Shown piece after piece: positions 1-64,000 of a stretch of 64,000 nucleotides of DNA (its first letter is position 1; every line of letters starts with the position of its first letter). This DNA is from Arenibacter aquaticus (GTDB lineage: Bacteria; Bacteroidota; Bacteroidia; Flavobacteriales; Flavobacteriaceae). Position numbers and translations under genes: made by a program. The stretch is from assembly GCF_003957295.1 (NCBI RefSeq), contig NZ_RQPJ01000003.1:565135-629134 (forward strand), in the 5' to 3' direction. Below the pieces are notes generated by a model, which made no database searches, was not told where the DNA came from, and saw nothing but the letters and a program-made list of their open reading frames with translations.

Positions 1-1392
1 ACGGTCCGTGGTGGCAAAGGACTAACAACCGAAGCAGGTATTAAAGTGCCCTTTATTGCCAATTGGCCCGGCCAAATAAAGGCTGGTAGCCACAGTGATG
101 AGTTTGTTGATGCGATAGATTTTCTACCCACCATTATGGAAGCGGCCGAGACCCCGCTCCCCAAAGATTTTCATACTGATGGGGAGAGTTTCCTAGCTGT
201 CCTTAAAGAACAGCCATCCAAAAGGCGCGATTGGGTTTATATGAGCTATGACCCTAAACCTGGTTGGGACAAAGATCAGTTTGCCCCTTCCGAATTTGTA
301 CTGAACGATAATTTTAAACTATACGGGGATGGCAGGTTCTACAATATTAAAAATGATGTATTGGAAAAGGACACACTTGCTAACGCAAAAATTAGTCAAG
401 AAGCCAAAACGATTAAAGAGCGATTTGAGATGATTTTGGATTCCCTAAAAAAGTATCCATCCTATGGTTGGATAGAACGTTTGGATCCCGCCTTTGATTC
501 CCTGGTATCAAAACATGCGAGAATAGAATTGGTGGCCGAAGGCTTTAACTGGTCAGAAGGTCCGGTCTGGCAACCCTATGGACAAAAAATTCTCTTCTCG
601 GATGTCCCCGAAAATAAAATCTATCAATGGAACAACTTGGACGGGTTAAGCCTATATATGGCTCCCTCCGGCTATACAGGCCGCATTACAGGCTATAAGG
701 AAAAAGGATCCAATGGGCTAATACTTGACCCTAAAGGAAAACTAGTCCTTTGCCAGGTTGGAGATCGGGCAATAAGTAAACTTACCAGCTTAAAGGATTC
801 TATTAACCCCAATTTTGAGCCTATTATCACCCATTACAAGGGAAAAAGATTTAATTCCCCAAATGATTTGGTTTATGACAGCCATGGCAACCTTTATTTC
901 ACAGATCCCTCCTTTGGTCTTGGTGATAAAAAAAGCGACATCGGATTTAATGGCGTCTTCTTCTTTGGAAAGAATGGAAAACTTAAACTCCTGGACGATA
1001 GCATAAAAGCTCCGAACGGTATAGCCGTATCCAACGACAACAAAATACTGTACGTAGCGGACTCCGACACTCAGTTTCCCAAAATACTGGCCTATGACCT
1101 TGTAGGTGATGGAAAAGTAGACAATAAACGAGTGTTTTTTGACGCTACTGAACTCAGAAGCAATAGTATCAGCAAGCAGTCTCCCGATGGTATGAAAATA
1201 GATAAACACGGTAACATATTCTTGGCTGGCCCCGACGGAGTATTGGTTATCTCTCCCACAGGAAAACACTTGGGAACCATCAGAACCGATAAAAAAACGG
1301 GTAACTGTGCTTTCAGTGATGACAATCGATATCTTTTTATCACCGCCGATGATTATCTACTACGTGTTAACCTAAACCCATATTCCAAATAA
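1..1392 (+). CDS. Sulfatase fused to SMP-30/gluconolactonase-like domain (5' end missing)
   Basis: The reading frame is open from base 1, so the gene begins before the window. The first visible residues (GGKG...EAG..VPFIANWPG) are the C-terminal sulfatase signature that follows the alkaline-phosphatase-like core, and the sulfatase C-terminal subdomain runs to about base 500. From there (RIELVAEGFNWSEGPVW) the protein is a six-bladed SMP-30/gluconolactonase/LRE propeller. It shows the family hallmarks FNSPNDLVYD, YFTDPSFG, APNGIAVS and SPDGMKIDKHGN, which carry the usual metal-binding Asn and Asp residues. Family knowledge: such propellers hydrolyse sugar lactones. The catalytic Cys/Ser region of the sulfatase lies upstream and cannot be judged. 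The next sulfatase starts 7 bases downstream, so the two are probably co-transcribed. I infer a role in desulfating a sugar and opening an aldonolactone, which suits the galactonate operon that follows. Confidence 0.85.
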   Translation, partial: TVRGGKGLTTEAGIKVPFIANWPGQIKAGSHSDEFVDAIDFLPTIMEAAETPLPKDFHTDGESFLAVLKEQPSKRRDWVYMSYDPKPGWDKDQFAPSEFVLNDNFKLYGDGRFYNIKNDVLEKDTLANAKISQEAKTIKERFEMILDSLKKYPSYGWIERLDPAFDSLVSKHARIELVAEGFNWSEGPVWQPYGQKILFSDVPENKIYQWNNLDGLSLYMAPSGYTGRITGYKEKGSNGLILDPKGKLVLCQVGDRAISKLTSLKDSINPNFEPIITHYKGKRFNSPNDLVYDSHGNLYFTDPSFGLGDKKSDIGFNGVFFFGKNGKLKLLDDSIKAPNGIAVSNDNKILYVADSDTQFPKILAYDLVGDGKVDNKRVFFDATELRSNSISKQSPDGMKIDKHGNIFLAGPDGVLVISPTGKHLGTIRTDKKTGNCAFSDDNRYLFITADDYLLRVNLNPYSK

Positions 1393-1399
1393 AATCAAT

Positions 1400-2911
1400 A
1401 TGTATAAATACATTAAACGTTGTTTCCCATTTGTTACGGCCTTGTTCATCATTTCTTGCGCTTCTAAAAAGGAAAATAAAAACCCCCAAGTAGAGACCCC
1501 AAACATCGTATTCATCATAGCCGATGATATGGCCTGGGACGATAGCGGTGCCTATGGACACCCAAATATAAAAACCCCCAATATAGACCAACTGGCCAAG
1601 GATGGGATGCGATTTGACAATGCCTTCCTAACCGCCAGTTCCTGCAGCCCCAGTAGGACCAGTATAATAACTGGACTTTACCCGCATAACACCGACGCAG
1701 AACAACTGCACTGGCCGTTGCCTGCAAATAAGAAAACCTTTGTGGAAGAATTGAAAGCTTCGGGCTATTGGACGGCACAGGCAGGAAAATGGCATTTGGG
1801 CGAGGCCATAAAAGATCGATTTGATCTTGTCATGGATGTCGGAACCCATGGGTTTCAACTATCGCCAACAGGAGAAAAAACCAAACAAATAGGGGACGGC
1901 AGTGGATGTGAAAATTGGGTGCCAGTTTTACAACAAAGGCCCCAAGACCAACCCTTCTTTCTCTGGTTTGCTGCAGTAGACCCCCACCGCCCGTATTCAG
2001 AAGGAATTATAGACACCCCCCATGAACAAAAGGATGTAATTCTCCCCCCCTACTTTCCGGATACCGAAGAAGTAAGGGAAGATTTTGTACACTACTACAA
2101 CGAAATTACCCGCTTGGACAACTACGTTGGCAAGGTTATAGCGGAATTGGACCGACAAGGGGTTACAGATAATACCCTTATACTTTTAATTAGTGACAAC
2201 GGCAGGCCGTTCCCACGGGATAAGACAACGCTCTACGATGGGGGAATTAAAACCCCGTGGGTCGTAAAATGGCCCAAGGTAGTACAGGCTGGTTCTAGCT
2301 GCCAAAACTTGGTTAGCTCAATTGATATTGCACCAACGTTTTTAAAGCTGGCCGGATTGGAAGTATCCCCAACCTATGAGGGAGTAGATTTTTCTCCTTT
2401 ACTGACACAGCCAGAAAAAACGTCCAGGGAAATGATCTATGCCGAGGACCACTGGCACGATTATGAGGATTACGCAAGGGCTATCCGTACCAAAAAGTAT
2501 AAATACATTAAAAATTTCTATACCGATCTGCCCAATACACCGTCAGCCGATGCTTTTGTTGGCGGCACTTTCCAGTCCATGATAAAATTAAAGGAAAAGA
2601 ATCAACTATCAGAAGCCCAGATGGCCTGCTTTACATTACCGCGTTCGGCAGAGGAATTATATGATGTAGTAAACGACCCTTTTGAGCTCACAAACCTAGC
2701 GGGCAATCCTCTATATAAAAATGAACTTAATACATTGCGCTCAAAAATGAAAAACATCCGTAAAATAACCAAAGACAGTCTACCTGCGTTTAGAACCCCG
2801 GACGAATTTGACCGTGAAACCGGAAAATCCAATGCTTTTAGAAAACGGCCGCGCCCTTCAAAAATTGAAATGAAGAAAATCATCCTGGAAATGAATAAAA
2901 AAAACAAATAA
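1400..2911 (+). CDS. Lipoprotein sulfatase (formylglycine type, S1 family)
   Basis: A 503-residue sulfatase with an N-terminal hydrophobic segment ending in a lipobox-like IISC (Cys20), so probably anchored to a membrane. The metal site starts at NIVFIIADDMAWDD (about residues 35-48). The formylglycine motif is CSPSR at residues 82-86, so the active Cys would be converted by a sulfatase-maturating enzyme. Further family features are GKWHLGE, a DPHRPY segment, ISDNGRPFPRDK and a C-terminal region with TPWVVKWP. It starts 7 bases after the preceding sulfatase-lactonase gene, implying an operon. The substrate cannot be read from the sequence. The downstream D-galactonate genes make a sulfated galactose derivative an attractive guess, but only a guess. 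Confidence 0.93.
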   Translation: MYKYIKRCFPFVTALFIISCASKKENKNPQVETPNIVFIIADDMAWDDSGAYGHPNIKTPNIDQLAKDGMRFDNAFLTASSCSPSRTSIITGLYPHNTDAEQLHWPLPANKKTFVEELKASGYWTAQAGKWHLGEAIKDRFDLVMDVGTHGFQLSPTGEKTKQIGDGSGCENWVPVLQQRPQDQPFFLWFAAVDPHRPYSEGIIDTPHEQKDVILPPYFPDTEEVREDFVHYYNEITRLDNYVGKVIAELDRQGVTDNTLILLISDNGRPFPRDKTTLYDGGIKTPWVVKWPKVVQAGSSCQNLVSSIDIAPTFLKLAGLEVSPTYEGVDFSPLLTQPEKTSREMIYAEDHWHDYEDYARAIRTKKYKYIKNFYTDLPNTPSADAFVGGTFQSMIKLKEKNQLSEAQMACFTLPRSAEELYDVVNDPFELTNLAGNPLYKNELNTLRSKMKNIRKITKDSLPAFRTPDEFDRETGKSNAFRKRPRPSKIEMKKIILEMNKKNK

Positions 2912-3264
2912 GAAATAATAATCCTAACCGCTCTGTAGGTATTGAACAGAATTTATATTTTGAGATTGAAATGTTAGCTAAACCGAAGAAAGAACATAAA
3001 AAAAACTCGTCCTCTCCAATGGCCGGGATCCTCTTTGCAACTTAAAAATTAATTAATGTCTCACAGGGTATAAATGGTTTTCGTAAGTTAGGTTTAGGAT
3101 TCAAAAATATTCTATGATTAATTTCTATGTTGTGACGTTAAATAACAATCACTCTTCTGCTTGTATTACTCTATAGAATTACAGCCTTAGAGCCGAAAAC
3201 TTGTGGATAAAATAGATTATATCACCTTTTAATCTGCAGGATATTGATTTAGAAGGAGAACTTT
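2912..3264. other. Intergenic region with no gene found
   Basis: About 350 bases between the second sulfatase and the promoter of the GntR operon. I see no convincing open frame, RNA gene or strong terminator hairpin. It separates the sulfatase pair from the galactonate operon transcriptionally. Confidence 0.5.
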
Positions 3265-3296
3265 TTTGTCCATACTATAATTAATCATTAAATTTG
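3265..3296 (+). promoter_or_regulatory. Bacteroidota-type promoter of the GntR/galactonate operon
   Basis: A TTTG box at 3265-3268 and TAAATTTG at 3289-3296 match the Bacteroidota -33/-7 consensus TTTG...TAnnTTTG, with a 20-base spacer. The GntR start codon lies 50 bases downstream. Seen directly in sequence; activity not tested. Confidence 0.7.
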
Positions 3297-3300
3297 TATG

Positions 3301-3311
3301 ATGTCGTACAT
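3301..3311. promoter_or_regulatory. Candidate GntR (FadR-subfamily) operator ATGT-CGT-ACAT
   Basis: A perfect inverted repeat with 4-base arms (ATGT/ACAT) and a 3-base centre, located 4 bases after the -7 box, where a bound repressor would block initiation. FadR-subfamily GntR regulators are known to favour GTnnnAC cores (t.GTa.tAC.a). The regulator itself is the first gene of the operon, so autoregulation is likely. The same ATGTnnnACAT pattern occurs near 47539 and 54506. Confidence 0.5.
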
Positions 3312-3346
3312 TTTAGATTAAATTTAATTAATAAACCCACCTAAAA

Positions 3347-4075
3347 ATGTTTACACCAGTAGGACCACGTAAAACTCTAACACAACAGGTAGAATTTGAA
3401 TTAACAGAAGCAATTAGAGCAGGAAAATATTTACCCGGAAACAAAATCCCAACTGAAAGTGATCTTTGCGATATGTTTAATGTCAGCCGAACTGCCGTAC
3501 GAGAGGCTGTTAAAAAGATGAGCGCAAAGGGTATCGTAGAAGTAAAAAGAGGGAGTGGTGTTTACGTTTCGGAGATGAGTATTAAGAATGCCTCTGAAAT
3601 TTTAAACATCTTTTTTGAGCTATCTACTGATGAAGATGTAATTCTACAAACAATTAACGCAAGATTAATTATTGAACCCGCCATAGCAGCACAGGCAGCA
3701 AAATATCGCAACGACTTGGATGTAGAGCTACTAAGGAATAACATGACCGCGATGCGCAATTGTGATTTAAATGATAAAAAAAGAGAGACAGAATTAGATA
3801 ATGATTTTCATAGGACACTCCTTTCCATTGCTAACAATCAAGTTTTGGACTTGCTGTTAAGTCCTATTTTCAATTTAATGCCAAAATTTAAAAGAATAGT
3901 CTATGCGAAACCCACTGATGGCAACACCCTAAAAGACAAGGAAATAATGTTAGAACATCATGAGAATATACTACAGGCAATTATTGGTCAAAATTCGGAA
4001 AAAGCCTCAGAAGCTATGAGGGACCATATTATTGAAACACAGACCAACTACTCTAAAACCATACAAAAGAAGTGA
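3347..4075 (+). CDS. GntR-family (FadR/FCD subfamily) transcriptional regulator
   Basis: A 242-residue regulator. Residues about 10-75 form the GntR winged helix: KTLTQQVEFELTEAIRAGKY, then LPTESDLCDMFNVSRTAVREAVKKMSAKGIVEVKRGSGVYVSE in substance. The C-terminal two thirds is an all-helical FCD ligand domain (RLIIEPAIAAQAAKY, then FHRTLLSIANN and EHHENILQAI), whose Asp/His residues bind a metal and a sugar acid. Regulators of this type typically respond to aldonates, uronates or 2-keto-3-deoxy acids. It is the first gene of a five-gene catabolic operon and overlaps the kinase by 4 bases (GTGA), so it almost certainly controls that operon, probably as a repressor released by galactonate or its 2-keto-3-deoxy derivative. 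The inducer is inferred. Confidence 0.9.
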   Translation: MFTPVGPRKTLTQQVEFELTEAIRAGKYLPGNKIPTESDLCDMFNVSRTAVREAVKKMSAKGIVEVKRGSGVYVSEMSIKNASEILNIFFELSTDEDVILQTINARLIIEPAIAAQAAKYRNDLDVELLRNNMTAMRNCDLNDKKRETELDNDFHRTLLSIANNQVLDLLLSPIFNLMPKFKRIVYAKPTDGNTLKDKEIMLEHHENILQAIIGQNSEKASEAMRDHIIETQTNYSKTIQKK

Positions 4076-5079
4076 GTTTTATTACGTTTGGGGAAACCAT
4101 GCTTCGGTTGACTCCTGGCAATCATGCCACAAAAATTAGTTCATCGCGACTTTATCAAGCTAGTTTTGCAGGATCAGAATCAAATGTAGCCAGTTCATTG
4201 GGTGTGCTTGGCAATCAGGTCGACCACATTACTAAACTTCCCATAAATCAATTAGGGGACGCGGCCATAGCTTCGTTACGATCGTACGGCATCTCCACAA
4301 AATTTATAACCAGAGGAGGAAAAAGAATTGGCACGTATTTCATAGAAGTTGGCACATCGATTCGCCCCTCAAGTGTTATTTATGACCGGTCCAATTCTTC
4401 TATTAGCGAAATTGGGACTAACGAGTTCAACTGGAATGAAATTTTAAAAAATAAAAAATGGATCTTTCTTTCCGGTATCACCCCCGTTCTCTCCGAGCAA
4501 TGTTCAGAAGAAACATTAAAAGCCGCAAAAGTAGCCAAACATATGGGAGTAAAGGTAGCCTTTGATATGAATTATCGTAGGTCACTTTGGAACGACCCTG
4601 CTGATGCCCGCAAAATTTTTGATCAAATTTTAGAATATTCAGATCTATTATTTGGTAATGCAGGTGTATTAAAAGATGTTTATAACTTAACAACCATAGG
4701 TGGTTCGTCAATGGACCAAACAATAGAAGCAACTACGAAAGCAGCTGAAAAATTCGGAATAAAACAATTAGCTTTTACGGCTAGAGAACATATTTCAGCA
4801 AGTCAAAATAAAGTCTCTGCTATTTTTCTATCCGACTCAAAATATACTATTTCAGAAACTATAGACGTCTCAATTTCTGATCGTTTCGGAACGGGTGATG
4901 CATTTGCTGCGGCTACTTTACATGCCATAAATCAAGGTTGGGACAACAAAAAAATAGTTGATTTTGCAACAGCAGCGTTTGCATTAAAACATACAATTAA
5001 AGGAGATCAGCACACTAGTTGCGAAAAAGAAATTCTTTCAATAATGGAAGGTAAAATTGGAGGTCACGTATTAAGATGA
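4072..5079 (+). CDS. kdgK: PfkB-family sugar kinase, probable 2-keto-3-deoxy-gluconate/galactonate kinase
   Basis: A 335-residue ribokinase/PfkB-fold protein starting with GTG that overlaps the GntR stop. The N-terminus (FGETMLRLTP) and the FAGSESNVASSLGVLG segment are typical of 2-keto-3-deoxygluconate kinases. The C-terminal signature DRFGTGDAFAAA carries the catalytic Asp of the family. In the DeLey-Doudoroff route it would phosphorylate 2-keto-3-deoxy-galactonate at C6 before aldol cleavage. It sits between the regulator and the aldolase and overlaps the aldolase start by 4 bases (ATGA), consistent with translational coupling. The E. coli galactonate kinase DgoK belongs to a different family, so a KdgK-like enzyme fills the step here. 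Substrate preference between the gluconate and galactonate forms is inferred from the adjacent dehydratase. Confidence 0.85.
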   Translation: MSFITFGETMLRLTPGNHATKISSSRLYQASFAGSESNVASSLGVLGNQVDHITKLPINQLGDAAIASLRSYGISTKFITRGGKRIGTYFIEVGTSIRPSSVIYDRSNSSISEIGTNEFNWNEILKNKKWIFLSGITPVLSEQCSEETLKAAKVAKHMGVKVAFDMNYRRSLWNDPADARKIFDQILEYSDLLFGNAGVLKDVYNLTTIGGSSMDQTIEATTKAAEKFGIKQLAFTAREHISASQNKVSAIFLSDSKYTISETIDVSISDRFGTGDAFAAATLHAINQGWDNKKIVDFATAAFALKHTIKGDQHTSCEKEILSIMEGKIGGHVLR

Positions 5080-5711
5080 AAAAAGAAGATATAGTTAAAA
5101 AAATCAAGAAAGAAAAAATTGTAGCAATTGTTCGGTTAAAGGAACAATTAGAAGTCCCTACCTTACTAAAAAGCTTAATTAGCGGAGGACTAAAAGTACT
5201 TGAAATCACTTCAAATACACCTGGTTTTTGTGATGAAATCACTAGTGCCAGAAGCCTCTATTCTGATAGAGACATCTTAATTGGGGCTGGTACTGTAACG
5301 AACGCTTCCATTGCTAAAAATGCAATCCAGGCGGGGGCACAATTCCTCGTTACGCCAAATACCAATATAGATGTAATTCAAATTGCCCATAAGAACAATA
5401 TTCCTGTCTTAATGGGAGCTGCAACACCCACAGAAGTTTGTGTTGCCGTAGAAAACGGTGCTGATATTATTAAATTATTTCCAGCTGGAAACCTTGGTAT
5501 TGATTACTTCAAATCCATCAAAGCTCCCTTGGACAAGGTAAACTTTTTCGTTGTTGGAGGTATAAACTTACTCAATATAGAAGATTGGTTGGAGGCAGGT
5601 GCAACAGGTGTTGGCCTAGGAAGTATTTTGACACAATCCAACAATGGTAGTAATGCTTTGGAAAATATAAAAAGTACGGCGAATAAATTCATTCAAATAA
5701 CATCGAAATAA
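5076..5711 (+). CDS. dgoA: 2-dehydro-3-deoxy-6-phosphogluconate/galactonate aldolase
   Basis: A 211-residue single-domain class I aldolase of the KDPG/KHG family. EITSNTPG near residue 48 holds the catalytic Glu region, IGAGTVTN and FLVTPNTN are core strands, and IIKLFPAGN carries the Schiff-base Lys. GLGS near the C-terminus is the phosphate-binding loop. It cleaves 2-keto-3-deoxy-6-phospho sugar acids to pyruvate and D-glyceraldehyde 3-phosphate. The family includes Eda (gluconate form) and DgoA (galactonate form). The neighbouring galactonate dehydratase is the reason I favour the latter. The start overlaps the kinase stop and the dehydratase begins 2 bases after its own stop. Confidence 0.88.
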   Translation: MKKEDIVKKIKKEKIVAIVRLKEQLEVPTLLKSLISGGLKVLEITSNTPGFCDEITSARSLYSDRDILIGAGTVTNASIAKNAIQAGAQFLVTPNTNIDVIQIAHKNNIPVLMGAATPTEVCVAVENGADIIKLFPAGNLGIDYFKSIKAPLDKVNFFVVGGINLLNIEDWLEAGATGVGLGSILTQSNNGSNALENIKSTANKFIQITSK

Positions 5712-5713
5712 AT

Positions 5714-6871
5714 ATGGACCAACTTAAAATTGAAAAAATAGAATTGTTTAAAGTTCCACCAAGATGGCTTTTTATTAAAATCACCACCAAATGTGGTATC
5801 ATAGGCTGGGGTGAGCCTGTGGTTGAAGGAAAAGCAGATACAGTGGCTGCTTGTATAAAAGAGCTAGAGCCATATTTAATTGGACGTACCGCAAACAATA
5901 TTGAAGATATTTGGCAAATTCTTTATAGAGGCGGTTTCTATAGAGGAGGGCCTATTTTGATGAGTGCCATATCGGGAATTGATCAAGCTTTATGGGATAT
6001 TAAAGGTAAGTTCTTAAATGTGCCTGTTTATGAACTGTTGGGTGGGGCAGTACGACATAAAATGAAAATGTATTGTTGGATTGGTGGAGACAATCCAGAT
6101 GTTGTTTTGGAACAAGCCCATGCCAAAGTGATGCAAGGTTATAAAGCAGTTAAGATGAATGCTACAGGTGCAATGGATTGGGTATCATCATTAAAGGATA
6201 TAAAAAAAGTAGCAAATAACATCAAATTGTTAAGGGAGGAATTTGGACACGATTTGGATATTGGATTGGATTTCCACGGAAGAGTACATAAGCCAATGGT
6301 TAAACGACTTATAGATGAACTTGAACCGTATGAGCCAATGTTCATAGAAGAACCGGTACTAAGTGAAAATAATGACACATTGAAACATATTTATTCATAC
6401 ACAAGTATTCCAATAGCAACAGGAGAGCGAATGTTCTCTAGATGGGATTTTAAGGGTATTCTTAATCATGGAGTTGTTGACATTATTCAACCAGATCTTA
6501 GTCATGCGGGTGGAATTTCCGAGGTAAGAAGAATTGCTACAATGGCAGAAGCATATGACATTGCTATAGCACCACATTGTCCCTTAGGACCTATATCACT
6601 TGCTTCTGCCTTACAACTTGATTTTGTATCATCAAATGCCGTCATACAAGAAAGTAGCTTAGGGATACATTACAATAAAGGATATGATATTTTGGACTAT
6701 GTATTAAATCCAGAAGCTTTGGAAGTAGAAAATGGATATATCAAATTGTTTGAAAAACCAGGTCTCGGAATCGAGATTAACGAAGAAAAATTGAAAGAAG
6801 GCCAAAAAATTGGACATAATTGGGCTAATCCAATTTGGAGAAACCAAGATGGCAATTTTGCTGAATGGTAA
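5714..6871 (+). CDS. dgoD: D-galactonate dehydratase
   Basis: A 385-residue enolase-superfamily protein (mandelate racemase/muconate lactonising group). It resembles E. coli DgoD along its whole length as I remember that sequence: a PPRW..KI start, VGWGEPV-like and FYRGGPILMSAI blocks, IDQALWDIKGK, GLDFHGRV (metal Asp and catalytic His), MFIEEPV (metal Glu), ATGERMFSR (metal Glu), QPDLSHAGGI, APHCPLGP (catalytic His) and a C-terminal WRNQDG..AEW. It dehydrates D-galactonate to 2-keto-3-deoxy-D-galactonate in the cytoplasm. Kinase and aldolase for the next two steps are immediately upstream, and a GntP-type permease follows after 44 bases. This is the gene that best fixes the substrate of the operon. 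Confidence 0.93.
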   Translation: MDQLKIEKIELFKVPPRWLFIKITTKCGIIGWGEPVVEGKADTVAACIKELEPYLIGRTANNIEDIWQILYRGGFYRGGPILMSAISGIDQALWDIKGKFLNVPVYELLGGAVRHKMKMYCWIGGDNPDVVLEQAHAKVMQGYKAVKMNATGAMDWVSSLKDIKKVANNIKLLREEFGHDLDIGLDFHGRVHKPMVKRLIDELEPYEPMFIEEPVLSENNDTLKHIYSYTSIPIATGERMFSRWDFKGILNHGVVDIIQPDLSHAGGISEVRRIATMAEAYDIAIAPHCPLGPISLASALQLDFVSSNAVIQESSLGIHYNKGYDILDYVLNPEALEVENGYIKLFEKPGLGIEINEEKLKEGQKIGHNWANPIWRNQDGNFAEW

Positions 6872-6915
6872 TAAATACTTGAGAAACTCCAACAACCAAC
6901 CAAACCACAAAAAAC

Positions 6916-8238
6916 ATGACTTATATAATTGCATTAATAGTTTCATTGACCTTTTTAGTAATAGGTATTGTGAAATTCAAAATTCACCCTTTTTTTGTAC
7001 TACTACTTGCCTCAATTGGTTATGGATTTATTACCGGAATGGGAGCGGAACTAATTGTAGATTCAATAAACTCTGGTTTTGGAAGCATTTTAGGCAAGAT
7101 TGGGTTAATAATCCTATTTGGTGTAACCATAGGTACCATTCTGGAGAAATCAGGTGGAGCCATGGTAATTGCCACAAGAATATTGAATTTAATTGGTGAA
7201 AAGTCCATTCATTTAGCTATGATGATTACTGGCTATGTATTATCAGTACCAATTTTCGCCGATAGCGCACTCTTGATGATGAATCCTTTGAATAAAGTAT
7301 TATCCAAGAAAGCCGGAATTTCCTACGCTGGCACAACGGCTGCATTAGCAATGGGATTGACAGCAGCTCACGTAATGGTTCCGCCAACACCTGGTCCCAT
7401 AGCTGCGGCTGGTATTTTAGGAGCTAGTTTAGGAGATGTTATTTTATGGGGTCTCGTTGTAAGTAGCCTTTCATTGATACCATGCTATATATATGCAAAA
7501 AAGGTAGCCTCAAAAATTGAAATTCCTATCATCATTGAACCAATTGCAAACCCAGAAAAGGAACCTGCTTTATGGAAATCATTGCTCGCCATTGTAGTTC
7601 CGTTGGTGTTAATACTACTGAAGTCAGTAATGGATTATCCCGAATTGGATTTTCAGCAATCAATTTTTAAAAGCTGTATTTCATTTTTAGGAACACCGGT
7701 CATATCATTGCTCATAGGTGTCATCCTATCACTAGTACTTCCAGAAAAATTGGATGACAAAATTTTTTCAGCCACTGGATGGGTAGGTGATTCATTAAAA
7801 GTAGCGGCCCCAATTATATTAATTACTGGAGCCGGAGGAATCTTTGGCAAAATGCTTCAAAACTCAGGTATAGCGGATATTATTACCGAGGGCTTTACAG
7901 GGCTGGAGATAGGTCTATTTTTTCCGTTTTTCTTAGCGGCCTGCTTAAAGACCACACAAGGTTCTTCTACGGTTGCCTTGGTAACCACCGCTTCAATTGT
8001 TGCACCACTTATGCCAGCTTTGGGGTTGAACGAACCATTTTTACAAGCAATGACAGTATTGGCGATTGGTGCCGGCTCCTCAGTAGCTTCCCATGTTAAC
8101 GATAGTTTCTTTTGGGTTCTAACACAATTAACAGGGATGAATGTAAAACAAGGCTATCAGATACAGACTGCTGGCACTCTAATTTTTGGCTCAACCGCAA
8201 TGACAATCATTTATATCATTACCAAGTTGATTAACTAA
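6916..8238 (+). CDS. GntP-family aldonate permease
   Basis: A 440-residue, very hydrophobic protein with about 12 predicted membrane segments and no signal peptide. Features typical of the GntP family include the HPFFVLL start, IILFGVTIGTILEKSGGA, VPIFADSALLMM, GLTAAHVMVPPTPGP and a late TTQGSSTVALVTTASI plus ASHVNDSFFW segment. GntP proteins import gluconate and related aldonates by proton symport. As the last gene of the galactonate operon it is most simply a D-galactonate importer. It would bring in the acid made in the periplasm, for example by the lactonase domain encoded upstream. Substrate assignment is from context. Confidence 0.9.
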   Translation: MTYIIALIVSLTFLVIGIVKFKIHPFFVLLLASIGYGFITGMGAELIVDSINSGFGSILGKIGLIILFGVTIGTILEKSGGAMVIATRILNLIGEKSIHLAMMITGYVLSVPIFADSALLMMNPLNKVLSKKAGISYAGTTAALAMGLTAAHVMVPPTPGPIAAAGILGASLGDVILWGLVVSSLSLIPCYIYAKKVASKIEIPIIIEPIANPEKEPALWKSLLAIVVPLVLILLKSVMDYPELDFQQSIFKSCISFLGTPVISLLIGVILSLVLPEKLDDKIFSATGWVGDSLKVAAPIILITGAGGIFGKMLQNSGIADIITEGFTGLEIGLFFPFFLAACLKTTQGSSTVALVTTASIVAPLMPALGLNEPFLQAMTVLAIGAGSSVASHVNDSFFWVLTQLTGMNVKQGYQIQTAGTLIFGSTAMTIIYIITKLIN

Positions 8239-8508
8239 TCATGAACAATAATACCACGACAATAGTTTCGGGTAATATTCCGTTAAGAAGTGATAAGTAA
8301 ATTTACAATAAAGTGAATTGGGAATTTACAGGAGTAGCGACATTTTTGCTCAATATCCCTATTTCAATGATATGAACTGAAGCTATCTTTTTAATGTCTT
8401 GGCGAAGAATTAAGTGTAAAACCTGTAGCTCTTCTGAATAATAATTTTCATTGAACTTTAAATATATGTGATGCAACAAAGGCACTTATTTATCAATTTT
8501 GACCTAAT
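8239..8508. other. Intergenic region, no supported gene
   Basis: Directly after the permease there is a possible 20-codon frame starting MNNNTTTIVSG and ending before base 8305. It could be the stub of a truncated gene, but nothing identifies it. The rest holds no supported coding sequence. Confidence 0.3.
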
Positions 8509-8664
8509 TTTCACCAGAAGGATCACCTGAACTATTTTGTCAATAGGAGAACCAACGCATCGGCAGAATCATTTAACGAAAAGATCAAGGCATTCAGGGC
8601 ACAGTTTAGAGGTGTGAAAAATGTAGAGTTCTTCCTTTACCGATTAATCACAATTTTTGCATAA
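8509..8664 (+). pseudogene. C-terminal stump of an ISL3-like transposase
   Basis: Translation of this stretch gives NFHQKDHLNYFVNRRTNASA, then ESFN.KIKAFRAQFRGVKNV, then EFFLYRL and a stop at 8662-8664. This is the very conserved end of the DDE transposases of the ISL3/ISAon1 group common in Bacteroidota. An in-frame stop lies just upstream and the rest of the gene is absent, so only about 50 codons survive. It marks an old insertion next to the galactonate operon. Family recognition is from memory of the conserved ASAESFN..IKAFRAQFRG block. Confidence 0.75.
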
Positions 8665-8726
8665 ACACAACAATTGGTCATGATCCCTAAAGTTCTTTCA
8701 AGTTACTACAATTTCAGTGAACAACT

Positions 8727-8951
8727 GCACACCGAATTGCACACCGAATTAGGTGTACACATATGATATCAAATGATATCAAAAAAAATTCATAAAAACA
8801 AAAAAAACACTGAAAATCAATTGATTAACAGTGTTTTGCCACCACATGAAAAGTGGTTCGTCGGGATGACAGACTTAACTATCAAACATCAAAGCACTGT
8901 ATATCGGTGTTTCAAGAGATTTCCTCATAAAATGCACACCTAATTGTACAC
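8727..8951. repeat. Vestigial integrase-site sequences: short repeats and a dyad
   Basis: GCACACCGAATT is repeated in tandem at 8727-8738 and 8739-8750, and a near-copy GCACACCTAATT lies at 8934-8945. Between them, 8760-8780 reads CATATGATATCAAATGATAT plus C. Its first 20 bases occur in inverted orientation at 44192-44212, directly upstream of the tyrosine integrase gene. The segment 8850-8864 contains GTCGGGATGACAG, which looks like the 3' end of a tRNA on the - strand, but this is too short to be sure. The cluster has the look of the promoter/arm-site side of a lost integrase gene. No open reading frame lies between the transposase stump and the aldehyde dehydrogenase. Confidence 0.45.
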
Positions 8952-9083
8952 TCAAAACTGAATAAGAACTCTAAAGGTAATATTTACTATTCTTTAGTAT
9001 CATAAAGGTACAAATAATTCCAATTCGGAATAATTCGACAACAAAAATTTTAAATCGAATACTATTTTCATTCATACAACTGG

Positions 9084-10448
9084 TTAAAACAGATACTTAA
9101 TTCTCTTTACAATCTTTTTAGGTAGATTATAAGGCGGATAACGAAGAGGTGCATCAAACCAATTGGCTTTCTTGATGATGGACTTCTGATGTGAAAATAG
9201 GTCGAAGGATCTTTTTCCATGATAGGCACCTATTCCACTTGCACCAACCCCGCCAAATGGAAGTTTTTTATTCGTGATTTGAATTACCGTGTCATTGATA
9301 GCTCCCCCGCCAAAACTATACCTATTGATTATTTTTTTCTGGAACGCTTTACGGTTGGAGAATACATAAGTGGCCAAGGGTTTTCCATAATTGGATAAAT
9401 ACCTCTCTATATCATCTTCATTGGTGTAGGCTATTATGGGCAAAATGGGCCCAAAAATTTCGCCCCTCATCAATTTACTGTCCAATTTGGGGTTATTGAC
9501 CAATGTCGGTTCCAGATAATTATCATCATCATTACTTTTGCCACCAAAAAGAATTTCCTGGCCCTCCAACATGTCTTTTAAACCTTCAAAATGTCTTTTG
9601 CTTACCGTTCGCGAAAAATCCGGAGACTTTTCTATATTCTCTCCGTAGCACTTGATTATGTTTTGTTTTAGAGCGCCAACAAGACTGTCTTTAACGGTTT
9701 TGTGAACAAGTATATAGTCTGTAGCAATACAGGTTTGGCCTGCGTTTAAAAATTTGCCCCAAACAATTCGTTTCGCGGCCAAGTTTATAGATGCCGTTTC
9801 ATCTACTATGGTGGGATTCTTACCGCCCAGTTCCAAGGTTACCGGGGTTAGGTGTTTTGCGGCGGCTTCATATACTATTCGCCCAACTCGGGTACTTCCG
9901 GTAAAAAAAATGTAATCCCATTTCTCGGCTAATAGTTTTTGGGAAACTTCCACACCACCTTCCACCACACTAACATGTCCCGGATCAAAGACTTCATTGA
10001 TAATTTCTGAAATGATCGATGCCGTATGCGGTGTAACCTCGGAAGGTTTTACCACCACCGTATTTCCTGCCGCAATAGCCGCAATCATGGGAGCAAATGC
10101 TAATTGAAAAGGATAATTCCAGGGAGCAATGATCAACACTGCACCATAGGGCTCCTTATAAACCCAATCCGAAGATGGCCAATTTATCAAGGTTCCTGAT
10201 TTTCGTTCAGGACTGGCCCAATCGTCAATATTTTTTAATGTTAAATTCAATTCTGCCAGAACGAATTGCGTTTCAGCTGCCAAGGTCTCAAATTTTGGTT
10301 TTTTAAAATCTTGGTATATAGCTTCAGCAATATCATCTTCACGGGCCAATATTTCCTTTTGCAAACGTTTTAAAGTGTCTTTACGAAAGCTCACATTCTT
10401 GGTCTTTTTGGATGCAAAAAAATTGCCCTGTTTTACTAATACGTCCAT
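9084..10448 (-). CDS. Aldehyde dehydrogenase (class 3-like, NAD(P)-dependent)
   Basis: A complete aldehyde dehydrogenase. The frame is open to 10505, but I prefer the Met at 10448 (MDVLVKQGNFF), because class 3 family members begin close to this point. The active site is intact: TLELGGKNP holds the general-base Glu and NAGQTCIATDY holds the nucleophilic Cys. The cofactor loop FFTGSTRVGR and the C-terminal LPFGGVGASGIGAYHG block are also present. At about 454 residues it has the shorter length of ALDH3-type enzymes and no signal peptide. It would oxidise an aldehyde, perhaps a sugar-derived one such as lactaldehyde or a fatty aldehyde; the substrate is not evident. It stands alone between scarred DNA and a decayed SusCD operon. 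A fragment of a close paralogue lies at 17226-17341. Confidence 0.88.
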   Translation of the reverse strand: MDVLVKQGNFFASKKTKNVSFRKDTLKRLQKEILAREDDIAEAIYQDFKKPKFETLAAETQFVLAELNLTLKNIDDWASPERKSGTLINWPSSDWVYKEPYGAVLIIAPWNYPFQLAFAPMIAAIAAGNTVVVKPSEVTPHTASIISEIINEVFDPGHVSVVEGGVEVSQKLLAEKWDYIFFTGSTRVGRIVYEAAAKHLTPVTLELGGKNPTIVDETASINLAAKRIVWGKFLNAGQTCIATDYILVHKTVKDSLVGALKQNIIKCYGENIEKSPDFSRTVSKRHFEGLKDMLEGQEILFGGKSNDDDNYLEPTLVNNPKLDSKLMRGEIFGPILPIIAYTNEDDIERYLSNYGKPLATYVFSNRKAFQKKIINRYSFGGGAINDTVIQITNKKLPFGGVGASGIGAYHGKRSFDLFSHQKSIIKKANWFDAPLRYPPYNLPKKIVKRIKYLF

Positions 10449-10730
10449 GGGTCTTAAATTAAATAATAAATATCCCCAAACATATTCATTTGGGTATATT
10501 GTCAAAATTTTGTTCTACATATCCCTATTTGGTAACTATCCACTTCAAAAAATATAATTTTATAACTTATGAGGATTCCAAAGTCAAATGAAAGAATAGT
10601 GTTGGGGTATCATAAAAATCCTGTTCCGTATGTATCCCAAGTGCAACATTCATAGTTGATTCGGTAATTTCCTTTAAAATAACGATGTTACTCGTTTTTT
10701 AAAGCCCGGCTATACCCCCAAAATTAGACT

Positions 10731-11475
10731 TTACTTTTCGGAAAAACTGACATTAACAGGTCCTACTTGAGGATAAAGAGTGTCTATAATAAAATCGTCC
10801 TCACTTATTTCCCAGGTGGCATTGGTTACGGGGGGGGGGGTAATTTACATGGGCCAAAGGCACGTTGGCCAGGTCTGCGGAAACCGCTGTAATATTGGCA
10901 CGGTGAAAGGCACTTGCATGTATAATACACATAAGAATTTGGCTATCAACATTGATTACTTTGTAGCTACCGTCATGTACAAAGGTAAAGAAATCCTCAA
11001 AGGAAGCCCCCAACCCAACGGCTTCCAGTATGTTGTCAAAAGATGCAATTAAAAGGCCAAGTTTGTTTTCTATCAATCCTGCACCATCTTTAACTGCCGT
11101 ATATGCTCTTTTCAATTTCCAGGTTTTACCCTCTGGTATCGCCGGTCTCCCAGTAAGAAGAATATCAAGTGCTGGCAGAATAGTTACAGTTTTGGTTTCT
11201 GAGAACGTACCATTTTCGCCACTCACCATCATCTTAACATTGTATGTTCCGGGACTGGAATAAGCATATACAGGATCTTCTTCCAAACTGGTAGATCCGT
11301 CTCCAAAATCCCAAATTATGGAAGTTGCATTTTCTACGGTTCCGTTGAAGGTTACCAACGAACCCTCAACCAAAAATTGAAAATCAGAAAGAGGCAATTG
11401 CGATTTATCATCTTCACTACAATTAATCAATATCACGGTCACTAATAGTAAACTCAAAATTTTTATATTTTTCAT
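10731..11475 (-). pseudogene. PKD-domain lipoprotein (SusE-position), frameshifted at a poly-C tract
   Basis: The protein starts with a lipoprotein signal (VTVILINCSEDD, Cys about 20) followed by a PKD domain with the diagnostic WDFGDGS and SPGTYNVKMMVSG motifs, then a region with GKTWKLKRAY typical of surface lipoproteins in SusE position. Read as is, it stops at 10801 after ...HVNYPPPRNQCHLGNK. Removing one C from the 11-base C tract (- strand; 10830-10840) joins the upstream part to a 32-codon tail containing TWEISEDDFIIDTLYPQ and ending at 10731, which looks like the genuine C-terminus. The gene is therefore frameshifted, phase-variable or mis-sequenced at the homopolymer. It follows the SusC/SusD remnants, so it belonged to the same glycan-uptake operon. 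Confidence 0.7.
10830..10840. repeat. Homopolymer of 11 G (11 C on the coding strand)
   Basis: Eleven consecutive G in an AT-rich background, inside the reading frame of the PKD lipoprotein. Ten C on the coding strand would restore the full-length frame; eleven truncates and replaces the last residues. Such tracts slip during replication and are also error-prone in sequencing. Confidence 0.9.
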
Positions 11476-11498
11476 CTGATTATATTTATTGTATTGTT

Positions 11499-11872
11499 TT
11501 AGTTTCTATCCCACCATACCTTAGTGATGATCTTATTTGCACCCTGTCTTGAAATTGCTTCTTGCACGTTAGTGCTGTTTGCTCCCAATTCAAAGGAAGA
11601 GTACATAAATCTATTGGGCATAATACCATTGGTAACTCCTTTAGACAGATCCCCACTGGTTCCCACCGGTATAACAGGGTAACCTGTGTGTTGGATTTGG
11701 GGCCATCCCTCAAAATAATTGGGAGTTAGCGCCAACCACATTTGAACACAATTTGTTCCTTAGCATTCACTTCTGTCAAGTTCTCTGTAGGCGAGGCCAT
11801 AAAGTCTGTTCCGTATCATCAACCTCCCATTGGTTCAAAGATACCTCTATGCTCTCTCTAAACAGGGTGTTG
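11499..11872 (-). pseudogene. C-terminal remnant of a SusD/RagB-family lipoprotein
   Basis: About 120 codons survive, split over three frames: NTLFRESIEVSLNQWEVDDT, then [20 protein letters not shown], then [17 protein letters not shown] continuing to GIMPNRFMY and KVWWDRN with the stop at 11499-11501. The [12 protein letters not shown] and PNRFMYPSxE-like segments are characteristic of the end of SusD-like proteins, which bind glycans at the outer membrane. Two single-base frameshifts (near 11805 and 11745) and loss of the whole N-terminal part make it non-functional. It is fused directly to the truncated SusC gene upstream, so one deletion removed the SusC barrel and most of SusD. Confidence 0.8.
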
Positions 11873-12991
11873 GGCCTTAAATGGAATATTTTCCACTATG
11901 CCTTGCCCATCCTCATCGATTATAGACAATCCAAAGGATCCCTTTTCACCGCTGCCCTCAAAAGCCAAGGTGTTGGACACGGTATAACCTGTCTGATAAA
12001 ATTCCCTATAGGGGTTCCTGTTGAAGTTAGGGGAATAGGTGTCCTGCTGACCCAACCAGTTGATATAGGACTGACCTTCCATTCTGGGTCCCCAGCTCCA
12101 AGAGAAGGGGTAGTCAAGAACAGGTCTTCCATTGGCATTTATCGGTGCAAAGTCGCCAAATGCCCTGGTTCCGTACTCATTATGAAAGTCCGGGGTTAGG
12201 GAGATATCAATAAACCAAAAGGACGAATTTAAAGAAATACCAACACCATCCTTTTTAGTGCCCGACTTGGTGGTGATCAAAATTACTCCGTTCATACCCA
12301 GCGAGCCATAGGCTGCAGCCGCCCCGGCCCCTTTCAGTACACTTAAAGATTCTACGTCATCGGGATTGATGTTGTAAAGGGCGTCGCCACGGTCTACACC
12401 TCCAAATCCGCTGGCCCCGCCAGAACCATTGCTAATGGGGATACCGTCAACCACCACCAATGGTCTATTATTACCATTGATAGTAGTGATTCCTCTAAGA
12501 AGTACTCGGCTAGAACCATCGACCCCGATATTGGATTGGGTTATCTGTAGTCCCGATACTTTTCCGGAAAGGGAGTTCATGATGTTATTTTCCCTAGCTA
12601 CGTTGACTTCCTCAGAAGATACTTGGGAGACGGAATATCCAAGAGACTCCTTGTCCCTTTGGATGTTTAATGCGGTAACCACCACCTCGTCTATCTGCTC
12701 AGCATTGATATCCATGAAAACATTGGTTGTAGTTTGGTTTCCGACGGATATTTCCTGGGTAGAATACCCTATATATGAGAACTCCAGAAAATCATTATTG
12801 CCGATATTTGTCAAGGAGTAATTCCCATCGGAATCCGTTGTTGTCCCTTTCTGAGTGCCTTTGACCAATACGCTTACCCCTATAAGCGGCATATTGGTAT
12901 CTTTTTCTAGTACGTGACCGGAAATGGTTTTTTGGGCCTTGGCCGTGACAATACTACCCAAAACGGCCAATATTAGAATTAGTTTGTTCAT
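11873..12991 (-). pseudogene. N-terminal part of a SusC-family TonB-dependent receptor, truncated
   Basis: About 372 codons remain of a protein that is normally around 1000 residues. Visible in order are a signal peptide (LILAVLGSIVTAKAQ), a carboxypeptidase-D-like domain (ISGHVLEKDTNMPLIGVSV), the TonB-box region (EQIDEVVVTALNI), and the plug domain with VLLRGITTINGNNRPLVVVD and NINPDDVESLSVLKGAGAAA in substance. The first barrel strands follow. After about GIVENIPFKAQ the sequence switches to SusD C-terminal sequence and the frame closes at 11858. The outer-membrane barrel is missing, so no working transporter can form. It is the first gene of a dead SusC/SusD/PKD-lipoprotein operon. Confidence 0.85.
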
Positions 12992-13054
12992 ATGATTATA
13001 TTTGGTGGTTTAATTAGTCCATTATATACTGCATTCTTTTGGCAAGACCTTGAT

Positions 13055-14563
13055 TTAAGGCTTTAGAGCAAGAATATATTCGGCCACGGCCATTTTGGCT
13101 TCATCCGATAAATAGTCTTGTGGAGGCATTTCCGGATAACCTTCCCTTAAATTTTTTGGAGCTGTGATATAGTCTACAATACCTTGGGGGTTGCCGTTGT
13201 GAATGGCCTGGATGATATCCGTAGGTGGACCTATCAACCTAGTACCAAAAGCATGACAACCCGCACAGACCCCATAATAGGTAAGCTCACCTAGTTCTTC
13301 TTTGGAAACGGACCTTGGGGGGACAGGAGATGGGGTCATCATGGTCAATACATCCTTGGTATCGGTTATTTGTGCCGTCCCATAATGGTCCAATCCAAAG
13401 GTTCTGTATCTGTTCTTATCCCTAATAGTACTTCCAGTCCCACCTCCATAAGCAAAAATATCGGGTCCCTTGCTGTCCATTTGGGCAAGCATTATGGCCT
13501 TTATTTCACCTGTTGGGGCATTCCCATTGTTAAACATAATATTATCCAAAATAACCACCCTGTCCGGATTACCCTCAGAATTGGGATCATTGGCCTTAGG
13601 GTCGCCGGTAGCCAGATCAACAATGGTTATCCCCGTATTGTTATTTCCGGTAATTATATTATTTTCTACAATTACGTCATCGGCGGCCATTATTAATATG
13701 CCGGTACCGGGTGGAATGCCAGCTACGGTAGATCCGGGTGCGCCAAAATTTTCGTGGTTGTTGTTCACCACAAAGTTATTGCGAAGTATGACATCAAAGG
13801 TGGTCTTTATGGGCAGGCCAGGAGTCACAAAGGCTAACAATCCTCCCGTATTATTGTGTGCATAATTGTTCTCTACCAAACAGTGCCTGGAGTTTTCTAT
13901 CTCAATACCAGCCACATTATCAAATACTTCGTTATGCCGTACATCAACATTATCGCACATTCCAACGTAAATGGCCGCATCCGCAATTTTGCTCAGTACA
14001 TTATGTTCCACAAGTCCATTTTTACCATACTGTGGAAAGATTCCATAAACACCCGTATCAATAATCCAATTGTTTCGTATAATAAAATTGTTACCGGCTT
14101 GCCCCATTATGCCGTTGCCTTTGTAATTAATGATTTTAAAATTCTCTATAAGAATTCCGTTTCCAGAATACAGGAAGGCATCGTTAATTTCCTTTTTACC
14201 ATCCAAGGTTGGCCATTCTCCATTGATGACGACTCCTTGCAGGCTAATGTTGTCCTTATCTATGTACACGTTCTCCGTATACGTTCCGGGATAAACCCGA
14301 ATGAGGTCTCCGGGTTTTGACTCTTTAACCGCATTTTGAATAGAGCTGCCATTTTTAACTTCAATAATCTTCCCATTAAATTCTTCACTTGAAGCCACTC
14401 TTGTAGTATCATTGGTATGCCCTACATTTCTATACCTCATCGTGGAAGGAATGGGTACGGTCTCCACACTTTTTGGTCCAAAGAATGATTTCCCAATAAA
14501 TACACCTATACCCAAAAGTAAGACCGAGGCAATAATTTTTTTATAAGGTGATTTCTTATTCAT
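13055..14563 (-). CDS. Right-handed beta-helix protein fused to a C-terminal cytochrome c domain
   Basis: A 502-residue exported protein. Residues 10-26 form a signal or anchor helix. About residues 65-400 are parallel beta-helix repeats, rich in N-N-x-I/V turns such as IIRNNWIIDTGVYGI, VEHNVLSKI and VENNIITGNN. Near residue 435 the class I haem motif CAGCH appears in YYGVCAGCHAFG, and a late PEMPPQ supplies the probable axial Met. Beta-helices of this kind bind or cleave polysaccharides (polysaccharide lyases, epimerases, NosD/CASH proteins). A haem domain adds electron transfer. The di-haem peroxidase gene ends 28 bases upstream of its start, and both lie on the same strand. I infer a periplasmic or surface redox partner acting on a polymer or copper/haem substrate; the reaction is unknown. 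Confidence 0.85.
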   Translation of the reverse strand: MNKKSPYKKIIASVLLLGIGVFIGKSFFGPKSVETVPIPSTMRYRNVGHTNDTTRVASSEEFNGKIIEVKNGSSIQNAVKESKPGDLIRVYPGTYTENVYIDKDNISLQGVVINGEWPTLDGKKEINDAFLYSGNGILIENFKIINYKGNGIMGQAGNNFIIRNNWIIDTGVYGIFPQYGKNGLVEHNVLSKIADAAIYVGMCDNVDVRHNEVFDNVAGIEIENSRHCLVENNYAHNNTGGLLAFVTPGLPIKTTFDVILRNNFVVNNNHENFGAPGSTVAGIPPGTGILIMAADDVIVENNIITGNNNTGITIVDLATGDPKANDPNSEGNPDRVVILDNIMFNNGNAPTGEIKAIMLAQMDSKGPDIFAYGGGTGSTIRDKNRYRTFGLDHYGTAQITDTKDVLTMMTPSPVPPRSVSKEELGELTYYGVCAGCHAFGTRLIGPPTDIIQAIHNGNPQGIVDYITAPKNLREGYPEMPPQDYLSDEAKMAVAEYILALKP

Positions 14564-14591
14564 TTTTAATTTATTTTTAATTGATTATACA

Positions 14592-15782
14592 TTAAGAGGA
14601 TATGTGTAGTCCGGAAGGCAGTACCTCCGGCACTTTTGGTTTAAAGGATTCATCGGTCAAGGTTTTTAAAAAATCTACAAGGCGATCCAATTCGTAATCG
14701 GTTAAATTGGGTTCCCAAATGTGCCAATGAATCAATAAATTTTCCCCTTCGGGTACGGCATGGCCCCGTCCATCTGTATAAAATTGGACGGTTTCTCGAA
14801 GGGTTTTGAACCTTCCCGAGTGCATATAAGGGGCTGTTTGGGCTATATTTCTCAGACTTGGAACCTTAAAGGCACCTCTAAGGCTTTTGTCCTTATAAGT
14901 AACTTCCGCCCCAGGATCCAAGGGTACCCCATCTGGTTCTGGAGAGCCTATAACAGCAAATTGTTGATTTGTAAAAAGAGGTGGCGTATGGCATTCTGCA
15001 CAACGTGCCACAAACGACCTAAAAATATTGAGTCCTTCAATTTCATTTTTGTTCAAGGCGCCGTCATAGCCATGGGCATATTGATCATACTTACTGTTTA
15101 AAGAAATCAAGGAGGATTGAAAAGCTGTTAAGGACCTGGTAATTTCATGTAACAGAATGGGTTGGTCTCCGTCCCTTGTCGGAAATGCTTCCGCAAACAA
15201 TTTTCTATAATTCTCTATTCCATTGATCGTACTTAGTAAATTATCCGGTGAATTTCCCATTTCTTCTTTGGAGAACAGTGGTTCCAGCATTTGCTCCTCC
15301 AAAGTTGTGGCACGACCGTCCCAGAAGAGCTTTTTTAAATAGCCTACGTTATAAAGGGAAGGAGCCGCTCTTTTTAATCTTTGTCCATCTATTCCCATGC
15401 TAGTCGCTAATCCATCGCTCAATCCTTTATTCGGATCATGGCATGTTGCACAGGAAATAGTTTGGTCTACCGAAAGAGCGGGATCAAAAAACAAATACCT
15501 TCCCAGGTCGATCTGTTGTGGGGAAAAACCATCCCTGATCTCTGGTAAGGCCGATTTTAAACCACCTACACCTGCCTTGTTAGTAGTAGCATATTGGTTA
15601 TATAAATTTTTTGCAATACACTCATTATTTTTGTTTAGTTTAAATCCGGGAGGACAAGTACTTTTTAAAAGTGGAACGGGATAATATGTAGCAGGATTCT
15701 CTCCCGAAAAAAAAGCCCATGCTAAGATTACTACAATCACCAGGAGTAGAATAGCTTTTAAAATGTCCCTACTTATTACCAT
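14592..15782 (-). CDS. Di-haem cytochrome c peroxidase (CCP/MauG family)
   Basis: A 396-residue protein with an N-terminal membrane helix (about residues 9-25) and two haem-binding motifs: CATCH at 111-115 and CAECH at 261-265. The surrounding segments LGRYLFFDPALS, FWDGRATTLEEQ, PLFTNQQFAVIG and KVPSLRNIAQTAPYMHSGRF are typical of the bacterial CCP/MauG family. Members reduce hydrogen peroxide or, as in MauG, oxidise a partner protein. It could exchange electrons with the beta-helix/cytochrome c protein encoded directly downstream. Between the membrane anchor and the catalytic part lies a Cys pair (CPPGFKLNKNNEC), probably a disulfide. Neither the substrate nor the electron donor is visible here. 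Confidence 0.9.
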   Translation of the reverse strand: MVISRDILKAILLLVIVVILAWAFFSGENPATYYPVPLLKSTCPPGFKLNKNNECIAKNLYNQYATTNKAGVGGLKSALPEIRDGFSPQQIDLGRYLFFDPALSVDQTISCATCHDPNKGLSDGLATSMGIDGQRLKRAAPSLYNVGYLKKLFWDGRATTLEEQMLEPLFSKEEMGNSPDNLLSTINGIENYRKLFAEAFPTRDGDQPILLHEITRSLTAFQSSLISLNSKYDQYAHGYDGALNKNEIEGLNIFRSFVARCAECHTPPLFTNQQFAVIGSPEPDGVPLDPGAEVTYKDKSLRGAFKVPSLRNIAQTAPYMHSGRFKTLRETVQFYTDGRGHAVPEGENLLIHWHIWEPNLTDYELDRLVDFLKTLTDESFKPKVPEVLPSGLHISS

Positions 15783-16009
15783 CTGTTAATTATTATTTTG
15801 TACCCTATAGGTGCACTTGTACAAGTGCCTTTCCTCCCAGGGTCGAAGCCGTGTGTTGAATCCTCTAAATCCCACAACTAGATATGATCAGATGAGGATT
15901 ACCTTGTTTATAGGTTTAGCCAAATGCACCATGTGGCACAAATTAGCAATGGTGCTTCAACTAACTATTAAATTTGTAATACTTTGTGATGAAATATCCC
16001 TATTTGGGA

Positions 16010-16861
16010 TTAATGGGGCACTTTTAACGCCAAGGCTTCTTCAAATTGGTCCTTGTAACCTAGGGATACAGGTATTATTTCTTCTGGGGCATGCTGCACC
16101 CGTATATTGTAGCCTTTTCTTGTTTTCTTAATAGATGAAATCATGTTGGTATTGACCATATATGATCTGTGTACCCTTAGTACACTTGAACCTTTTAATT
16201 TTACTTCGATTCCTTTTAGACTCATGCGTACAAGTTCCTTTGATAATATATCTCCTTTTAGATAATAGATATCTACATAGTTCCCGGAGGATCTCACAAA
16301 AAGCAAATGATTCGAATTAATTGCCAAAACTGCCTTGTTATTCTCTGCGATGATGGTCAGGAGTTTATTGTCAATTCCCGGTTCAATCGAAGCATTGTAG
16401 CGAGCTACGTCCTGATAATTGGAAAGCTTATGTCTATAAGCCAAAAACCAAACAAACAAGAAGTAAGGTCCTATAATTATTAAACATACGAATTTAAGCG
16501 TATCAAGATATTCATGGACCCGTTCTTTAAATGTTGGGAATAGAGGACCATAAACAAGATAAACAAAGAAGGTAATCACAAATAATTCTCCAATTATCCA
16601 AATGAATAAATGATACAGCCTAAATTTTCTGACTCCCAAAATGTTACGCAGTGGAAATTGGCTTACCAGCATTACAACCGTACCAATCCCAACATAGCCT
16701 AAAATACTGCCGCCCCATTCTATCATATTGAAAGGGTTATAGACAACTAAAAAAATTAAAGTAAATACAGCTAAAAAAGCGACGAGCATCGCCTTGTTCC
16801 TAGAAGAATTCAGATAAGGAGCTTCTCTCTGTAAGATATCAATTACTGCTTTCATAAACAT
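16010..16861 (-). CDS. Membrane-bound LytTR-family transcriptional regulator
   Basis: A 283-residue protein with four predicted membrane helices in the first about 140 residues (AMLVAFLAVFTLIFLVV, a YVGIGTVVMLVS segment, LFVITFFVYLVYG and FVCLIIIGPYFLFVWFLAY). A LytTR DNA-binding domain follows at about 180-280 (LFVRSSGNYVDIYYL, LRVHRSYMVN, YNIRVQ and IPVSLGYKDQFEEA). There is no receiver domain, so it is not a classic response regulator. The membrane part probably senses something in the envelope. It lies about 230 bases upstream of the peroxidase/beta-helix pair on the same strand and is the obvious candidate regulator for them. Confidence 0.88.
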   Translation of the reverse strand: MFMKAVIDILQREAPYLNSSRNKAMLVAFLAVFTLIFLVVYNPFNMIEWGGSILGYVGIGTVVMLVSQFPLRNILGVRKFRLYHLFIWIIGELFVITFFVYLVYGPLFPTFKERVHEYLDTLKFVCLIIIGPYFLFVWFLAYRHKLSNYQDVARYNASIEPGIDNKLLTIIAENNKAVLAINSNHLLFVRSSGNYVDIYYLKGDILSKELVRMSLKGIEVKLKGSSVLRVHRSYMVNTNMISSIKKTRKGYNIRVQHAPEEIIPVSLGYKDQFEEALALKVPH

Positions 16862-17225
16862 TCAAATGCGCTTTAACATAACGCATTTTAAATATAAAAA
16901 CAATTTTGATGAATACTTATATAATACCTTAATTGTTGTCTTACCATATTCTTTCTGTAATCTATAATAATGAATTTAAATGATGGACAGGCTTGAAAAA
17001 TTACACGGAACACTAAAATAAAAGGTATATTAGAAACTAAATCTAAAGAAAGTCATGTTTTTAAGAAAGGCTGAGAAAAGACCACTTCTATTATTTCTCC
17101 CTAAATACTCGTATCCGCATGGCACACTATTATAAAGAATAGTAATATTGATAAAGCCTATTGAACATAATTATGAACTCATCAAGTAGGCACGCCATTG
17201 TTATTGGGATAGTCTCTATTGTTTT
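16862..17225. other. Intergenic region with no gene found
   Basis: AT-rich stretch upstream of the LytTR gene, probably holding its promoter. No coding sequence, RNA gene or clear repeat was recognised. Confidence 0.4.
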
Positions 17226-17341
17226 TTAAGAAAAAAGATCAATAGCTCTTTTATCGTGATTGGCTCCTAAATCACTTGCCCTAACTCCCCCAAAAGGAAG
17301 ATTCTTAATGGTAATTTGAATCACTTCTTCCTAGGAATTAA
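17226..17341 (-). pseudogene. Fragment of an aldehyde dehydrogenase C-terminus
   Basis: Read on the - strand this gives EEVIQITIKNLPFGGVRASD, then LGANHDKRAIDLFS and a stop at 17226. It lines up with VIQITNKKLPFGGVGASGIG...KRSFDLFSHQK of the intact aldehyde dehydrogenase at 9084-10448. An in-frame stop precedes it and the rest is missing. Conserved Gly residues are changed (FGGVRAS for FGGVGAS), as expected for a decaying copy. It marks a deletion or recombination endpoint at the edge of the GH2-containing locus. Confidence 0.7.
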
Positions 17342-17366
17342 CTATTGCTGATCCTCATTAATCATT

Positions 17367-20300
17367 CTAAACTTTCTCTAGCACTATTTGCCCAATCATC
17401 AGATTACTTCCTTTTGTTGACTTAGATTTTAAAATTAGTTTTCCGTCATTACTATCCTCCCTCATAACATGGAATTTCACCCATTGTCCTCCTTTACCAT
17501 TATGTTTTCCAAGTTTTACTTTTCTCCCCTCAAACTCAATAATACCTTCCCTTCCTTGATGGTTCCAGTCCTCGAAAAGTACGTAAAAACTACCTAAGAT
17601 TCCACTAGGACAATCCAAAGTAATGGTCATATTCTTTCCATGCCATGCACTTCCTTCATTATCTTTCCAAACACCGTCCGATTGTACATGGTAATTCACA
17701 TTTTCTTTTTGAATGACTACTTGATCGACCGCTTTGGACCATTCTTGATCAATATTCTTATCTTTTACCAATTCAGCAGATTTTATATGTATCAAAACGT
17801 TATGAAAGCCTTCATCCAATGTGGTTTCGGTGGCTTTGGGAATCATGGGAAAAAGTTCTTTGAGATATGCTTCATCAACAGCTAAAGTAGGGTTGAAATT
17901 GTCGGATTTCATGTACTTTATAAGACTATACTTTAATTGCTTTGCTGCAGGGGAATCATTGGTCGCAATATCGAAACCACACACCAAAAGACTGCCTTTT
18001 CCAACTTTGAACTCAAATATAGTTCCTTCTTTATTGTTTCGATGAAAATCATCCACTACCTGTACGATAGGCTTAAATTCTTGTGGGGTACTGTTTAGTA
18101 CAAAGCCCTTAGAGGATTTCATTATAGATTCCCACTGCCAATCGCTGTGAAAAGAGGTCGGAAATTTTTTCATGGCGGAATGATCGTTCTGCACCAGTAA
18201 TCCTATATTGGTTTTACCCTGACCAGGAAAAAATGTTAATGACCAGTATAAGGGATGAAAGTTTAGTTCCACACTATTATCATCGGTACCCAATTGATTT
18301 GCAAACAACAAAACCTTTTCACCATTTTTTAATGCTTTTAAGGCTTCCTCATGCAATGAATTTGCAAAGTGTATTCCACGGTCATCTATCTGTGGTAGGT
18401 TGGAAGGGTATACCCAAATATTCCACGTGTTCTTAAAACGGGAATCTTCCAATGCTAGGGAAATGGTTAATTTTTGGGCATGATCAATTGAACTTAAAGG
18501 AAAGTTAAACTTTCCTATATCGGTTAAACTGCCAATGTCCAAATCTTTGATGGGCCACCTTTCCTCCTTTAAAATACTACCCTTATCATTGACGATTGTT
18601 GCGATGATTATCCCGCCTTCAATGGGATACTGTCCATAATGGGAAATCTGTGCATTTGCCTCAAAAGTTTCATCCGTGTTCCAAACATATTTGTTCATTC
18701 GCAACAGTGGAACCGTTTCATCAAAATGTTGTTTAAATTTTTGAGGAGTCGTAATTCCCTTACTGTCCCAAAAGGCATCGAGCCATCCGATCAATGCTTC
18801 CCCCTGTCCCTGGTAGTCCTGCATACTCAATAATTGAACCCCAGCGCAACTTTTAGTCCTTAAAAATGACTCGATTTCATATTTGTACATTATTTGGTTC
18901 AGTGCTCCTGAAGCCATTTTAAAATCCCGGTCTTGATCTGCGATACCATTTCTCTCCGCAACTTCCTTAAATCCCTCAAAGTTCCTAGCCTTGAGTACAC
19001 CGGTATATTTGTGGATTTCATCCCATGTAGGGTATACGGGCCATTGCCCAATCTCGTGTGCAATAATTGGTATGTTCATTTTAGAGTAAATATCCTCAAA
19101 ATCCCAGTCGGTCTGTGGACCATTCAAACCTCTTGTACGTCCCACACCTTGAATATAATGGGTAGCCATATAGTCGTCTACGTCCGTTATTTTTCGGGCG
19201 GTTGAAACGGAATAAAGCCTTCTGTTGTCCATGGTCTTTAAGTCTGCTACCCATTCTTTCATTACATCGAAATCCGAATTGCCCAATTCGTTACCTATAC
19301 AGAACATGGTAAATGATGGATGATTTCCGTAAGTGTCCACCACTCTATTCATTTCTTCGATAACAAAAGTGTCACGATCGGGATCCAACCCCAAACCTTT
19401 TGGATACCCTTTGGTATCCATCTCTGGCCTTCCCTTGGCTTTCATATCCTCACTCATCCACCAATCTATCCAAATGGAAGCTTCTGCTTGTAAATAGATT
19501 CCTACCCTGTTGGCTGCTTTAAAAGCTGCTTCGGGAGGACACCAGGAGTGGAAGCGAGCATGGTTAAGACCGTAATCCTTATATGTATTGAATATTTTTA
19601 CCCAGTCCTCTATATTTGTAGATGGATACCCGGTGAGAGGAAAATGAACGCAATCTAGATTTCCCCGTAGAAAAACGGGATCTCCATTGATCGTAACGTT
19701 TGTGCCATTATGGCCTATTTCTTGGAAACCAAATTCTGTTTCATAATAATCGGAATACTTTTTTGTGGCGATTTTCGCAATAAGGATATAAACTGATGGA
19801 TCAAATTCATTCCACTTCTTTAATTTGCCCTCGAGATCCAGGCTTATTTCAAGTTTATTTGAACCTTCCTTTATTTTCCTGGTAACGTTCAGTTCTCTAA
19901 CTATTTCCTGTTTATCCAGCTCTCTTATTTGTAGTTGAATGTTGGCCTTTTCATCTTTATGCGCCGTTAAATCCAATTCTACCTTCAGTTGGTCTTTATC
20001 TATCAAAGAAAAGGTTCGAACACTGTGAATATAAGTAGGGTCTTGAGCTCTAATTTCTATTTTTCCAACTATACCGTTCCAAACGCTCTGGGTGTAGGCT
20101 CCGTAGGCATGCCCCTTATCTCCAATATTGTGGATCATTTCATTATCCACTTCAATGACCAGTTGATGTTTACCAGGAGAAAGAGGTCCAACATGGTGCA
20201 TATGAGGAGTTCCCAGTGCATCTTGGGTACTAATATTTTTCCCGTCGATGATTACTTTGGATTGCCATAATACGCGTTCTAGGAAAATGGTAAGCTGTTT

Positions 20301-20621
20301 GTTCTTCCAATTTTCGGGGATTATTATTTCTTTCTCAAAAACGGCCACTCCTAGATATTTATATTCAGGAGTAAGTACCCCATACTCCGACCCTTCCGTT
20401 TTTATACCAAAACCTTGTTGGGCGAGCGAAGACGGTAACTGAATAATCCCCTCCAATTTATTATTTCCTACGGAATTATCATCAGTATTAATCGCTGAAT
20501 TTAAGGTTACCTTCCATGCGCCAGATAAATCTATACTTTGTTCTTGTGCATTCAAAGGAAATATAATCATCAAAGCTATTACTATACCCGTGATTGCACT
20601 ATTCTTTATTCGCCTGTCCAT
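17367..20621 (-). CDS. Glycoside hydrolase family 2 protein (beta-galactosidase-like)
   Basis: A large exported enzyme of 1084 residues with a cleavable signal peptide (ALMIIFPLNAQ). A jelly-roll sugar-binding domain comes first (WKVTLNS, then FEKEIIIPENW), then an Ig-like domain and a TIM-barrel catalytic domain. FLRGNLDCVHFPLTGY and GLNHARFHSWCPPEAAF start the barrel. The acid/base Glu sits in CIGNELGNSDF and the probable nucleophile Glu in IIAHEIGQW. The C-terminal 150 residues form another beta-rich domain with GREGIIEFEGR. GH2 enzymes remove beta-galactosyl, glucuronyl or related units from chain ends by a retaining mechanism. It is the last gene of a - strand run of carbohydrate enzymes; the exact sugar is not deducible. 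Confidence 0.88.
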   Translation of the reverse strand: MDRRIKNSAITGIVIALMIIFPLNAQEQSIDLSGAWKVTLNSAINTDDNSVGNNKLEGIIQLPSSLAQQGFGIKTEGSEYGVLTPEYKYLGVAVFEKEIIIPENWKNKQLTIFLERVLWQSKVIIDGKNISTQDALGTPHMHHVGPLSPGKHQLVIEVDNEMIHNIGDKGHAYGAYTQSVWNGIVGKIEIRAQDPTYIHSVRTFSLIDKDQLKVELDLTAHKDEKANIQLQIRELDKQEIVRELNVTRKIKEGSNKLEISLDLEGKLKKWNEFDPSVYILIAKIATKKYSDYYETEFGFQEIGHNGTNVTINGDPVFLRGNLDCVHFPLTGYPSTNIEDWVKIFNTYKDYGLNHARFHSWCPPEAAFKAANRVGIYLQAEASIWIDWWMSEDMKAKGRPEMDTKGYPKGLGLDPDRDTFVIEEMNRVVDTYGNHPSFTMFCIGNELGNSDFDVMKEWVADLKTMDNRRLYSVSTARKITDVDDYMATHYIQGVGRTRGLNGPQTDWDFEDIYSKMNIPIIAHEIGQWPVYPTWDEIHKYTGVLKARNFEGFKEVAERNGIADQDRDFKMASGALNQIMYKYEIESFLRTKSCAGVQLLSMQDYQGQGEALIGWLDAFWDSKGITTPQKFKQHFDETVPLLRMNKYVWNTDETFEANAQISHYGQYPIEGGIIIATIVNDKGSILKEERWPIKDLDIGSLTDIGKFNFPLSSIDHAQKLTISLALEDSRFKNTWNIWVYPSNLPQIDDRGIHFANSLHEEALKALKNGEKVLLFANQLGTDDNSVELNFHPLYWSLTFFPGQGKTNIGLLVQNDHSAMKKFPTSFHSDWQWESIMKSSKGFVLNSTPQEFKPIVQVVDDFHRNNKEGTIFEFKVGKGSLLVCGFDIATNDSPAAKQLKYSLIKYMKSDNFNPTLAVDEAYLKELFPMIPKATETTLDEGFHNVLIHIKSAELVKDKNIDQEWSKAVDQVVIQKENVNYHVQSDGVWKDNEGSAWHGKNMTITLDCPSGILGSFYVLFEDWNHQGREGIIEFEGRKVKLGKHNGKGGQWVKFHVMREDSNDGKLILKSKSTKGSNLMIGQIVLEKV

Positions 20622-20881
20622 AAAACTATTTTATTTTATATTTTAAATTTCAATGGTCCGATAAATGAAATGGTTTGCCAAACTCTGTTAATCCTATCTC
20701 ATAAACAGAAAAGTAGATGATATATGTTTTCAACTTTTTCAATATATACTATATTAGGACTTTAGTTGAAAGCATTGTCGACTTTCCAAAACTAGGACTG
20801 TTAGATAGCTCATGAAATCATTAAGACTAAATAAATCCCGTCATACTGGACATCAAAAATCAACCGAAAGATCAATTTAAT

Positions 20882-23800
20882 TTATTCTCCAGTAGCCACT
20901 ATTTTTGAAAAGGCTTCAGCCAATTCCGAAACTAGCACATACTCCTCATCAACGAATTTGGTGTCGTAGGCGTGTACCTTTTCATTCGAACTAAGTATAG
21001 CCTTCTTAACAGCTTCATGATCGGCATCCTTATACCGGGCAACCGCCCATTCCAAGTATTGGTTATCACTTAGTTCTTTTGATATTTTTTGTAATAATTC
21101 CTGTATCTGATTATTTCTTTTAAACTTCTCCAGCACGACTAATTGGAAGTACAGTTTTGAACTTTCATGAAGGTAGTCCGGAGTTTGATGTGACATAATC
21201 CTCTCAAAATACTTTTCAGCTTCTTCCGGCTCTCCTTTCTTGTTATAGGCCAGGGCCAAAAGATAATTATCCAATCGCTCGTCCACATCGTAATGTTTCC
21301 CCACCCCTAGATTTTTGGGCCACAATTTGGCTTTCTGTGCGTAGAAAATGGCCGCATCGTAGTCTTGGGCCAACAACGATTGCATGGCCAAGCGTACACA
21401 GGTCTCATGGTAGACCGTCCTGCCTTCCGTTGCCCCTTCAAATGGCAGCACATTAAAGGTTTCAAGAAAATTCAAACCGGCCTTATACTCCTTTAATTGC
21501 AAAAGTATTTTTGCATAGCGCATGCCCAAAACCGCCTTTTCCGGATATCTGGACAAGGCCTTTTTTGTGAGTTTTTTGGCGGCCTTCCATTGATCGGTTT
21601 CCATGTAGTGCTCTATCCATGCAAGCTGTACCCGCCAATTTTTATTATCTAGATCAACTGCACGTTCAAGGGCTTCAAGCCTAGTCTCCGCACTTCCCGG
21701 GAACAATTTGATCTTTGCCAAATAAAAGGGTACAAAATCCGGTTCATTGCCACATTGCAAGAACAACTTCTTGGCCTCTTCCAAATTTCCCTTGCTCCAT
21801 TGTTGTAAAGCCAGGTAATACTTAAACTTCCAGTGATCGTTTTTCTTTAGGAACTTCCTTAGTACCTTAGCGGTCTCAGTTCTATGGGGAAATACCATCT
21901 CCGCATCCATGGCTATCACCTCTTCCAATAGATTTTTCCGATCTCCCTGACCCAAATGGGCCATGAACAGGGCTACGATAGGATGAGTGGGCGACATTTT
22001 GAGTATTTGTAATGCCTCCTTCTCTGCCCCATAGGCCATGTATTGCAATGCCACCTCTAAATAAGATTCATATGCCAGTTCGTTGGTGATCTTTGCCTGG
22101 ACTTCTTCCTGGGTGAGAGTTCCCAAAAAGTAATTTTCAAAAGCATGGGTTAAATTGGTGGCATCCTGCTCGTAAATTTTTGCCAGTACCCTCTCTCCTT
22201 CTTTTACATGGTCCATTTTCCTCAACAGTATTGCCCTAAGTTCCATTGCGGAAATAGCATGGGCATTATAGGTTAAGGCCATATGCGTATATTCCAGCGC
22301 TTTGACATATAGCCCTTCCTTCATAAAAAGTTTTGCCAATTCCGTATAGGAAGCGGTTCGCATACCCACGGATTGGGAGGCAATGGAAAAGCCGCTTTTG
22401 GCATCGGCCGGGTTGCCCAAGGAAGTATTGGCCAGTCCGTATATATAATTCGCCAGTCCGTCATAGGTATCTATTGCCAAGGCTTTTTTGGAGAGCTCCA
22501 AGGTCTTTTCCCAATTTTCCATTCGGTAATAACTCAGTCCCAATCTGCTTAATGTAGGGACATGGGTAGCTTCTGTTTCAAAGCTTTTCAAATAGGTTTC
22601 ATGGGCCTCGGTATACCTTCGTTGTTTTTCAAGTTCCAGGCCTTTTACATACAGTCCGTATGCAGATTCCCAATCGAATGCCGTTTCTGGTTCATAGGGA
22701 CGGTCCAGAATGGCTGAAGCATCATCGGAATTGTAGACCAATAAAAGATCACCAATCACCACTTGGATTTCCTGGTCCCCTTCAATGTTCAAGGTCTCTG
22801 CATATAGGTCTAAGGTGCTTAACTCCAGGTCCCTTCTAAAATGCGTCCTAGTTCTTGTCCGCACTTCCATATAGGTGTCCAATGGCTGTAGGGCACTTAA
22901 TCGGATTTCAAGGCTGCTACCTTTTCTCTTTACATTCAAAACCCCATATTCCGATGCGGCGACCATCCCTTTGGTCCCTTTAAGGGGAAACCATAGCTCT
23001 TTGGCAATATCCACATCATGGGGCATAAATTCCCGATGCTTAAATGGTGTAAAAGTACTGCTATTGGCAGCTTGGTTAAAGAGTTTTCCTGCCTGGTATT
23101 CTATATACTGCCCATTGGAATCGGTCAACAGCTCTTCCCATATCATACCTTGATCGGACAATCCCCATATCCATATCTTCTTTCCTGGCTTATCTACGTA
23201 ATCGGCATAATGCCCGAACCCAAAATCATCTTCCTGCCAGTAACCGCCAAAATAGTCCGAATAACTATCGATTATATGGTACGATTTATAGATTCCAAAA
23301 TCATTGTTTTCGTATCGTGAGATATCCCTGCCGGAATCTATGGGCCATTCTCCCAGTTCCCCGCCATGTCCGATTCTTTTGTTGCCGGGATAGATAAACT
23401 CCAGGTCACCATCGGCCTTGGCCGCGGCATTCATCCAATGGTAATACGTTACCGGAACCTCACTGGAATTTTCCCATGTGGCGATAGTTTCAAAATAGGC
23501 CCTGTCCGGGTGCAGTTTTATCTCTACGTTCCATTTGGTCCTAGATGGCAGGTCCAGTGCTCCCACCACACAGGATACACTCCCATTCGGATACTCCTTT
23601 AAAGCATAGTCTACTGGGGTTGCACAGGTAGGGATATGACCGATATCCCCAAAGTTGTATTCCAATCCACCAGAGGTCCACGCCCCGCGCATGGCCACAT
23701 CCCTGAATTTCACTACCTCGTTAAAATACATGAATTCCTTTCCCGTGGATTTCTCTATGGCACCCCATATCTTCCCCCCTACTTCCGGGGATACGTAAAC

Positions 23801-24031
23801 CTTGATATAGTCGTTCTCCAAGACCACCATTTTCCAATCCCGATACTCCCCCTGGTCCGTATAGCCGTCAAAGCGAAAATAAGGATAGATACGGTTTATA
23901 TTGGGTACGGGATCAGGGTCCCCGAACATATAGGTTTTCATGTTCAGATTTTCTTCCCGAACCGTGGCTTTTTGTGAATATATGGCATGCATCATAGAAA
24001 ATGTGACAATAAGTACATTCAAATATTTCAT
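20882..24031 (-). CDS. DUF5107 protein with C-terminal TPR repeats
   Basis: A 1049-residue exported protein (signal peptide ending near Gln20). The first about 420 residues match the DUF5107 pattern: LENDYIKVYVSPEVGGKIWG, KEFMYFNEVVKFRDVAMRGA, TSGGLEYNFGDIGHIPTCATP in substance, and YYHWMNAAAKA. This looks like a galactose-mutarotase-type beta-sandwich. The remainder is tetratricopeptide repeats (for example ALEYTHMALTYNAHAISAME, then YDAAIFYAQKAKLWPKNLG). DUF5107 proteins are frequent in Bacteroidota polysaccharide loci, but I do not know a firmly assigned activity and do not claim one. The TPR half suggests protein-protein contact or assembly at the envelope. It lies between the GH2 and GH95 genes on the same strand. 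Confidence 0.8.
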   Translation of the reverse strand: MKYLNVLIVTFSMMHAIYSQKATVREENLNMKTYMFGDPDPVPNINRIYPYFRFDGYTDQGEYRDWKMVVLENDYIKVYVSPEVGGKIWGAIEKSTGKEFMYFNEVVKFRDVAMRGAWTSGGLEYNFGDIGHIPTCATPVDYALKEYPNGSVSCVVGALDLPSRTKWNVEIKLHPDRAYFETIATWENSSEVPVTYYHWMNAAAKADGDLEFIYPGNKRIGHGGELGEWPIDSGRDISRYENNDFGIYKSYHIIDSYSDYFGGYWQEDDFGFGHYADYVDKPGKKIWIWGLSDQGMIWEELLTDSNGQYIEYQAGKLFNQAANSSTFTPFKHREFMPHDVDIAKELWFPLKGTKGMVAASEYGVLNVKRKGSSLEIRLSALQPLDTYMEVRTRTRTHFRRDLELSTLDLYAETLNIEGDQEIQVVIGDLLLVYNSDDASAILDRPYEPETAFDWESAYGLYVKGLELEKQRRYTEAHETYLKSFETEATHVPTLSRLGLSYYRMENWEKTLELSKKALAIDTYDGLANYIYGLANTSLGNPADAKSGFSIASQSVGMRTASYTELAKLFMKEGLYVKALEYTHMALTYNAHAISAMELRAILLRKMDHVKEGERVLAKIYEQDATNLTHAFENYFLGTLTQEEVQAKITNELAYESYLEVALQYMAYGAEKEALQILKMSPTHPIVALFMAHLGQGDRKNLLEEVIAMDAEMVFPHRTETAKVLRKFLKKNDHWKFKYYLALQQWSKGNLEEAKKLFLQCGNEPDFVPFYLAKIKLFPGSAETRLEALERAVDLDNKNWRVQLAWIEHYMETDQWKAAKKLTKKALSRYPEKAVLGMRYAKILLQLKEYKAGLNFLETFNVLPFEGATEGRTVYHETCVRLAMQSLLAQDYDAAIFYAQKAKLWPKNLGVGKHYDVDERLDNYLLALAYNKKGEPEEAEKYFERIMSHQTPDYLHESSKLYFQLVVLEKFKRNNQIQELLQKISKELSDNQYLEWAVARYKDADHEAVKKAILSSNEKVHAYDTKFVDEEYVLVSELAEAFSKIVATGE

Positions 24032-24188
24032 CTTGTTATTATAATTAACACTTTATATTTGTCTATTCAAATACTGTCATTACAAACTATTTACCTCTTG
24101 TTATTTACCCCTAATTATAGATTCTCTAGACAATACGGCAATCTAGATAAGTAGTTTGAATATATTCAGTTTAATCTCTTCAATTTCA

Positions 24189-26579
24189 TTAATTCACCAT
24201 CAGACTACCATCAAGATTTAGAACCTTCCCAGCCTTCAAATCAAAACGAATTACCTCATTATGATAGCGAATTTTAACAGTTTGATCATGGTCGCATTTT
24301 AACGTAAGCTTGTCTAGCTTTCCATGTGACCATGCCATATCTACTTCTATTCCACCACGCGCCTTCAGGCCACCAATCTTTCCCGTAGACCATGCTTTGG
24401 GGAGTGCTGGTAATATGTGTATTTCTCCTGAATGTGATTGCAAAAGCATTTCGGCCATTCCTGCCGTAGCCCCCATATTCCCATCTAACTGAAAAGGAGG
24501 GTGCGTAGAAAATAGATTATTATATACACCTCCGCCATCCATCATATTTACACCACCTGTCTGGGTTAGCTGCATGGCTCTATTTAACAGCTTATAGGAA
24601 CGGTCCCCATCCAACAAACGTGCCCAAAAATTTATCTTCCAGCCAATAGACCATCCGGTACCGTCATCCCCCCTGGCGTTCAGGGATACTCTGGCAGCAT
24701 TTACCAAATCTGGTGTTCTAACTGTATTCACTTGCGTTCCCGGATATAGAGCGTATAGATGGGATACGTGACGATGTTTATTTGTCGGGTCATCAACGTC
24801 TTCTTTCCATTCCTGCAATTGTCCCCATTTCCCGATTTTCAATGGTAATAACTTTGATTTTGCAGCAATCAACTTTTCTTTAAACCCATTGTCCAAGCCG
24901 AGGTCTTCGCAAGCCTTAATACAGTTCGCAAAAATATCCCATGTAATCTCAATGTCCATATAGGCTCCAGTAGAAATCCCACCATGTTCAGGAGAATAGG
25001 AAGGAGAGGAAACCAAAAATCCGTCTTCATCTTCTGTAAGGTAATCCAACCAAAATTGGGCGGCCTCCTTCATTATAGGATAGCCCTTTTCTTTTAGATA
25101 ATTACGGTCGCCCGAAAACTCGTAATGTTCCCAAACATGTCTACTATACCAAGCTGCACCAGCTGGAAAAAACCCCCAGGGGAATCCCCATCCTGGAGCG
25201 GTATATCCAAATGGATTGTTCATTGTGTTGACTATCCATCCTTCGGCATTAAAAAAATCTCTTGCTGATTTACGGCCAGGAGGCCTTAGTTTATCTATGT
25301 ACTCTATAAGTGGTTCATGACATTCCGATAAATTGGTAATTTCCGCGGGCCAATAGATCATTTGGATATTGATATTGGCATGGTAATCACTGGCCCAAGG
25401 GGGATTTGTCATATTGTTCCACTTCCCTTGTAAATTGGCAGGCATGGTCCCGGGACGAGAACTACTGATTAGCAGGTATCTCCCGTATTGAAAGTACAAC
25501 GTCTCCAAGTAGGGATCCTCACCACCACTCGCGTACAACCTTAACCTTTCATCTGTGGGTATATTATCTTTATCCACACCATCCAAAGTGAAATCTACAC
25601 GCGAAAATAAATTGGAATAATCCGTTAAATGCTCCGACAAAAGCGCATCGTACCCCTTACTTAAAACTGTCTCAATTGTTTTTTTGTTCAACTCCTTATA
25701 CTTTCTACCTGAATAATGTGGATACTCATTTTTATAATCGGTAGAAGCGGTTAGGTACAATGTGAGATTATTGGCCGATTTCACACTCAATTTCCCATCT
25801 GTAAAAGGAAGGATTTTTCCGTCAGATTCTACCACTACCCTACTTTCAAATCCCATCCTATTGTTTTCAAGATACCCAGACATTACAAGCTGTCCGTCTT
25901 TATACGAAATGTCCACATTTTTATGTTCGGTTGTTTGTCTAAGGACGTAGTCAACCCCTTGGGGATTATCATTTTGAAAACGGAAAACCAAAGTTCTACT
26001 GGGGTAATTAGCAAAGTATTCCCGTTTATGACTGACACCTTCAGTTATATATTTAACGGTAGCGATCCCTTTTGAAATATTAAGTTCCCTACTATAGTTG
26101 CTGGGGGATCCTGATGATTGAGGTCTTACAAACAAATCTCCGAAAGGCTGATAAGCCCCATATCCTTCCCATACACTATTGCCCTTGTCGGCCTTGATCA
26201 CACCCGTTAGTTCCCTGTTCGCGAGCTGATGTGCTTCTTCATATTTACCAGAATCGAGCAATCTTCTAACCTCGGGCAAATGTTTGTGGGCGCCTTCCCT
26301 ATTTCCGCCATTGTATTCATTCCACTCCCCCTTTCCTCCAGTCCATAGGGTCTCTTCATTAAACTGTATATGCTCCTCTTCAATTCCTCCAAAAAACATA
26401 GCACCCAAATATCCATTACCAATCGGCAGGGCCTCCTTCATCCAGGAATGGGCCGGTTGTTTATACCATAGTTTCGGATCTTTCGATTCCTGCCCAAATG
26501 AAAATACAGAATTTAGGAAAATAACAAATGTGGTTAGAAGAAAAGTACATGTCGTTCTTTTTGAATTGCTGAATATCAT
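24189..26579 (-). CDS. Glycoside hydrolase family 95 (alpha-L-fucosidase/galactosidase type)
   Basis: A 796-residue exported enzyme (signal peptide ending FSFGQ). The N-terminal beta domain begins with ALPIGNGYLGAMFFGG..EEHIQFNEETLWTGG in substance, the hallmark of GH95. The (alpha/alpha)6 catalytic domain keeps the residues known from the bifidobacterial 1,2-alpha-L-fucosidase: an Asn-x-Asn pair in YHANINIQMIYWPAE, the Glu in SPSYSPEHGG and the Asp in FQLDGNMGATAGMAEMLLQS. GH95 enzymes invert the linkage and release alpha-L-fucose or alpha-L-galactose from chain ends. The adjacent 26615-28924 gene encodes a divergent relative. Together they suggest a fucose- or L-galactose-bearing substrate. 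Fucose versus L-galactose cannot be settled here. Confidence 0.93.
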   Translation of the reverse strand: MIFSNSKRTTCTFLLTTFVIFLNSVFSFGQESKDPKLWYKQPAHSWMKEALPIGNGYLGAMFFGGIEEEHIQFNEETLWTGGKGEWNEYNGGNREGAHKHLPEVRRLLDSGKYEEAHQLANRELTGVIKADKGNSVWEGYGAYQPFGDLFVRPQSSGSPSNYSRELNISKGIATVKYITEGVSHKREYFANYPSRTLVFRFQNDNPQGVDYVLRQTTEHKNVDISYKDGQLVMSGYLENNRMGFESRVVVESDGKILPFTDGKLSVKSANNLTLYLTASTDYKNEYPHYSGRKYKELNKKTIETVLSKGYDALLSEHLTDYSNLFSRVDFTLDGVDKDNIPTDERLRLYASGGEDPYLETLYFQYGRYLLISSSRPGTMPANLQGKWNNMTNPPWASDYHANINIQMIYWPAEITNLSECHEPLIEYIDKLRPPGRKSARDFFNAEGWIVNTMNNPFGYTAPGWGFPWGFFPAGAAWYSRHVWEHYEFSGDRNYLKEKGYPIMKEAAQFWLDYLTEDEDGFLVSSPSYSPEHGGISTGAYMDIEITWDIFANCIKACEDLGLDNGFKEKLIAAKSKLLPLKIGKWGQLQEWKEDVDDPTNKHRHVSHLYALYPGTQVNTVRTPDLVNAARVSLNARGDDGTGWSIGWKINFWARLLDGDRSYKLLNRAMQLTQTGGVNMMDGGGVYNNLFSTHPPFQLDGNMGATAGMAEMLLQSHSGEIHILPALPKAWSTGKIGGLKARGGIEVDMAWSHGKLDKLTLKCDHDQTVKIRYHNEVIRFDLKAGKVLNLDGSLMVN

Positions 26580-26614
26580 ATTAATTTACAGTTAATTATA
26601 TTGACCAATGGCGG

Positions 26615-28924
26615 TTATTTTTTTATAAGAGTTATATTAACGTCAACTTCTGTTTCAAAGGTCAAGATATTTCCTTCTTTTTGATGTTTAGCAGAGCTTT
26701 CAAAGCTATCCGTAAAGGGGTTTTGAACTTTTATGGTCCCACCTTTCAAAGATTGAATCTCAACCCTAATTATCTCCCCTGATTTCATTTCTGCAGAGAC
26801 CAAGAAAGCACCTTCCGTTCTAAGTTGATCAAATGCCACATTCTTCCAATTATTGGGTATGGCCGGGAAAATCTTTACCACACCGGTATGACTTTGAATG
26901 AGCATTTCATGTATACCGGCTGCAAAAGCAAAATTCCCTTCCAACGTAAAAGGCCTATAGGTAAAATTGGATTTTCCAGTTCCCGATTGGTCCCCATTTG
27001 CATGAAAACTGTTTGGAAGTACAAATGAGGTGGCAAAATCCTTAAGCGCCTTGGCCGCTCCTTCTCCGTCCAGAGCCCTTGCTTTTATACTCCCCAACCA
27101 ACTAAAAGAGTACCCTGTCCATTGACTACTGCCAATTGCCTCTAAATTCTCAATGGTTTTCCGAATTATCTCCATATCCCCTTCCCCTTTGGAAGGGTCT
27201 ATCAATCCTAGTGGGTGAATTGCCATTAAATGAGAAAAGTGACGGTGAGATTCCTGATAGGGTAAATTAGTTGAGAACATAAGCCCACTATCATCCACCG
27301 CATACTCCGGCCATGCTTTCAATTCATTCTTCCATTTACTGGCTTCTTCCATTAGCCCTAGCTCCATGGCAAGTTCAGCCGCGTGCAAATATGTCCATCT
27401 GACAAGTGACAGATCAAAATTGGTCATTTCCCCAAACCAGGCTTTATGCGAATTGTTATGGATTTCTGGGCTGGAGCTCAAAGGGAGTTTTCTTTTACCT
27501 TCATCGCCCAAAACGGACAGTTCATTGAAATGAATGGCCACGTCCTTGATCCAAGGATAAGCTTGCTCTTTCAGGAAATCACGATCCATACTATAGCGCC
27601 AATGCCAATAGAAATGTTGTCCCAGCCATGCTCCTACGGTTGGACCAAAAGAATACTGTATCCAACCTCCCATGGGTTCCCCGGTCAATGTGGTAACCCC
27701 AGGCACATTGAGACCGTTTGTTCCATAGAATTGCTTTGTATATTTCTTAAACGTAGGTTTATACTGAATTAGCCAATCTATAAAGCCTTGTTCCAAATCC
27801 AAATGATTTCCTGAATAAGTGGGCCAATAACTAAGCTGTGTATTTAAGTCGTGATGAAAGTCACCTTTCCAGGGCGGAAGTTTGCCATTATCGGCTGTCC
27901 AAACGCTTTGCAAAGAAATTGGCGCAGCGCCTTGACGTGCTGCAGATCCCAATTTGTACATTTCCATATACCATTGGTTCTGTAGTATGGTATCGGGAAT
28001 TGAAATACTTGATTGGTTCCAAAACCCATGCCACCATATTGTATGGTCTTCAATAGGTTTCCCAATACCCTTGGAAAAGGAAGTCTCTACTATCTCCGTT
28101 GCGGTGGTTACAATTTCCTCTTTTGTTTTTTGGGAACTAATACTCCAACTTCCCAAAAGAGCGTCCGATCTGTCCTCCCATTTAGTATACACTTGAAAAC
28201 TAAACTCATCCCATCCTGTTTGGTTATAAGTAATGGAATTGTCCATGTGTGAGACTGTTCCTTCCTTATACCCCAATCTCCTAAGATCTTGTCCACTTAC
28301 GGGATCTACCACTGTGGATTCCTTAGCATCGAAATACGGCGGAGGTACAATAGTTGGCCGAATAGGTGTTTTCAAATTTTCAAATTGATACCAACCAATG
28401 GGTTCTGTGGCATGCACAAAAGTTTTTAAAATTGTTCCATTTTTCCATTCAACAATACACGTAGCAGATGCCAAGTTAAGCTTAACGTTCTTAATTTCCC
28501 CAAGCCCGCTGATATCAAACTCTAGTGCCCCACCTGGTATCTTGGATGGTGCAGGTGAGTTATCATAGGGGGCATCATATTTATCCTGAACATTTTTATA
28601 GGTATTGTTCTTCCATTGGTCATGCACCCACCTAAAGTCGAAATCCTGAAAATTCAAATTTTCCATGGGACGAAGATCCCAGAGATCCGAACGATCCAGC
28701 GAAAATCTAAGCTTTCCATCTTTTTGCCATACCAATGCCCCCAAGGTTGCATTTCCCAAGGGTATTCCCTCATCCCAGGTTGTTGCCAGCCCACCAAACT
28801 CCAGCTTGTAATCGGGAAGTCTGTCCGCCTTAGCAGTTCTTTCATGTTCTTCGGAACATGAAGCAAATAAGGCCAATGTTAAAAGGCAACATATAATTGT
28901 ATTTAATGACATCTTTCTATGCAT
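26615..28924 (-). CDS. GH95-like lipoprotein with altered active-site residues
   Basis: A 769-residue lipoprotein (lipobox ALFASC) with the same overall plan as GH95: an N-terminal EGIPLGNATLGALVWQKDGK block and a helical barrel ending in EMLIQSHTGVVKIFPAIPNNW. At the positions corresponding to the GH95 catalytic set I read FHHDLNTQLSYWP where the neighbour has YHANINIQMIYWP, so the first Asn becomes Asp. It also has FTLEGNFAFAAGIHEMLIQS in place of FQLDGNMGATAGMAEMLLQS, so Asp becomes Glu. The acidic residue in SSSPEIH is kept. It is therefore either a subfamily with different specificity or mechanism, or a non-classical enzyme. It starts 10 bases downstream of the DUF6067-like gene stop and belongs to the same operon. 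Confidence 0.8.
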   Translation of the reverse strand: MHRKMSLNTIICCLLTLALFASCSEEHERTAKADRLPDYKLEFGGLATTWDEGIPLGNATLGALVWQKDGKLRFSLDRSDLWDLRPMENLNFQDFDFRWVHDQWKNNTYKNVQDKYDAPYDNSPAPSKIPGGALEFDISGLGEIKNVKLNLASATCIVEWKNGTILKTFVHATEPIGWYQFENLKTPIRPTIVPPPYFDAKESTVVDPVSGQDLRRLGYKEGTVSHMDNSITYNQTGWDEFSFQVYTKWEDRSDALLGSWSISSQKTKEEIVTTATEIVETSFSKGIGKPIEDHTIWWHGFWNQSSISIPDTILQNQWYMEMYKLGSAARQGAAPISLQSVWTADNGKLPPWKGDFHHDLNTQLSYWPTYSGNHLDLEQGFIDWLIQYKPTFKKYTKQFYGTNGLNVPGVTTLTGEPMGGWIQYSFGPTVGAWLGQHFYWHWRYSMDRDFLKEQAYPWIKDVAIHFNELSVLGDEGKRKLPLSSSPEIHNNSHKAWFGEMTNFDLSLVRWTYLHAAELAMELGLMEEASKWKNELKAWPEYAVDDSGLMFSTNLPYQESHRHFSHLMAIHPLGLIDPSKGEGDMEIIRKTIENLEAIGSSQWTGYSFSWLGSIKARALDGEGAAKALKDFATSFVLPNSFHANGDQSGTGKSNFTYRPFTLEGNFAFAAGIHEMLIQSHTGVVKIFPAIPNNWKNVAFDQLRTEGAFLVSAEMKSGEIIRVEIQSLKGGTIKVQNPFTDSFESSAKHQKEGNILTFETEVDVNITLIKK

Positions 28925-28934
28925 CTTTTAGTTT

Positions 28935-31919
28935 TTATAATTCAACAATTAATAGCCAGCCTTTGGTTGGCTCGATAGGAATTTCTTCATCTATGGAAAA
29001 TGTTCTTTCGGGTTGGAAATCTTCAATTTTAGGAGCGATTATTCGAACTTTATTTTTATCTAACCCAACAGCTTCCCAGTCTAAATCCAACTTTATATTT
29101 ACGGTTTCATTTGCCCAACTCGCTACTGAAATCATCACCTTGCCTTCCTTAACGTAAGCGGTTGCCTTAACATCTTCCCGACTGCAGAATACGACAGGAT
29201 CCCTATCCCAATAACCTATCATTTTAGATTCGGCGATTCCAAAATCGTCCCACACCTTCCAAATGCCCCTGGGGTCACAGCTTACACCCTCTGTGAACCA
29301 TGGATATCGAACTGTCATGCCATAAACCATCCCTCGCCAAGGGTTGCCACCGGCATGCAGCATATCCCCCATGTGTCCAAAAGGGATTCCGGATACTTCC
29401 ACGAGCCAATTTTCGGGGGGCATTTCATCATAATGAAATGATTCCCCGAACCACAATTTATCCAAATATGGAAAAAACTCTGCATATTGATTGGCCGGCC
29501 CCTTAGAAAATCCAGTATTGGAATGTAGATCTATCATAGACCCTGGCTTCTCACTATCCAAGATTTTACGCATCCGTTTTAAGATTCGTCTATCGTAGGT
29601 AACATCATCCAGATATAAACCGTCTATATCCATATTTTTCAGCAACCAAGAAAGACCTTCCAAATAGTAATTATACCAACGTGAATCTCCTGGAGCATTT
29701 ATTATTGACGCATCAATACCATTTTCCAATGGAGAATACCATTGTGTATTATAATCGGTGACCAAATGCTCTTGCAACCAAGGGTATCCACCCCCTTTTC
29801 CGGTTCCCAAGATCTCGTTGCCTAAACTACGTAATGCCCATATTTCTGTAGCATGATTAGACAGTTCCCTTATGGTATAGTAAATCTTCACCCTAAGATT
29901 CTTGGCATGCATTTCATTCACAAAGCCACGCATTTCCTTTGTATTTATAAAAGGATAGTTGATAAAGGGATTGTATTTATTGGCATGGTGAACATTAATA
30001 ATTTTCACGCCATCCGTTATCTCTTCCTCTTTGGGTTTGGGAGCCAAGCCATTATGGTAATATCTATTTGTGAACTGTGCCTTGCTATCTACTTCCTTAA
30101 CGGGCGTAATCAAAAAAGATAGTTCAAAAACCAATTCTTCCCCTTTGGCAAATGTTCGTTTTCCCGAGAATACGGTTGCCATCGTTTCTTCTTCTTTCTT
30201 CTCTATAGAGAATCCGCCCTTACCATCATTATCCCAACTTTTGGGTGGTTCTGGCTTATAGAGATTTAATAGTGGACCATGGTACTCCCCTCCACGTAGC
30301 TCAACATGCAAACCTCCATAGCTGTTTCCCACCCAAAAACTATCTTGGGGCCCACTCCACTTCGCTTGGTGTTGCCTAGGGACTTTTGTTCCCGGCAATC
30401 CCATACCCATCATATACTCTGCTACGGATGACTGAAAGGGTATCTGTAATTTAAAGTCTTCTAGGTCAACATCCGACTGGGCATGTAATTTGATCTTATA
30501 ATTAATATGTCCATCAAACTCTAAAGTTGATTCTGTTTCTATATCAAAGTTCTGGGTATTGGAAGAATACCTATTTACCACCACTCCCGATTTGCCGATC
30601 GTGGATACTTGTTTTTCATTCTTAATATGCTCCCCATCCAATACAAACTTAATAGGACCCGCTAATATTTCTGTGTCCCAAGCTTTTATGGAGGTCGGCA
30701 ACCCACCGTCACCGTACTCGATATTTTTACCCAAGAGCTTCCAGGTATTGTCTAACTTGTCCGTGTCAATAGATGTATACGCAACGGTAGGCTCATCATC
30801 GATCCCAATTGTAGAGTTTAACCACCTTAGTCTAGAATGTCTCCAAGGCTCATCATCACCACGACTTGCAATTATCCGATCTTCTATATTTAAGCCAATA
30901 GTAATATTTTGGTCTGGTTGACCATTGGCTTTTACTGTAATGTTACCGGTATAGAGCCCAGCCTTAATATCTTTTGGAATATCTACTCCAACCCATAATG
31001 GCTGCACCTTTCCTTTAGCAACTTTAACTTGTTTTGTAAAGGAATTTCCATAGGGATCTACTCCATGGGTATTAAAACAAGTAAAAACACGTTCCGACAA
31101 CGTATCACCATTTGACGATTTTAAGTTAGAGAATTCCAGTCTAATATTCTCCAAGGCAATTTTAGAGGCATAAATACCTATTTGAAAAGTATAGTATTCA
31201 TGCCGTTGAGCACTTCCTTTAAAATGCTGTTCAATTCCATTCTCTATCCACTTAAAAGGCAGATGATCCCGCATTTTTATTGGATATTTCCTATCCTCAG
31301 GAATAGCGATATAAGCCGATTCTGCTGTACTAACAAATTCTTCCAATTCTTCTTGTGTTGCTACCACCTCCATGGGGTAGAAGGAATCAAAATCCGTTCT
31401 TGATTGTATTTCTTTGCAAGTGGCTTTTGGTAACTTACGCAATCTCTTTGCATTACTAAGCTTATTATCTGTTACCCACAGCAGATCTGGTGATTTTTCC
31501 TGTTCTAGATATCCATATTTATAATAGCCCCATTCGGGGTCTGGTTTATAGGGTAAGTAATAAAATAGGTGCTCTCCCTTTTCTGCAGGCCCAAAAACCA
31601 ATTCACATTTTTCATTATTAATCTCTATTCGGTGAATGTTTTTAATAGTTTCACCTGTCCGTGAATTGATAATTACAAATTGCCGCTTTTCTGGATTTTT
31701 ATCATGGCGCCTCCAACTAAAGTTCACTTTAACGGCTTCCGCTTTATTAGGCACTTCTAAAATTGCCCTATGGTTTCCAAGACCTGCCTCCCATGGGGTT
31801 TCAGCTACGCTGTATTCTACTTCGGACTGAGAGTAGCCTAAATAACTAAATACACTAAAAAGAACAATAAATAATGATTGTCTGGAATTAATAAGAATTA
31901 AACTCTTTATATTTTTCAT
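28935..31919 (-). CDS. Putative glycoside hydrolase, DUF6067/GH123-like
   Basis: A 994-residue exported protein with a signal peptide ending near FSYLGYSQ. The first half is beta-rich. It contains RHSRLRWLNSTIGIDDEPT, a block I associate with the DUF6067/GH123 N-terminal-like family. The second half looks like a TIM barrel: KIINVHHANKYNPFINYPF, VKIYYTIRELSNHATEIWAL, then DIDGLYLDDVTYDRRILKRM, whose DD could be catalytic, and MIDLHSN, GIPFGHMGDMLHAGGNPWR. GH123 enzymes act on beta-GalNAc by substrate-assisted catalysis. Whether this one does is unproven. Context (GH89, GH95, GH2) supports action on a complex host-type or algal glycan. It is in one operon with the GH95-like gene. Confidence 0.7.
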   Translation of the reverse strand: MKNIKSLILINSRQSLFIVLFSVFSYLGYSQSEVEYSVAETPWEAGLGNHRAILEVPNKAEAVKVNFSWRRHDKNPEKRQFVIINSRTGETIKNIHRIEINNEKCELVFGPAEKGEHLFYYLPYKPDPEWGYYKYGYLEQEKSPDLLWVTDNKLSNAKRLRKLPKATCKEIQSRTDFDSFYPMEVVATQEELEEFVSTAESAYIAIPEDRKYPIKMRDHLPFKWIENGIEQHFKGSAQRHEYYTFQIGIYASKIALENIRLEFSNLKSSNGDTLSERVFTCFNTHGVDPYGNSFTKQVKVAKGKVQPLWVGVDIPKDIKAGLYTGNITVKANGQPDQNITIGLNIEDRIIASRGDDEPWRHSRLRWLNSTIGIDDEPTVAYTSIDTDKLDNTWKLLGKNIEYGDGGLPTSIKAWDTEILAGPIKFVLDGEHIKNEKQVSTIGKSGVVVNRYSSNTQNFDIETESTLEFDGHINYKIKLHAQSDVDLEDFKLQIPFQSSVAEYMMGMGLPGTKVPRQHQAKWSGPQDSFWVGNSYGGLHVELRGGEYHGPLLNLYKPEPPKSWDNDGKGGFSIEKKEEETMATVFSGKRTFAKGEELVFELSFLITPVKEVDSKAQFTNRYYHNGLAPKPKEEEITDGVKIINVHHANKYNPFINYPFINTKEMRGFVNEMHAKNLRVKIYYTIRELSNHATEIWALRSLGNEILGTGKGGGYPWLQEHLVTDYNTQWYSPLENGIDASIINAPGDSRWYNYYLEGLSWLLKNMDIDGLYLDDVTYDRRILKRMRKILDSEKPGSMIDLHSNTGFSKGPANQYAEFFPYLDKLWFGESFHYDEMPPENWLVEVSGIPFGHMGDMLHAGGNPWRGMVYGMTVRYPWFTEGVSCDPRGIWKVWDDFGIAESKMIGYWDRDPVVFCSREDVKATAYVKEGKVMISVASWANETVNIKLDLDWEAVGLDKNKVRIIAPKIEDFQPERTFSIDEEIPIEPTKGWLLIVEL

Positions 31920-31972
31920 TTATACGATTCGTTTTTGAAATATCAATTAAATGCAATAGAACAATTGAACAT

Positions 31973-32704
31973 TCATTGTTTAACTTTTCTATCCCCTGTA
32001 TGATCTACCCCTTTAGAACGTTCCAAGGAGATCATCGCCTTAGGCCTGAAATTCGTGATAATGGCCCGCCTGTTATCGTTGGTAGAGTTACCCCTACTGT
32101 AATGTAACGTACCTCCTTGGTGAAAAACACAAGATCCAGGAGACAATTCTATACATACAGAATTTTCCTCACTTCCCTCGCATTTAAGTGCCCCTTTGTT
32201 GCCAGTCTGCTCATGTTGTAAAATTTCTGAGAGGTGAGATTTTGGCGTATACCACATACAGCCATTCTCCTTATAGGCATGATCAATAGCCACCCAACAA
32301 CTTGCTGCCCTTTTATCGGGCATATTAATCCAATATGCCGCATCTTGATGCCATGGGGTTATAGTATTGGTATTAGGGGCCTTATTGATAAGCATATCAA
32401 AGTCCAGTGCAATATCATCACCCATTAGTTCTTGGGCCATTCTTAAAGATTTGATATGCAATACCTTTTCCAACATTTCCGGTACTATTTTACTCGGAAC
32501 CATAATTTGAGTTATGTTCTCCTTGGCGGCGTCATCGGATCCTGATAAATCTGACCGGTATTTTGAGGCATCAATTCTATTATCTAAAAATGAATCATAA
32601 AGATTACTATAGTAAGTGACCTCTGACTCATTCAACAAATTGTCAATGACCAGATATCCCTCTTCTTCAAAAAATGTTATTTGCTGTTTAGTTAATAATT
32701 TCAT
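31973..32704 (-). CDS. Phytanoyl-CoA dioxygenase (PhyH)-family Fe(II)/2-oxoglutarate oxygenase
   Basis: A 243-residue cytoplasmic protein without a signal peptide. The Fe(II) triad is visible: His and Asp in TPWHQDAAYWI, and the distal His in GGTLHYSRGN. The 2-oxoglutarate-binding Arg is in NDNRRAIITNFRP. Family knowledge: PhyH-type enzymes hydroxylate carbon positions, can demethylate or dehalogenate, and are abundant in marine bacteria. It lies between the DUF6067-like and GH89 genes of a polysaccharide locus, so it may modify a monosaccharide or its methyl ether after uptake. The substrate is unknown. This is the second oxygenase of the window besides the putative di-iron protein at 51772-53208. 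Confidence 0.88.
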   Translation of the reverse strand: MKLLTKQQITFFEEEGYLVIDNLLNESEVTYYSNLYDSFLDNRIDASKYRSDLSGSDDAAKENITQIMVPSKIVPEMLEKVLHIKSLRMAQELMGDDIALDFDMLINKAPNTNTITPWHQDAAYWINMPDKRAASCWVAIDHAYKENGCMWYTPKSHLSEILQHEQTGNKGALKCEGSEENSVCIELSPGSCVFHQGGTLHYSRGNSTNDNRRAIITNFRPKAMISLERSKGVDHTGDRKVKQ

Positions 32705-32766
32705 AGTGCTTTTTTGTTAATGTAAATCATAGTCCATCTTTTCAACTTACCGATACCATTGTTGTT

Positions 32767-35298
32767 TTATTCTTCAAGAATTAAAATCACCTTGCCTTTC
32801 GCTTGTAGTTCACCATTTTTTCCATCTATAGTCACTTTTAGGGAGGCACCGTTATTTGCCCTTACTCCCATTTCCAACTTTACGGAATAGATAGCGCTAG
32901 GGTTATCTGTGTTCAAAGAACCGGTCTTTGGGTTATTAAAAACTACTTTGCCATCCGCTATTAAGGACATATCCTTTAGAATCACAGTGGAATTTCCGCT
33001 TGTATAAATAAATTTAACCTCTTTGATCTTTTGCAAATACTCTCTTTTAAGAGGCCATTCCATGGAGTTATCCTTTGAAGACCAGTCACCCACCACAATG
33101 TCATCTTCTTTTACCATATTGGGAATAGGTCTTTCTATAGCTTGTTGTACCAACTTTTTTGCCGATTCTAAGGGATCAGCAAAAGGCTCAATCCTACTCA
33201 CTCCTTTACCCCTCACCCAGGCATCCTCAAAAGCTCTGTTATCATAGGTCTCGTTCATCCTTAAACTTTCTAATTTACCGGCCATTCTGGGGAGATAATA
33301 ATCCCGGATTAAACCTCCCCACATTCTGGCTGCATAATCATTGACCCCTAACTTCAGTTTTGGTGGCCCCCAAACAGTAAGTATACGCCTTGCATCCTCT
33401 TCATATTGGTCCTGTTGAGCTTCATCTTGGCTTGTCCCCCTGGCGAAGTCGATCCAGCGTTGCAGGCTTAAAGTAGGGTGATTCTCCAACAATCGGTCTG
33501 CATCTGTAAGGTACTGCAAGGCCCTATTACCAGCTTTGTCCCTAGTTTCAAAATCCATATTCTGATGTGCTTCATAAGCATACCCAAACCAATCCTCAGC
33601 TTTGTGACATAACACCGTAGCTGCAAACTCTAAGGCATCGGCTTTATACAATTCAGAATCTCCCAACTCATCGGAACAAGAAAGAAACTTATCTATTGCT
33701 TTGAAGATACGGGGGTCTTTATTTATAGTTCCCGTGGACCATGAGCCTCCATTACCTTGAAAACCAAATCGAGGATGATCGGTCATCGTTCCATAGCTTG
33801 TTTTTCTTAATAACTGCCATGCTTCTTCCATGGCAGGGGGACAGTCACCGTAGCGTGCCCTGGAATAATCATTATACCATGTATCCAAATCAATGGATTC
33901 ACTTCTCCATGCCATATCCGATACCAATTCGAAGGTGACCTCATTGTTTTCAATCCCTTCAGGGGCAAAACCAAAACCAGCATTGCTTTTCATATAGGGC
34001 GACTTCAAAAGCTCTATTGGATTTGTTGCATAATAATCATGTACCCCGGTATGGCCAGTTTTTCCTCCACTATTGAGCATAAAACCATAGACCCATGGTT
34101 TATTGTTATAGCCTTCAAATACCTCATAGTTAAAACCGTTTTTATAGGCAATACCGTTATACTCGTATGCATAATCCAGAATCATTAATTTGTCATCAGG
34201 AATTTTGCTGAAAAGTGCATTGGCTGTTTCCTTGTTCCATATATTTCTTTGATAGGTAAACATCCATCCCTGCACAACCCATACGGCATCAGGGTTTCCT
34301 GATTTAAGTGACTCATAGATAGAACTTCCATATTCGGCCAAAAGTTCGGTTACCGGTCTATCCGTTTTTGGTAGGTCCATTTCATTAAAACTATCGGCCA
34401 AATAGTATTTCCCTTTTCCAAATTCCTTTTCCCACTCCTCAATAAAAAGTTTCCCTATTTTATCAAATAAGGGTGTTTTTGGACTTATCAAGGCCCCTTG
34501 ATATTTCTCTGGAAAACCTCCCCAACTTACCGATAACAATTTATCTTCAGGAAAAATCCGACTAATATCCTTAGGTACAAATCCGGCAAAGGCCGGAAGG
34601 ATAGGGTTCATGCTTAGTTCTTTTACCCTATTCAATATTTTATGTTGCAGTGCTATTTGCCCCTTATGCCATTCTTTCGTTAACAATTCACCACCCAAAT
34701 TATTTACATTGCCCATTCGTTGCCAAGGCAGTAATGATGGAGCCGTATAAAATCTATCTATTTCGTCTTGTGTAAGCCCCAACCTTTTCCACACGCGTGT
34801 TGCTATAGCTTCATTGGCCACCAAGGCTAAAGGGAAGTTCATACCATGCAATGCCATCCAGTCTATTTCCTTTTCCCACCGTTCCCAATCCCAGTAGGGT
34901 GTTGAATAGCCGAATGCACAGACATTTAAGTAATATCTGTTCTTGTACGGGGAAGTTATTGTTTTTTCAAGTTCGGGCAATTTCTCCGGTATATTGATAT
35001 TCTCCCCAGACCAACTTACCATGGAATTCGTAGCATTCTTTAAATAATCATATGCACCTCTAGTCAAAGAAGTAACCGAGTTTCCGGTAACAACCACCTT
35101 ATTTTTTTCTACACTGATTCCATAAGTATCCAATGTATCCTTTTCATTGTATTTAAAAATAAATTTGGATGCGTTTTCCGAACCCAAAGTTCTTTTCAAA
35201 ACATTATGAGCAGCCAATTCTTCAGGTCTCCGGTTCTCATAGGAATTACATGAAACCACTATTAGAACAAGTAAAATAAATTGTAATCTCCAGATCAT
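32767..35298 (-). CDS. Glycoside hydrolase family 89, alpha-N-acetylglucosaminidase
   Basis: An 843-residue lipoprotein (LIVVSC near residue 17) with the three-part structure of NAGLU. An N-terminal small domain comes first. The TIM barrel follows: YYLNVCAFGYSTPYWDWERW, EIDWMALHGMNFPLALVANEAI in substance, and YYLADSFNEMDLP with a catalytic Glu. A C-terminal all-helical domain has GFAPEGIENNEVTFELVSDM, including the second catalytic Glu region. GH89 enzymes release terminal alpha-linked GlcNAc, known from heparan sulfate and from mucin-type glycans. In this locus it points to an aminosugar-containing glycan. It is on the same strand as the PhyH gene, separated by 62 bases. Confidence 0.93.
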   Translation of the reverse strand: MIWRLQFILLVLIVVSCNSYENRRPEELAAHNVLKRTLGSENASKFIFKYNEKDTLDTYGISVEKNKVVVTGNSVTSLTRGAYDYLKNATNSMVSWSGENINIPEKLPELEKTITSPYKNRYYLNVCAFGYSTPYWDWERWEKEIDWMALHGMNFPLALVANEAIATRVWKRLGLTQDEIDRFYTAPSLLPWQRMGNVNNLGGELLTKEWHKGQIALQHKILNRVKELSMNPILPAFAGFVPKDISRIFPEDKLLSVSWGGFPEKYQGALISPKTPLFDKIGKLFIEEWEKEFGKGKYYLADSFNEMDLPKTDRPVTELLAEYGSSIYESLKSGNPDAVWVVQGWMFTYQRNIWNKETANALFSKIPDDKLMILDYAYEYNGIAYKNGFNYEVFEGYNNKPWVYGFMLNSGGKTGHTGVHDYYATNPIELLKSPYMKSNAGFGFAPEGIENNEVTFELVSDMAWRSESIDLDTWYNDYSRARYGDCPPAMEEAWQLLRKTSYGTMTDHPRFGFQGNGGSWSTGTINKDPRIFKAIDKFLSCSDELGDSELYKADALEFAATVLCHKAEDWFGYAYEAHQNMDFETRDKAGNRALQYLTDADRLLENHPTLSLQRWIDFARGTSQDEAQQDQYEEDARRILTVWGPPKLKLGVNDYAARMWGGLIRDYYLPRMAGKLESLRMNETYDNRAFEDAWVRGKGVSRIEPFADPLESAKKLVQQAIERPIPNMVKEDDIVVGDWSSKDNSMEWPLKREYLQKIKEVKFIYTSGNSTVILKDMSLIADGKVVFNNPKTGSLNTDNPSAIYSVKLEMGVRANNGASLKVTIDGKNGELQAKGKVILILEE

Positions 35299-35440
35299 GA
35301 CAATTGTCTTAATTAAATTTTAATGCTATACTCAACAAGTGAGATTTAAATGCCCTCTCTTTTCCTACTAGTTCAGGGGGCGTCGAAATGTTATATATAA
35401 TTCTTTACTATAACTCCTAGGCCGTTTTAGTGGCAAAGGG

Positions 35441-36259
35441 CTAAATATTTCTATAGGATTCAATAATTTCTTTGCGTATGAATTCATTTATTTCCCATTG
35501 GTCCCCCATGGGTATTTGGGTATTCGGCTTATATAATGAATAAGGAAAAGGTCCGTACTCTGGAGTAATGGTCATATAGGCACGGCCTTTGTCCCTAGCA
35601 TTTTTCAACATCTTCACCCACCAAAGCAGAAACTGATCAAGTTGTTGTTTGTAATTTGTATCCCTGGGATCAATAAGTTGTGGGCTTAGGGCAGACCCTA
35701 CACGTGCATGAATATGATACGTATGTGAAATTGCCTTCTCTACAGCAAGAGTTTGGTTATCAAGCATAGATTCTGCAACACAGCACCAATGCGACAAATC
35801 AGAGGTAAGTTTTAAAAAAGAGTATTCCTCCAAGTAGGAAAAACAGGCATGAGCTGCAAATGAAAAACGGGAACGATGCGTTTCATGTGTAATAGCAACT
35901 CCTGTTTTTTCTTCAATCTCATGAGCCATTTCCAATAATTTTGCATTCTGGGCATAGCTATAAAAGTCCATCCCTGTATGAGAGTTTATCAACAATGGGT
36001 TGGCCTCGGCAAGGTTATACAAATGCTTTTTCAACTGATCTTGATGTTTTGCAAAGTTGACTTCTTTTGTTTCCCAGTGTTGGGCTACAAATTCCAATTC
36101 AAAATCCTTTAACATGGCATATATTTCCCGTTTTTTTTTAGGATCTGTAGGTAGGTCTATTTCCACCCCTTGGTAACCTGCTGCTTTGACTTTGTTCAAA
36201 AAATCAACCCAAGATAAATGTGAACTTCCCCAGCGAGGATATATAAATTTCAAATCCAT
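35441..36259 (-). CDS. Sugar phosphate isomerase/epimerase-like TIM-barrel protein
   Basis: A 272-residue cytoplasmic protein of the AP-endonuclease-2/xylose-isomerase-like fold. The start MDLKFIYPRWGSSHLSWVDF and the GYQGVEIDLP strand open the barrel. Metal-binding candidates are HTGMDFYS, VAITHETHRSRFSF, LTSDLSHWCCVAES, HIHARVGS and TPEYGPFPYS. Members isomerise or epimerise sugars, inositols or keto-sugars. It is encoded between GH89 and the SusD gene, so it probably handles a monosaccharide released by the locus. No narrower assignment is justified. Confidence 0.8.
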   Translation of the reverse strand: MDLKFIYPRWGSSHLSWVDFLNKVKAAGYQGVEIDLPTDPKKKREIYAMLKDFELEFVAQHWETKEVNFAKHQDQLKKHLYNLAEANPLLINSHTGMDFYSYAQNAKLLEMAHEIEEKTGVAITHETHRSRFSFAAHACFSYLEEYSFLKLTSDLSHWCCVAESMLDNQTLAVEKAISHTYHIHARVGSALSPQLIDPRDTNYKQQLDQFLLWWVKMLKNARDKGRAYMTITPEYGPFPYSLYKPNTQIPMGDQWEINEFIRKEIIESYRNI

Positions 36260-36350
36260 ATTATATTTAATGCTATGTCTTACCTCTATGAAAATAGTTA
36301 AGGTTTACTTACATGACGGTTCTACTGTGCTCAAATTTCGATACATAAAT

Positions 36351-36399
36351 AAACCCCGCAATAAAAAAACTAACCAACTAACTCTTTTAAGCGGGGCTT
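36351..36399 (-). terminator. Terminator-like hairpin after the SusC/SusD pair
   Basis: On the - strand, just after the SusD stop, AAGCCCCGC (36399-36391) pairs with GCGGGGTTT (36359-36351), giving a GC-rich stem in AT-rich DNA with a long internal loop containing a T run, followed by TATTTATG. It would separate susCD from the downstream enzyme genes and could set a higher susCD transcript level. The long loop makes an ordinary intrinsic terminator uncertain. Confidence 0.5.
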
Positions 36400-36417
36400 A
36401 CCGTAATTCTTAACACC

Positions 36418-37956
36418 CTAATATCCAGTATTCTGTTGTAAATTAGGATTATTGATCAATTCAAAATCAGGAATCGGCCATGTATAATCCCTCGGAGCCG
36501 TGAATGTCCGATCCTCCAATGGCACTACACCTATTGCTGGTTTATTCATGGTCTCATCCAACAACTTCCACCTATGGTAGTCATAATAAAGAACCCCCTC
36601 TGCTGCCAATTCTATAATCCTTTCCCTACGTATTATATCCCTAAAGCTATCTTGGGTAAGACCTGCAAGGGCTATTGGGGGAACAACAATGTCCGACCCA
36701 TCTGCTGCGGCCCCTTTTCCACCTCGTGTCCTAAGTTCGTTCACCAGATCCAATAAATCCTGTGACGGACCATTAACTTCGTTCATAGCCTCCACATAAT
36801 TGAGATACACCTCTCCCAATCTAAAAACGATAAAGTCGTTATGACTTCTCTGTTCTGCGGTTTCAGCGGGGTCGATCCATTTTCTAAAATTCAACCAAGT
36901 CCCGTTGTTTTCAAAAAGTGCCCCCTCATATTCCACATTCTCCATCCAATTAAAAATGGTTTGGTTAAGACGGGGATCCCTATTTTCAAAAGGCGTCTCG
37001 GAATCGTATAATGGACTGGTAGCAATATCCTCTCCATTGATATCGGGATAGCGTTCCACTAGGGCCATTGTAGGAGTATAAATAGACCAAGAGGCATGGA
37101 AACTGATTGGTCCCAGCCATTGGCCAAGGGAATGATATTGACCTTCAAGATCCGCATTTATCCTCGCTAAAATTATCTCTGAATTCCCTTCTCCTTCCGG
37201 TCTAAACAAGTCGGTATAATTTTCATGTAAACCAAAACCTCCAGACATTATCTCATTTGCTAAATTGGCACTTTCTGTCAACATTGAGTCATCAGATGAC
37301 AACGTTCCCTCATAAAGTAAAATCCTTGATTTTAAAGCCATAACCCCCCATTTCGTAACCCTACCATACTCAGGTGTATAATTTGATGAGGACAACTCTA
37401 CTAAACTTTGGTCCAATTCGGACAAAACAAAATCCAATACTGTTGCCCTTGAACTGGGCTCTACCTGCCCTTCATTGATAGCAAGGAAGGTGTTTACCAA
37501 GGGGACATCCCCAAACTGGAACAATAATTTATAATGGGCCCATGCTCTAAAAAATCGTACCTGTCCCATATATTGAGCTAGGTCTGTGTCAGATAATCCA
37601 GCTTTCTCCACATTCTCCATAAACCAGTTGGCATCCCTAATAGTGGCATACTGTCCTGTCCATAAGCTATTCACTATACTAGAACCCGGATTAATGCCCC
37701 CAGTAGAAATTTCAACAGAGGGTCCGTTCTGACTGAACATAATTTCTGTCAAAGCGTCCCATTCAATCTGACCTACGTTTGATAAAGACCCATATAGGGC
37801 ATTAGCAGCCTGTCTAACATCTTCTTCACTAGTCCAGAATGCATCTTCAGAAAGTGCTGTTACAGGTAGTTTGGTAATCTCCTCTTCAGAACAGCTTTGT
37901 AAAACACCCCCTAAAGCAAAAATTAATATATATACTGTTTTAATATAAGTTTTCAT
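36418..37956 (-). CDS. susD: SusD/RagB-family glycan-binding lipoprotein
   Basis: A 512-residue lipoprotein with lipobox LQSC (Cys22). SusD features are the N-terminal EEEITKLPVTALSEDAFWTS region and the TPR-like helices with RFFRAWAHYKLLFQFGDVPLV. The RLGEVYLNYVEAMNE helix and the C-terminal RERIIELAAEGVLYYDYHRW and YTWPIPDFELINNPNLQQN are also present. It forms the lid of the SusC transporter and captures glycan at the cell surface. The gene starts 15 bases downstream of susC on the same strand, so the pair is co-transcribed. It is intact, in contrast to the dead SusC/SusD copy at 11.5-13 kb. Confidence 0.95.
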   Translation of the reverse strand: MKTYIKTVYILIFALGGVLQSCSEEEITKLPVTALSEDAFWTSEEDVRQAANALYGSLSNVGQIEWDALTEIMFSQNGPSVEISTGGINPGSSIVNSLWTGQYATIRDANWFMENVEKAGLSDTDLAQYMGQVRFFRAWAHYKLLFQFGDVPLVNTFLAINEGQVEPSSRATVLDFVLSELDQSLVELSSSNYTPEYGRVTKWGVMALKSRILLYEGTLSSDDSMLTESANLANEIMSGGFGLHENYTDLFRPEGEGNSEIILARINADLEGQYHSLGQWLGPISFHASWSIYTPTMALVERYPDINGEDIATSPLYDSETPFENRDPRLNQTIFNWMENVEYEGALFENNGTWLNFRKWIDPAETAEQRSHNDFIVFRLGEVYLNYVEAMNEVNGPSQDLLDLVNELRTRGGKGAAADGSDIVVPPIALAGLTQDSFRDIIRRERIIELAAEGVLYYDYHRWKLLDETMNKPAIGVVPLEDRTFTAPRDYTWPIPDFELINNPNLQQNTGY

Positions 37957-37971
37957 ATCGGTATGTTTTTA

Positions 37972-40900
37972 TTAGAAATTAATGTTAACCCCCAATGCAA
38001 AGGACTTTAATGGTGGTACCGTCAAACCGTTGGATTCAGGGTCGAATCCAGGTCTAAAATCAGAGACTGTCAACAAGTTTGTTCCAGTAAAATAAAGTCG
38101 TGCCTTTTGTACGTATCTATTCTCTTTAAGTGGAAGGGTATAACCTAACTGTATATTTTTCAATCTTAAGTAAGATGATTTAAAAGCCCAAAAACTAGAA
38201 TTGGTATAGAAATTTTGAAAATATGTTTGTTGTCCGAATAGCAATAATCTTGGGTAGGACCCGTCAATATTTGAAGCACTCCAAGCGTCATTGGCTTCCT
38301 CAGGAATCCATCCATAGTTGCCGAACAAATCATTTGACCTATAGTCTTTCGCCTTTCCTGTTCCCTGGAAGAACATTTGAAGATCAAAACTCTTCCATTC
38401 AGCGTTCAAATTAATGCCGTAAGTTATCTTAGGCAGTGTCTCGGCAATAGCCACGTTATCCTCAAAATTTAGAATTCCATCTCCATTTTGATCCACATAA
38501 CGAATATCTCCCATTGTTGTATTAGGTGCAATCCCTGAGGTAATTTCCGACTTATAGTCATCCACTTCGGCTTGGGTCGACAAAATACCGTCTGCCACAT
38601 ATCCATAAACTGTACCCAAGGCATCTCCAACCCTATAACTTGTGTCGAACTCCGAAAAGGCATCGGTCAGCTCCGTTATTTCATTCGTATTGTACGTTCC
38701 ATTAAGTGAAACACCATAGGATAGTCCGTTCGGTAGAGTGTTGTTATGACTTAAGATCAATTCCAACCCTTTGTTCTGAACGTTCCCGGCATTGATAGCT
38801 GGTCCGCTTCTACCCGTCCCAACTGTACCTGGCACGGGGCTAGGCAATAGAATGTCCTCCGTATCCTTTATATAGTAGTCCAAAGAACCGGACAACAATC
38901 CACTGTTCAAAGAAAAGTCGAGACCAACGTTGGCTGTACTGGTCGTCTCCCATCTCAAGTCTCTGAACGGAACTCCCCCTTCAGCAGCCGTCGGTTCAAC
39001 GATATCGCCCATTCCGAAATAATAGGTCCCAAAAGAAATATTGGAGAAATAACTACCAGAGACCCTATTATTACCTGTAGTTCCATAAGAGGCTCTCAAT
39101 TTAAGCTGGTCCAATGAATTGGAATCAAAAAAATCCTCTTTACTTATCATCCAACCAGCTGATGCCGAAGGAAAGAAACCGTATCTGTTTTCCGGGGCAA
39201 AAATTGATGACCCGTCATACCTTCCCGTTAGCTCAAGAAAATACTTTTCGTCAAAATTATAATTAATTCTTCCTACCCCAGACTGTAATGCACTCTCAGC
39301 TGTATTACTGCTTAATTGAGTAATATCATCATTGTCTCCAGAATTGGGAGCACTGAACTCGGTCAACAAATTATCGAATTGAAAGTTTCTTCTTCCAGCA
39401 CTGATAAAAGAATCCTTGTTGAACTGCACATCCCATCCAGCAAGAATACCAATGTTATGCTTATCAAATGCTTTATCATAGCTAATGAAAGTTTGGGCAT
39501 TGTATTGATTGTTATCCCTCCATGTTTGACCCAGACTATTTACATCCGAAAACCAAGTGGGTCCTCCTGTGGTAGACCTTTTATAAATACTGGAAACAGA
39601 CCTACTTGTACCCGATATCAACGAATAACGGCCAATAACCTTTAAACCATCAACAAGTTCCCATGTTAGATTGGTATTAGCGGTAAAGGTTTTGTTTTTA
39701 GTATTGGCCGTACCCGCCTCCAGTTCCCATAAAACATTCCAAAATCCTCTGCCATAAGCACCTGCCTCATTAAAAAATTGGAATTCACCATCAGCATTTC
39801 TTACTGGCAAAAAAGGAGCCGTACCATTCATATGCTGATAGATATTATCAATTCCTGCATTGACATTTGGTGCAGTATTGTTTGTGATATTGTAACTTAG
39901 GTTAACATCTAAATCGATATTTTCCCTCAGCTTTGTTTTTAGGTTAGTTCGTAAATTATATTGTTTACGGTCGATTCCAGTTTTTACAATTCCATCGGCA
40001 TTCCTGTATCCTAATGAAAAATAATAGGAAGACCTTTCATTCCCGCCCGAAGCACTTAAAAAATATCTATTGGCAACTTCTGTTTTCAAAAATTCATCCT
40101 TCCAATCAGTATCGGGATAAGCTGGGTCCGTACCTGACTCGAATTTGGCAAAATCCTCTGGTGAGAACAACTCCTGTCCTCCAGAGTTCAAAGAGGCCTC
40201 ATTCATGATAGTAGCGGACTCTATAGAATTGGCCGACTTTTGTTTCGTGGTCAAGTCACTAAAACTTACAAAGCTTTCAAAATTAAAACTTGCCTTTTTA
40301 TTCCTTCCCGTCTTCGTTTTTACTATAATCACCCCTGCTGCTGCTCTGGAACCATATATAGCTGAAGCTGCGCCATCTTTTAAAACAGATATAGCTTCAA
40401 TATCGTTGGGATCCACACTTAGTAAATCCTGTGGCACTCCATCAACTATATACAATGGAGAGTTATTACCTATAGTAGTTGCCCCTCTTACCAGTACCGA
40501 TAAACCTTGATTGTAGCCAGAATCACGTATATACAGGCCGGGAGTACGCCCTTGTAGCGCGGCTGCAATATTAGAACTGGTGACATTTCCCAACTCTTCA
40601 ACATCAACGGTTGATACAGCGGAGGTTACGCTGGTAATCTTTTGGGTGCCATACCCCACCAAAACCACTTCGTCCAAGGCATCAGAATCCTCCTTTAACA
40701 CGATATTCAGTACGTTACGATCATTAACAGCTATTTCTTTGGTTTCAAAGCCTAAATAAGACACTTCCAAAATGGCATTACCTGTCTCTAGTTGAATTGA
40801 GAAATTACCGTCAAAATCTGATTGGGTGCCATTGGTAGTTCCTAGCTCTAAAATATTTGCTCCCGGCAGAGGCTGATCATTCTCATCTGTAATAGTACCC

Positions 40901-41310
40901 GAAATAGTTAGTTGTACCAAACCCTCTAGATCATTGTTGCGAGGATTTTCACTTATCAGAATAGCATTGTTTTCGGTTATCTCTATATTAAGGTTCCCGT
41001 GGGACAAACTACGATGTAACAGGGTATTGGTCTTTATCCGTCCTTTTTGTACCTGTACTTTAGGAAAACTCTTGAATATACCTTCTTCATAAAAGAATTT
41101 ATACTCCGTCTGCTCCATAATTAAGTCAAAAACTTCGTCAACCGTTAATGCCTCATCTGCCTCTATTTTAATTTTAGAATGTTGAGAAACTAGACTAGCA
41201 GGAGTTAAAGCAAAAACAGTTGTACAAAATAAGAAAAGAAATATTCTCATAATAAACATTAACAGGCGTTTTCTATAAGGAAAACAACCTATGGTCCATT
41301 TAATTTCCAT
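37972..41310 (-). CDS. susC: SusC-family TonB-dependent receptor with N-terminal STN domain
   Basis: A 1112-residue outer-membrane glycan importer. After the signal region, residues about 45-115 form an STN (secretin/TonB N-terminal) domain (KIEADEALTVDEVFDLIMEQ and YKFFYEEG). A carboxypeptidase-D-like domain (ISGTITDENDQPLPGANIL), the plug (EVVLVGYGTQKITSVTSAV, VLVRGATTIGNNSPLYIVDG) and a 22-strand barrel ending in LGVNINF follow. STN domains are found in receptors that signal to a FecR anti-sigma factor. The fecR and ECF sigma genes lie immediately upstream, so the sensing chain SusC-FecR-sigma is complete here. Imported oligosaccharides would be cut by the GH enzymes encoded downstream. 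Confidence 0.95.
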   Translation of the reverse strand: MEIKWTIGCFPYRKRLLMFIMRIFLFLFCTTVFALTPASLVSQHSKIKIEADEALTVDEVFDLIMEQTEYKFFYEEGIFKSFPKVQVQKGRIKTNTLLHRSLSHGNLNIEITENNAILISENPRNNDLEGLVQLTISGTITDENDQPLPGANILELGTTNGTQSDFDGNFSIQLETGNAILEVSYLGFETKEIAVNDRNVLNIVLKEDSDALDEVVLVGYGTQKITSVTSAVSTVDVEELGNVTSSNIAAALQGRTPGLYIRDSGYNQGLSVLVRGATTIGNNSPLYIVDGVPQDLLSVDPNDIEAISVLKDGAASAIYGSRAAAGVIIVKTKTGRNKKASFNFESFVSFSDLTTKQKSANSIESATIMNEASLNSGGQELFSPEDFAKFESGTDPAYPDTDWKDEFLKTEVANRYFLSASGGNERSSYYFSLGYRNADGIVKTGIDRKQYNLRTNLKTKLRENIDLDVNLSYNITNNTAPNVNAGIDNIYQHMNGTAPFLPVRNADGEFQFFNEAGAYGRGFWNVLWELEAGTANTKNKTFTANTNLTWELVDGLKVIGRYSLISGTSRSVSSIYKRSTTGGPTWFSDVNSLGQTWRDNNQYNAQTFISYDKAFDKHNIGILAGWDVQFNKDSFISAGRRNFQFDNLLTEFSAPNSGDNDDITQLSSNTAESALQSGVGRINYNFDEKYFLELTGRYDGSSIFAPENRYGFFPSASAGWMISKEDFFDSNSLDQLKLRASYGTTGNNRVSGSYFSNISFGTYYFGMGDIVEPTAAEGGVPFRDLRWETTSTANVGLDFSLNSGLLSGSLDYYIKDTEDILLPSPVPGTVGTGRSGPAINAGNVQNKGLELILSHNNTLPNGLSYGVSLNGTYNTNEITELTDAFSEFDTSYRVGDALGTVYGYVADGILSTQAEVDDYKSEITSGIAPNTTMGDIRYVDQNGDGILNFEDNVAIAETLPKITYGINLNAEWKSFDLQMFFQGTGKAKDYRSNDLFGNYGWIPEEANDAWSASNIDGSYPRLLLFGQQTYFQNFYTNSSFWAFKSSYLRLKNIQLGYTLPLKENRYVQKARLYFTGTNLLTVSDFRPGFDPESNGLTVPPLKSFALGVNINF

Positions 41311-41519
41311 AAATTTGTGTGTTATTGGTTGATTAAAATTTAATTAATTGATAATGCACTCTAGGGGATAGGGTCTTTAACTTTAGCGGGTAAAACCTTA
41401 TCTCCCTTTTTTTTAAAATCGATTTTTTTTACTTCATTGGCCTATATTTTTGGTTTTAAAAAATTATTCATAATCGGTGATTTAATTATTGAGGTTCTCG
41501 CTGATGAACCCCATTACAA

Positions 41520-42695
41520 TTACTTAATAATGATTTTCTTATCCCGTATCTCATAATGGTTAATAGAACTAGATTTCATGATCGATAAAATTTCTTCAAT
41601 GGGTTGATCTTTATCCAAAGTCCCTTTAAACTTTATCAATTCCAAGTCTTTGTTTTCAAAAACAAAATCAACATCATACCATCTGGACAATACTCTCATA
41701 ATATCCTTTAAAGGCTTTCCCTTAAAATGAAAAATACCTTTAATCCATGAGATTTCGTTTTCCACATCCACTAGCCGCACTGATAATTCGTTATTGACTA
41801 CATTGACCCTAGATTGTTCATTAGGAACCAAAGTTTTTTCAACCATATTAGTGTTCACTTTCACCTTCCCCTCCACAAGGGTCGTATAAACAGCCGAATC
41901 ATCCTTATAGGCCTTAATATTGAACTGCGTCCCTAAAACTTCTATTACTTGTGAATTATTAATTACTTCAAATTTTGCTCCTCGATGTGCTGTGCTCGGC
42001 GAAACATTAAAAAAGGCCTCTCCATAATCGAGTTCCACTTTTCTGGTTTGGCCATCCCTAAAGGCAACCGGATACCTCAATTGGGATTCGGAATTTAACC
42101 ACACCTCGGTTCCATCCGATAGTTTTAAAAAAAATTGTCCACCTCTGGGTATATTCAGTATATTGTATATAATTTTACTAGAACTATGTTTTGGCGTTTC
42201 ATACACAATTTGTTCACCATTGCTACTTATTCCTTGTGTTTTAAAGGATGTGCCTTTTTCCAATGCTACAACAGAACCATCCTCACGTATCAACGTCGCT
42301 TTGTCCGTACCTGGTTTTATAGTGCTGTTTACCTGTACAGGGTTAGATTTTAATTGGGTAGAGAATAATATATCTTTATAAATAAAAGTAGCGGTCAAAA
42401 TTGCCGCAAAAATTGCTGCAGTAGAATATCTTACTATGCTTACTATCCTAGACTTACTTCTAAAAATACTTTTTTCTCTGTTTAAGCGTCTTACAATATT
42501 TGCTTTCGCCCTTTTTTTATCATAATCACCCATTGTCTTATTTATCATGGTATTGGTCTTGATGTAATCATGAAACAAGGCTTCATTTTTGGGGTCACTG
42601 ATCCAAATCTCAAGATGTTTGAGTTCGTCAATATCAGCCTCCTTTAACAGAAACTTAATTAATAGATTTTCGATTTTTTTCTTCTCGTTTTTCAT
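41520..42695 (-). CDS. FecR-type anti-sigma factor
   Basis: A 391-residue single-pass inner-membrane protein. The cytoplasmic N-terminus (about 1-80) holds the sigma-binding helices, a membrane helix lies at about 84-106 (IVRYSTAAIFAAILTATFIY), and the periplasmic part contains the FecR domain (IPRGGQFFLKLSDGTEVWLN, then SRVNVVNNELSVRLVDVE). A C-terminal DUF4974-like domain follows, with FHFKGKPLKDIMRVLSRWYD. It holds the ECF sigma factor inactive until the STN domain of SusC reports ligand. It is transcribed divergently from the sigma gene. Two 31-base repeats lie in the gap between them. Confidence 0.93.
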   Translation of the reverse strand: MKNEKKKIENLLIKFLLKEADIDELKHLEIWISDPKNEALFHDYIKTNTMINKTMGDYDKKRAKANIVRRLNREKSIFRSKSRIVSIVRYSTAAIFAAILTATFIYKDILFSTQLKSNPVQVNSTIKPGTDKATLIREDGSVVALEKGTSFKTQGISSNGEQIVYETPKHSSSKIIYNILNIPRGGQFFLKLSDGTEVWLNSESQLRYPVAFRDGQTRKVELDYGEAFFNVSPSTAHRGAKFEVINNSQVIEVLGTQFNIKAYKDDSAVYTTLVEGKVKVNTNMVEKTLVPNEQSRVNVVNNELSVRLVDVENEISWIKGIFHFKGKPLKDIMRVLSRWYDVDFVFENKDLELIKFKGTLDKDQPIEEILSIMKSSSINHYEIRDKKIIIK

Positions 42696-42710
42696 AGCAT
42701 CGTTACTCTT

Positions 42711-42741
42711 ATAACGAAGTTAAAATTGTTATACCCCCATT
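42711..42741 (-). promoter_or_regulatory. 31-base direct repeat, copy 1, upstream of fecR
   Basis: Reads ATAACGAAGTTAAAATTG.. on the + strand and matches copy 2 (42807-42837) at 27 of 31 positions. On the - strand it reads GGGGGTAT-N14-CGTTAT and ends 16 bases before the fecR start codon. The spacing and the CGTTAT element resemble an ECF-type promoter. Either a promoter or an operator would be consistent. Confidence 0.5.
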
Positions 42742-42806
42742 GATTAAATAAATAATATAAATTTATCTCATTGCCGAACCTATCCTTTCACTACATATTT
42801 AACAAT

Positions 42807-42837
42807 ATAACGAAGCTAAAATTGACATACCACCATT
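42807..42837 (-). promoter_or_regulatory. 31-base direct repeat, copy 2, in the fecR/sigma gap
   Basis: ATAACGAAGCTAAAATTG.. followed by ACATACCACCATT, the second copy of the repeat at 42711-42741 in the same orientation and 96 bases away. It lies just upstream of the sigma-gene promoter region, so binding here could link expression of both divergent genes. Confidence 0.45.
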
Positions 42838-42854
42838 AAATTGATAAAAAAAAT

Positions 42855-42862
42855 TACATTTG
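42855..42862 (+). promoter_or_regulatory. Possible -7 box of the ECF sigma gene
   Basis: TACATTTG matches the Bacteroidota TAnnTTTG element and lies 25 bases before the sigma start codon. No good TTTG box is present at the usual distance upstream, so the assignment is tentative. Confidence 0.35.
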
Positions 42863-42887
42863 TTCAAACTTGAAATAATTACTGGCC

Positions 42888-43487
42888 ATGAGTGCTAATT
42901 ATACCAATCAAAAAAAACTTCTCAAACACCTCAAAAAAGGGAAAACACCGGCGTATACCTATTTAGTGGACCTGTACTACGAACAGTTGTGTAATTATGC
43001 CCAAAATTTAGCCCGAGATGACTATCAATCTGAAGACATAGTGCAAAATGTGATTGTTAGAATATGGCAACAACGAGATAAATTAAATTCCAATATCAAT
43101 ATAAAAAACTATCTATACAGATCTGTTTATAATGAATTTATAGATCAATATCGAAGATCCAATGCCATTACTGCCTTGGAAAAAAAATATATTGAAGGAT
43201 TGGATATCGTCCTAGAAGATGAAGATTTTAATAATTCCGAAAGGATTATGGCTATGGTGATGAAAACAGTTGAAAACCTACCCCCAAAATGTAGAGAAAC
43301 CTTCTTATTAAGTAAAAAAGAAGGACTTACTTATATTGAAATTGCGGAATATCAAAATGTTTCTGTAAATACCGTGGAAAAACAAATCGGAAAAGCTATC
43401 CGCATAGTACGGGAAACATTAAAAGACAAAATTAAAACTGTATTATTTTTATTGTTGGGGCTAAATTCCAAAAATGTAGAACACTAA
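42888..43487 (+). CDS. ECF-family RNA polymerase sigma factor (FecI-like)
   Basis: A 199-residue sigma-70 family protein with only regions 2 and 4. Region 2 spans about residues 25-95 (YDYQSEDIVQNV-like DDYQSEDIVQNVIVRIWQQ, KNYLYRSVYNEFIDQYRR). Region 4 is about 125-185 (LPPKCRETFLLSKKEGLTYI, EIAEYQNVSVNTVEKQIGKA). It is divergent from the FecR gene and completes the SusC(STN)-FecR-sigma trans-envelope signalling system typical of Bacteroidota polysaccharide and mucin-glycan loci. The expected target is the susC promoter and possibly the repeats upstream of fecR. The C-terminus is slightly hydrophobic (VLFLLLGLNSK) but not a membrane anchor of usual length. Confidence 0.93.
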   Translation: MSANYTNQKKLLKHLKKGKTPAYTYLVDLYYEQLCNYAQNLARDDYQSEDIVQNVIVRIWQQRDKLNSNINIKNYLYRSVYNEFIDQYRRSNAITALEKKYIEGLDIVLEDEDFNNSERIMAMVMKTVENLPPKCRETFLLSKKEGLTYIEIAEYQNVSVNTVEKQIGKAIRIVRETLKDKIKTVLFLLLGLNSKNVEH

Positions 43488-43521
43488 TTTGTTAACAATA
43501 TTATGTTGGGAGTATTTCAAT

Positions 43522-43551
43522 AAGTGTGTAAAGTAAAAAAGTATCGAGGGT
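43522..43551. repeat. Left direct repeat flanking the integrase segment
   Basis: AAGTGTGTAAAGTAAAAAAG.. then CGAGGGT. A near-identical copy (one mismatch over the first 20 bases, then the same CGAGGGT after a 3-base length difference) lies at 45568-45594, beyond the integrase gene. The pair bounds about 2.05 kb holding the amidase remnant, the tRNA fragment and the integrase. Confidence 0.6.
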
Positions 43552-43638
43552 CGGTCCCACAACTACGAAACAGAACAGTTTAAAAATTATAATTTACCAG
43601 TAAAATTGAGATAAATCTAATCAAAAATCAACATATGA

Positions 43639-43812
43639 TCACTCCATTAATACTTGTAACACCTCCATCGCCAACCCCGTAACACTCTCCTCCCTTCTAC
43701 TATGCTCTGCCTCTTCCCTGTTAGACAAAAAGCCGCGTTCCAACAACACGGCCGAGCAAATATTTTGTGTTTCCCTGAGCACTAGGAAAATTGCGAATTC
43801 CCCTTCCCTTGA
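43639..43812 (-). pseudogene. C-terminal remnant of an N-acetylmuramoyl-L-alanine amidase
   Basis: The - strand reads ...FLVLRETQNICSAVLLERGF, then LSNREEAEHSRREESVTGLA and MEVLQVLME with a stop at 43639. AVLLERGFLSNREEA corresponds to the end of the amidase_3 domain (usual form VLVExGFLSNPEEA). An in-frame stop lies just upstream and the zinc-site part is missing. It is probably debris from a mobile element or phage, given the neighbouring tRNA fragment and integrase. Confidence 0.6.
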
Positions 43813-44064
43813 CTAAAATTTGAACAGCACACAGGACACAATAAGCGTAAAAAGTAATGACCCCCTGCTTTTTTATTTACATCAAAGAAATTGAACCAAA
43901 CACCATGAATATTAAAACACTGATTTACAAGATTTTATATACACATAAGAGGTTTACTTACCCCTTAGGATGAATAATAAGTTAAAAAAAGTGTGCCTAA
44001 ACTGAGCTTTTAGGCTTAAAAAGAAAGGGCCTCCAATCTCTTGCAAGCCCCGTGTTTGTTAGTG

Positions 44065-44108
44065 TGGGCCCTACTGGATTCGAACCAGTGACCCCCTGCG
44101 TGACAAGA
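44065..44108 (-). tRNA. 3' half of a tRNA-Asp(GTC): probable attachment-site scar
   Basis: On the - strand: TTGTCAC anticodon loop (anticodon GTC), the 3' anticodon stem, a variable loop ending GGTC, the T arm ACTGG-TTCGAAT-CCAGT, and the acceptor strand AGGGCCC plus A. Everything 5' of the anticodon loop is absent. Tyrosine integrases commonly cross over in tRNA anticodon or T loops and leave such a duplicated 3' end. The integrase gene starts 173 bases away. Not a functional tRNA. Confidence 0.75.
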
Positions 44109-44190
44109 CGTTCAATTCGAAATTTTTACCAGTGCAAAATACAGTATAAAATATTGATTATCAAATATTTATATGCATTATAACAAAATT

Positions 44191-44213
44191 CCATATCATT
44201 TGATATCATATGG
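44191..44213. repeat. AT-rich dyad upstream of the integrase, shared with 8760-8779
   Basis: CCATATCATTTGATATCATA then TGG, an imperfect palindrome. Its reverse complement contains 20 bases identical to 8760-8779. Two GTGAGC hexamers (44226-44231 and 44237-44242) follow and could be integrase arm sites or part of its promoter. Confidence 0.5.
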
Positions 44214-44280
44214 TTTCAAAAAAAAGTGAGCACAAAGTGAGCCTTATTTTTTCCTAAATTTAAGTAAAATTAAAGCAAAA

Positions 44281-45536
44281 ATGGCTAAGGTCAGGTTGAT
44301 ATTGGACACCAGAAAATCGGCAAAAAGTTCGACCAATGGATTGTACCCAGTGGCCATCCGTCTATTTCACAAAAAAGCCAGAATCATTCGCCTTCCCTAT
44401 CACTGTTCAAAATTAGGATGGGACGACCGGTATATGCGTATGAAAAAGTCCGCTTTCAAAAATAGGCACATGGATTGTGACAAGGTCAACGAAAAAATGT
44501 ATGACCAACTGCATACGGCCCACAAGCTTATCACCGACATAGGAAATAGCATCAACTCCATTGATGTCGATACACTAGTCCAGTACATACATCAAGCTTG
44601 GGACAAAAAAGTGGATACCAAAATACGGAACGATGTAGATAACGGCATCACTTTGGGTGAGTGGGGAAAAGTGATCATCGACAGAAAACTTATGTCCAAC
44701 AAACCCAGTACCGCATGCTGGTATGCTGGGGCCATTAGGACAATCACCAAATTCAACAAGGGAAAAGACCTACGATTAAACCAGATAACCGTGACCTTTT
44801 TGACCAATTTCCAGATTTATCAGGAGGCGAAGGGCAACTCAAAAAACGGGGTAAGTTGCTATTTGAGAGCCATAAGGGCAGTATATAACAGCGCTATTAG
44901 AGAAGACCAATTTTACACGAAAAAAAACCCTTTTGACCATTTTAAAATACCTACCTCCAGACGAACCAAAAAAAAGGCCGTCGAAAAAGTCGATTTTATA
45001 AAAATCAGGGATGTACATTATGCCAAGGGCAGTCCCATATGGCATGCCAAAAATTATGCCCTGGTCATGTTCAACTGCAGGGGATGAATTTTGTTGATCT
45101 GGTAAAACTAAAGTTAAGTGACATATACCAAGACCGTATATTCTATGGTCGCAGTAAGACCGGTGACCAGTTATCCGTGCGGATAACCGAAGAGCTTTCG
45201 GAAATATTGGGCCATTATACCACGGGCAAAACAAAGGACGACTATTTGTTCCCTGCAAATTATGATGGAAGCACAAAGCATTATGAAAAATACAGGAGCC
45301 TTAGACGAAGGATGAACGGACATCTCAAGACCATTGCCAAAGATGCCGGTATAGAAGAGCACTTTACAACCTATACCATACGCCATTCCTGGGCCACCAT
45401 TGCCAAATATATAGGAATACCTACGGAGGTCATCAGCGAAGGACTTGGCCACAATTCCCTTAAAACGACCCAGATCTATTTACGGAGTTTCACCAACGAC
45501 GTTTTGGATGAGGCCAATGAGATGGTGGTTTGTTGA
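44281..45536 (+). pseudogene. Tyrosine recombinase (phage-type integrase) with a single-base frameshift
   Basis: Two consecutive frames make up one integrase of about 418 residues. The first (44281-45087) carries the Arm-DNA-binding domain (VRLILDTRKSAKSSTNGLYP, then VAIRLFHKKARIIRLPY) and the SAM-like core-binding domain, ending NYALVMFNCRG. The second continues GMNFVDLVKLKLSD and holds the catalytic Lys in YGRSKTGDQ, Arg-His in YTIRHSWAT, the His in GLGHNSLKTTQ and the nucleophile Tyr in IYLRSF. The family pattern CRGMNFxDL shows that one base, probably a G in the run at 45079-45082, has been lost. The canonical first His of the HxxR box is Tyr. The gene is inactive as read unless the shift is programmed or a sequencing error. 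Confidence 0.85.
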
Positions 45537-45567
45537 ATTAACTAATTTAAAAGGACACTATCCCATA

Positions 45568-45594
45568 AAGTGTGTAAATTAAAAAACCGAGGGT
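45568..45594. repeat. Right direct repeat flanking the integrase segment
   Basis: AAGTGTGTAAATTAAAAAAC then CGAGGGT, the partner of 43522-43551, 32 bases after the integrase stop. The remaining sequence up to 45781 holds no recognisable gene. Confidence 0.6.
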
Positions 45595-45781
45595 TTGACT
45601 TTTTTAAAGCTGGACCCTTTTTCTAAATATAATAAGAAACCAGTTTAAAATTATTCCCTATTCCTTGATAGTTAAATGGCATGGTATAGACTTTTTTTTC
45701 TTATCTAATTCCTCATGCCAACTAAAATAATTATATTCCTCTTTTTCCCTAACTTATATAAAGCACCTACTTTAGTCCAAA

Positions 45782-47524
45782 TTATTTATGGTTATTTAAA
45801 TACTTCTGAACTTCCATATGCGCCTTGTCGGCTTCTTCCCTAGTTCTAGTAAGTGGACTTTTGTCCCCAGCTACCACTGGTATTTCCAATTCTTCCCATG
45901 GCAAAACATTTGATTTTAGTGCCCAAGTTTCATAAATTCTTTCCATTCTTTTTACTTTTTCTGGGTAGGTTTGAGCCAGATCGTTTGTTTCTGTTCTATC
46001 CTCTTTTAAGTTATAAAGTTCCCATTCACCTTTTTCCCAAATAGAGACCAGCTTCCAGTCACCCAATCGGATCGCTTTGTTACCTTGATGCTCCCAAAAT
46101 AATGTATCCCTTATCTTCTCATCTTTATAGATAATCGGCAGTAAACTTTTACCATCCAATGGTCTAATTTTGTTATTATTGAACGATGTCGGATAGTTTG
46201 TTTCAGCCAATTCTAAACTTGTTGCCATGATATCAATAATATGTGCTGGCTGTTTTCTTAATTCGTTTTTACCAAGGATTCCTTTTGGCCAATGTACTAT
46301 TAACGGTGTGGCTATACCTCCTTCATGCATGTAGGTTTTGAATTTTTTAAAAGGAGTATTACTTAGGTTAGCCCACTTTAAACCATATCCTCCATATGTA
46401 TTTTCAGGCCCCAAGGCTACGCCGGGATAATCCCCAGACATAATAATTTCACCTCCCTCAGTATAAAGAGGAACATAATTCATTATACTCCATGGCTTGC
46501 CGGAGTTCCCTATCATCCCATTGATATGTTCCGTTTTATCACCTCCATTATCTGAAAGGAAAAATATAATAGTATTATCCAATTTATCTAGGTTTTTAAG
46601 TGCAGCTACCAAGGCCCCTACACCTTGATCCAAATGCTCGATAGTACCAGCATATGCCTCCATTCTTGATTGCTCCCAAAGTTTATGCTCCGCTTTTTCC
46701 CAAGCCACATTTTGTTCATCAATCTCTGGAAGTTTACATAAAGGATCGATTATTCCTTTGCTGATTAAATTTCTATATCGATCCTCTCTTAGTTTTTCCC
46801 AGCCCTTTTCAAATTTACCTTTATGCTTTGCAATAGCCTCCTTTCGAGCATGTAACGGCCAATGTGGCGCTGTATAGGCCATGTAAAGAAAAAAAGGCTT
46901 ATCAGCATCATTAGAACTTATATATTCTATTGATTTTTTAGTTATGGCTTCAGTATAATAAAAATCATCATAGGGCTCAACATAGGAATTGTCTTCCACC
47001 AAAGTTAAAGGGTCCCAATAGCTACCTGCGGCAATAAGTGTCCCATAAAATTGATCAAACCCCCTTTGCAGAGGCCAGTTATGCTTGGATTCATTTGGTT
47101 TAAAGTTATGATTAAGATGCCATTTGCCAGCCATATAAGTTTTATATCCCGACTGTCTCAATACTTCTGCGATTGTTACACATTCGTTATTAAGATCGGC
47201 ACGGTAGCCAGGTTTGCCATAATCTTGGGCTGTCATATAACCAAGCCCAGTTTTATGTGCATACAGCCCTGTCAGCAAACTGGCCCTACTTGGCACACAT
47301 CTGCCGGCATTATAGAATTGCGTAAACCTTAATCCGTTGTTTGCCAAGTCATCAATATTCGGAGTGTCAATTTCTCCTCCATAAGAACTTAAATCGGAAA
47401 AACCCATATCATCCGCCATGATGACTATAATATTGGGCCTAACCTCTTTTTTAGCCTCAATTTTATCTTTACAAGCACTAAGCACTAGTGAAAGTGCAAC
47501 AAGGGTCATGAATTTATTGATCAT
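45782..47524 (-). CDS. Lipoprotein sulfatase (formylglycine type, S1 family)
   Basis: A 580-residue arylsulfatase-type enzyme with lipobox LSAC (Cys18). The metal-binding NIIVIMADDMGFSD begins near residue 31 and the formylglycine motif is CVPSR at residues 76-80, followed by ASLLTG. Also visible are GKWHLN, a YMAYTAPHWPLHA substrate-side segment, FLSDNGGDKTEH with metal ligands, and EGGIATPLIVHWP. It closely resembles the arylsulfatase A-like group. It is the last gene of a - strand run with esterase, dehydrogenase, epimerase, reductase and putative di-iron protein. A palindrome resembling a GntR operator lies 14 bases before its start codon, so it may also have its own promoter. The sulfated substrate is unknown; sulfated aminosugar or sialic acid is suggested by context. 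Confidence 0.93.
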   Translation of the reverse strand: MINKFMTLVALSLVLSACKDKIEAKKEVRPNIIVIMADDMGFSDLSSYGGEIDTPNIDDLANNGLRFTQFYNAGRCVPSRASLLTGLYAHKTGLGYMTAQDYGKPGYRADLNNECVTIAEVLRQSGYKTYMAGKWHLNHNFKPNESKHNWPLQRGFDQFYGTLIAAGSYWDPLTLVEDNSYVEPYDDFYYTEAITKKSIEYISSNDADKPFFLYMAYTAPHWPLHARKEAIAKHKGKFEKGWEKLREDRYRNLISKGIIDPLCKLPEIDEQNVAWEKAEHKLWEQSRMEAYAGTIEHLDQGVGALVAALKNLDKLDNTIIFFLSDNGGDKTEHINGMIGNSGKPWSIMNYVPLYTEGGEIIMSGDYPGVALGPENTYGGYGLKWANLSNTPFKKFKTYMHEGGIATPLIVHWPKGILGKNELRKQPAHIIDIMATSLELAETNYPTSFNNNKIRPLDGKSLLPIIYKDEKIRDTLFWEHQGNKAIRLGDWKLVSIWEKGEWELYNLKEDRTETNDLAQTYPEKVKRMERIYETWALKSNVLPWEELEIPVVAGDKSPLTRTREEADKAHMEVQKYLNNHK

Positions 47525-47537
47525 AGCTTTAATGTAT

Positions 47538-47550
47538 TATGTTAAACATA
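47538..47550. promoter_or_regulatory. Candidate operator TATGTT-A-AACATA upstream of the sulfatase
   Basis: A perfect 13-base palindrome with 6-base arms in the gap between the esterase and sulfatase genes. It contains ATGT-TAA-ACAT, the same ATGTnnnACAT layout as the sites at 3301 and 54506. Confidence 0.35.
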
Positions 47551-47555
47551 TAAAA

Positions 47556-48416
47556 CTAGTTAAAAATTCCTGTATTGCAAATAAATTTTATTTTACAATA
47601 CCCCAACACCATCCACCTGGGAATTATAATCGAGATGCAAAAAAAAATCAATGACCTAATTATATTTTCTTTCCAATATTTAGCGTCATGTCCTCCTTTA
47701 AACTCCTCATAATTATGGTTTATACCATATTCCCCCAAACTATTATGCAACTTTCTATTATGATGTATTAATGAATCATCAACACCACAGTCAAAGCGAA
47801 AAGAAGTCAGTTTATCCTTATATTTCAATAGGTAGTCAATTACAGCTTCATCCCTATTATTTTTATAATAAGGATTCACATCATCTATATATAATTTAAA
47901 TCCTTCAAAATTTGTAATAGAGGAATGGCCAGAAAAGGCACTAAAAACATTAGAATACTTTGCGCCAATACGTAAGGCTCCATAGCCTCCCATCGATAGT
48001 CCTGAGATATACCATTTAGAATTGTCCCCGATTTGGGTTATTACTCGACTTACCGCTTCTATGACGTCCTCGGCTATCCATTTTTCAAAATCAAAACCAG
48101 AATGAGCAAGATAACCGCTCCCGTCCCCCCATAATCCATCTGAAGGCATTACAAGAACCATTGGAGGCAATTCTCCTTTCTCTATAAGATCAAGAGCAAT
48201 ATTATGGACATTCATATGTCTAGTCCATGCCCAATGGCTAGCATATACACCATGCAGCAATATTGCCACTGGCAAATCCGAAATTTGCTTATTTCCTGGC
48301 GGAACAAAGACAGTGATATCTGCCCTCCCTTTTAGATAAGAACTTTGAACCGTTAAATACCTTAAGTTCTCAACCTCGTGTTTAGGATCGGAAACACTTA
48401 TTTCTCTAATAATCAT
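47556..48416 (-). CDS. Esterase D/FrmB-like alpha/beta hydrolase
   Basis: A 286-residue cytoplasmic serine hydrolase. Oxyanion-hole region LPVAILLHGVYASHWAW, nucleophile elbow GLSMGGYG and acid/base residues in FDCGVDDSL and FKGGHDAKYWKE are all present. This is the family of putative esterases that includes esterase D, S-formylglutathione hydrolase (FrmB) and tributyrin esterase. The last 27 residues (after RSLIFF) look unnatural. A nine-T run on the coding strand (47639-47647) precedes them, and one T fewer would end the protein at 47624 as ...FFASRL. It is directly next to the zinc alcohol dehydrogenase gene (15-base gap). I infer either removal of an acyl group from a sugar or hydrolysis of a formyl-thiol made by that dehydrogenase. 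Confidence 0.82.
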   Translation of the reverse strand: MIIREISVSDPKHEVENLRYLTVQSSYLKGRADITVFVPPGNKQISDLPVAILLHGVYASHWAWTRHMNVHNIALDLIEKGELPPMVLVMPSDGLWGDGSGYLAHSGFDFEKWIAEDVIEAVSRVITQIGDNSKWYISGLSMGGYGALRIGAKYSNVFSAFSGHSSITNFEGFKLYIDDVNPYYKNNRDEAVIDYLLKYKDKLTSFRFDCGVDDSLIHHNRKLHNSLGEYGINHNYEEFKGGHDAKYWKENIIRSLIFFCISIIIPRWMVLGYCKIKFICNTGIFN

Positions 48417-48431
48417 ATAGTATATTTTTCA

Positions 48432-49547
48432 TTAAAATAAAATTACACCCTTGGCATTTTTATCTGAAAGCATATCACTAAAAGCATTTTCTAAATTATT
48501 AGGAGTATAGGTTTGTGTTATCATTTTATCCAGCAACAACGATCCCTTTTCATAATAATCCAAAAGCATAGGAAAATCTCTATTAGGTCTGCATTTACCA
48601 TATAACGGATTAATATAGATTTTATCCCACTCAAACAAGTTCATATCAAATTTAATTTCCTCTTCGATCCCACTTACCTGTACAGCCATGCCTCCATTTC
48701 GAATCATAGCCAATGGTGCAGTACCCAAAGACGACACACCAGTACATTCAAAGGAATAGTCCGCTCCCCTATTTTCAGTTAGCTTCTTCACCTGAATGGC
48801 CGAATTCAACAATCCAACATCCATTTTTTCGGCTATAATAGTATGAGTGGCACCGTAAGCTTTACTCATTTTCAACCGCTCCTCATTAATATCAATTGCA
48901 ATAATCTTCGCCGCTCCAGATATTCTTGCTCCTTGAATTACATATAAGCCTACACCCCCAGTTCCCAAGACCGCAACAGTTGAACCCTTTGTGACTTTGG
49001 CTACATTTATGACAGAACCAACACCGGTCATCACACCACAGCCCATTATACTAGCTACCTCAAAAGGGATTATATTAGGTGTTGGAAACACGGCCGCCTC
49101 TTTAACAATGGTGTGGGTGGACATTGTACCTAAGTTAAAAGAACTCTGAACTCCCTTGTTTTTATAAAGGGTACTTTCTAAAGACACGTGCCCCATATTA
49201 GGTTTACCTTGTCCTATAACTGGAGACTGTAACTCGCAAATACTTTCACTTCCATTCTTACATTGAAAACAACTCCCACAAGGAATCGCCCAATTTAAAA
49301 TCACCTGATCTCCAGGTTTGGTGGTTTTTACATTATTTTCAACAGCCAAAACAACTCCGGCACCTTCGTGTCCCATGATCATTTGTTGTCCCCAATTGGT
49401 ATAAGAATCGTAATCAGTATGGCATACTCCTGCAGCTTTTATCTCCACAAGGACTTCATCATTTTTCGGCAGTCTAACTTCAATATCCTCCAAGGAAAAT
49501 GTTCCTTTGCCGTTAGCAATTATAGCTTTAGCTTTTATCATTGTCAT
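48432..49547 (-). CDS. Zinc-dependent alcohol dehydrogenase (class III-like)
   Basis: A 371-residue medium-chain dehydrogenase. The catalytic zinc ligands are Cys in GVCHTDYDS, His-Glu in MGHEGAG and Cys in IMGCGVMTGVGS. The structural zinc site has the four Cys of CGSCFQCKNGSESIC. The Rossmann motif is VLGTGGVGLYVIQGA. The segment SFNLGTMSTHTIVKEAAV is shared with class III/formaldehyde-type and related enzymes. It would oxidise an alcohol or a thiol-formaldehyde adduct with NAD. Placed between an esterase-D-like hydrolase and the epimerase, and downstream of an oxygenase pair, it fits formaldehyde disposal after oxidative demethylation, or oxidation of a sugar alcohol. It overlaps the epimerase gene by 20 bases. 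Confidence 0.9.
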   Translation of the reverse strand: MTMIKAKAIIANGKGTFSLEDIEVRLPKNDEVLVEIKAAGVCHTDYDSYTNWGQQMIMGHEGAGVVLAVENNVKTTKPGDQVILNWAIPCGSCFQCKNGSESICELQSPVIGQGKPNMGHVSLESTLYKNKGVQSSFNLGTMSTHTIVKEAAVFPTPNIIPFEVASIMGCGVMTGVGSVINVAKVTKGSTVAVLGTGGVGLYVIQGARISGAAKIIAIDINEERLKMSKAYGATHTIIAEKMDVGLLNSAIQVKKLTENRGADYSFECTGVSSLGTAPLAMIRNGGMAVQVSGIEEEIKFDMNLFEWDKIYINPLYGKCRPNRDFPMLLDYYEKGSLLLDKMITQTYTPNNLENAFSDMLSDKNAKGVILF

Positions 49548-50700
49548 GTTCTATTTTTTCTAATGTTTTCCAGCATTCAAATAGAGACCTAGGCAAGTGG
49601 TAGCAACCTTTAAAACTCCCTTTTAAGTCCAATAACACCTCACCCCTCCTATTTAAATAACCATACCATTCCCCAAATTCTGGATCCGGAAAATATTTCC
49701 AAGTGTAAGTATGTACTTTTTCAAACCAGAACCACACATCGGCTCTTTTTGTGTGGTGAAACGCTTTCAATAAAGCAATAAGGGCTTCGTTATGGACCCA
49801 CCACAATTTTTGGTCCCAATCCAATTTCCATTGCATAGGCTTGTTTTTCCAGTCCATAAAATAGTAGATACCTCCAAATCGATCATCCCAGCTGTAGGAT
49901 AGCATTTTAATGGTAATATCTGTAGCTTTTTCAATGGTATTAATATCATTTGTTTGAGCTGCCAAATCTATGACCATCCACATGGATTCGACAGCATGAC
50001 CTGGTACGATCAATCTTCCATCTACTGTATCCGGATGACTCCCATCTGGTGCCACATTTTCAAAAAATAACTCTAATGTTTCATCATAATGATGCGTTAG
50101 CAAATTATGGATACTATTGCTTTTTAAACTGACGATCTTTTCATCATCCAAAACACCTTCCATTTCCAGTGCCATATTAGCGTCCAGCATAAGTTTCCCC
50201 ATACAATTCATTGGACGGAAACCTGTTTCCTTATTAAAAACATGTTTTGGGTTACTCCATCTTTTTTCAATCCGGTCATAAACCTCTCTAGCCAAAGTTT
50301 TATACTTGGCATTTCTTGATGCTTTGTAATATTGAGAAAAACCCAAAGCGGCAAAACAATCCGAATAGATGTTAGATGGTTTTTTCAAGGCGTTCCCTTT
50401 TTGATCAAAGGAAAAATAAAATTTTCTATCCTCGTCCATGCCATTTTCTACTAAAAACTCAGCTCCAGACATGGCAATTTCCAACCACTCAGGTTTTTTT
50501 TCAACTTCGTTGTAGAGCTTGCTGTAAGTCCAGACTTGCCTTCCAATAGGCCAGGCATATTTATCAGTATCAAATACATTTCCTTTGCGATCTAATGATG
50601 TTAAATAGCCCCCATGAACTTTGTCTAACGAATATCTGGACCAGAACGGAATAACATCCTCGAGCAATCCGTTTTTATACTGGTTTATTAACTCTTTCAT
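49528..50700 (-). CDS. AGE-family epimerase (N-acylglucosamine 2-epimerase-like)
   Basis: A 390-residue cytoplasmic (alpha/alpha)6-barrel protein. Conserved family residues appear in HGGYLTSLDRKGNV, KYAWPIGRQVWTYSKLYNEV, IVPGHAVESMWMVIDLA, KLWWVHNEALIALLKAF, GEWYGYLNRRGEV and GCYHLPRSLFEC, including the two catalytic His positions. AGE (renin-binding protein-like) enzymes interconvert ManNAc and GlcNAc; relatives act on mannose or cellobiose. N-acetylneuraminate lyase, encoded 4 kb away, makes ManNAc, so a ManNAc 2-epimerase role completes that route. It overlaps the dehydrogenase gene and starts 10 bases after the reductase gene ends, so the run is one operon. Confidence 0.88.
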   Translation of the reverse strand: MKELINQYKNGLLEDVIPFWSRYSLDKVHGGYLTSLDRKGNVFDTDKYAWPIGRQVWTYSKLYNEVEKKPEWLEIAMSGAEFLVENGMDEDRKFYFSFDQKGNALKKPSNIYSDCFAALGFSQYYKASRNAKYKTLAREVYDRIEKRWSNPKHVFNKETGFRPMNCMGKLMLDANMALEMEGVLDDEKIVSLKSNSIHNLLTHHYDETLELFFENVAPDGSHPDTVDGRLIVPGHAVESMWMVIDLAAQTNDINTIEKATDITIKMLSYSWDDRFGGIYYFMDWKNKPMQWKLDWDQKLWWVHNEALIALLKAFHHTKRADVWFWFEKVHTYTWKYFPDPEFGEWYGYLNRRGEVLLDLKGSFKGCYHLPRSLFECWKTLEKIEHDNDKS

Positions 50701-50710
50701 ATGCTGTCAT

Positions 50711-51766
50711 TTAAATTTTCAATTTCAAGGCCCCTTTGGGTTTACAACTACAGGGCAAGCATGTACCAGGGTCTGGCTGAATCATGGTTGCATGATTATA
50801 ACTTACCTCCCCTGCTACAATTTCGGTTAAACATGTACCACAATCCCCGAAGAGACAACCAACGTCGATATCAATATCATGGGCCTCGGCCAACTCTTCA
50901 AGCGAATTATATTCAGGGCCCCATTCAACAGTTCTCCCAGAGACTGTAAATGTTACGACTATCGGCTTCTCTTTAGAGCCTTCATCCGATAAAGCCGAAT
51001 ATGAAACACTGGCGGGACCAAATGATTCTGTTTTAATACTATCATCAGATATCCCTTCTAATTGCAATGATGCGGTAATATAATCCATCATCATAGGCGG
51101 CCCACAAACGTAAAAATCAAAGGAAGTATGTCTAAGTTTGCTTTTTATAAAATCTATATCGACAAAACCAAAATAATCATAATCCAACCCCAATTGATCT
51201 GAGGGCAAGGGATTAGAATAACAAACAAAGATCTGAATATTACTGTTTTCTTTATTTAGGCTTTCTAAGTGGAACTTAAAGATATGATCGCTACTATTAG
51301 TGATGCCAAAAAAAAATATAACATTCTGCTTACTTTTAGATTCCACTATTGCATTGACCATACTGAGCAATGGGGTAATCCCAATACCACCAGCAATAAG
51401 TACAATTGGCTTTTGTTCATTGGAGTTCAAGAAAAAATCGCCCATTGGACCTTTTGCCTCCAAAATATCCCCTTCCCGAATGACCTCATGAAGTAATGTT
51501 GAAGCCTTACCTGAAGGTATCTTTTCCCTAGTATCGAGAGCCAATTCTTTTTTTACGGATATTCTATAGTAATCCTTTCCAGGCGCTTCAGAAAAGCTAT
51601 AAAACCGTTGAATATAGTGTCTTTGACCCTCTGGTTTAATTTTAAACAAGAGATGTTGCCCGGGTTTAAAAGGGGCAAGGGGTTCATTCTTTTCCAAACG
51701 CAAGTACAACGAGGAGACAAGTTCGCTCTCATGAACCTTTTTAAATACTTTATATCTTTTTTGCAT
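50711..51766 (-). CDS. FNR-type oxygenase reductase with C-terminal [2Fe-2S] ferredoxin domain
   Basis: A 351-residue electron-transfer protein of PaaE-like layout. The FAD domain has RFYSFSEAPGKDYYRISVKK and the flavin/phosphate segment with KGPMGDFFL. The NAD(P)H domain has LIAGGIGITPLLSM, FFFGITNSSD and FYVCGPPMMMDYI. The C-terminal plant-type ferredoxin has Cys-x4-Cys-x2-Cys in CLFGDCGTC and the last ligand in TCLPCSC. Reductases built like this feed electrons to di-iron oxygenases, Rieske oxygenases and P450s. The putative di-iron protein gene ends 5 bases upstream of its start, so the two are almost certainly partners. Confidence 0.93.
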   Translation of the reverse strand: MQKRYKVFKKVHESELVSSLYLRLEKNEPLAPFKPGQHLLFKIKPEGQRHYIQRFYSFSEAPGKDYYRISVKKELALDTREKIPSGKASTLLHEVIREGDILEAKGPMGDFFLNSNEQKPIVLIAGGIGITPLLSMVNAIVESKSKQNVIFFFGITNSSDHIFKFHLESLNKENSNIQIFVCYSNPLPSDQLGLDYDYFGFVDIDFIKSKLRHTSFDFYVCGPPMMMDYITASLQLEGISDDSIKTESFGPASVSYSALSDEGSKEKPIVVTFTVSGRTVEWGPEYNSLEELAEAHDIDIDVGCLFGDCGTCLTEIVAGEVSYNHATMIQPDPGTCLPCSCKPKGALKLKI

Positions 51767-51771
51767 TGAAC

Positions 51772-53208
51772 CTAATTGTTTTTAACCTTTTTTTGATCTG
51801 CACGGGCATCTTCATAACTCACATTGTATGCTAAAACTTTTGGATCGGGTACAACCCCCATTCTCTCACAGGTATCCGAGTATACTTTTGGCCACCAATT
51901 TTGGTGATCCGTCAGTCCCTCCTCTTTCCATTTCTCCCAATCTTCATAAGCCTTGTCCCAAGCTTGACTTCCAAATTCCATAGTCTGATTTTGCCCCCCG
52001 ATTTCTGGAACTATCCAATCACGGCCTATTTTGGTGTGCAGTACTTCATCAGCCCAGTCATAATCCTGAATCAATTTTGCTAGATTACTTTCCGTTGCCA
52101 AAGCTACTTCCCATTCATACTGCTTACCGGTCTTGGCAGGCATTAATCCTTGTTCTATATAGAATAATATAGCATGTCTTTCTATGGGGCTGCACTTTGT
52201 ATTTAGTTGATATGACCAATTCCAAGTGATAGGAATTTTAGTCCAATCGATTCCCATGGATATAAAACCAAGTTCCCCCATCATGGCATGTCTGGTCTCA
52301 TCCCACAATTGACGAATCATATCTTTGTAATAATCCCATGGTTTATCCTTTGTTTCTTCTATAATACTCGCCATCATTTCTGGAACGTCTATCTCCCGCA
52401 GTCTCTTGAAATATAACATTATCAGTTTAGGAAAGGGTGGTTGTTCCTTATCCAACAAGAACGCTTCTGCGTTGACCCTCATGTTGTATCTATCCAAAAA
52501 GCGTTCATCACGTTGCGGAATTGGGTCGTATTTATATGGTATTTTAGAAAAATGAGGTATTATTTTTTGGCTCGATTGAGTTTTTGTCCCATCCAAGTCT
52601 CCACAATTTTCCAAACATTGATCTAAGAGTGTCATCCAAGTTGATAATTCATTTCGATGGATTTCGTTGACCAAACAACCTATTGCTTTTCTTCCGTAAT
52701 GTTGAATATCCTTCATTTCTAAGAGAGCAAACCTTAAAACTCGATAAGTTGGATGTTCAAAAAGCGTGTTGATTTGTTCAAGACTGTTTTCTAGGCCTCT
52801 AACCAAGGCTGGTATTGCCTTCTCATATAACCCTACAATTAAAGATTCGGTTGATGGTGCACATTGAATTTCATCCAGAAATAAATCTAGATTTTCATCT
52901 GGTGCTATATCCAGTCCAAAAGGTGGCTCTCTCATTTCACGAACCCTCCCATGAATTGAATTAACGTGTTCAGCACATAAATGAGCGTGAAGACCAAATG
53001 CCATTTTTAACTCATAAACTGGCATTGCTGTAATTCTATTGGTGAATATAAGGGACAATCTTTTTAAGGTCCAATGATATCTTTTTAATTGATTAACACT
53101 TTTTTCCGCGGTTTGGCCTTTAACCATGGCATCGTCAACACTTAGCATATTAACAAAAGGAGGCAGACCTTTATACCCCACATAGGAATTAATGTCAGAT
53201 TTATTCAT
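51772..53208 (-). CDS. Ferritin-like, putative di-iron oxygenase (unassigned family)
   Basis: A 478-residue soluble, mostly helical protein without signal peptide. I do not recognise a named family. Candidate carboxylate/His metal ligands occur in helices: AEH at 79-81, E164..D167-IQ-H170, E304-TR-H307 (LWDETRHAMMGE) and E388-VL-H391 (WADEVLHTKIG). ExxH pairs in separate helices are the hallmark of ferritin-like di-iron proteins, such as BoxB- and PaaA-type oxygenases. Its gene is followed after 5 bases by a PaaE-like reductase, which supports an oxygenase that needs reducing equivalents. It is the first gene of the operon that also encodes an AGE epimerase, a zinc dehydrogenase, an esterase and a sulfatase. 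I infer hydroxylation or O-demethylation of a sugar or aminosugar; the substrate is not known. Confidence 0.65.
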   Translation of the reverse strand: MNKSDINSYVGYKGLPPFVNMLSVDDAMVKGQTAEKSVNQLKRYHWTLKRLSLIFTNRITAMPVYELKMAFGLHAHLCAEHVNSIHGRVREMREPPFGLDIAPDENLDLFLDEIQCAPSTESLIVGLYEKAIPALVRGLENSLEQINTLFEHPTYRVLRFALLEMKDIQHYGRKAIGCLVNEIHRNELSTWMTLLDQCLENCGDLDGTKTQSSQKIIPHFSKIPYKYDPIPQRDERFLDRYNMRVNAEAFLLDKEQPPFPKLIMLYFKRLREIDVPEMMASIIEETKDKPWDYYKDMIRQLWDETRHAMMGELGFISMGIDWTKIPITWNWSYQLNTKCSPIERHAILFYIEQGLMPAKTGKQYEWEVALATESNLAKLIQDYDWADEVLHTKIGRDWIVPEIGGQNQTMEFGSQAWDKAYEDWEKWKEEGLTDHQNWWPKVYSDTCERMGVVPDPKVLAYNVSYEDARADQKKVKNN

Positions 53209-53290
53209 AACTGTAAATTATAAAGATTATAGGGCCAAAGTTCTTTAATGGAAATCGGTTTTAGGTTTCCTATATTGGGTAATAATTCCA

Positions 53291-53310
53291 CTATATTTCT
53301 AAAAATATAG
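53291..53310. promoter_or_regulatory. Perfect inverted repeat CTATATTT-N4-AAATATAG in a divergent promoter region
   Basis: Eight-base arms with a four-base centre, located in the 226-base gap between the putative di-iron protein gene (- strand) and the AraC gene (+ strand). It is a plausible operator for divergent control. A TATATTTG box (53331-53338), pointing toward the AraC gene, lies 20 bases to its right. Confidence 0.45.
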
Positions 53311-53434
53311 CTTCATTCCAAAAACTTAGATATATTTGATGACTTTATGCGCTGTCTTAGCATAATCAAACTTTGAAAAATCATTAGTTTTTGGACGTTT
53401 CAAGCTTTAGCTTATATTATAATTTTCTTATACT

Positions 53435-54292
53435 ATGAAGCCAGTATTTCAGAAATTGACCCCATCCCATGAGGTACCTTTTTTATTAAACAAATTAGAA
53501 TTACCACGATTTGATTCATCATACCATTTCCACCCAGAGATTGAGCTCACCTATATTTTGGAGAGCAAGGGCAGACGTATGGTTGGCAACAGTATTAGCA
53601 GCTACAAAGCGGGAGATTTGATTTTATTGGGCAAAAACACACCTCACTCATGGTTCGATTCTCCAGAAAGCAAAGGAAAGAGAAGTGCAATTGTAATACA
53701 GTTCGACGAGAATTTTCTTGGCCCAACATTTTTCAATAGAACTGGGTTTACACATTTACTTACAATGATGAACGATGCGCAAAGAGGTATCGTTCTAAAG
53801 GGAGGCTCACGAAAACATATTGCCAAAAAGATAGAAGAACTTTTTGAGTTAAATTCCTTTGGAAGAGTACTCTCTCTACTTACCATTTTAGACCACATTG
53901 AAAGAACCAAAGAAAAAGAATTTCTAAATAAAGAAGGATATAAAGCTAATTTCAACAAAAAAGATTGCAACAGAATCAGTGCAATTTGCCAATTTGTGGC
54001 CCAGAACTATTCTAAAGAAATTAAACTAGAATATATAGCAAAAGAAATTGGAAAACTTACGGTTTCGGCATTTTGTAATTATTTTAAATCCAAAATGAAC
54101 CGAACTTTTACCGAGTTTGTAAATGAAATAAGGATTGAAGAAGCGAAAAAAATGATTATTGAATCAAATAATGATATTTCTGAAATAGCTTATAGTTGTG
54201 GCTATCAGAGTAAATCTAATTTTTACAAACAATTTCTTAAATTTAACGGGATTTCACCACTCCACTACCGTAAAAAAATGAGATTAGACTAA
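53435..54292 (+). CDS. AraC-family regulator with N-terminal cupin domain
   Basis: A 285-residue regulator. The first about 110 residues form a cupin (SSYHFHPEIELTYILESKGR, GDLILLGKNTPHSW), which usually binds a sugar. The C-terminal two helix-turn-helix motifs are at about 185-280 (EIKLEYIAKEIGKLTVSAFC, NYFKSKMNRTFTEFVNEIRI, then DISEIAYSCGYQSKSNFYKQ). It is transcribed away from the oxygenase/reductase operon and toward the nanA cluster, so it could activate either or both. It resembles regulators of the RhaS/XylS type in size and layout. The effector is unknown. Confidence 0.9.
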   Translation: MKPVFQKLTPSHEVPFLLNKLELPRFDSSYHFHPEIELTYILESKGRRMVGNSISSYKAGDLILLGKNTPHSWFDSPESKGKRSAIVIQFDENFLGPTFFNRTGFTHLLTMMNDAQRGIVLKGGSRKHIAKKIEELFELNSFGRVLSLLTILDHIERTKEKEFLNKEGYKANFNKKDCNRISAICQFVAQNYSKEIKLEYIAKEIGKLTVSAFCNYFKSKMNRTFTEFVNEIRIEEAKKMIIESNNDISEIAYSCGYQSKSNFYKQFLKFNGISPLHYRKKMRLD

Positions 54293-54504
54293 AACCAAAA
54301 ATCTCAATTTACTTACCATGAATCATATCCTTGTTACCTTATAATACTTTACACAGATTTATCCACAACGGATAACATTATATTACATATTTACGAGCCA
54401 CATAATCTGTAGAAATAGAATATATATTTCCCAGCTACCTATCGATTACAATAAAGATTTGCGAAAAAACATGCTTTCATCCGAATTTTTATATATATTC
54501 GCAT

Positions 54505-54517
54505 TATGTAATACATA
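54505..54517. promoter_or_regulatory. Candidate operator TATGTA-A-TACATA upstream of nanA
   Basis: A perfect 13-base palindrome 14 bases before the nanA start codon. Its core GTAATAC fits the FadR-subfamily consensus GTa.tAC exactly and it has the same ATGTnnTACAT outline as the site in front of the GntR gene. It may tie the nan cluster to a GntR-type repressor. Confidence 0.45.
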
Positions 54518-54531
54518 ATACTGTAATTTAT

Positions 54532-55434
54532 ATGAAAGGACTTATAGCAGCAACCTATGCTCCAATGCACCTAGATGGTTCGCTAAATTTGAAGATTATT
54601 CCCCAATATGCAAAATTCCTAATTACCAATAAGGTTAAAGGTGCATTTATTAATGGTTCCACAGGAGACTTTGCCTCCTTGTCGGTAGCCGAAAGAAAAA
54701 AGATTACAAGTGTTTGGGGTGAAAATAAATCCTCGGATTTTTTTGTAATTGATCATGTAGGACATACTAGCCTTAACGAGGCCAAGGAATTGGCCAGATT
54801 TGCAGCGGATAAGGTGGACGGAATTGCTGTCTTGGCCCCTTACTACTTCAGGCTGAACAATATTGATAAATTGGTAGAATACTGCAAGCAAGTAGCAGCA
54901 TGCGCTCCAAATACGCCATTTTATTATTACCACATTCCTATACTTACAGGTGCCAATTTCAATATGGTAGAATTTCTTGAGCTAGCGACCGGACAAATTC
55001 CAAATTTAGCCGGAATAAAGTTTACCAATAACAATTTAATTGATTATAAGTATTCTAAGGAGTTTAATAATGGTTCTGCAAATATACTTTTCGGATTCGA
55101 TGAAATTTTTCTAGCCAGTTTGCCATTTGGGGCAGATGGTTGGGTTGGAAGCACATACAATCATTTGGCTCCATTATATTCATCAATTATTAATGCATTT
55201 AACAACAATGAACACAAGCTGGCTGCAGAACTTCAGCAAAAATCCATGGAATTTGTGGATATCCTAAACAACAAAGGTGGATTTAACGGCACAGCAAAAT
55301 CATTTATGAAGGTGTTGGGGTTAGATCTAGGTCCAAGTAGATTTCCTCACACTACACTAACAGATGCTCAAATAGAGGAGGCCAAAACCGAAATGAATGC
55401 ATTGGGGATTACTTCTTATTTGAGCAAAATATAA
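54532..55434 (+). CDS. nanA: N-acetylneuraminate lyase
   Basis: A 300-residue class I aldolase of the DapA/NanA family. The start GLIAATYAPMHLDGSLN is NanA-like, NGSTGDFASLS holds the GST carboxylate-binding loop, YYYHIPILTG contains the catalytic Tyr (133) and GIKFTNNN the Schiff-base Lys (163). FGFDEIFLASLPFGADGWVG and GSTYN are further conserved. The YYYHIP form, rather than the YN.P of dihydrodipicolinate synthase, supports sialic acid lyase. It cleaves N-acetylneuraminate to pyruvate and ManNAc in the cytoplasm. It heads a + strand cluster with sialidases and sialate esterases. The next steps would be the AGE epimerase at 49528-50700 and a kinase not present here. Confidence 0.93.
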   Translation: MKGLIAATYAPMHLDGSLNLKIIPQYAKFLITNKVKGAFINGSTGDFASLSVAERKKITSVWGENKSSDFFVIDHVGHTSLNEAKELARFAADKVDGIAVLAPYYFRLNNIDKLVEYCKQVAACAPNTPFYYYHIPILTGANFNMVEFLELATGQIPNLAGIKFTNNNLIDYKYSKEFNNGSANILFGFDEIFLASLPFGADGWVGSTYNHLAPLYSSIINAFNNNEHKLAAELQQKSMEFVDILNNKGGFNGTAKSFMKVLGLDLGPSRFPHTTLTDAQIEEAKTEMNALGITSYLSKI

Positions 55435-55501
55435 AAAATTTAAGATTACCATAAATATGACATTCATTAGCCTCTAGAAGATAAAATATTTTAAATAGAA
55501 T

Positions 55502-57574
55502 ATGAGCAAAATAATTTATTTACTATCTCTTTTCTTTACTTTTTCTATTCAAGGACAAAGTATAAAAGTTGCCTGTGTAGGGAATAGTGTCACCTACGGT
55601 TCTCAGGTAAAGGAAAGGGAGTCCAACTCATATCCCGCTCAATTGCAAGAAATGTTGGGCAATGAGTATGAGGTAATTAATTTTGGATATCCAGGAGCAA
55701 CAGTACTAAAAAACGGACATAAACCATATTGGAACAATTCTATATTCAAGAGATCCAAATCTTTTGAACCAAATCTAGTCATTATTCACCTAGGACTTAA
55801 TGATCAAGGGAATAATAATTGGCCGGAGCATAAAGAAGACTTTATTTCGGATTATTTAGACTTGATTGAAAAGTATAGAAGCCTTTCCTCTTTGCCTGAA
55901 ATAATTATCTGTAAATTATCACCTTCCTTTTCTGGTCATCATTGGTTTGAAGAGGGGATGCGGGAAAACTACAAAGAAATCCAAGCCAAAATTGATACAA
56001 TAGGAGTGCTAGCAGGTGTTGATATCATTGATTTACAAAATCCCTTATACCATTTCCCAGAATTTTATGCAGATGACCTTCATCCCGCCAAGGAAGGCGC
56101 CACTGTTATCGCCAATAAAATATATCAATTTATAAGCGGAAATTATGGAGGCCTAAAGCTTCCCATGTTATATGGGGAGAACATGGTATTCCAAAGAAAT
56201 GTACCCTTGATTATAAATGGCACAGCTAACGCTCTAGACGAAATAACAGTACGTTTTAATGGGGAGACCATACGAACAAAAGTATCAAAGCACGGGCAAT
56301 GGAAGGTAACATATCCTGCGAAGGGGGCTGGCGGACCTTATAAACTTTCGATAAGGTCCACATACTCTGGAGACGTCAATATTACCAACGTCTATATAGG
56401 TGAGGTATGGCTTGCTTCCGGACAGTCCAATATGGACTTTAAGTTAAGTAAGTCACTTCATGGACGGTCAGTTATAAAAGACTCCTTAAACTCCAATATC
56501 TTTTTATTTTCAATGGATGGAAAAGCCCACCCGTCTAACCATGTGTTTTCTTTAGAAGACTTGACGAACTGTAATGCTTCGAATTATTTTCAACCTTCAG
56601 GATGGAGTAATAAGCCTGATGCAGTAATGAAAAACTTTTCAGCTATAGCATATTCTTTTGCTTATAATCTTCAGAAAGAATTAAAGGTCCCTGTTGGAAT
56701 CGTATGTAATGCTGTAGGTGGATCTACTACCCAGAGTTGGATAAGTAGAGAAGCCATGGAAACAACACATCAAACTATAAGTCTACTAAATGACACGCAT
56801 CTAAACCCCCTGGTACATCCCTGGGTTTCCAATCGAAAAGCTATAAATTTATCTAAAATGAGGGATTTTGGTGTAAAGGCCAGGCATCCATTTGATCCTA
56901 CCATGTTGTTTGACGCAGGCATTGCTCCCATTAAAGACTTTCCTATAAAGGGAGTAATCTGGTATCAAGGAGAATCAAATGCGGAGAGGCATGAATTGCA
57001 TTCAAAATTATTTAAAATGATGGTAACTGATTGGCGAGATAAATGGAATACCCCTCACCTGTCTTTCAACTATGTACAATTAAGCAGTATAAATAGACCA
57101 AATTGGGGCAAATTTAGAGATTCGCAACGGAAATTGTTATCCATTCCCAATACCGGAATGGCTGTATCTTTAGATGTGGGGCATCCTACTGATGTACATC
57201 CAAAAAAAAAGTGGATAGTAGGTAAACGTTTGTCCAGAATCGCCTTGGCAAAAGATTATGGTTTAAACACCCCCTATTCTGGACCTATGTTGGACTTTGT
57301 GAATGTGAGAAATAGCGTTTTGGAAATTCATTTTACCCACGCAAACGGTTTAACGACCAATGATGGAAAGGCTGTTCGAGATATAGAAATTGCTGGTGCC
57401 GACAAAGTGTTTGTAAAGGCTGAAAACCAAATTAACAATGATATTATAGAGGTGTGGAATAAGGTCGTTGAGAAACCAAGGTATGTTAGGTATGGCTATA
57501 GTTCCTATACTGATGGAAATTTGGTCAATAAAGATGGGTTCCCTGCGTCCACTTTCTCCAATTTGGTAGATTAG
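55502..57574 (+). CDS. SGNH hydrolase fused to sialate O-acetylesterase domain
   Basis: A 690-residue exported enzyme (signal peptide ending FSIQGQ) with two esterase domains. Residues about 20-215 are an SGNH hydrolase: nucleophile in CVGNSVTYGS, Gly/Asn in HLGLNDQ and Asp-His in DDLHPAKEG. From about 220 on, a sialate O-acetylesterase (SASA) type domain follows, with LASGQSNMDF (nucleophile Ser), GGSTTQSWIS, GVIWYQGESNA and DVGHPTDVHPKKK (Asp/His). Both probably remove O-acetyl groups, so the protein may handle more than one acetyl position or substrate. Its position after nanA and before two sialidases makes O-acetylated sialic acid the likely target. Confidence 0.9.
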   Translation: MSKIIYLLSLFFTFSIQGQSIKVACVGNSVTYGSQVKERESNSYPAQLQEMLGNEYEVINFGYPGATVLKNGHKPYWNNSIFKRSKSFEPNLVIIHLGLNDQGNNNWPEHKEDFISDYLDLIEKYRSLSSLPEIIICKLSPSFSGHHWFEEGMRENYKEIQAKIDTIGVLAGVDIIDLQNPLYHFPEFYADDLHPAKEGATVIANKIYQFISGNYGGLKLPMLYGENMVFQRNVPLIINGTANALDEITVRFNGETIRTKVSKHGQWKVTYPAKGAGGPYKLSIRSTYSGDVNITNVYIGEVWLASGQSNMDFKLSKSLHGRSVIKDSLNSNIFLFSMDGKAHPSNHVFSLEDLTNCNASNYFQPSGWSNKPDAVMKNFSAIAYSFAYNLQKELKVPVGIVCNAVGGSTTQSWISREAMETTHQTISLLNDTHLNPLVHPWVSNRKAINLSKMRDFGVKARHPFDPTMLFDAGIAPIKDFPIKGVIWYQGESNAERHELHSKLFKMMVTDWRDKWNTPHLSFNYVQLSSINRPNWGKFRDSQRKLLSIPNTGMAVSLDVGHPTDVHPKKKWIVGKRLSRIALAKDYGLNTPYSGPMLDFVNVRNSVLEIHFTHANGLTTNDGKAVRDIEIAGADKVFVKAENQINNDIIEVWNKVVEKPRYVRYGYSSYTDGNLVNKDGFPASTFSNLVD

Positions 57575-57656
57575 TAAAACGTATATAAAGGAGAATTGTA
57601 AAATCTCACTTTTACCAAAATGAGATATCAGATAAACAAATTTAAAGATAGCAAAA

Positions 57657-58322
57657 TTGAATCTTAGGGCATTAATAATTTTTGGATTTTTATTTTTTTC
57701 ATTTTCGGCCAATTGTCAAGAGTTTTCTGAGCATTATTATATACGCAAAGCAGAATTTGAAGCAGAACCCGATACACAAGAAGAAATAATCCTTCTTGGA
57801 AACAGTATTACCGAAGGTGGCAATTGGCGGACACTATTCCCTAATAAAAATATGGTAAACAGGGGGATCAGTGGCGATACCACAGCAGGAATCTTAAATA
57901 GACTATCCGAAATAACCTCCTCCCAACCACGAAAAATATTCCTTCTAGTTGGCACCAATGATCTTGCTAAAGGGAAAACTGAATCGTATGTACTGGATCA
58001 CGTGGAAACCATATTGCGAAAAATAAAAAATGAATCGAGCAATACCAAATTGTACCTACAAAGTATTCTTCCTGTTAATCCTTATGTAGGAAACAAATTT
58101 TCAAAGCACAAGAAAAATCAAAAATTAATTGTCACCGTGAATCGAAAATTAAAGGAGCTTTCTGCAAAAATGAAGGTAAACTTTATAGATCTACATAAAA
58201 AGTTCAAAAACCATGAAGGGGTGTTAAACAAGAAATATACTTACGATGGTTTGCATTTGAATCAGAAGGGATATCACAAGTGGAAAAAAGAACTAAACCC
58301 ATTCATCAGGAAAAAAACGTAA
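57657..58322 (+). CDS. Exported SGNH/GDSL-type esterase
   Basis: A 221-residue SGNH hydrolase starting with TTG at 57657. The preceding ATG at 57620 is out of frame and stops at once, while the TTG start is followed immediately by a good signal peptide (LIIFGFLFFSFSANCQ). Catalytic blocks: ILLGNSITEGG (Ser), NRGISGDTTAG (Gly), LLVGTNDLAKG (Asn) and YDGLHLNQKGY (Asp-His). This is the GDSL family seen in platelet-activating-factor acetylhydrolase-like and carbohydrate esterases. It probably removes acetyl groups from a glycan alongside the two-domain esterase encoded just upstream. Confidence 0.88.
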   Translation: MNLRALIIFGFLFFSFSANCQEFSEHYYIRKAEFEAEPDTQEEIILLGNSITEGGNWRTLFPNKNMVNRGISGDTTAGILNRLSEITSSQPRKIFLLVGTNDLAKGKTESYVLDHVETILRKIKNESSNTKLYLQSILPVNPYVGNKFSKHKKNQKLIVTVNRKLKELSAKMKVNFIDLHKKFKNHEGVLNKKYTYDGLHLNQKGYHKWKKELNPFIRKKT

Positions 58323-58371
58323 CGTAACAAACTTATTAACAAAAAAATTAAACATAAATAACTTTATACAC

Positions 58372-59946
58372 ATGAAAAAACAAGTTAGTTTATTTACCGC
58401 CTATTGTATTATAGCAATAGTTTTATTGTCGTGTGCAGAAAAAAAAGACTCACAACAGGTTAATATTTCCTATGAGGCTAATCAACCCGTAAGACCTGTA
58501 CTTACCCTAAAGGATAAGAACAAAGTTGTTCAAATTAAATTGAACGTTCCAAATGAAGCTTCAAACCTAACGGTAACCTCTATGGACTTTAGTTTAGAAG
58601 GAACAACTAACCTGAAAGATATTACAGATATAGAAATATTCTCTTCGTTTATGGAGCCTCGATTTGAGACAGGAACCAAATTTGGAACAAGTAAACAAAT
58701 CTCATACAAGATTAAGATAGATGGACATCAACCATTACAAACCGGGGACAATTATTTCTGGTTGTCAATGGCATTACAGGATAGTGTTAATTTATCCAAT
58801 AAAATTAGTGCAAAAAGCATATCTATTACTTTGGCCAACGGGCAAGTACTCAAACCTAATAAAGATAGACAACAAACTGCACAAAGAATAGGTGTCGCAT
58901 TAAGACAACACAATCAGGATAACGTGGATACGTATCGAATTCCGGGCTTGGTAACTACTAACAAAGGAACTTTGATTGCAGTTTATGACAACCGATATAA
59001 CGGAAGTGTTGACTTGCAGGCAGACGTAGACGTAGGTATGAGCCGCAGTACAGACGGAGGTACTACATGGGAACCAATGCAAGTAATTATGGATATGGGT
59101 GAATATGGGGGTAAACCGCAAGATGAAAATGGAATTGGTGATCCATCCATTCTTGTAGATAGAAATACCGGAACTATATGGGTGGCAGCAGTATGGGCCC
59201 ATGGACATCCAGGAAAACGAAATTGGCATGCATCAAAACCAGGCATGACTCCAGAAGAAACCAGTCAATTTGTTTTGGTGAAAAGCGAAGATGACGGCCT
59301 TACATGGTCCCCCCCTATTAATATCACATCACAGATAAAAAAGCCAGAATGGCAACTATTATTGCAGGGGCCCGGTAAAGGAATAACTATGAAGGACGGG
59401 ACCTTGGTATTTCCTGCTCAGTTTAAAGATAAAGATAGGATGCCACACTCTACAATAATCTATAGCAAAGACGCTGGTCGTTCATGGAAAATTGGCACAG
59501 GCGCAAGGTCCAATACTACAGAAGCTCAGGTGGTACAACTGGATGACGAAAGCTTAATGATAAATATGCGCGATAACCGTGGAGGATCCAGAGCTGTGGC
59601 TATAACAAAGGATTTAGGAAAAACCTGGGAAGACCATATTTCCTCTAGAAGTGCTCTTATTGAACCAGTATGCATGGCAAGCTTAATCAGTTTTAATCAT
59701 TCTGATAAAGGAAAATTACTTTTCTTTTTCAATCCCAATAATAAGAGGTACAGAAAGAATATGACCTTAAAAACAAGTTTCGACCAGGGCATTACCTGGC
59801 CAGTGAACAATCAATTGGAACTATTTGAAGACTCTTGTTATGGATATTCCTGTATGACGGTAATTGACGATAATCACATCGGAATTTTATACGAAGGAAA
59901 AAAGGAATTATACTTTGAAAAGGTAAATTTAAACGAATTGTTTTAA
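58372..59946 (+). CDS. Exo-alpha-sialidase (GH33-type) with N-terminal beta domain
   Basis: A 524-residue lipoprotein (lipobox VLLSC). An N-terminal beta-sandwich (about 25-165) precedes a six-bladed sialidase propeller. The first catalytic Arg is in the RIP motif of TYRIPGLVTT. Five Asp-box repeats are visible (STDGGTTW, EDDGLTW, KDAGRSW, KDLGKTW, FDQGITW). The Glu/Arg region is TEAQVVQLDDESLMINMRDN, and the nucleophile Tyr lies in DSCYGYSCMTVI with ILYEG following. It releases terminal sialic acids at the cell surface or periplasm. It is followed after 1 base by a sulfatase gene. A second sialidase is encoded at 62248-63387. Confidence 0.93.
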   Translation: MKKQVSLFTAYCIIAIVLLSCAEKKDSQQVNISYEANQPVRPVLTLKDKNKVVQIKLNVPNEASNLTVTSMDFSLEGTTNLKDITDIEIFSSFMEPRFETGTKFGTSKQISYKIKIDGHQPLQTGDNYFWLSMALQDSVNLSNKISAKSISITLANGQVLKPNKDRQQTAQRIGVALRQHNQDNVDTYRIPGLVTTNKGTLIAVYDNRYNGSVDLQADVDVGMSRSTDGGTTWEPMQVIMDMGEYGGKPQDENGIGDPSILVDRNTGTIWVAAVWAHGHPGKRNWHASKPGMTPEETSQFVLVKSEDDGLTWSPPINITSQIKKPEWQLLLQGPGKGITMKDGTLVFPAQFKDKDRMPHSTIIYSKDAGRSWKIGTGARSNTTEAQVVQLDDESLMINMRDNRGGSRAVAITKDLGKTWEDHISSRSALIEPVCMASLISFNHSDKGKLLFFFNPNNKRYRKNMTLKTSFDQGITWPVNNQLELFEDSCYGYSCMTVIDDNHIGILYEGKKELYFEKVNLNELF

Positions 59947-59947
59947 T

Positions 59948-61447
59948 ATGCAGGTTCCACCAATTATTTCCATCATATTCATCCTATTATTAGTGTTGAA
60001 TTCTTGTAACACCGATTCGGAAAATAATTCTAAACAAAAAAACGAGTCACCAAATATTATATTGATAATGGCGGATGATTTGGGTTGGGGAGATGTGGCA
60101 TATAATGGCAACAAAATAGTAAAAACCCCTCATTTAGATCAAATGGCCTCGGAAGGATTAAAACTTAATAGGTTTTATGCGGCTGCTCCAGTATGTTCCC
60201 CTACACGGGCCAGTGCTCTTACAGGAAGGCATCCATACAGGGTAAAGATACCGTGGGCCGGAGATGGATTTATTCATCCAAATGAATTAACCATAGCAGA
60301 AATGCTTAAAACCAAAGGCTATGCCACAGGTCATTTTGGTAAATGGCATGTTGGAGGAATGAGCCAGAGTTTTAAACAAAGTTATTTCCCTGGCCCCTTA
60401 ACAACCTACTCCCCTCCTTGGGAGAATGGTTTTGAAGTATCGTTTTCCACAGAATCTATGATGCCTACCTATAACCCCTATTACCATGTTGGTGGAGATT
60501 ATGGCGCAGATGAATATAGAATGATTCAAACTGAAGCTGTAACTCATGGTCAAAATACCGGAGGACATAGGTGGAGGGATGTTTACTGGACAGGTCCAGG
60601 TCAATTTTTAGATAGCAATCCCGGCGGTGATGATGCCGAATTGGTAATGGACAAGGCGCTGGAATTCATTGAAGAAAAAACAGAATTAGATAAGCAATTC
60701 CTAGCTGTAATTTGGTTTCATAACGTTCATACTCCTGTAGTTTCAGGTAAAAAGCATCGAGAACTCTATAAAGGTTTGACCACAAAAGAACAACATTGGT
60801 ATGGAGCAATATCAGCCATGGACGATCAAATAGGCAGGTTGAGGGCTGAATTGAAAAATATGAATATTAGCGAAAATACAATCGTATGGTTCTGTAGTGA
60901 TAATGGCCCTTCCTATATTCACAATCTAAACTCTGCAGGACCTTATAGAGGCAAAAAAGCGGAACTACTTGAAGGCGGAATAATAGTTCCTTCTATTATA
61001 GAGTGGCCTGCAAAATTTACAGCTCCAGCCATTATAAATACTCCGATGGTTACTAGTGACTTCTTCCCAACTTTGTTAGAAATAAGTGGTGTTAAATGGC
61101 AAGGTCAAGTGCCAATTGACGGAGAAAATGTTTTTCCAATTTTAACGGGGGATACAATACACCGAAAACAACCCATTGGATTTAGGTCACCGTTGCCGGT
61201 TCGACTTAACCTAGAAAAAACACAAAATGCAGAACAATGGGCCTACATAGATCATCAATACAAACTTATTTCTATGGATAATGGTAAAACCTATCAATTA
61301 TACGATCTATCCGCGGATGTACGGGAAAGTGTTGATCTTTCTGAACAATTACCGGATATCAAACAAAAGTTATTAGAGGGATTGTTAACGTGGTCTCGTT
61401 CGATTGACACCGAATTAGAGATGCAAAATAATACCTATGAAAAATAA
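59948..61447 (+). CDS. Lipoprotein sulfatase (formylglycine type), sialidase-linked
   Basis: A 499-residue sulfatase with lipobox LNSC (Cys20). The metal site starts at NIILIMADDLGWGDVAYN and the formylglycine motif is CSPTR at residues 83-87, followed by ASALTGR. GKWHVGGM, IWFHNVHTPVVSG, WFCSDNGPSYIHN and EGGIIVPSIIEWP are further conserved family segments. It is transcribed with sialidases on both sides: it starts 1 base after the first sialidase ends, and the creatininase-like gene overlaps its end by 11 bases. This linkage suggests desulfation of a sialylated glycan or of sulfated sialic acid itself, but no sequence feature fixes the position. Confidence 0.93.
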   Translation: MQVPPIISIIFILLLVLNSCNTDSENNSKQKNESPNIILIMADDLGWGDVAYNGNKIVKTPHLDQMASEGLKLNRFYAAAPVCSPTRASALTGRHPYRVKIPWAGDGFIHPNELTIAEMLKTKGYATGHFGKWHVGGMSQSFKQSYFPGPLTTYSPPWENGFEVSFSTESMMPTYNPYYHVGGDYGADEYRMIQTEAVTHGQNTGGHRWRDVYWTGPGQFLDSNPGGDDAELVMDKALEFIEEKTELDKQFLAVIWFHNVHTPVVSGKKHRELYKGLTTKEQHWYGAISAMDDQIGRLRAELKNMNISENTIVWFCSDNGPSYIHNLNSAGPYRGKKAELLEGGIIVPSIIEWPAKFTAPAIINTPMVTSDFFPTLLEISGVKWQGQVPIDGENVFPILTGDTIHRKQPIGFRSPLPVRLNLEKTQNAEQWAYIDHQYKLISMDNGKTYQLYDLSADVRESVDLSEQLPDIKQKLLEGLLTWSRSIDTELEMQNNTYEK

Positions 61448-62210
61448 GATAAGACCTTACATTTTAGCAGAAAACAATTGGAAATCGGTAAAGAAAACAA
61501 AGTACACCGTGGCGGTATTACCTTGGGGAGCTACTGAAGCGCACAACTACCATTTACCTTACGCTACAGACAACATTTTGTCTGAGAATGCAGCAATAGA
61601 AAGTGCAAAATTAGCTTGGGAAAACGGAGCAAAGGTTGTGGTGCTGCCCACTATTCCATTCGGCGTAAACACAGGGCAAATGGATGTAAAACTATGCATA
61701 AACATGAATCCGAGTACCCAATACGCTATTTTAAAGGATACCATTCAGGTATTGGACACGCACGGAATAAACAAATTAGTTATTGTAAATGGCCATGGGG
61801 GAAACGATTTTAAACAGATCATTAGAGAGTTAAGTTTAGAGTTCCCTAAGGTGTTTGTATGTGCACTAAATTGGTGGAGCAGTCTGGACTCCAAAGCTTT
61901 TTTTAGAGAACCAGGAGATCATGCTGGCGAATTAGAAACCTCAGCAATGATGCACTTGAACCCTGAATTGGTTTTACCACTATCTGAGGCGGGACTAGGA
62001 TCAGCCAAATCCTTTAAAATAAATGGACTAAAACAAGGTTGGGTCAAGGCACAACGAAAATGGACCAAAGTAACCGAGGATACCGGAGTTGGCAACCCTA
62101 AACTCGCCGACAAAGAAAAGGGAAAGATGTTTTTTGAACAATCCGTAAAAAACATAGGTAGTTTTTTGGAAGATCTTCATCAAACTGATATAGATGATAT
62201 TTATGAATAA
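61437..62210 (+). CDS. Creatininase-family amidohydrolase
   Basis: A 257-residue cytoplasmic protein of the creatinine amidohydrolase fold. Metal ligands are visible in LPWGATEAHNYHLPYATDN (Glu, His, Asp), the VNGHGGND motif and the GDHAGELETSAMM segment (His, Glu). The family includes creatininase, MftE peptidase and FAPy deformylase, all cleaving C-N bonds. Here it overlaps the sulfatase gene and precedes the second sialidase, so it may open a lactam or deacylate an aminosugar such as an unusual N-acyl neuraminic or mannosamine derivative. That role is inferred only from location. Confidence 0.85.
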   Translation: MKNKIRPYILAENNWKSVKKTKYTVAVLPWGATEAHNYHLPYATDNILSENAAIESAKLAWENGAKVVVLPTIPFGVNTGQMDVKLCINMNPSTQYAILKDTIQVLDTHGINKLVIVNGHGGNDFKQIIRELSLEFPKVFVCALNWWSSLDSKAFFREPGDHAGELETSAMMHLNPELVLPLSEAGLGSAKSFKINGLKQGWVKAQRKWTKVTEDTGVGNPKLADKEKGKMFFEQSVKNIGSFLEDLHQTDIDDIYE

Positions 62211-62247
62211 CAAAAAATTTGGAAATTAATCAATTAAATTTTAAAAC

Positions 62248-63387
62248 ATGAAAAAAACTATTATTGGACTATTATTAATTACAGGGTCTTTCGCAATGGC
62301 TCAAAAAAAGGTACATCAAATTGCCGAAGGCGTTAAGGTGCATCAAGACCTATTCAATTCAACAATGGCGGAAGGGGTCGCCTGCTACAGGATACCAGCA
62401 ATTGTAACAGCCCCTAATGGAGATGTCATTGCGGCCATAGATGAAAGGGTTCCTTCTTGTGGTGATCTTAAATATAGTAAAGATATTAATATCGTGATCA
62501 GAAGAAGTAGTGATAACGGAAAAACATGGACGCCAATTGAAACAGTGGTGGATCTCCCATTCGGTAAATCGGTATCTGATCCTTCAATTATTGTAGACGA
62601 AGATACTAAAGAAATATTCATGTTTTACAATTATATGGATTTGGAAAACGAACGCGATATCTATTACTTCCATATGGTAAAAAGTTCTGACAACGGTAAG
62701 ACTTGGAGCCAACCACAAGACATTACAAAACAGATTGCTAAAGAAGAATGGAAAAATGATTTTAAATTTATAACCTCTGGACGAGGAATTCAAACTAGCT
62801 CAGGAAAATTATTACATACTATGGTAAATCTAAATAATGGATTACATCTCTTTGCAAGTGATGACCATGGAAAATCATGGTATTTAATAGATACTCCAAT
62901 TAAACCGGCAAATGAATCCAAAGTAGTGGAATTAGCCGATGGAAGATGGATGATCAACTCTAGAGTGAACAAAAGCGGGATGCGATATACCCATATCTCC
63001 AATGACGAAGGAAAAACATGGACAACTTCTCCAGAACCAGAACTAATAGATCCTGGCTGTAATGGCAGTATAATAAGGTACACCTCCATTGAGCAAGGGT
63101 TTAAAAAAAATAGATTACTCTTTTCAAATGCAAAAATGGAAAAAGGAAGAAAGAACATGACCGTTCGAATTAGCTATGATGAAGGTACAACTTGGTCAAA
63201 AGGTAAAACTATTTATACCGGGGGTTCGGCTTATTCTTCTTTGACCGTTTTAGAGAATGGGGATATCGGATTGTTCTTTGAAAAAGATGGCTATAAAGAG
63301 AATCCATTTGTAAGTTTCTCTTTAAAATGGCTGACCGATGGTGATGATAAATGGAGAAAACCCTCATCAAAACAAAAAGGACATTAG
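62248..63387 (+). CDS. Exo-alpha-sialidase (GH33-type)
   Basis: A 379-residue exported sialidase with a short signal peptide (ending SFAMAQ) and no extra N-terminal domain. The RIP motif is in CYRIPAIVTAPNGD. Asp boxes are SSDNGKTW (twice), DDHGKSW, NDEGKTW and YDEGTTW. Catalytic regions: ESKVVELADGRWMINSRV (Glu), RKNMTVRISYDEG (Arg) and GGSAYSSLTVLENGDIGLFFE (Tyr nucleophile with its Glu). It is about as long as compact bacterial sialidases. It differs from the lipoprotein sialidase encoded at 58372-59946, so the two may divide the work by location or linkage. It ends the + strand cluster, 86 bases before a convergent AraC gene. Confidence 0.93.
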   Translation: MKKTIIGLLLITGSFAMAQKKVHQIAEGVKVHQDLFNSTMAEGVACYRIPAIVTAPNGDVIAAIDERVPSCGDLKYSKDINIVIRRSSDNGKTWTPIETVVDLPFGKSVSDPSIIVDEDTKEIFMFYNYMDLENERDIYYFHMVKSSDNGKTWSQPQDITKQIAKEEWKNDFKFITSGRGIQTSSGKLLHTMVNLNNGLHLFASDDHGKSWYLIDTPIKPANESKVVELADGRWMINSRVNKSGMRYTHISNDEGKTWTTSPEPELIDPGCNGSIIRYTSIEQGFKKNRLLFSNAKMEKGRKNMTVRISYDEGTTWSKGKTIYTGGSAYSSLTVLENGDIGLFFEKDGYKENPFVSFSLKWLTDGDDKWRKPSSKQKGH

Positions 63388-63424
63388 TAAAGTCTATCCT
63401 AATAAAATATTAAGAATATTAATT

Positions 63425-63459
63425 GGGCTTGTATGATGGCTAACAACCTGTACAAGCCT
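63425..63459. terminator. Bidirectional terminator-like hairpin between convergent genes
   Basis: GGCTTGTA (63426-63433) pairs with TACAAGCC (63451-63458) across a 17-base loop, extended by a G-T pair, and is followed by a T-rich stretch. It lies between the ends of the second sialidase and the convergent AraC gene, where a shared terminator is expected. Confidence 0.55.
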
Positions 63460-63473
63460 TTGAACTATTTCAA

Positions 63474-64000
63474 TCAATCTAATCTTTTTAAGTACTCTCT
63501 TGGGCTACAGCCAATCACTAACTTAAACTGTTTATTAAAATTTGAGATACTCTGGAAACCACTCATGAAACCGACTTCGGCAATATTAAACTGCCCCTCA
63601 CCCAAAAGCCTACAGGCATACCCTGTACGGTACTCGTTTAAATAAGCAAAGAATGTTCTTCTTGTAATTTTTTTAAAATATCTACAAAAGCCCTGATTGG
63701 TCATATTAACAAGGCTAGCCACTTCCGTCAACGATATAACTTTGTTAAAATTTAAATGAACGTAATTATAGATCAAATTTATTTTACGATAATCATTTTC
63801 CTTGTAGGCAGGTATGTAAGCAGGGCTTGTTATGTATTCATATGTTGGTTTTCTCCCCAAAATCTCAAATATAGATAATATATCAATAACGTTTTGCATA
63901 GGATTAGTACCCCTATACACTCTAAACATTTTGTCAGCAATGACTGAAATATCATTGCCGGTAAACTTCAACCCTCGTGAGGACTTATTAAAAAGTAATC
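63474..64000 (-). CDS. AraC-family regulator, N-terminus beyond the window
   Basis: About 175 C-terminal residues; the frame is open to the last base, so the start is outside. LLFNKSSRGLKFTG is typical of the linker after an N-terminal cupin, and two helix-turn-helix motifs follow: VISLTEVASLVNMTNQGFCR with YFKKITRRTFFAYLNEYR, and NIAEVGFMSGFQSISNFNKQ before FKLVIGCSPREYL. It is convergent with the nan cluster and likely one of its regulators, together with the AraC protein encoded at 53435-54292. Effector unknown. Confidence 0.88.
   Translation of the reverse strand, partial: LLFNKSSRGLKFTGNDISVIADKMFRVYRGTNPMQNVIDILSIFEILGRKPTYEYITSPAYIPAYKENDYRKINLIYNYVHLNFNKVISLTEVASLVNMTNQGFCRYFKKITRRTFFAYLNEYRTGYACRLLGEGQFNIAEVGFMSGFQSISNFNKQFKLVIGCSPREYLKRLD

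Follow-up and report, generated by a model that had tools for sequence, protein, structure and literature searches.

The window, by which we mean the whole 64,000-nucleotide stretch of DNA analysed from the sugar-consuming marine bacterium Arenibacter aquaticus (contig NZ_RQPJ01000003.1), carries a minus-strand operon of five open reading frames, which we confirmed at the place given in the preliminary description. They encode a putative di-iron oxygenase with two predicted helical bundles (OXY; 51772 to 53208; 478 aa), an FNR-type reductase with a C-terminal [2Fe-2S] ferredoxin domain (RED; 50711 to 51766; 351 aa), an N-acylglucosamine 2-epimerase-like protein (AGE; 49528 to 50700; 390 aa), a dehydrogenase with ADH_N and ADH_zinc_N domains related to FoADH/ZoADH (ADH; 48432 to 49547; 371 aa), and an esterase of PF00756 (EST; 47556 to 48416; 286 aa). 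The gaps are short (OXY/RED, 5 bp, as described earlier; RED/AGE, 10 bp; AGE/ADH, −20 bp; ADH/EST, 15 bp). A sulfatase gene on the same strand (45782 to 47524) follows 31 bp past EST and is possibly the final gene of the operon, which may thus be longer than the five genes originally listed. A divergent AraC-family regulator on the plus strand (53435 to 54292), whose N-terminal part is cupin-like at a score below the Pfam cut-off, likely controls the operon, and the 226-bp intergenic region between it and OXY (53209 to 53434) is expected to carry the promoters.

Further plus-strand genes supply substrate context: a NanA-like lyase (PF00701; 54532 to 55434), a protein combining GDSL and sialic-acid acetylesterase-type SASA domains (55502 to 57574), a BNR sialidase-like protein with a BNR-neuraminidase N-terminal domain (58372 to 59946), and a second BNR sialidase-like protein (62248 to 63387). 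The lyase misses both NCBIfam NanA cut-offs (160 of 281 and 130 of 382 bits). AGE passes PF07221 (210.7 bits; cut-off, 23.4) and stays below NCBIfam NF052547 (505.1 bits; cut-off, 600); its best solved relatives are 6f04 and 2gz6. Among all loci examined, AGE was seen only in the window's own genome and in three other flavobacterial loci (L002, L003, and L093) and is therefore a local, not a core, part of the module; for this reason we rejected it as a marker fixing the substrate class. The earlier pointer from AGE and the nanA cluster to a sialic acid or aminosugar ether survives as local context, the sialidase-, NanA-, SASA-, and AGE-like genes together suggesting an O-methylated sialic acid as the sugar.

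The OXY family and its probable redox partner

OXY belongs to a conserved family that scores below Pfam cut-offs and is widespread (a scan of genomes yielded 273 pattern matches, of which 262 were confirmed). Its sole Pfam match at E values up to 1 is DUF455 (PF04305; residues 278 to 399; E = 0.0058), at 16.7 bits against a gathering threshold of 34.3, and the same weak match recurs in 73 of 76 family members. The models of PaaA/PaaC and BoxB gave no match (Pfam at E up to 1; NCBIfam at E 0.1), and PDB searches with the single sequence and with a profile returned nothing credible. OXY is thus unassigned, as first described; membership in BoxB, PaaA/PaaC, or DUF455, families against which a profile check had been suggested, is ruled out by score. 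Among open-licence papers, we found none on DUF455 and ferritin-like proteins.

The predicted structure (pLDDT 93.6) comprises two helical bundles. Six residues, E277, E304, H307, E352, E388, and H391, are invariant in all 76 family members and in a model of the C-terminal domain lie on the four helices of that bundle as E, ExxH, E, and ExxH; in an alignment of six remote relatives, five of these residues keep their column in all six sequences, and E352 keeps its own in two and stands one column later in four. Ferritin-like di-iron carboxylate proteins canonically carry this pattern within a single four-helix bundle, and OXY is, judging from its sequence and model, probably a di-iron enzyme. 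Candidate fold neighbors include di-iron enzymes such as aldehyde-deformylating oxygenase, the VlmB azoxy synthase, HrmI, toluene 4-monooxygenase, and PaaA/PaaC, in lists where a missing fold is no proof of absence. Of the ligands named in the preliminary description, E304, H307, E388, and H391 stand; E277 and E352 had been overlooked, and H170 is not conserved. The other bundle holds E80 (kept in 75 of 76; D in 1) and E164 (kept in 72; D in 4), and at position 167 42 of the 76 members have D and 31 have E. The idea that residues of both bundles form a single two-metal centre is incorrect because the C-terminal bundle contains every canonical ligand. An origin of OXY by internal duplication is not supported at the sequence level, as profiles of the two bundles do not match (hhalign probability 0.2).

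RED combines FAD_binding_6, NAD_binding_1, and Fer2 domains (Pfam), with [2Fe-2S] cysteines C304-x4-C309-x2-C312, in the domain order of PaaE and GbcB. It aligns to the PaaE model over residues 33 to 345 (107.5 bits; cut-off, 420.8) and is similar over its full length to GbcB (108 bits; cut-off, 500); taken by itself, the FNR part is most similar to the reductase domains of flavohaemoglobins. The co-occurrence of oxygenase and reductase holds in part: of 80 relatives, ten have RED or a lone ferredoxin of 86 to 88 aa next to OXY, and these ten fall within one 21-row clade (SH-aLRT 100). In PaaA/PaaC with PaaE and in BoxB with BoxA, a ferritin-like di-iron oxygenase is served by an FNR-ferredoxin reductase; OXY differs from these in having no sequence match to them, both bundles in one chain, and an operon without CoA genes. 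The glycine betaine monooxygenase GbcA/GbcB catalyzes an oxidative demethylation that releases one carbon, and the partner of GbcB is a Rieske protein; RED resembles GbcB, but its partner here, going by sequence and model, is of the di-iron type.

One dehydrogenase-esterase pair beside three types of known or putative oxygenase

The best PDB matches of ADH are 8h2a (E = 5e-148) and 8h2b (E = 6e-137), i.e., FoADH/ZoADH, ahead of all others by >280 bits. These dehydrogenases were found beside the P450 demethylase of 6-O-methyl-galactose; knocking out the ZoADH gene impaired growth on this sugar and not on galactose, and neither enzyme was active with formaldehyde, with intact 6-O-methyl-galactose, or with formaldehyde plus glutathione, mycothiol, bacillithiol, cysteine, CoA, ergothioneine, or aromatic thiols (PMC10033563). 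The esterases of 33 Flavobacteriaceae ADH loci form a single cluster, and the esterase that accompanies the P450 demethylase is of this family; in all 33 loci ADH and EST are adjacent or one gene apart. EST residues S141, D214, and H243 are invariant in 33 of 33 sequences, and we infer them to be the catalytic triad; among solved structures, EST is closest to a putative esterase and to feruloyl esterases.

The P450 module for 6-O-methyl-D-galactose of marine Flavobacteriia has the same ADH and esterase families as the window, mostly a nearby AraC regulator, and a comparable sugar and sulfatase context. It differs in employing a P450 with a separate ferredoxin and Pyr_redox_2 reductase, where the window has an unrelated protein of the predicted di-iron type and a fused FNR-ferredoxin (a lone ferredoxin in some relatives), and the sugar of the window is probably not 6-O-methyl-galactose. 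In still other loci, a PhyH-type protein (identity checked by Pfam, PF05721), without a reductase, stands in for OXY and RED beside the same ADH and EST; one of these (L130) has the NanA-like, SASA, and BNR context in common with the window. PhyH-type dioxygenases depend on 2-oxoglutarate and should use no NADH. This association of PhyH-type genes with ADH/EST is reported here; no function for the PhyH gene was found in open-licence print, and earlier print elsewhere is possible.

Among 47 ADH loci sampled regardless of OXY, a P450 lies nearby in 25, a PhyH-type dioxygenase in 10, OXY in 1, and none of the three in 11; one locus (G829), a near copy of another (G731), was left out of these unbiased counts. 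The 33 Flavobacteriaceae loci include 22 with P450, ferredoxin, and reductase (one also with PhyH), 6 with PhyH alone, 4 with none, and a single one with OXY and RED, namely, the window. No P450 occurs within about 9.5 kb of the window ADH in either direction; about 100 kb before the window, the same contig carries a P450 cluster that has a separate ADH and EST. The ADH tree requires at least nine switches among P450, PhyH, and OXY. Within a sample of 247 Acidobacteriota genomes, partly related or preselected, OXY is present in 4, all with ADH, and ADH in 1 of the 243 that lack OXY; that fifth ADH-bearing genome has PhyH. Inside the clade of the window OXY, the ADH/EST pair turns up repeatedly in three phyla; most members of the whole family are without them. 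Both OXY and ADH are present, unlinked, in Mucilaginibacter and one further genome (G860), and OXY neighbors elsewhere include sugar genes (e.g., RhaA with an FGGY kinase, GH127, GH2, GH1, and GH94).

A proposed route for sugar O-demethylation

We consider it reasonably probable that OXY and RED constitute a di-iron monooxygenase replacing the P450 in oxidative sugar O-demethylation, with ADH and EST handling the one-carbon unit. The preliminary description placed a di-iron enzyme and reductase in the position of the P450 on the basis of gene content; the case is now stronger. Its key evidence is ADH, which, like EST, is of the same family as its counterpart in the 6-O-methyl-galactose P450 clusters. 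From gene order, the conserved ligands, the predicted fold, the ADH/EST families common with P450 clusters, and genome co-occurrence, we infer the metal content, reaction, substrate, electron path, and exact ADH/EST step as follows. In the cytoplasm, OXY and RED would act as an NAD(P)H-driven monooxygenase that hydroxylates a sugar's O-methyl group, as the P450 does with 6-O-methyl-galactose. In A. aquaticus the likeliest sugar is a sialic acid bearing an O-methyl group, or ManNAc/GlcNAc derived from one. Electrons would pass through the FAD and [2Fe-2S] domains of RED to a di-iron site in the C-terminal bundle of OXY, where O2 would be activated and O-CH3 converted to an O-CH2OH hemiacetal, which would release the sugar together with a one-carbon unit. 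We propose that ADH and EST, which are the module's constant part, act on this unit while it is bound to the sugar.

For this last step, we tentatively suggest a formaldehyde-sparing pathway indifferent to the oxygenase: a P450, PhyH-type, or OXY enzyme would make sugar-O-CH2OH, ADH would oxidize it to a sugar formate ester, and EST would hydrolyze the ester to formate and the unmodified sugar, so that the sugar would take the role that glutathione has in FrmA/FrmB. Such a route would explain why FoADH/ZoADH are inactive on thiols, formaldehyde, and intact 6-O-methyl-galactose, why only the methylated sugar calls for ADH, and why EST resembles O-ester hydrolases. It is also possible, if doubtful, that demethylation frees formaldehyde as in the original description, and that ADH and EST clear it via a thiol carrier in the way that FrmA/FrmB use glutathione; this is compatible with the demethylation half of our main proposal, and the carrier would be a thiol outside the panel tried on FoADH/ZoADH. 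ADH does score on mycothiol- and glutathione-dependent formaldehyde dehydrogenases, EST is in PF00756, and partners that accompany oxygenases in differing sugar contexts should act on a common one-carbon product. However, the curated cut-offs are missed by far (TIGR03451, 231.9 of 512.9 bits; TIGR02818, 213.9 of 543.95; the esterase model TIGR02821, 22.9 of 281.7), and the thiol step is unsupported because FoADH/ZoADH lacked that activity in vitro with all thiols tried (PMC10033563). Regeneration of NADH by ADH for the oxygenase was both discussed and doubted in that study; in such a reading, EST would trim another ester. P450 and OXY systems do need reducing power, but we judge this very improbable because the same pair adjoins PhyH-type dioxygenases, which should use no NADH.

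Other readings concern OXY itself. It is rather unlikely that it works as a di-iron hydroxylase, desaturase, or N-oxygenase on some other part of the sugar (e.g., a C-H bond or the N-acyl group), its likeness to the P450 module lying only in the accessory genes; the varied chemistry of its candidate di-iron fold neighbors and the many family members without ADH and EST are in keeping with this, but the recurrence of the pair across three phyla in the window clade and the swapping of OXY, P450, and PhyH on the ADH tree argue against it. That OXY is no oxygenase but serves as a ferritin-like protein in storage or stress is hardly credible, given that in several operons the gene after it encodes a reductase or ferredoxin, that it occurs with ADH/EST, and that its C-terminal bundle carries the canonical ligands.

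In the open-licence literature found, the P450 system is the one route described for oxidative sugar demethylation (PMC10033563, with PMC8360166 retrieved on the same subject), with prior print elsewhere possible, and titles and abstract openings there yielded nothing relevant on di-iron or ferritin-like sugar O-demethylation. The OXY-containing module reported here is one in whose relatives two unrelated oxygen-using enzymes, P450 and PhyH, hold the place of OXY. The same ADH and esterase stand beside three oxygenase types, one of which, PhyH, is expected to need no NADH, and the question raised in PMC10033563 on the role of the needed ADH becomes testable with these new pairs. If our main proposal is true, the widespread and uncharacterised OXY family would gain its first function, in its ADH-linked clade.

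The operon and its products

The window holds five minus-strand genes, all found as claimed in the preliminary description: a 478-aa putative di-iron oxygenase (OXY; 51772-53208), an FNR-type reductase with a [2Fe-2S] ferredoxin domain (RED; 50711-51766), an N-acylglucosamine 2-epimerase-like protein (AGE; 49528-50700), a zinc dehydrogenase (ADH; 48432-49547), and a PF00756 esterase (EST; 47556-48416), with intergenic spacings of 5, 10, -20, and 15 bp. A sulfatase gene lies 31 bp beyond EST, and an AraC-family regulator on the opposite strand starts 226 bp from the operon. RED has the Pfam domain order FAD_binding_6, NAD_binding_1, and Fer2, with a ferredoxin-type C-x4-C-x2-C motif; the nearest relatives of its FNR part, taken alone, are flavohaemoglobins. 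The sole Pfam match of OXY is a sub-threshold one to DUF455 (E = 0.0058). Its N-terminal bundle (residues 30 to 180; window 52669-53121) lacks an ExxH pair and keeps K68, R88, and E91 in 76/76 members and 6/6 remote ones, and E66 in 76/76 and 5/6, respectively; docking, substrate, or structural roles are candidates. EST is 286 aa long versus 263 aa in its relatives at L002 and L003 and differs in its C-terminal tail, which the conserved S, D, and H precede.

Searches of PDB with the window ADH recovered 8h2a (496 bits) and 8h2b (460 bits), the next entry reaching 176; these are FoADH and ZoADH (PMC10033563). According to that paper, several marine genera, Polaribacter, Maribacter, and Arenibacter among them, carry the P450, its redox partners, the esterase, and ADH together, and an ADH knock-out impaired growth on 6-O-methyl-galactose and not on galactose.

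Distribution and partners of OXY

Across 80 OXY loci, ADH is nearby in 9, an esterase in 10, and an AraC gene in 14, and no P450 or PhyH (PF05721-type dioxygenase) profile scores above 100 bits at any of them. RED or a lone ferredoxin is nearby in 10 of the 80; L006, L010, L013, and L069 are linked loci without an adjacent reductase. In a quick 79-row tree, ADH, EST, or RED is nearby in 15 rows, and 14 of these, the window's among them, fall within a single 21-row clade (SH-aLRT 100); the fifteenth, L069, sits in a neighbouring four-row clade. Partner genes were not seen at the 58 orphan rows, many of whose contigs are short. L062, L049, L059, and L079, MAG records whose titles name Klebsiella pneumoniae or Akkermansia muciniphila, have an OXY grouping with Verrucomicrobia L053 or Pedosphaera L048, and these titles are probably wrong or loose. 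Remote OXY-like proteins near GH38 mannosidase genes (L095, 3757-7421, additionally with a pfkB sugar kinase; L097, 328-3072) show another sugar context for the superfamily.

OXY (E up to 1e-100) was recovered in four of the 247 Acidobacteriota genomes (G730, G731, G829, and G860), all with ADH; ADH occurs in one of the 243 OXY-less genomes (G951), with PhyH at its ADH. Fisher p for this co-occurrence is 3e-8 over all genomes. It becomes 1e-4 without the centre G730 and the previously known G731, and 0.008 if G829, which nearly duplicates G731 at the locus, is left out as well. OXY and ADH are >1 Mb apart in G860, whose OXY forms a long branch, and on separate contigs in Mucilaginibacter hurinus (G734). 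Within the window's genus, just 2 of 18 genomes (one being G402) carry OXY, a rarity that suggests transfer or loss; the apparently broken integrase near the operon end (Phage_int_SAM_5, then Phage_integrase, on two overlapping plus-strand ORFs, 44281-45536) fits gene transfer.

Exchange of oxygenases around ADH and EST

ADH (E up to 1e-90) was found in 32/299 Flavobacteriaceae, 9/296 Bacteroidota (a partly overlapping set), 5/247 Acidobacteriota, and 8/288 Verrucomicrobiota genomes, with EST at 53 of 54 loci examined (the exception being L202). Omitting loci with OXY known beforehand (the window's L162 and L191-L195) and L188 (a 99.9% copy of L192), 47 loci have P450 within ~9.5 kb in 25, PhyH alone in 10 (6.4 kb away in L147), OXY in one (L196, at a contig end, with a weak PhyH match besides), and none of the three nearby in 11; L159 has both P450 and PhyH. 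P450s were identified by Pfam at L160 and L197 and by motif plus profile at the rest, and the PhyH proteins of the ten PhyH-only loci and L159 reach the Pfam cut-off, those of L189, L201, L202, and L207 forming a distant subgroup (53-73 bits against the profile of the others).

Whole-genome searches of the 12 ADH-bearing genomes without an oxygenase near ADH (the 11 and that of L193) recovered OXY elsewhere in G734 and G860. A P450 relative was present at 70% in G154 and G158 and at 44% in G1015, and PhyH at 70-81% in G404, G547, G678, G644, G158, and G734; G1207 gave only a weak PhyH match, and no OXY, P450, or PhyH was found in G190 and G1067.

A quick ADH tree (58 sequences plus 2 outgroup rows) requires at least 9 changes among the labels P450, PhyH, and di-iron. 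ADH of the P450 locus L197 clusters with those of di-iron loci L195 and L196 (99), and that of L189, a PhyH locus on a long branch, joins the di-iron Acidobacteriota (99). Nearest to the di-iron group of flavobacteria is the ADH from L130, also a PhyH locus (91, below the star). At L197 (6228-9160; Verrucomicrobiota), P450 stands beside ADH/EST, and next after it comes a 594-aa reductase with flavodoxin, FAD, and NAD parts in place of a ferredoxin and reductase.

The PhyH-type genes near FoADH-type ADHs (L130, L132, L138, L144, L147, L148, L189, L201, L202, and L207) possibly represent a third class of sugar demethylase. An altronate-dehydratase-like gene (one cluster; Pfam on L144 only) also present in L138, L144, L147, and L148 looks like sugar-acid catabolism. 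In G404, of the window's genus, a PhyH gene immediately follows a BNR sialidase-like gene (L231, 8147-10340), with the ADH/EST pair elsewhere. The window itself has a PhyH-family gene (31973-32704, minus strand; PF05721, E = 3e-32) between GH123 and NAGLU genes; at 86 bits against the PhyH profile of ADH loci, it is a distant relative.

Substrate and roles of the enzymes

The operon faces NanA-like, SASA, GDSL, and two BNR sialidase-like genes and a sulfatase, with NAGLU, GH123, two GH95, and SusC/D genes more distant. The earlier proposal of an aminosugar or sialic acid ether as substrate agrees with the NanA-like, SASA, and BNR genes here. Other loci differ in sugar context: RhaA and FGGY kinase (L041), GH127, alpha-amylase, and GH2 (L008), GH94 (L044), and GH1 (L069). 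For the window, an O-methylated sialic acid fits best, the sugar being inferred from gene context; 8-O-methyl-N-acetylneuraminic acid has been reported in starfish gangliosides (PMC3509529). L130, with NanA-like, SASA, BNR, GH20, and glucosamine-6-phosphate isomerase-domain genes, points to a similar sialic-acid setting that uses PhyH where the window has OXY/RED. The varied sugar genes imply that ADH/EST are not tied to a single sugar and hence should act on a one-carbon unit common to demethylations.

The best reading is that OXY/RED hydroxylates a methyl ether and that ADH and EST process the one-carbon unit. It is further proposed that ADH turns the hemiacetal, sugar-O-CH2OH, into a formate ester by oxidation, which EST would then hydrolyse. 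Such hemiacetals fall apart spontaneously, which counts against the formate-ester proposal for ADH/EST. NADH recycling as the role of ADH is weakened by its presence at PhyH loci too, as PhyH-type dioxygenases should not need NADH. The narrow ADH active site described in PMC10033563, which its authors consider unsuited to sugars, also counts against the formate-ester proposal. Removal of formaldehyde by ADH and EST through a thiol adduct, as the preliminary description had it, is weakened, since the assays in that paper found FoADH and ZoADH inactive on formaldehyde with any thiol tried. The earlier interpretation survives in part, its ligand set and its role for ADH/EST having needed correction; the locus is taken as a variant of sugar O-demethylation with a putative enzyme.
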